DNA of 13,133 nt from an uncultured Faecalibacterium sp. (GTDB taxonomy: Bacteria > Bacillota > Clostridia > Oscillospirales > Ruminococcaceae): positions 1-13,133 of the forward strand of contig CAKSZU010000060.1 of the NCBI GenBank assembly GCA_934526125.1. Reading direction: 5' to 3'. Positions 1 through 13,133 of this stretch are shown here, piece by piece. Under the pieces are notes generated by a model. It was not told the origin of the DNA. It ran no database searches and saw only the letters and a program-made list of their open reading frames with translations. Both the position numbers and the translations under genes were made by a program. Every line of letters begins with the position of its first letter. Within the stretch, counting starts at the first letter, position 1.

Positions 1-383
1 CCATTCATCACGCCGCTCTCCCGGATGATGCGGGTCAGGTGGCGGGTATCGATGCCCTCGATGCCGATGGTGTTGTTTTTCTTCAGGAAGCTGTCCAGAG
101 TCTCCTCACAGCGCCAGTTGGAGGGGGTGGTGCAGGCCTCGCGGACGATGTAGCCCTTTGCCCAGATGCGGTCGGACTCCATGTCGTCCTTGTTCATGCC
201 GTAGTTGCCGATGAGGGGGTAGGTCTGGGTGATGATCTGGCCGTAGTAGCTGGGATCGGTCAGGGTCTCCTCAAAGCCGACCATGCCGGTAGCAAAGACG
301 ACCTCGCCCACGGTGACGCCCTCGGTGCCCACCGACTGGCCCGCAAAGACCATGCCGTTTGCCAAAAGAAGATAAGCGTTCAT
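1..383 (-). CDS. carA: Carbamoyl-phosphate synthase small (glutaminase) subunit, N-terminal part, cut by the window edge
   Basis: CarA hydrolyses glutamine and passes ammonia to CarB, which makes carbamoyl phosphate for pyrimidine (and arginine) synthesis in the cytoplasm. About 127 residues are visible. The start MNAYLLLANGMVFAG, the run GFEETLTDPSYYGQI (about residues 37-51), the segment YPLIGNYGMN (55-64), then GIDTRHLTRIIR and GVMNG are standard for the CarA N-terminal domain. The class I amidotransferase domain lies off the left edge. The start is set by GAGG about 7 nt before the ATG. The gene is last in the visible pyr operon, 31 nt after pyrE, and carB probably follows outside the window (inference). 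Its place with pyr rather than arg genes suggests a pyrimidine-dedicated copy. Family assignment is secure. Confidence 0.95.
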   Translation of the reverse strand, partial: MNAYLLLANGMVFAGQSVGTEGVTVGEVVFATGMVGFEETLTDPSYYGQIITQTYPLIGNYGMNKDDMESDRIWAKGYIVREACTTPSNWRCEETLDSFLKKNNTIGIEGIDTRHLTRIIRESGVMN

Positions 384-414
384 AGTTTTCCTCGTTTCAA
401 CACAAAATGTTCGC

Positions 415-1008
415 TTACAGGGTCTGCTTTGCTTCCTGCTTCATCTTGCGGCTGCCCAGATGCACCAGCGGCAGCTTACCCTCCTTGCAGATGGGGCACT
501 CCTCGGGGGCGTAGTTGGGCAGGTCCAGCTTCAGGGCACTGGCCAGAATGGGGATGGGAGACGGAGCCTCGGGCTTGGTGCGGTCCACCACGCAGGTGAT
601 GCCCAGGCAGACGCCGCCGGCCTCTTCGATGACCCGCTTGGTCTCCAGAGAGGAGATGCCGGTGGTGACCACGTCCTCGGCGATGATGCACTTCTCACCC
701 GGATGGATGGCAAAGCGCTTCAGGGTCATCACGTTGTCCACGCGCTCGGTAAAGATGGCGCGCTTGCCGGTCTGGCGGGCCAGCTCGTAGGCATAAACGA
801 TGCCGCCCATGGCAGGTCCCACGATGACGTCCACATCCAGCTCCTTCACCTTGTCGGCCACGGCCTTCATGACTTCGGCGCAGCGGTCAGGATACTGCTG
901 CAGGTAAGCCATCTGGCAGTAGGCGCTGGAATGGCGGCCGGAGGAGAGCAGGAAATGGCCCTCCAGGAATGCGTCGCAGCTCTTCAGGATCTCAAGTGCT
1001 TCACTCAT
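415..1008 (-). CDS. pyrE: Orotate phosphoribosyltransferase
   Basis: PyrE joins orotate and PRPP to form orotidine 5'-phosphate, the fifth step of UMP synthesis. The 197-residue protein carries the PRPP-binding motif CIIAEDVVTTGIS (about 107-119, acidic pair E111-D112) and the family segments LLSSGRHSSAYCQM (20-33) and VGPAMGGIVYAYELAR (63-78). A CPIC pair at 171-174 lies near the C terminus. I believe it is shared by a clostridial PyrE subgroup, but I cannot say it binds metal. An in-frame ATG 30 nt upstream exists, but the chosen start has a GGGAGAAG ribosome site 5-6 nt before it and gives the normal N terminus. The gene is 130 nt downstream of pyrD and has its own promoter in that gap, so it may be expressed partly independently of the upstream operon genes. 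Confidence 0.96.
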   Translation of the reverse strand: MSEALEILKSCDAFLEGHFLLSSGRHSSAYCQMAYLQQYPDRCAEVMKAVADKVKELDVDVIVGPAMGGIVYAYELARQTGKRAIFTERVDNVMTLKRFAIHPGEKCIIAEDVVTTGISSLETKRVIEEAGGVCLGITCVVDRTKPEAPSPIPILASALKLDLPNYAPEECPICKEGKLPLVHLGSRKMKQEAKQTL

Positions 1009-1047
1009 TGTACTTCTCCCTCTCTTTGAAAAAATCATTTGTACCGT

Positions 1048-1076
1048 ATTGTACCACGCTTTTGCATTGATTGCAA
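1048..1076 (-). promoter_or_regulatory. Promoter in front of pyrE-carA
   Basis: On the minus strand TTGCAA (1071-1076) and TACAAT (1048-1053) are separated by exactly 17 nt. A TG one base upstream of the -10 makes it an extended -10 (TGG-TACAAT). Predicted transcription start is near 1041, giving a 5' UTR of about 33 nt with the pyrE ribosome site. The heptamer GGTACAA occurs twice at a 10-bp period (1049-1055 and 1039-1045), over the -10 and the start site. It could be an operator, but no regulator is identified. The gap between pyrD and pyrE shows only a 4-bp CAGC/GCTG stem without a T tract, so read-through from the upstream genes is also expected. Confidence 0.7.
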
Positions 1077-1138
1077 ATTTATGCAGTGGTTTTCTTTTTA
1101 TGTGTATAAATCAGCATTTCGCTGGCATATCAGTTGGA

Positions 1139-2065
1139 TTATTCAGCGTTCCGGGCGCAGCCGCGGATCTCGTCCAGTGTCTTCACACCGTTTTTGTCCA
1201 TCCAGGCCGCCATCTCGTCCGCAATGGTCTCCATGGCGCGGGGGTTGGCAAAGTTTGCCGCGCCCACCTGCACCGCCGTTGCACCGGCCATGATGAATTC
1301 CAGTGCGTCGCGGCCGGTGGCGATGCCGCCCAGACCCACCACCGGGATCTTCACGGCACCCACGGCCTGCCAGACCATCCGCAGGGCGATGGGCCGCACC
1401 GCCGGGCCGGACAGACCGGCGAAGATGTTGTTGAACACCGGACGGCGCTTTTCCAGATCGATGGCGCAGGCCTGAAAGGTGTTGGTCAGGCTGATGGCAT
1501 CCGCACCGGCGGCCTCCACAGCCTTACACATCTCAGGGATGTTCTCGGCCTGGGGGCTCAGCTTGACCATCAGGGGCTTTTTGCAGGCCTCCCGGACCAT
1601 CCGGACCACTTCTCCGGCAGCCTCGGCCTTGACGCCATAAGCCATGCCGCCCACCTTGACGTTGGGGCAGGAGATGTTCAGCTCCACGATGTCCACCGCG
1701 CTCTCGCTGAGCAGGGCAGCACCCTCCACATACTCTTCCTCGCTGTGGCCGCCCAGATTGGCAATGGTCACGGTGCCGTATTTCTGCTTCAGCTCCAGCA
1801 TCTCGTTCAGCTCCACATTGATGAAGTGCTGGACGCCGGGGTTCTGCAGACCGATGCTGTTGATAAGGCCGGAAGGAGTCTCCCACAGGCGCTCGCCCTT
1901 GTTGCCGTACTGGCCGTGGAGGGTCAGGCCCTTGCCGGAGATGCCTCCGATCTTTGCAAAATCGGCCAGCTCCTCATACTCCACACCGTAGCCCACCGTG
2001 CCGGAAGCGCCGATGACCGGGCTGTTCATCACAAAGCCCAGCAGGTTTGTTTTCAGGTCAGCCAT
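1139..2065 (-). CDS. pyrD: Dihydroorotate dehydrogenase class 1B, catalytic subunit (NAD-linked, works with PyrK)
   Basis: This FMN enzyme oxidises dihydroorotate to orotate and passes electrons through PyrK to NAD+. The 308-residue length is typical of class 1B. Visible landmarks are the FMN/substrate segment ASGTVGYG (20-27), SIGLQNPGV (70-78), the active-site stretch VELNISCPNV (128-137) with Cys133 in the base position that defines class 1 enzymes, the lysine in MVKLS (168), LTNT (193-196), and the FMN-phosphate stretch GLGGIATGRDALEFIMAGA (244-262). Its ATG overlaps the pyrK stop as TGATG, so translation is probably coupled and subunits made in step. The adjacent PyrK is what separates class 1B from fumarate-using class 1A. 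No oddities are seen. Confidence 0.97.
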   Translation of the reverse strand: MADLKTNLLGFVMNSPVIGASGTVGYGVEYEELADFAKIGGISGKGLTLHGQYGNKGERLWETPSGLINSIGLQNPGVQHFINVELNEMLELKQKYGTVTIANLGGHSEEEYVEGAALLSESAVDIVELNISCPNVKVGGMAYGVKAEAAGEVVRMVREACKKPLMVKLSPQAENIPEMCKAVEAAGADAISLTNTFQACAIDLEKRRPVFNNIFAGLSGPAVRPIALRMVWQAVGAVKIPVVGLGGIATGRDALEFIMAGATAVQVGAANFANPRAMETIADEMAAWMDKNGVKTLDEIRGCARNAE

Positions 2066-2838
2066 CAGAAGAACACCTCCGTTGCATCAAAGACCGGGCC
2101 ATTCTTGCACACGCTCTTGCCCTCGCCGCCCTTCGTCTCACAGGTGCAGCCCAGGCAGGCACCAATGCCGCAGGCCATCTTCTTTTCCAGGCTCACAAAG
2201 CAGGGGGTGCCCTTTTCGGCGCAGAGACGGGCCGCATTCTTCATCATCACCGTGGGGCCGCAGACCAGCACGGCGTCATAATCCGCCGGGTCATACAGCT
2301 GGGTGACAAAACCGTGGAAGCCCACCGCGCCGGTGTCGGTGGAGACCTTCACGAGGTTGGCAAGAGGACGGTACTCCTCCATGCAGTAGGGGGTGTCCCG
2401 GAAGCCAAAGAACACGTCCGGCTTCACACCCGCAGCGGCCAGCTCCCGGGTGACCTGATACATGGGGGCCGTGCCGATGCCGCCGCCCACGACGGCGATC
2501 TTCTGATATTTCTTCACGAGGTCCGGCACATCGAAACCGTTGCCCATGGGGCCGGTCAGCTGGAAGGTGCCGCCCTTTTTCAGGTCAGCCAGCTTATGGG
2601 TGCCCTCGCCGATGACCTGATACAGGAACTCGATGGTCTTTGTCTCCGGCTCCCACTTATGGACGCTGATGGGCCGGGACAGGAAGGGCGCTTCGTCCGC
2701 ACCCCAGGCCCGCAGGGTGAAGAACTGCCCTGCATGGGGGAGATGCTCGCAGTCCGGCCAGAGGACCCGCAGCAGGCGGATATCCTCCGCGATGACCTCA
2801 TGGCTCAGGACAGTGGCCTCACAGCAGGCTGCACGCAT
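2065..2838 (-). CDS. pyrK: Dihydroorotate dehydrogenase electron-transfer subunit (FAD, [2Fe-2S])
   Basis: PyrK carries electrons from the FMN of PyrD to NAD+ through a [2Fe-2S] cluster and FAD. The 257-residue protein shows the flavin-binding segment FLSRPISVH (52-60), the nucleotide-domain run VGGGIGTAPMYQVTREL (117-133), LVCGPTVMM (191-199), and the C-terminal cluster motif with Cys223, Cys228, Cys231 and Cys244 (CGIGACLGC then KSVC), spaced CX4CX2CX12C as in the family. The start is the ATG at 2838, served by AAGGAGG at 2848-2854 with 9-nt spacing. A TTG 6 nt further upstream would be only 3 nt from that site. The gene therefore overlaps the end of pyrF by 20 nt and its ribosome site lies inside pyrF. 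Confidence 0.95.
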   Translation of the reverse strand: MRAACCEATVLSHEVIAEDIRLLRVLWPDCEHLPHAGQFFTLRAWGADEAPFLSRPISVHKWEPETKTIEFLYQVIGEGTHKLADLKKGGTFQLTGPMGNGFDVPDLVKKYQKIAVVGGGIGTAPMYQVTRELAAAGVKPDVFFGFRDTPYCMEEYRPLANLVKVSTDTGAVGFHGFVTQLYDPADYDAVLVCGPTVMMKNAARLCAEKGTPCFVSLEKKMACGIGACLGCTCETKGGEGKSVCKNGPVFDATEVFF

Positions 2839-3685
2839 GGGCAATGGCCTCCTTCATGTTCACACACTCGTTGTAAGCGGCCTCGTCGAAGGCGACGCCG
2901 GGCTGCTTTTTGTAAGCCAGCAGAATGCCGCGGCTGGAGTTGACCACGCCGCCGTTGCCCTTGGTGAGGTACTGGGCAATGTCCTCGGCCTTGCCGCCCT
3001 GTGCGCCGTAGCCGGGGATCAGGAAGAAGCTGTCCTGATACTTTGCGCGGATCTCGGTAGCTTCCTCGATGTGGGTGCCGCCGATGACCAGACCGATGGA
3101 GGAGTAGCCGTGCTCGCCCATATAGTCCTTGCCCAGTGCGTTCAGCTTGTCGCCCACCAGATCGTAGACGTGGCGGCCGTCGGCCAGCTTCTCGTACTCA
3201 AAGTCCTTGGCACCGCCGTTGGAGGTGCGGCAGAGAACGAACATGCCCTTGCCCTGCTTTTCGGCATAGGGCAGATAGGGGCTGATGGAGTCCAGACCCA
3301 TGTAGGGAGCCAGCGTCACGAAATCGGCCTCGAAATCGCCGGTGAAGTGGCCCATGGCATACATCTCAGCAGTCTTGGCGATGTCGCCGCGCTTGATGTC
3401 GGCGATGACGGGGACACCGGCCTCCCGCACAGCCTTCAGGGTCTCGGCGTAGGCCTTCAGGCCCTCCAGACCCAGAGACTCATAGTAAGCGATCTGCACT
3501 TTATAGCAGCCTGCCACGGCTTTGGTAGCATCGATGAGCTTCTGGTTGAAGCGGACGATGTTCTCGCCCTTCGTCAGGGTGCTGTCCACAAAATCGGCGG
3601 GCAGGTAGCTGAAATCGGTATCCAGACCCACGCACACCGGGCCGCGGGCTTCCACAGCTTCGTAAAGCTTATCCATGTTGGTCAT
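2819..3685 (-). CDS. pyrF: Orotidine 5'-phosphate decarboxylase (long, type 2 form)
   Basis: PyrF decarboxylates OMP to UMP, the last step of the pathway. At 288 residues it belongs to the longer family found in actinobacteria and many clostridia, not the roughly 235-residue E. coli form. The catalytic signature is VIADIKRGDIAKTA (about 94-106), with Asp96, Lys98 and Asp101 as the Asp-Lys-Asp charge network. The N-terminal VCVGLDTDF (17-25) contacts the substrate, and LIPGYGAQGG followed by VVNSSRGIL forms the phosphate-binding end of the barrel. The start has AGGAGG about 9 nt upstream. It lies 44 nt after pyrC and its 3' end overlaps pyrK by 20 nt. Nothing suggests loss of function. Confidence 0.97.
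   Translation of the reverse strand: MTNMDKLYEAVEARGPVCVGLDTDFSYLPADFVDSTLTKGENIVRFNQKLIDATKAVAGCYKVQIAYYESLGLEGLKAYAETLKAVREAGVPVIADIKRGDIAKTAEMYAMGHFTGDFEADFVTLAPYMGLDSISPYLPYAEKQGKGMFVLCRTSNGGAKDFEYEKLADGRHVYDLVGDKLNALGKDYMGEHGYSSIGLVIGGTHIEEATEIRAKYQDSFFLIPGYGAQGGKAEDIAQYLTKGNGGVVNSSRGILLAYKKQPGVAFDEAAYNECVNMKEAIAHACSLL
2848..2854 (-). promoter_or_regulatory. pyrK ribosome binding site inside the pyrF coding sequence
   Basis: A full AAGGAGG on the minus strand lies within the last codons of pyrF (the MKEA segment). It sits 9 nt before the ATG at 2838 but only 3 nt before the upstream TTG at 2844, so it decides the pyrK start in favour of the ATG. The arrangement implies that ribosomes finishing pyrF pass over the pyrK initiation region, which would couple translation. 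Confidence 0.8.
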
Positions 3686-3729
3686 TGGGGGTTCCTCCTG
3701 TATTCTCTCTTTCTATTGTAAATATTCTC

Positions 3730-4920
3730 TTACTCTTCCGCCTGATAGGTCAGCTCGCCGCCCTTGATGGTGGCGCAGACCTTCCCGTAAAGCTTGGCCC
3801 CGTCAAAGGGCGTGTTGTGAGACTTGGAGTGGAGCTTGTTCTTGTCCACCGTGTAGGGGGTGTCCAGATCCACCAGCACGAGGTCGGCGTCGTAGCCCGG
3901 CTCCAGCTGACCCTTGGCAAGGCCCAGGATCTCGGCGGGGCGGGTACTCATCAGGTGGCTCAGCAGCTCCAGCGGCAGGCCTTCTTCCCTGCAGAGCTTG
4001 GTGTAGCAGACCCCGAACGCGGTCTCGCTGCCCACCATACCGGCCATGCCCTTGAGCTTGTCCTCCTCGGAGTGGGGAGCGTGGTCGGTGGCAATGGCAT
4101 CCACCACACCGGTGCGGATGGCATCCACCAGCGCCTGCACATCGTCCGCCGTGCGGATGGGCGGGTTGACCCGGTAGTCGCAGGTCTCATTGGTGAACCA
4201 CAGGTGGTGGGGCGTCACCTCGCAGGTGACGGGTGCGCCCCGCAGCTTTGCCATCTGGACGGCCTCGATGGCCCCCCGGGTGGACACATGGCACATGTGC
4301 AGTTTGGTCTGGTAGTACTCGCTCAGCCAGCAGTTGCGCACCGTTTCCAGATCCTCGGCCAGCCGGTAGTCCCAGGGGCTGATCTCCATATCCTCGGCGT
4401 GGCTCATCACCGTGATATCCTTCTGGGTGCAGATGGCGAAAGCCTTTGCCATGGTGGCATTGTCCTGCACACCGTGGCCGTCCTCGGTGATGAACTTCAC
4501 GCCGGCGGGCAGGGTCTTGAGGTGGTCGATGCTCACGCCGTCGAAGTTCTCGGTGATGGAGACGGTCTGGTTCACATCGCACAGCCCCGCCTCGGCAGCC
4601 TTCTGCTCCACCATCGCGGCCTGTGCGGCCGAGGAGCAGACGGGTTTGGTGTTGGGCATCAGGTTCACGAAGGTGTACCCGCCGGCCGCAGCGGCGCGGC
4701 TGCCGGTCTCGATATCCTCTTTGTATTCAAAGCCCGGGGTCCGCCAGTGGCAGTGCAGATCCACAAAGGCGGGCAGCACCGTCAGCCCTCCGGCGTCCAG
4801 TACAGTCTCCCCTTCTCCGGCCAGCGGCGAAAGCTCTTGCCCGACGGCAGCGATCTTTCCGTCCCGGACATAGACTTCCACCGGGCGGCCCTCGGCGTTC
4901 ACAGCATTGATGAGCAGCAT
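3730..4920 (-). CDS. pyrC: Dihydroorotase
   Basis: PyrC cyclises carbamoyl aspartate to dihydroorotate using metal ions. The 396-residue amidohydrolase has the metal-binding motif VDLHCHWRTPG (53-63, His56 and His58; the usual residue before Arg is Leu, Val or Phe, here Trp), NLMPNTKPV, ITEDGHG, SHAED, EVTPHHL and ATDHAPHS, the last supplying the catalytic Asp. It resembles the type I enzymes of Gram-positive pyr operons, is somewhat shorter than the roughly 425-430 residues common there, and lacks none of the recognisable motifs. The ATG has GGGAGG 8-9 nt upstream. As first structural gene of the operon it lies behind a leader ORF and intrinsic terminator, so it should be the gene most directly controlled by that attenuator. 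Confidence 0.96.
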   Translation of the reverse strand: MLLINAVNAEGRPVEVYVRDGKIAAVGQELSPLAGEGETVLDAGGLTVLPAFVDLHCHWRTPGFEYKEDIETGSRAAAAGGYTFVNLMPNTKPVCSSAAQAAMVEQKAAEAGLCDVNQTVSITENFDGVSIDHLKTLPAGVKFITEDGHGVQDNATMAKAFAICTQKDITVMSHAEDMEISPWDYRLAEDLETVRNCWLSEYYQTKLHMCHVSTRGAIEAVQMAKLRGAPVTCEVTPHHLWFTNETCDYRVNPPIRTADDVQALVDAIRTGVVDAIATDHAPHSEEDKLKGMAGMVGSETAFGVCYTKLCREEGLPLELLSHLMSTRPAEILGLAKGQLEPGYDADLVLVDLDTPYTVDKNKLHSKSHNTPFDGAKLYGKVCATIKGGELTYQAEE

Positions 4921-4959
4921 GATTTTTTACCTCCCTGTTCGTGATTCGGATAGGCGGAT

Positions 4960-4977
4960 GCGGGTCCCGAGACCCGC
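4960..4977 (-). other. GC-rich hairpin between the pyr attenuator and the pyrC ribosome site
   Basis: In the transcript GCGGGTC pairs perfectly with GACCCGC across a TCGG loop. There is no T tract, so it is not a terminator. It lies 8 nt after the T run of the attenuator and about 25 nt before the pyrC ribosome site. It might protect the 5' end of a processed message or insulate the pyrC initiation region. This is inference. Confidence 0.45.
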
Positions 4978-4985
4978 GGACAGGC

Positions 4986-5019
4986 AAAAAAAAGAACTTT
5001 TCCACAAATGGAAAAGTTC
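4986..5019 (-). terminator. Intrinsic terminator (attenuator) in the pyr operon leader
   Basis: The minus-strand transcript forms a perfect 11-bp stem, GAACTTTTCCA (5019-5009) with TGGAAAAGTTC (5004-4994), across a TTTG loop, followed at once by eight T residues (4993-4986). The first stem base is the G of the leader ORF stop codon TGA (5020-5018). A ribosome reaching that stop would cover the 5' arm and block the hairpin. The position before pyrC and after a U-rich coding tract is what is expected of a UTP-sensitive attenuator. I see no strong competing antiterminator helix, which fits a mechanism where the ribosome itself is the antiterminator. Confidence 0.9.
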
Positions 5020-5104
5020 AGAAAGCGAAAAAAGGAAACACGGAACCCACCGCAAAAACGGCTGCAAACTGCTTTTTCAGTTTTGCGCTCATCTTTGACA
5101 GCAT
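5018..5104 (-). CDS. Leader peptide of the pyr operon, 28 residues (proposed pyrBI-like attenuation control)
   Basis: This short ORF starts with ATG at 5104, is preceded by AAGGAG (5115-5120) with 10-nt spacing, and ends with TGA inside the foot of the attenuator stem. The peptide begins [13 protein letters not shown] and ends VFPFFAF, with six Phe residues. Its last 13 sense codons are U-rich (21 of 39 nt), and the run is uninterrupted up to the stop. In E. coli pyrBI a leader peptide read through a U-rich tract lets the ribosome follow a paused polymerase when UTP is low and melt the attenuator; this segment has the same parts in the same order. The peptide itself is probably unimportant. 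An in-frame ATG 7 codons upstream (5125) lacks a ribosome site. A Phe-tRNA attenuator is the rival reading, but the downstream genes are pyrimidine genes. Confidence 0.75.
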
Positions 5105-5144
5105 CCGTCCGCTTCTCCTTTTCATCTGCGATTCATTTCGTTAT

Positions 5145-5174
5145 ATTTTAGCATAGAAACGCAAAATGTGTCAA
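5145..5174 (-). promoter_or_regulatory. Main promoter of the pyr operon
   Basis: A perfect -35 TTGACA (5169-5174) and a -10 TAAAAT (5145-5150) are separated by 18 nt, with a TGC just before the -10 (extended -10). Predicted start is near 5138, giving about 33 nt before the leader ORF and a leader RNA of about 150 nt if it ends at the attenuator. No PyrR-binding loop resembling the Bacillus consensus is seen in the leader. Confidence 0.85.
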
Positions 5175-5312
5175 TGCTTCCGGCCTTTTTTCTGTGTGAA
5201 AAGGTTTTGGCTCTATCCCGCGGATTTTTGGCTACTATACCAAAAAACGTTTTCCCGCCGGGATTTCCCCTGCGGCAGGGGGGATTTTTCGGTTCAATTC
5301 CTAGCAGAGTGC
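5175..5312. other. Divergent intergenic stretch between the pyr and cysE promoters
   Basis: About 140 bp between the -35 of the pyr promoter and the -35 proposed for cysE. It contains no supportable ORF with a ribosome site. It holds a small CCC/GGG hairpin (5253-5262) and the terminator-like hairpin listed separately. The whole gap between the leader ORF and cysE is about 300 bp and is too short and unstructured for a T-box. I see nothing else in it. Confidence 0.6.
5263..5289 (+). terminator. Terminator-like hairpin upstream of cysE
   Basis: CCCCTG (5267-5272) pairs with CAGGGG (5276-5281) around a CGG loop. The stem can extend by four weaker pairs to 5263/5285, including two G-U pairs, and is followed by T5 (5285-5289). 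There is no gene before it on the plus strand. It may stop stray transcription entering cysE, or be an attenuator if a promoter lies further upstream, for which I found no good candidate. Confidence 0.35.
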
Positions 5313-5341
5313 TGTACATTGAAGTTCACATGTGTTATTAT
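5313..5341 (+). promoter_or_regulatory. Likely cysE promoter
   Basis: TGTACA (5313-5318, 4 of 6 to consensus) and TATTAT (5336-5341) are spaced 17 nt. A TGT directly before the -10 makes it an extended -10 element like others in this window. The predicted start near 5348 gives a leader of about 60 nt containing a small GC hairpin (5367-5381, GCCGTC with GACGGC) and the ribosome site. A shifted TATATT -10 is an alternative. Confidence 0.5.
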
Positions 5342-5407
5342 ATTGGTATATCAGAAAAGAGAGAGAGCCGTCCCGGACGGCACAGAGGAAAAGGGAGGTT
5401 TTTTCCC

Positions 5408-6082
5408 ATGAGCTTACTGGAGGATGCGCGGAATATCCAGCGCAAAGATCCTGCGGCCCGCAGCGTACTGGAAGTGATCCTGCTCTACCCCGGTTTTCAC
5501 ATTCTGGTCTATCATCGCATCGCACACTGGCTGTACGAGCATAAACACTTCTTCCTGGCACGGTGGGTCAGCCAGCACGGACGGCACAAGACCGGCATTG
5601 AGATCCACCCCGGTGCCAGGATCGGCAAGTGCCTGTTCATCGACCACGGCATGGGCATCGTGTTCGGCGAGACCACCGAGATCGGCGACAACTGCACCAT
5701 CTACCACGGTGTCACCCTGGGCGGCACCGGCAAGGATACCGGCAAGCGCCACCCCACCTTGGGCGACAACGTCCTGATCGGTGCGGGCACCAAGGTGCTG
5801 GGCCCCGTCTATATCGGTGACAACGCCCGCATCGGTGCCGGCAGCGTGGTGCTGAAGAACCTGCCCGCCAACTGCACGGCCGTGGGTGTGCCCGCCGAGG
5901 TGGTGCGCATCAACAACAAGGCCGTCAATCCTGCCGATGATCTGGACCAGCAGGATCTGCCGGATGTGGTCGCCCAGCGCCTCACCGACCTCGACCGCCG
6001 GATCGGCGCACTGGAAAACGCCGCGCAGGGTGATGTTCCCCCCAGCATCCACGAGGTCCTCCAGAAACAACAGCAGTCTTAA
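5408..6082 (+). CDS. cysE: Serine O-acetyltransferase
   Basis: CysE transfers acetyl from acetyl-CoA to L-serine, giving O-acetylserine for cysteine synthesis. The 224-residue protein has a helical N terminus (about 1-60) then a left-handed beta-helix of hexapeptide repeats: [10 protein letters not shown] (64-73), [17 protein letters not shown] (77-93, catalytic His80), [15 protein letters not shown] (102-116, acetyl-CoA/serine loop), [16 protein letters not shown] and AVGVPAEVV. Glu65 stands where the E. coli enzyme has its relay Asp, as in Gram-positive homologues. The C-terminal tail (170-224) is charged and heptad-like. The frame is open another 80 codons upstream, but GGGAGG 9 nt before this ATG and the normal N terminus decide the start. 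It is the only plus-strand gene, divergent from pyr, and monocistronic, ending at its own terminator. No cysK is adjacent. Confidence 0.95.
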
Positions 6083-6085
6083 CAG

Positions 6086-6122
6086 AAAGACCCGCCGCAC
6101 TACCGTGCAGTGGGTCTTTTTT
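6086..6122 (+). terminator. Intrinsic terminator of cysE
   Basis: AAAGACCC (6086-6093) pairs with GGGTCTTT (6112-6119), with an inner GCAC/GTGC stem around TACC, and the T run continues to 6122. It begins 4 nt after the cysE stop. From the other side it lies just after the DUF3842 stop, where the stem would be followed only by TTTCTGTT, so it may also act, less strongly, on the convergent minus-strand operon. Confidence 0.9.
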
Positions 6123-6126
6123 CGTG

Positions 6127-6546
6127 TTATCTGCAGCGCTCCTCGCAGAATTCCTTCACTTTCTGCGCAGCCGCGGCCACCAGCTGGCCGACGGGCTGAT
6201 CCGGCACCCCCACCACGATGTTCTCGCAGTGGTTGATGGGCACCAGTACACGGGTCGCCGGGCTCTGGCAGACAGCCGCTGCCATGGCCGGGGTGATCTC
6301 CCCCAGCAGGGCATCCGCGATGACGATGCCGATGGGCCCCACGATGATGTCGGCATTGCGGCAGTTCACCACCACGGCGTTCTCGCCGGTGGCAGCCCGG
6401 GCAGCCCCGGCTTTGAGCATGGCCGAAGCCGCCATGCTGTTGGTGCCCACCGCTGTGAGCCGGACCCCGGGGCAGGCCCCGGAAATGGCGGTCACCAGCT
6501 GACGGCCCAATCCGCCGCCCTGCCCATCAATGACAAGGACATTCAT
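6127..6546 (-). CDS. DUF3842 family protein, function unknown
   Basis: A 139-residue protein beginning MNVLVIDGQGGGLGRQLV, a glycine-rich beta-loop-helix like a Rossmann nucleotide-binding start. I recognise it as DUF3842, a clostridial family without an assigned role. Other visible segments are VGTNSMAASAMLKAGA (33-48), NADIIVGPIGIVIADALLGEITP (63-85), RVLVPINHCENIVVGV and a C-terminal helix with VKEFCEERCR. No signal peptide or clear membrane span is seen, so it is probably cytoplasmic. Its ATG overlaps the stop of the dipeptidase gene as TGATG, so translation is likely coupled to that gene and it may act in the same process (inference). It is the last gene of its operon. The family call is from memory of its wording. 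Confidence 0.8.
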   Translation of the reverse strand: MNVLVIDGQGGGLGRQLVTAISGACPGVRLTAVGTNSMAASAMLKAGAARAATGENAVVVNCRNADIIVGPIGIVIADALLGEITPAMAAAVCQSPATRVLVPINHCENIVVGVPDQPVGQLVAAAAQKVKEFCEERCR

Positions 6547-7934
6547 CAGAAGTCGATCTCCTCCAGGCGCAGCAGAGCGAGGATGTAGATTTTCAGAGCC
6601 TCCAGCAGCTTGTCGATGGGAGCCGCCTCATTGGCACCGTGCATGGGGCCGCCGAACTCGGGCAGGACCATGTCGCTGTGTTCCGGGCCGAAGCTGACCG
6701 CATAGGGGAAGTGGCGGGCATAGGTACCGCCGCCCATGGTGAAGGGGGTGGCGTTCTCGCCGGTGACTTCATTGTAGGTATCGATACAGGCCTTGATGGC
6801 CGGGGTGTCTGCCTCAATGTAGAAGGGCTTTGCGCCCTCCACCTTTTCCAGAGCAGCACCGGTGCCGATGGCCTCCCGGATCTGCTGTGCCATCTTCTCG
6901 GCGGTGGTACAGGTGGGGTAACGGCTGTCCATGGTCTGGACGATCCGGCCGTCCCGCATGAAGATCCGGCCGCCGATGACGGTCAGGGGGCCGAAGGGGC
7001 CGTCGGCGCAGTCGATGCCCAGACCTGCGCCTGCAGTGGATGTGTGCAGCTTCTGCAAAGCTTCCAGATAAGCCCGCTCTGTCTCATTGCACAGACCGTT
7101 GTCCAGCAGGTAGTTCACCACCAGACCGATGGCGTTGACGGTGCCCTCAGGCATGGCGGCGTGGCCGCTCTTGCCCCAGCCGCGGATGCGGACACAGCTG
7201 CCTTCCGGCTCCAGCGTGATGTTGGGGGCGTTCTTCAGCTTGGTGATATCGGTCTCCACCAGTGCGCTGGCGCGGTCGGGCACGGCATTGTTGGCAACGC
7301 CGCCCTCAAACTCCCGGATCTCGCCATTGCACACCGGGCTCACCAGCTCGGCCCCGAAATGGCCCTTCTCGCCGTTGCAGACCGGGAACTCGGCATCCGG
7401 GGTGAAGCAGAAGACCGGAGCGGGGTAATTCTTCAGATAGTACTCCACATCCTGCATATTGGTCTCTTCGTTGTCGCCGATGAGGGCGCGGATGGGATAG
7501 CGCAGGGAGATGCCCTCTTCCTTCAGGAACTTCAGGGCATACAGGGTGGCCACCATGGGGCCCTTGTCATCCGCCACACCGCGGCCGATCAGCCAGCCGT
7601 CCCGGATCTGCATCGTGAAGGGGTCCTCCGTCCAGCCGTTGCCCTGGGGCACCACGTCCACATGGCAGATCGTGGCCAGATACTTCTCGGCATCCGCACC
7701 GGGCAGCTCGGCATAGCCGATGTAGTTTTCGCAGTTGCGGGTAGCAAGACCCATGCCTGCTGCCAGCTCCAGCGTTTTGTCCAGCGCCGCGCGGGCACCT
7801 TTGCCGTAGGGTGCGCCCTCTTCCGGGGCACTCTGTACGCTGTTGATGGACACCAGCGCTGCAATGTCCTGCAGCAGTTGCTCTTTGTTCGCCGCAATGA
7901 AGGCGTCGATCTTCTGATTCAAGGCCTGATCCAT
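6546..7934 (-). CDS. pepV: M20 family dipeptidase, PepV type
   Basis: A 462-residue zinc peptidase, the size of PepV, which cleaves dipeptides in the cytoplasm. Metal and catalytic residues are visible: His91 in ATICHVDVVPQG (87-98), Asp122 in GRGVADDKGP (117-126), Glu156-Glu157 in GDNEETNM (153-160), Asp180 in FTPDAEFPVC (177-186), and His432 in GGPMHGANE (428-436). The middle part with the SGHAAMPEGTVNAIG run is the lid domain of this family. The open frame extends 12 codons further upstream, but the ATG used here has AAAGGA 10 nt before it and starts in the usual MDQALNQKIDAF fashion. It follows the PF06695 gene by 86 nt and overlaps DUF3842 by 1 nt. Substrate choice within M20 (dipeptide, acylated amino acid) is not proven by sequence. 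Confidence 0.9.
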   Translation of the reverse strand: MDQALNQKIDAFIAANKEQLLQDIAALVSINSVQSAPEEGAPYGKGARAALDKTLELAAGMGLATRNCENYIGYAELPGADAEKYLATICHVDVVPQGNGWTEDPFTMQIRDGWLIGRGVADDKGPMVATLYALKFLKEEGISLRYPIRALIGDNEETNMQDVEYYLKNYPAPVFCFTPDAEFPVCNGEKGHFGAELVSPVCNGEIREFEGGVANNAVPDRASALVETDITKLKNAPNITLEPEGSCVRIRGWGKSGHAAMPEGTVNAIGLVVNYLLDNGLCNETERAYLEALQKLHTSTAGAGLGIDCADGPFGPLTVIGGRIFMRDGRIVQTMDSRYPTCTTAEKMAQQIREAIGTGAALEKVEGAKPFYIEADTPAIKACIDTYNEVTGENATPFTMGGGTYARHFPYAVSFGPEHSDMVLPEFGGPMHGANEAAPIDKLLEALKIYILALLRLEEIDF

Positions 7935-7978
7935 GATTGCTTCGTCCTTTCTTTGGTCATAAAGACACATCGCTGTCT

Positions 7979-7987
7979 ATTTTAGCA
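7979..7987 (-). promoter_or_regulatory. Possible internal promoter before the dipeptidase gene
   Basis: TGCTAAAAT on the minus strand (TG at 7986-7987, -10 at 7979-7984) is identical to the extended -10 of the pyr operon promoter. The -35 region is poor (best hexamer TGGTAA at 17 nt). The start would be near 7972, with 37 nt of leader. It lies in the 86-nt gap after the PF06695 gene, where no convincing terminator is seen. Confidence 0.45.
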
Positions 7988-8020
7988 TATTTCACAGCGT
8001 TTTACCAGCACACACTTTTT

Positions 8021-8506
8021 TCAGTGTACCGCAAACAGGCTGCTGGCCGCTCCCAGCACACCGGCACTGGCAAGACCCATGATGACACCGGCCAGCAGCA
8101 CACCGCCCATGCAGGCGACGAGGACATCCTTGAACTTCATGTCCAGGATGGAACCGGCCAGGGTCCCGGTCCAGGCACCGGTGCCGGGCAGCGGGATGCC
8201 CACGAACAGCAGCAGCGCCACCGTCAGGCCCCGGCCTGCCTTGGCTTCCAGCTTCCGGCCGCCCTTTTCGCCCTTGACGATGAAGAACTTGCACACCGGC
8301 CCGATGACCGGCTTGTTGTAGCCCCAGATGAGGAACCGCCGGGCAAACAGATAGATGAAGGGCACCGGCAGCATATTCCCGATGACGCAGATCAGATAGG
8401 TGGGCAGGGCGGGCAGCCCCAGCCCCAGCCCCACGGGGATGGCACCGCGCAGCTCAATGACCGGCACCATGGAAATGAAAAACACCAGCAGATAGTTTCT
8501 GAGCAT
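8021..8506 (-). CDS. PF06695 small membrane protein (annotated as small multidrug export protein)
   Basis: A 161-residue, very hydrophobic protein matching the COG2426/PF06695 family by its wording: ISMVPVIELRGAIPVGLGLGLP (about 11-32), LICVIGNMLPVPFIYLFARR, LLLFVGIPLPGTGAWTGTLAG and LLAGVIMGLASAGVLGA. I count about four membrane segments with a basic stretch KGEKGGRKLEAKAGRG between them, presumably on the cytoplasmic side. The family name suggests drug export, but to my knowledge no transport substrate is firmly established, so the function should be treated as unknown. The ATG has AAGGAG 8 nt upstream. It is 25 nt after the exonuclease gene and 86 nt before the dipeptidase gene, in the same direction. 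Confidence 0.82.
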   Translation of the reverse strand: MLRNYLLVFFISMVPVIELRGAIPVGLGLGLPALPTYLICVIGNMLPVPFIYLFARRFLIWGYNKPVIGPVCKFFIVKGEKGGRKLEAKAGRGLTVALLLFVGIPLPGTGAWTGTLAGSILDMKFKDVLVACMGGVLLAGVIMGLASAGVLGAASSLFAVH

Positions 8507-8531
8507 TTGTTCTTCTCCTTCTCAGCAGCTC

Positions 8532-9284
8532 TCACAGGTCGATGACCAGCTCCACCGGGCAGTGGTCGGAGCCAAAGATCTCGTTGTGGATCTCGGCCGC
8601 CGTCACCTTGTCGGCGATGCGGTCCGAGACCAGAAAATAGTCGATGCGCCAGCCTGCGTTCTTCTCGCGGGCATGGAAGCGGTAGCTCCACCAGCTGTAC
8701 TTCACTTCCTCCGGGTGAAGGGTGCGGAAGGTGTCGGTAAAGCCTGCCGCCAGCAGTTCGGTCATCTTGCCGCGCTCCTGGTCGGTAAAGCCCGCATTCA
8801 TCCGGTTGGTCTTAGCGTTCTTGATGTCGATCTCCTCATGGGCCACATTCAGGTCCCCGCAGAGGATCACCGGCTTTTGGGCATCCAGCGCCAGCAGATA
8901 GGCGCGGAAGGCGTCCTCCCACTGCATCCGGTACTCCAGCCGCTTCAGCCCGTCCTGGCTGTTGGGCGTGTAGCAGTTGACCAGCCAGAATCCCGGATAC
9001 TCCAGCGTCAGCACCCGGCCCTCGTGGTCATGCTCCTCGATGCCGATGCCGGTGGTGACGGCCAGCGGTGCCTGTCTGCACCAGCAGGCCGTGCCGGAGT
9101 AGCCCTTCTTCTCGGCGGAGTATGTATATTCCGTATATCCTTCCGGGGCAAAATCCGCCTGACCCGGCTGCATCTTGGTCTCCTGCACCGAGAACACGTC
9201 GGCATCCAGTGCGGCAAAGCTCGCGGCAAAATCATGGGTCAGACAGGCCCGCAGGCCGTTGACGTTCCAGCTGATGAATTTCAT
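8532..9284 (-). CDS. exoA: Exodeoxyribonuclease III / AP endonuclease, ExoA type
   Basis: This base-excision repair enzyme cuts DNA at abasic sites and trims 3' ends. The 250-residue length fits ExoA/XthA. Catalytic motifs are SWNVNGLRA (5-13, Asn7), QETK (34-37, Glu35 as metal ligand), NCYTPNSQ (103-110, Tyr105), GDLNVAHEEIDI (143-154, Asp144 and Asn146), SWWSYR (197-202), WRIDYFLVS (212-220, Asp215) and GSDHCPV (238-244, Asp240 and His241). The frame is open 15 codons further upstream, overlapping the MATE gene, but MKFISWNVNGLR is the universal N terminus, and AAAGGGA lies about 6-7 nt before it. It begins 16 nt after the MATE stop, so the two are probably co-transcribed. Confidence 0.96.
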   Translation of the reverse strand: MKFISWNVNGLRACLTHDFAASFAALDADVFSVQETKMQPGQADFAPEGYTEYTYSAEKKGYSGTACWCRQAPLAVTTGIGIEEHDHEGRVLTLEYPGFWLVNCYTPNSQDGLKRLEYRMQWEDAFRAYLLALDAQKPVILCGDLNVAHEEIDIKNAKTNRMNAGFTDQERGKMTELLAAGFTDTFRTLHPEEVKYSWWSYRFHAREKNAGWRIDYFLVSDRIADKVTAAEIHNEIFGSDHCPVELVIDL

Positions 9285-9300
9285 GCGGGGTCCCTTTCTT

Positions 9301-10668
9301 TTATGCGTGATACTTCGATTTCCATGCACCGCTCTGGAACCGGGTCACAAAGCAGATGACGCGGCAGATCCAGTCGATGACCATGGCGATCCAGACGCCC
9401 ACAGCGCCCCAGCCCATCCGGACGCAGAGCAGATAGCTGAAGCCCAGACGCCAGATGGCCATGCTGAGGATGGACACGATCATGGTGAACTTCACATCGT
9501 TGGCCGCGCGCAGGGCGTTGGGCAGCACGAAGGAGGAAGGCCACAGGAACAGGCCGCTGCCTGCATGGATGCGCACCAGCAGGATCGCCAGCTCCATGGT
9601 GGCACCGGACAGGGCATAGATGCCCACCAGCGGCTTCAGGAACAGCAGGATGACACCGTTGGAGATGCCCATGGAGAGGTACGCCCAGAGCAGCAGCTTC
9701 CGGGTGTAGTGGATGGTCTGTTCGTTGTCCCCGGCACCCACGCAGCGGCCCACCACCGTGATCATGGCAAGGCTGATGGCCTGTCCGGGGATGCAGCCCA
9801 TGCCGTCCAGATTGTTGGCCACCGCGTTGGCGGCGATCTGCACCGTGCCGAAGGTGGAGATCATGCTCACCACCAGAATGCGGCCTGCCTGAAACAGGCT
9901 GTTCTCAAAGGCGGAGGGGATGCCGATGCCCAGGATGCGCTTTGCCATCCGGCCGTCCAGCCGGACAGTGCGGGGCACCGTGAGCATGTGCCCCTTCTGG
10001 TAGCAGCGGTTCAGGATCAGGACCGCCGCCACCACGCGGGAGACCACGCTGGGCCAGGCCACGCCGTCCACCCCCATGCCCAGCACGAAGATGCAGACCG
10101 CATTGCCCACGATATTGATGATGTTCATCAGGATGCTGATCTGCATCGAGATCCGGGAGTTGCCCATGCTGCGGAACAGGGCCGCACCAGCGTTGTACAG
10201 TGCCAGGAACGGGTAGCTCAGGGCCGTGATCCGCAGGTACAGCACACCGGCCTCCAGCACGTCGGCTTCGATGCTGCCATAGCACAGCCGGATCATGGGC
10301 CGGGCCAGCACAAAGCAGAAGGCTCCCACGCCCACGCCCAGCAGTGCGCTGAGCAGGACCAGCTGGCCGGAGCTGGCATCCGCGCGCTTCTGCTCCTTTG
10401 CGCCCAGATACTGGCTCACCACCACCGCGCCGCCGGTGGCCAGCGCCGCAAACAGCACAATGATGAGGTTGTTGATCATATCCACCAGGCTGACGCCCGA
10501 GATGGCGGCCTCGCCGCAGCGGGAGACCATCATGGTATCGGCCATGCCCACCGTCACGGCCAGGAGCTGCTCCACCAGCAGCGGGCCCACCAGCTTCAGC
10601 AGATCCTTCTGGCTGAACAGCGGAGCCCGCCCCCCGGCGGTCTTGTTTTCTGCGATCGTCTGTTCCAT
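9301..10668 (-). CDS. MATE family efflux transporter
   Basis: A 455-residue multidrug and toxin extrusion type membrane transporter, expected to export cationic or other small compounds by Na+ or H+ antiport; the substrate cannot be read from the sequence. About twelve hydrophobic segments are present in two similar halves. Typical wording includes VGPLLVEQLLAVTVGMADTM (27-46), the glycine-rich TGGAVVVSQYLGAKEQKRA (78-96), LFRSMGNSRISM, and in the second half GIPSAFENSLFQAGR, QIAANAVANNLDGM and ISLAMITVVGRCVGAGD. There is no signal peptide. The ATG has AAAGGA 5 nt upstream. A promoter 70-100 nt upstream makes it first gene of the unit that continues with exoA. The closest subfamily (DinF-like or NorM-like) is uncertain. 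Confidence 0.94.
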   Translation of the reverse strand: MEQTIAENKTAGGRAPLFSQKDLLKLVGPLLVEQLLAVTVGMADTMMVSRCGEAAISGVSLVDMINNLIIVLFAALATGGAVVVSQYLGAKEQKRADASSGQLVLLSALLGVGVGAFCFVLARPMIRLCYGSIEADVLEAGVLYLRITALSYPFLALYNAGAALFRSMGNSRISMQISILMNIINIVGNAVCIFVLGMGVDGVAWPSVVSRVVAAVLILNRCYQKGHMLTVPRTVRLDGRMAKRILGIGIPSAFENSLFQAGRILVVSMISTFGTVQIAANAVANNLDGMGCIPGQAISLAMITVVGRCVGAGDNEQTIHYTRKLLLWAYLSMGISNGVILLFLKPLVGIYALSGATMELAILLVRIHAGSGLFLWPSSFVLPNALRAANDVKFTMIVSILSMAIWRLGFSYLLCVRMGWGAVGVWIAMVIDWICRVICFVTRFQSGAWKSKYHA

Positions 10669-10690
10669 TTTATTCCTTTCCGCCGTGTCT

Positions 10691-10712
10691 CCGCACCCTT
10701 GAAACGGTGCGG
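10691..10712 (-). other. Hairpin in the MATE gene leader
   Basis: In the leader RNA CCGCACC pairs with GGTGCGG across an 8-nt loop (GTTTCAAG), with a further GCCGCC/GGCGG pairing possible outside it, ending just before the GGAAAGGA ribosome site. There is no T tract. It could influence message stability or ribosome access. I do not recognise it as a riboswitch. Confidence 0.4.
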
Positions 10713-10739
10713 CGGCATCTCATTCTCACAGATGATTTT

Positions 10740-10768
10740 ATGATAACACAGCCTCCGGGCCTTGTAAA
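10740..10768 (-). promoter_or_regulatory. Promoter of the MATE-exoA operon
   Basis: TTTACA (10763-10768, 5 of 6 to consensus) and TATCAT (10740-10745) are spaced 17 nt, with TGT directly before the -10 (extended -10). The start would be near 10733, giving a 65-nt leader. A 10-bp box TTGCATCCAA (10778-10787) lies 9 nt upstream of the -35 and is related to the inverted repeat at 10931-10962. Confidence 0.7.
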
Positions 10769-10903
10769 GATGCCCTGTTGCATCCAAGTTGAAATCGCAG
10801 AGCTTGTTTCATTACTTTGCTCAATCAATCTCCTCTAAATTTGTGCGTTGTGCCAAAATTGCGGTTTTTGCTCGAATAAGAGAACTTTTTTCTAAAAAAG
10901 CTC

Positions 10904-10932
10904 TTGTAATTTTCTGTGAAAAGTGTTATCTT
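10904..10932 (+). promoter_or_regulatory. Plus-strand promoter candidate in the MATE/folC gap
   Basis: TTGTAA (10904-10909) and TATCTT (10927-10932), each 4 of 6 to consensus, are spaced exactly 17 nt, with TGT just before the -10 (extended -10). The start would fall near 10939, inside the spacing of the inverted repeat. No protein gene follows on this strand before the terminator at 11069-11110. Confidence 0.45.
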
Positions 10933-10962
10933 GTATCCAACAAGAGCAGCGGTTGGATACAA
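10931..10962. repeat. Perfect 11-bp inverted repeat, operator-like
   Basis: TTGTATCCAAC (10931-10941) is the exact reverse complement of GTTGGATACAA (10952-10962), separated by 10 nt. The left arm overlaps the -10 and start of the plus-strand promoter candidate, which is a typical repressor position. The centre-to-centre distance of the arms is 21 bp, two helical turns. A related box, TTGCATCCAA, is at 10778-10787 by the MATE promoter. The binding protein is unknown. Confidence 0.7.
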
Positions 10963-11110
10963 AGCGAAGCGACGCAGTTTCCGCCCCGGGCTCTTGGGTC
11001 CATCCTTCTATTTATAATGCTATTTTCTTCATTTACCTTCTTATCATTTACCCTGTCCTTCCGAGGACAAAAAAGCGATCCCCCAACCTGCACGGGGGAT
11101 CGCTTTTTTT
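10939..11110 (+). ncRNA. Candidate small RNA between the MATE and folC genes
   Basis: Inferred from a promoter candidate (10904-10932) and a strong intrinsic terminator (11069-11110) enclosing about 170 nt without a credible ORF. Near the 5' end CAAGAGC (10941-10947) is perfectly complementary to GCTCTTG (10990-10996), and inside it GCGG (10949-10952) can pair with CCGC (10981-10984), so a 5' stem-loop domain is likely. The 3' half before the terminator is U/A-rich and could be unpaired. It does not match 6S, SRP or tmRNA as far as I can judge. No expression evidence can be had from sequence alone. Confidence 0.35.
11069..11110. terminator. Strong bidirectional intrinsic terminator after folC
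   Basis: AAAAAAGCGATCCCCC and GGGGGATCGCTTTTTT form a 16-bp perfect stem around a 9-nt loop. Minus-strand transcripts end in T6 (11074-11069) and plus-strand ones in T8 (11103-11110) followed, after a GC, by another T6. It begins about 16 nt past the folC stop, so its main role is ending the folT-folC transcript. It would equally end any plus-strand RNA from the promoter candidate at 10904-10932. Confidence 0.93.
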
Positions 11111-11125
11111 GCTTTTTTGTCTGGT

Positions 11126-12400
11126 TCAGCGCTCGGTCAGTTTCCGGAACGCTTCCCGCACCTCGCCGGAGAAGTACAGCGTCCCCAGCGCACAGACCGG
11201 ACCGCTGCCGCCCAGCGCAACAGCCCGGGCCACACCGGCTTCCACGGTGGGGGCGGGCTCTGCCCTGCCGCCCCGGACCCGGATGCGTTCCGCCAGCGTC
11301 TTGGCCGGCATTGCCCGGGGTGTGCTGGCCGCCACGGTGACGAACTGCTCTGCCAGCGGCAGCAGCAGTTCCAGCATCTCGTCCACGTCCTTGTCGGCCA
11401 TGATGCTCAGCAGGAACACGAACTTCTGCCCGGGGAACCGGTCCCGCAGGCTCTGCACCGTGGCCCGCATCCCGTGGGCGTTGTGGCTGCCGTCCAGCAG
11501 GAAGGCCGGGGTATGCCGCAGCAGCTCGAACCGGCCCGGCCAGCGCACCGTCTCCAGCCCGGTGCGGATGGCCTGCTCCGGGATGTTCCACCCCCGGCCC
11601 CGCAGCACCCGCAGGGCCGTGATGGCCACAGCGGCGTTCCTGGGCTGGTAGCTGCCGATGAGGGGCAGCCGGACCCCGTTCAGTCCGTCAAAATCAAAGG
11701 TGACAGCATCCAGACTGCCGTCCCCCATCTTCAGTTTCCCGAAATCCACCACCGTCAGGGGGGCCCCCTGCTCTGCCGCTGCCCGGGCGATGACGGCATC
11801 GGCTTCGGGCACACCGCCGTAGCTCACCACCGGGCTGCCGGGCTTGATGATCCCCGCCTTGGCCGAGGCGATGTCGGCGAGGGTGGGGCCCAGCTCCTTC
11901 ACATGGTCCATCCCCAGCGCCGTGATGACCGCGCACTCCGGGGGATCGATGACGTTGGTGGAGTCCAGCGTACCGCCCAGCCCCACTTCCAGCACCACGA
12001 TGTCGCAGCGGCGCTCAGCAAAGTACAGCATTCCCAGCGCCGTGATGATCTCGAACTCAGTAGGCACGTCGGCCATGGCGTCGGCGGCGGGGCGCACCCG
12101 CTCCACCAGCCGCACCAGCTCCTGATCCGGGACCTGCTCCCCGTCCACCTGGATGCGCTCGTTGAACCGATTGATGAAGGGCGAGGTGAACAGCCCCACC
12201 CGGTACCCCGCCGCCTGCAGGCAGGAGGCCAGCATGGCCGCCGTGCTGCCCTTGCCGTTGGTGCCCGCCACATGGACGAACTTCAGCGCCTTGTGGGGGT
12301 CGCCCAGCGCCGCCAGCAGGGTGCGGGTCCGTTCCAGACCCGGCTTGTGCCCCGCCCACTGGACGGCATGGATGTAATTCAGTGCAGATTCGTAATCCAT
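11126..12400 (-). CDS. folC: Folylpolyglutamate synthase / dihydrofolate synthase
   Basis: FolC adds glutamate to folates with ATP, which keeps them in the cell and makes them better cofactors; many bacterial forms also make dihydrofolate from dihydropteroate. The 424-residue protein shows the Mur-ligase-like layout: HVAGTNGKGSTAAML (43-57, P-loop), GLFTSPFINRFNERI (69-83), EFEIITALGMLYF (115-127), EVGLGGTLDSTNVI (138-151), ALGMDHVKELGPTLADIA (161-178), KAGIIKPG (181-188), GSYQPRNAA and LLDGSHNAHGM. Lys181, the usually carbamylated lysine, is present, but the residue before it is Ala where I recall Glu in most homologues. AAGGAG lies 6 nt before the ATG. It starts 22 nt after folT under the shared folate-responsive leader. 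Whether it has the dihydrofolate synthase activity is open, since no other folate biosynthesis gene is in view. Confidence 0.95.
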   Translation of the reverse strand: MDYESALNYIHAVQWAGHKPGLERTRTLLAALGDPHKALKFVHVAGTNGKGSTAAMLASCLQAAGYRVGLFTSPFINRFNERIQVDGEQVPDQELVRLVERVRPAADAMADVPTEFEIITALGMLYFAERRCDIVVLEVGLGGTLDSTNVIDPPECAVITALGMDHVKELGPTLADIASAKAGIIKPGSPVVSYGGVPEADAVIARAAAEQGAPLTVVDFGKLKMGDGSLDAVTFDFDGLNGVRLPLIGSYQPRNAAVAITALRVLRGRGWNIPEQAIRTGLETVRWPGRFELLRHTPAFLLDGSHNAHGMRATVQSLRDRFPGQKFVFLLSIMADKDVDEMLELLLPLAEQFVTVAASTPRAMPAKTLAERIRVRGGRAEPAPTVEAGVARAVALGGSGPVCALGTLYFSGEVREAFRKLTER

Positions 12401-12422
12401 AGCGTTCTCCTTGCCCGCCGTT

Positions 12423-12935
12423 TTATTTTACCGCTACCCGGCGCAGGGCTTTGTTCTCCAGCAGGAGCCGCACCAGAAGCGCGTTCACGATGGCAAGGAC
12501 CACGGCGTTGGGGATCCGGGTCACCAGCAGCGACCACGGATAGTTATAGAACAGGTGCAGGGCCAGCGAGTTGATGACCACCGAGCCCACCAGATGGCCC
12601 GCCGCAGTGCTGCACTGGAGCCGCAGCCCCAGCTTCAGCCCGGGCAGGCGGCGGAACACAAGGCCGGACACCAGACCCACCGAGCCGGCCCCCAGCGTGA
12701 TCAGCGGGTTGATGGCGTAGCCGGACAGAGTGCCGCCGATGAGGTCGGCCAGCGCCCCCACTGCGAAGCCCCCCGCCGGGCCGAACCAGACCGCCGCCAG
12801 ATGGGTGGGCAGCGCCCCGAGGTTGAACCGGACAAAGCCGGTGGAGATGGTGAACACCCTTGCAAACACGATGCTCATGGCCGTCAGCAGGGCCAGCATC
12901 ACAAGTGTGCGGACGGAATTTCTGGACTGTTTCAT
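12423..12935 (-). CDS. folT: ECF transporter substrate-binding (S) component for folate
   Basis: A 170-residue integral membrane protein with about six hydrophobic segments, the size and layout of ECF S components, which bind a vitamin and work with shared EcfA/A'/T subunits encoded elsewhere. The run FVRFNLGALPTHLAAVWFGP (34-53) followed by GFAVGALADLIGGTLSGYAINPLITLG resembles the FolT folate group. The short N-terminal helix with VRTLVMLALLTAMSIV is where S components contact EcfT. The folate call is strengthened by folC 22 nt downstream and by the tetrahydrofolate-type riboswitch upstream. The frame is open 25 codons further upstream into the leader terminator, but GGGGAGG 9 nt before this ATG sets the start. 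A thiamine or other vitamin S component is less likely given the context. Confidence 0.88.
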   Translation of the reverse strand: MKQSRNSVRTLVMLALLTAMSIVFARVFTISTGFVRFNLGALPTHLAAVWFGPAGGFAVGALADLIGGTLSGYAINPLITLGAGSVGLVSGLVFRRLPGLKLGLRLQCSTAAGHLVGSVVINSLALHLFYNYPWSLLVTRIPNAVVLAIVNALLVRLLLENKALRRVAVK

Positions 12936-12979
12936 ATCAATTGTCCTCCCCTTTCCGGGATCTTCTGCGGGGCGGACAG

Positions 12980-13020
12980 AAAACGCCCTCCCCTGTGACA
13001 AACCGCACAAAGGAGGGCGT
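12980..13020 (-). terminator. Terminator hairpin in the folT leader (riboswitch expression platform)
   Basis: The transcript segment 13020-13006 pairs with 12997-12983 over 15 consecutive positions (nine strong pairs ACGCCCTCC/GGAGGGCGT, then two G-U pairs, then TTGTG-side pairs) around an 8-nt loop, followed by TTTT and CTGT. No promoter is seen between it and the folT ribosome site, so folT-folC messages must read through it. That makes it a conditional terminator governed by the upstream aptamer rather than a plain operon end. Confidence 0.75.
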
Positions 13021-13084
13021 GATTCAACGTTTCACATCCAGACAAGGCCGCGCAGACGGTCTCGCCTGCACCCAAGTCCATGCA

Positions 13085-13133
13085 GCAGCGGGATGCAGAC
13101 CATGCACCGCGGGTCTCCCTTCGTCCGCAGCAC
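13085..13133 (-). promoter_or_regulatory. Tetrahydrofolate riboswitch, 3' half of the aptamer, cut by the window edge
   Basis: The leader transcript reads CGAAG (13123-13119), a short GG-GAGA-CC hairpin with a GNRA loop, CGCGGTG, an 8-nt strand, then TGCATCC (13097-13091) and a GC-rich strand. The same blocks in the same order and nearly the same spacing form the 3' half of the known THF riboswitch class (Rfam THF), where CGAAG, CGCGGUG and UGCAUCC are conserved. The partner strands of P1 and P2 lie beyond the right edge, so the aptamer cannot be completed here. Context fits: a folate transporter and FolC are directly downstream behind a terminator. The comparison is from memory of the family, not from a covariance search. 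Confidence 0.75.

Follow-up and report, generated by a model that had tools for sequence, protein, structure and literature searches.

How does a Firmicute that appears to lack PyrR, the regulator under which the pyrimidine operons of this phylum are usually filed, control its pyr genes? We addressed this question at a locus of an uncultured Faecalibacterium sp., a member of a genus abundant in the human gut; the window, that is, the whole stretch of DNA analysed, comprises 13,133 nucleotides. On its minus strand, a short leader ORF and an intrinsic terminator precede the genes pyrCFKDE, and this tiny leader gene probably lets the cell gauge its own UTP, in a phylum in which the coupling of ribosomes to RNA polymerase is thought to be weak. 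The parts of the leader, and the pyr genes, which were called with curated models that each scored above their own cut-off, are as follows:

5145..5174, minus strand: sigma-70-type promoter TTGACA-18-TAAAAT with TG before the -10 element, 11/12 matches
5115..5120, minus strand: Shine-Dalgarno sequence (SD) AAGGAG of the leader ORF, read from the sequence and, in the predicted fold, base-paired to the U-rich tract
5018..5104, minus strand: predicted leader ORF of 28 codons, ATG at 5104, UGA (5020-5018) on the hairpin foot
5021..5059, minus strand: U-rich, A-poor tract (21 U in 39 nt), where UTP-sensitive pausing and pairing with the SD are proposed
4986..5019, minus strand: intrinsic terminator (attenuator), 11-bp hairpin plus U8, fold -13.8 kcal/mol
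3730..4920, minus strand: pyrC, dihydroorotase, TIGR00857 over cut-off
2819..3685, minus strand: pyrF, orotidine-5'-phosphate decarboxylase, TIGR02127 over cut-off
2065..2844, minus strand: pyrK, dihydroorotate dehydrogenase electron-transfer subunit, NF000798 over cut-off
1139..2065, minus strand: pyrD, dihydroorotate dehydrogenase, NF005574 over cut-off
415..1038, minus strand: pyrE, orotate phosphoribosyltransferase, TIGR01367 over cut-off

Every part that the preliminary description of this DNA had listed, from the promoter through AAGGAG, the 28-codon ORF, the 21 U in 39 nt and the UGA on the foot of the 11-bp hairpin to the U8 ahead of pyrC, was recovered where it had been placed. The hairpin (5019-4994) consists of 11 pairs and a loop of 4, and is followed by the U8 at 4993-4986. 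An alternative in-frame ATG at 5125 would lengthen the ORF to 35 codons, with no SD visible by eye. A promoter scan of positions 4800-5500 gave a single minus-strand promoter (5174-5145) and none between the hairpin and pyrC, and promoters of a similar kind were read in relatives. The stretch from just behind the -10 element to the end of the terminator (4985-5145) folds with -57.8 kcal/mol (z -5.0; 0 of 200 shuffles as good), and this predicted structure joins the SD segment to the U-rich end of the ORF and keeps the terminator hairpin as a separate element.

This architecture is widely kept among relatives. The pyrC search returned 39 loci, of which a short, weak match (L039) and two Clostridium loci (L036, L037) were set aside; eight Faecalibacterium loci (L001-L007, L019) share 90-93% identity with the pyrC of the window. 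Of the remaining 36 loci, 32 carry a leader before pyrC, and in four (L022, L023, L025, L038) pyrI, assigned by reading, lies directly before it. In all 32 direct pyrC leaders, an SD-like site is followed by a short ORF that stops at the hairpin, and a U-run is present, so that relatives indeed retain the expected SD and open frame as well as the position of the stop. Genomes of the window's family were searched with the hairpin alone, which avoids a bias from the ORF, and in both this and the order-wide search the conserved CUUUUCC/GGAAAAG stem served as the query. Of 247 family genomes, 26 carry the pattern, each as a single copy, and the reversed-pattern control gave no match. Twenty-two of these hairpins lie within about 205 nt of a pyrC match and four about 1.1-1.2 kb upstream of pyrC; in L045, L046, L047 and L063 the gene that follows is pyrB by reading. 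All 26 are preceded by a short ORF that stops at the hairpin or, in one case, inside it. In the window's order, 7 of 394 genomes matched, which added one new leader (L102) to six already in the set.

After deduplication, 49 distinct leaders were available, with an ORF called in 47, where the start of L064 was set by hand. L010, whose hairpin the script missed, and L060 and L061, whose ORFs were missed for want of a well-spaced SD, were left out of the statistics; the ORF of L010 is present in a separate listing, and L060 and L061 show ORFs ending at the hairpin by eye. An SD-like site was scored ahead of the ORF in 47 of the 49, and most start codons are ATG, the exceptions being GTG (L024, L027) and TTG (L057-L059). 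The distance from start to hairpin foot is 67-97 nt in 46 leaders (86 nt in the window) and 49 nt in one. A stop codon, be it UGA, UAA or UAG, adjoins the hairpin in 46 of the 47 called leaders; in L062 it lies 14 nt into the hairpin, and in the variant leaders L085, L087 and L088 it lies 9-14 nt inside, a point absent from the preliminary description. Either position would place the terminating ribosome on the hairpin. A script filter for an SD-like site, an ORF of 14-45 codons and a stop exactly at the foot was passed by 43 of 47 distinct leaders, compared with 0.7% of dinucleotide shuffles and 3.7% of controls in which the stop codon was left in place. The ORF-plus-terminator design of the leader in the window is confirmed as real.

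Beyond this set the picture becomes more varied. Twenty further pyrC upstream regions without the pattern included five with a variant leader (L082, L083, L085, L087, L088). In the more distant relatives L083, L084, L085, L087, L088, L089 and L092, variant hairpins follow U-rich stretches at some distance upstream of pyrC, with ORFs called in L083, L085, L087 and L088; L084, L089 and L092 are suggestive of a variant leader by eye only. No leader was accepted in 12 of the 20 regions, among which L086, L094 and L099 end at contig ends. A script match in L093, with a TTG start and a GC-rich terminator, was judged different from the attenuator leaders. No ORF-plus-terminator was found in the 501 nt upstream of pyrB at 16 loci (pyrB is present in the genomes of 14 of the 16 relatives); L080 has a terminator without an ORF there, and several pyrB loci sit behind another gene. 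At the Faecalibacterium-type loci L067, L069, L074, L077 and L079 this neighbour, read from its residues, is a GntR-family regulator gene, which may encode a second pyrimidine regulator.

What is conserved in these ORFs is nucleotide content more than peptide. The leader peptides are alike within Faecalibacterium, and by eye they have nothing obvious in common between distant leaders. For statistics, the 47 leaders were grouped into 19 clusters by ungapped tract identity, which is not a phylogeny; since the ungapped comparison split off at least two Faecalibacterium leaders (L009, L019), the P values over clusters are rough. Averaged over clusters, U makes up 37/45/42% of codon positions 1/2/3 in the last 13 codons, against 12/27/11% in the downstream gene. 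Synonymous third positions of these codons hold 104 U where 45 are expected (sum over the 19 clusters), and the count exceeds expectation in 18 of 19. The last 42 nt of the ORF contain 41% U and 10% A, and because A is scarce, the enrichment cannot be mere AT-richness. Runs of UUU are in excess in 16 of 19 clusters when mononucleotide shuffles are the reference (P = 0.0004), and in 14 of 19 when codon shuffles are (P = 0.04). The early part of the ORF is also raised in U (27/27/28%; 68 synonymous U against 32 expected), so that U is not confined to one pause site and the sensing stretch may be broad. Individual leaders are weakly U-rich, with 9 U in the last 39 nt of L046 and 11 in L059 and L065. 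Across 24 pairs of relatives, which are not independent of one another, pN/pS is 0.53 (0.49 for the 13 final codons), as would be expected of a translated ORF. The expectation of a U-rich tract combined with a non-conserved peptide thus held: the U-rich, A-poor tract is kept, and distant peptides differ.

The search for pyrR, another proposal of the preliminary description, likewise came out in favour of its reading. The pyrR model exceeded its cut-off in none of 16 relatives and did so in the Clostridium acidisoli control; weak matches below cut-off occurred in all 17 genomes, as other phosphoribosyltransferases would give. Across the family, pyrR was found in 107 of 247 genomes and in none of the 26 with the attenuator (lists compared by eye). 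This mutual exclusion reaches P = 2e-7 in Fisher's test with relatedness ignored, and kinship may be its cause. Neither pyrR nor the attenuator pattern was present in 114 of the 247 genomes, five of which carry the variant leaders L082, L083, L085, L087 and L088, so that lack of pyrR does not imply an attenuator. Rfam matched neither PyrR nor any other element over threshold in the window, the 16 relative loci and four more loci; as six control loci around true pyrR genes gave no PyrR element either, the statement that no PyrR loop is seen carries little weight. Two lncRNA matches of the window fell below threshold and were ignored.

Among known systems, the leader is most readily compared with that of E. 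coli pyrBI (pyrL), where a short ORF and a U-rich tract likewise precede a hairpin and U-run ahead of pyr genes. The distance from ATG to hairpin foot is 88 nt in pyrL and 86 nt in the window, the U-rich stretch of pyrL lies 20-30 nt before the foot, and a GCC follows the U-run in both. However, the pyrL ORF spans the hairpin, with its stop 44 nt past the foot, whereas the ORF of the window stops at the foot; we take the stop beyond the hairpin to be a feature of the E. coli example and not of the mechanism. Hairpin stem and peptide also differ by eye, and the first gene after the leader is pyrC here, with pyrB by reading at L045-L047 and L063 instead. At the E. coli pyrE attenuator behind rph, which works by UTP-dependent coupling, the upstream ORF stops just before the terminator; there, however, this ORF is a full enzyme gene, whereas here it is a dedicated short leader. 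With the PyrR attenuators of Bacillus and other Firmicutes the locus shares a leader terminator ahead of a Firmicute pyr operon, yet no pyrR exceeded cut-off in the 16 relatives or the 26 attenuator genomes, and a ribosome-readable ORF takes the place of the protein-binding loop. In excerpts of the literature, the pyrBI leader is a short ORF that a uridine-rich stretch overlaps (PMC3641672), and leader-peptide attenuators are reported for histidine genes in bacilli (PMC2965389). The latter also place a short ORF ahead of a premature terminator in Gram-positive bacteria, but as excerpted they sense an amino acid by a codon run (PMC2965389), whereas the leader of the window appears to sense a nucleotide by its U content. 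According to an excerpt of PMC4824070, terminators of amino-acid attenuators lie >20 bp from the leader gene and the pyrBI terminator lies within it; by this spacing the present leaders belong with pyrBI. Titles and abstract openings in the largely open-access literature contained no report of UTP-sensing attenuation in Faecalibacterium or other Firmicutes.

Taken together, the anatomy, its conservation, the enrichment of U as a nucleotide and the lack of pyrR over cut-off in the tested relatives make it likely, with good confidence, that the leader is a ribosome-coupled, UTP-sensing transcription attenuator that works like that of enterobacterial pyrBI; the sequence-level tests thus support the preliminary reading through the conserved architecture, the U-rich tract and the pyrR search. 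Leader translation, polymerase pausing and the response to UTP are here inferred from sequence. With ample UTP, the polymerase would cross the U-rich end of the ORF fast, the hairpin would fold before a ribosome arrives, and transcription would end in the U8, leaving pyrCFKDE off. With scarce UTP, the polymerase would pause in the U-rich tract, and a ribosome starting at AAGGAG could read the 28 codons. Once on the UGA at the hairpin foot, it would cover the 5' arm and block the hairpin, and transcription would read through into pyrC. Once clear of the polymerase, the U-rich tract could also pair with the leader SD, which would close the time for ribosome loading. A pyrBI-type attenuator in a Firmicute lineage without PyrR is probably of independent origin, as judged from the different hairpins, stops and peptides, which points to more than one origin of nucleotide-sensing attenuation.

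Other readings of the same leader have to be weighed against this. If the leader were an amino-acid attenuator, the supply of charged tRNA, for instance for Phe, would stall the ribosome in the ORF and select an antiterminator; the Phe-rich tail VFPFFAF of the window and the FP or FF of several other leaders are in line with this. However, the 47 peptides share no common amino-acid run by eye, with tails as different as ALFPVAAPGLRI, GDFSAHLP and ARGIAF, and U is raised at synonymous sites as well. Pairing of the two hairpin arms with the leader exceeds that in codon shuffles slightly, short of significance (P = 0.07 and 0.09; 11 and 12 of 19 clusters), and the stop abuts the hairpin instead of lying >20 bp away as excerpted for that class (PMC4824070), so that we regard this explanation as extremely unlikely. 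Arrest of the ribosome at the stop by its own nascent peptide, in response to a pyrimidine metabolite, would agree with the stop codon on the hairpin foot, the pN/pS of about 0.5 and the similar peptide tails within Faecalibacterium, but the C-termini of distant leaders differ by eye. The C-termini of arrest peptides are not known to diverge in such a manner, and this reading too is very unlikely.

Control of the leader by PyrR or some other RNA-binding protein, with an incidental ORF, is similarly very improbable. The occurrence of PyrR in 107 of 247 family genomes speaks for such a protein, as does the strong conservation of the CUUUUCC/GGAAAAG stem, although this stem was itself the query of the family searches; against it stand the missing pyrR over cut-off in 16 relatives and 26 attenuator genomes and, with the reservation that six true pyrR loci were equally blank, the lack of an Rfam element in the window and the 16 relative loci. 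Finally, the bacterium might be uncoupled and the leader no more than a plain small gene or a regulatory RNA that has its own terminator, with pyrC transcribed by steady leakage. Ordinary genes of the same loci also end close to their terminators (median 18 nt, n = 23), and an excerpted review predicts a short distance from gene end to terminator for Firmicutes (PMC10953045). Yet there is one such hairpin per genome, in 26 of 26 cases before pyrC or pyrB (by reading), the peptides are not conserved, and the promoter scan of the window gave no minus-strand promoter between hairpin and pyrC, which leaves this reading quite unlikely.

Returning to the UTP-sensing attenuator, we found an additional feature that the preliminary description did not contain: most leader clusters show complementarity between the SD and the U-rich tract of the same leader. 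Over 47 leaders, SD region and own tract pair with a mean of -18.3 kcal/mol, compared with -14.9 for foreign SDs and -14.4 for codon-shuffled tracts. The own pairing is better than that with foreign SDs in 17 of 19 clusters and than that with foreign tracts in 16 of 19, and the observed mean was reached in 0 of 20,000 permutations, although clusters are not fully independent. In whole-leader folds, with 40 codon shuffles each for comparison, overall pairing of the SD is raised in 15 of 19 clusters (P = 0.012), its pairing with the last 45 nt is raised in 15 of 19 (P = 0.04), and fold energies are better in 18 of 19 (mean z -1.9). The base pairs used for this contact differ among leaders (L006, L011, L020, L026). 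In the window, the duplex itself is ordinary (-17.6 kcal/mol; 14 of 40 foreign SDs and 34.5% of codon shuffles are as good), and in the fold the SD is paired at 0.99, a value matched by 3% of shuffles. Other leaders depart from the pattern: the SDs of L032 and L047 bind their own tract worse than foreign SDs do, those of L045-L047, L057-L059 and L062 are paired elsewhere in the fold, and the clusters of L032, L035, L048 and L064 show no excess of SD pairing in folds. The E. coli pyrL SD, unlike that of most leader clusters here, shows no excess complementarity to its tract (0.285 of codon shuffles as good).

We tentatively propose, as a possibility that is less likely than not, that the U-rich tract has two jobs, namely that of a UTP-sensitive pause site and that of the strand which shuts the leader's own SD after leaving the polymerase. 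The SD would then be open only until the tract emerges, and low UTP would prolong the loading time, a kinetic gate in which UTP sets the length of the loading window for one pioneer ribosome. With such a two-job tract, a bacterium whose polymerase outruns its ribosomes could still use ribosome-blocked termination. This gating of the SD is new to us and incompletely supported.

An objection to the attenuator model touches on a wider issue. According to excerpts of a review, Firmicutes as a whole are predicted to lack coupling between ribosome and polymerase, and a short distance from stop to terminator is a signature of uncoupling that is predicted for all of them (PMC10953045). In the loci studied here, ordinary gene ends lie at a median of 18 nt from their terminators (n = 23, range -13 to 116, orthologues included), and baseline transcription in this lineage may be uncoupled. 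Such a baseline fits the model, as the terminator would work by default and only a slowed polymerase would be caught. An attenuator of this kind makes sense only if a ribosome catches the polymerase; if our reading is true, a metabolite-dependent pause would switch coupling on locally, and whether UTP can make an uncoupled transcript a coupled one could be tested directly on this leader.

Several minor features surround the operon. In the interval between attenuator and pyrC, a GC-rich hairpin (GCGGGTC/GACCCGC) lies on the minus strand at about 4960-4977, and GC-rich repeats are seen by eye in some relatives. Divergent to the pyr operon, cysE (serine acetyltransferase) starts at 5408 on the plus strand. 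Upstream of it, at 5265-5284 of the plus strand, lies a second terminator-like hairpin with a T-run, so that cysE may have a leader control of its own. Between cysE and the pyrC promoter, at 5225-5247, we noted the inverted repeat TTTTTTGG-TATAGTAG-CCAAAAA, a possible operator, of which other Faecalibacterium loci hold altered yet palindrome-like counterparts. Farther away, at 11126-13010 on the minus strand, folC adjoins a gene for the S component of a folate-family ECF transporter (TIGR04518).
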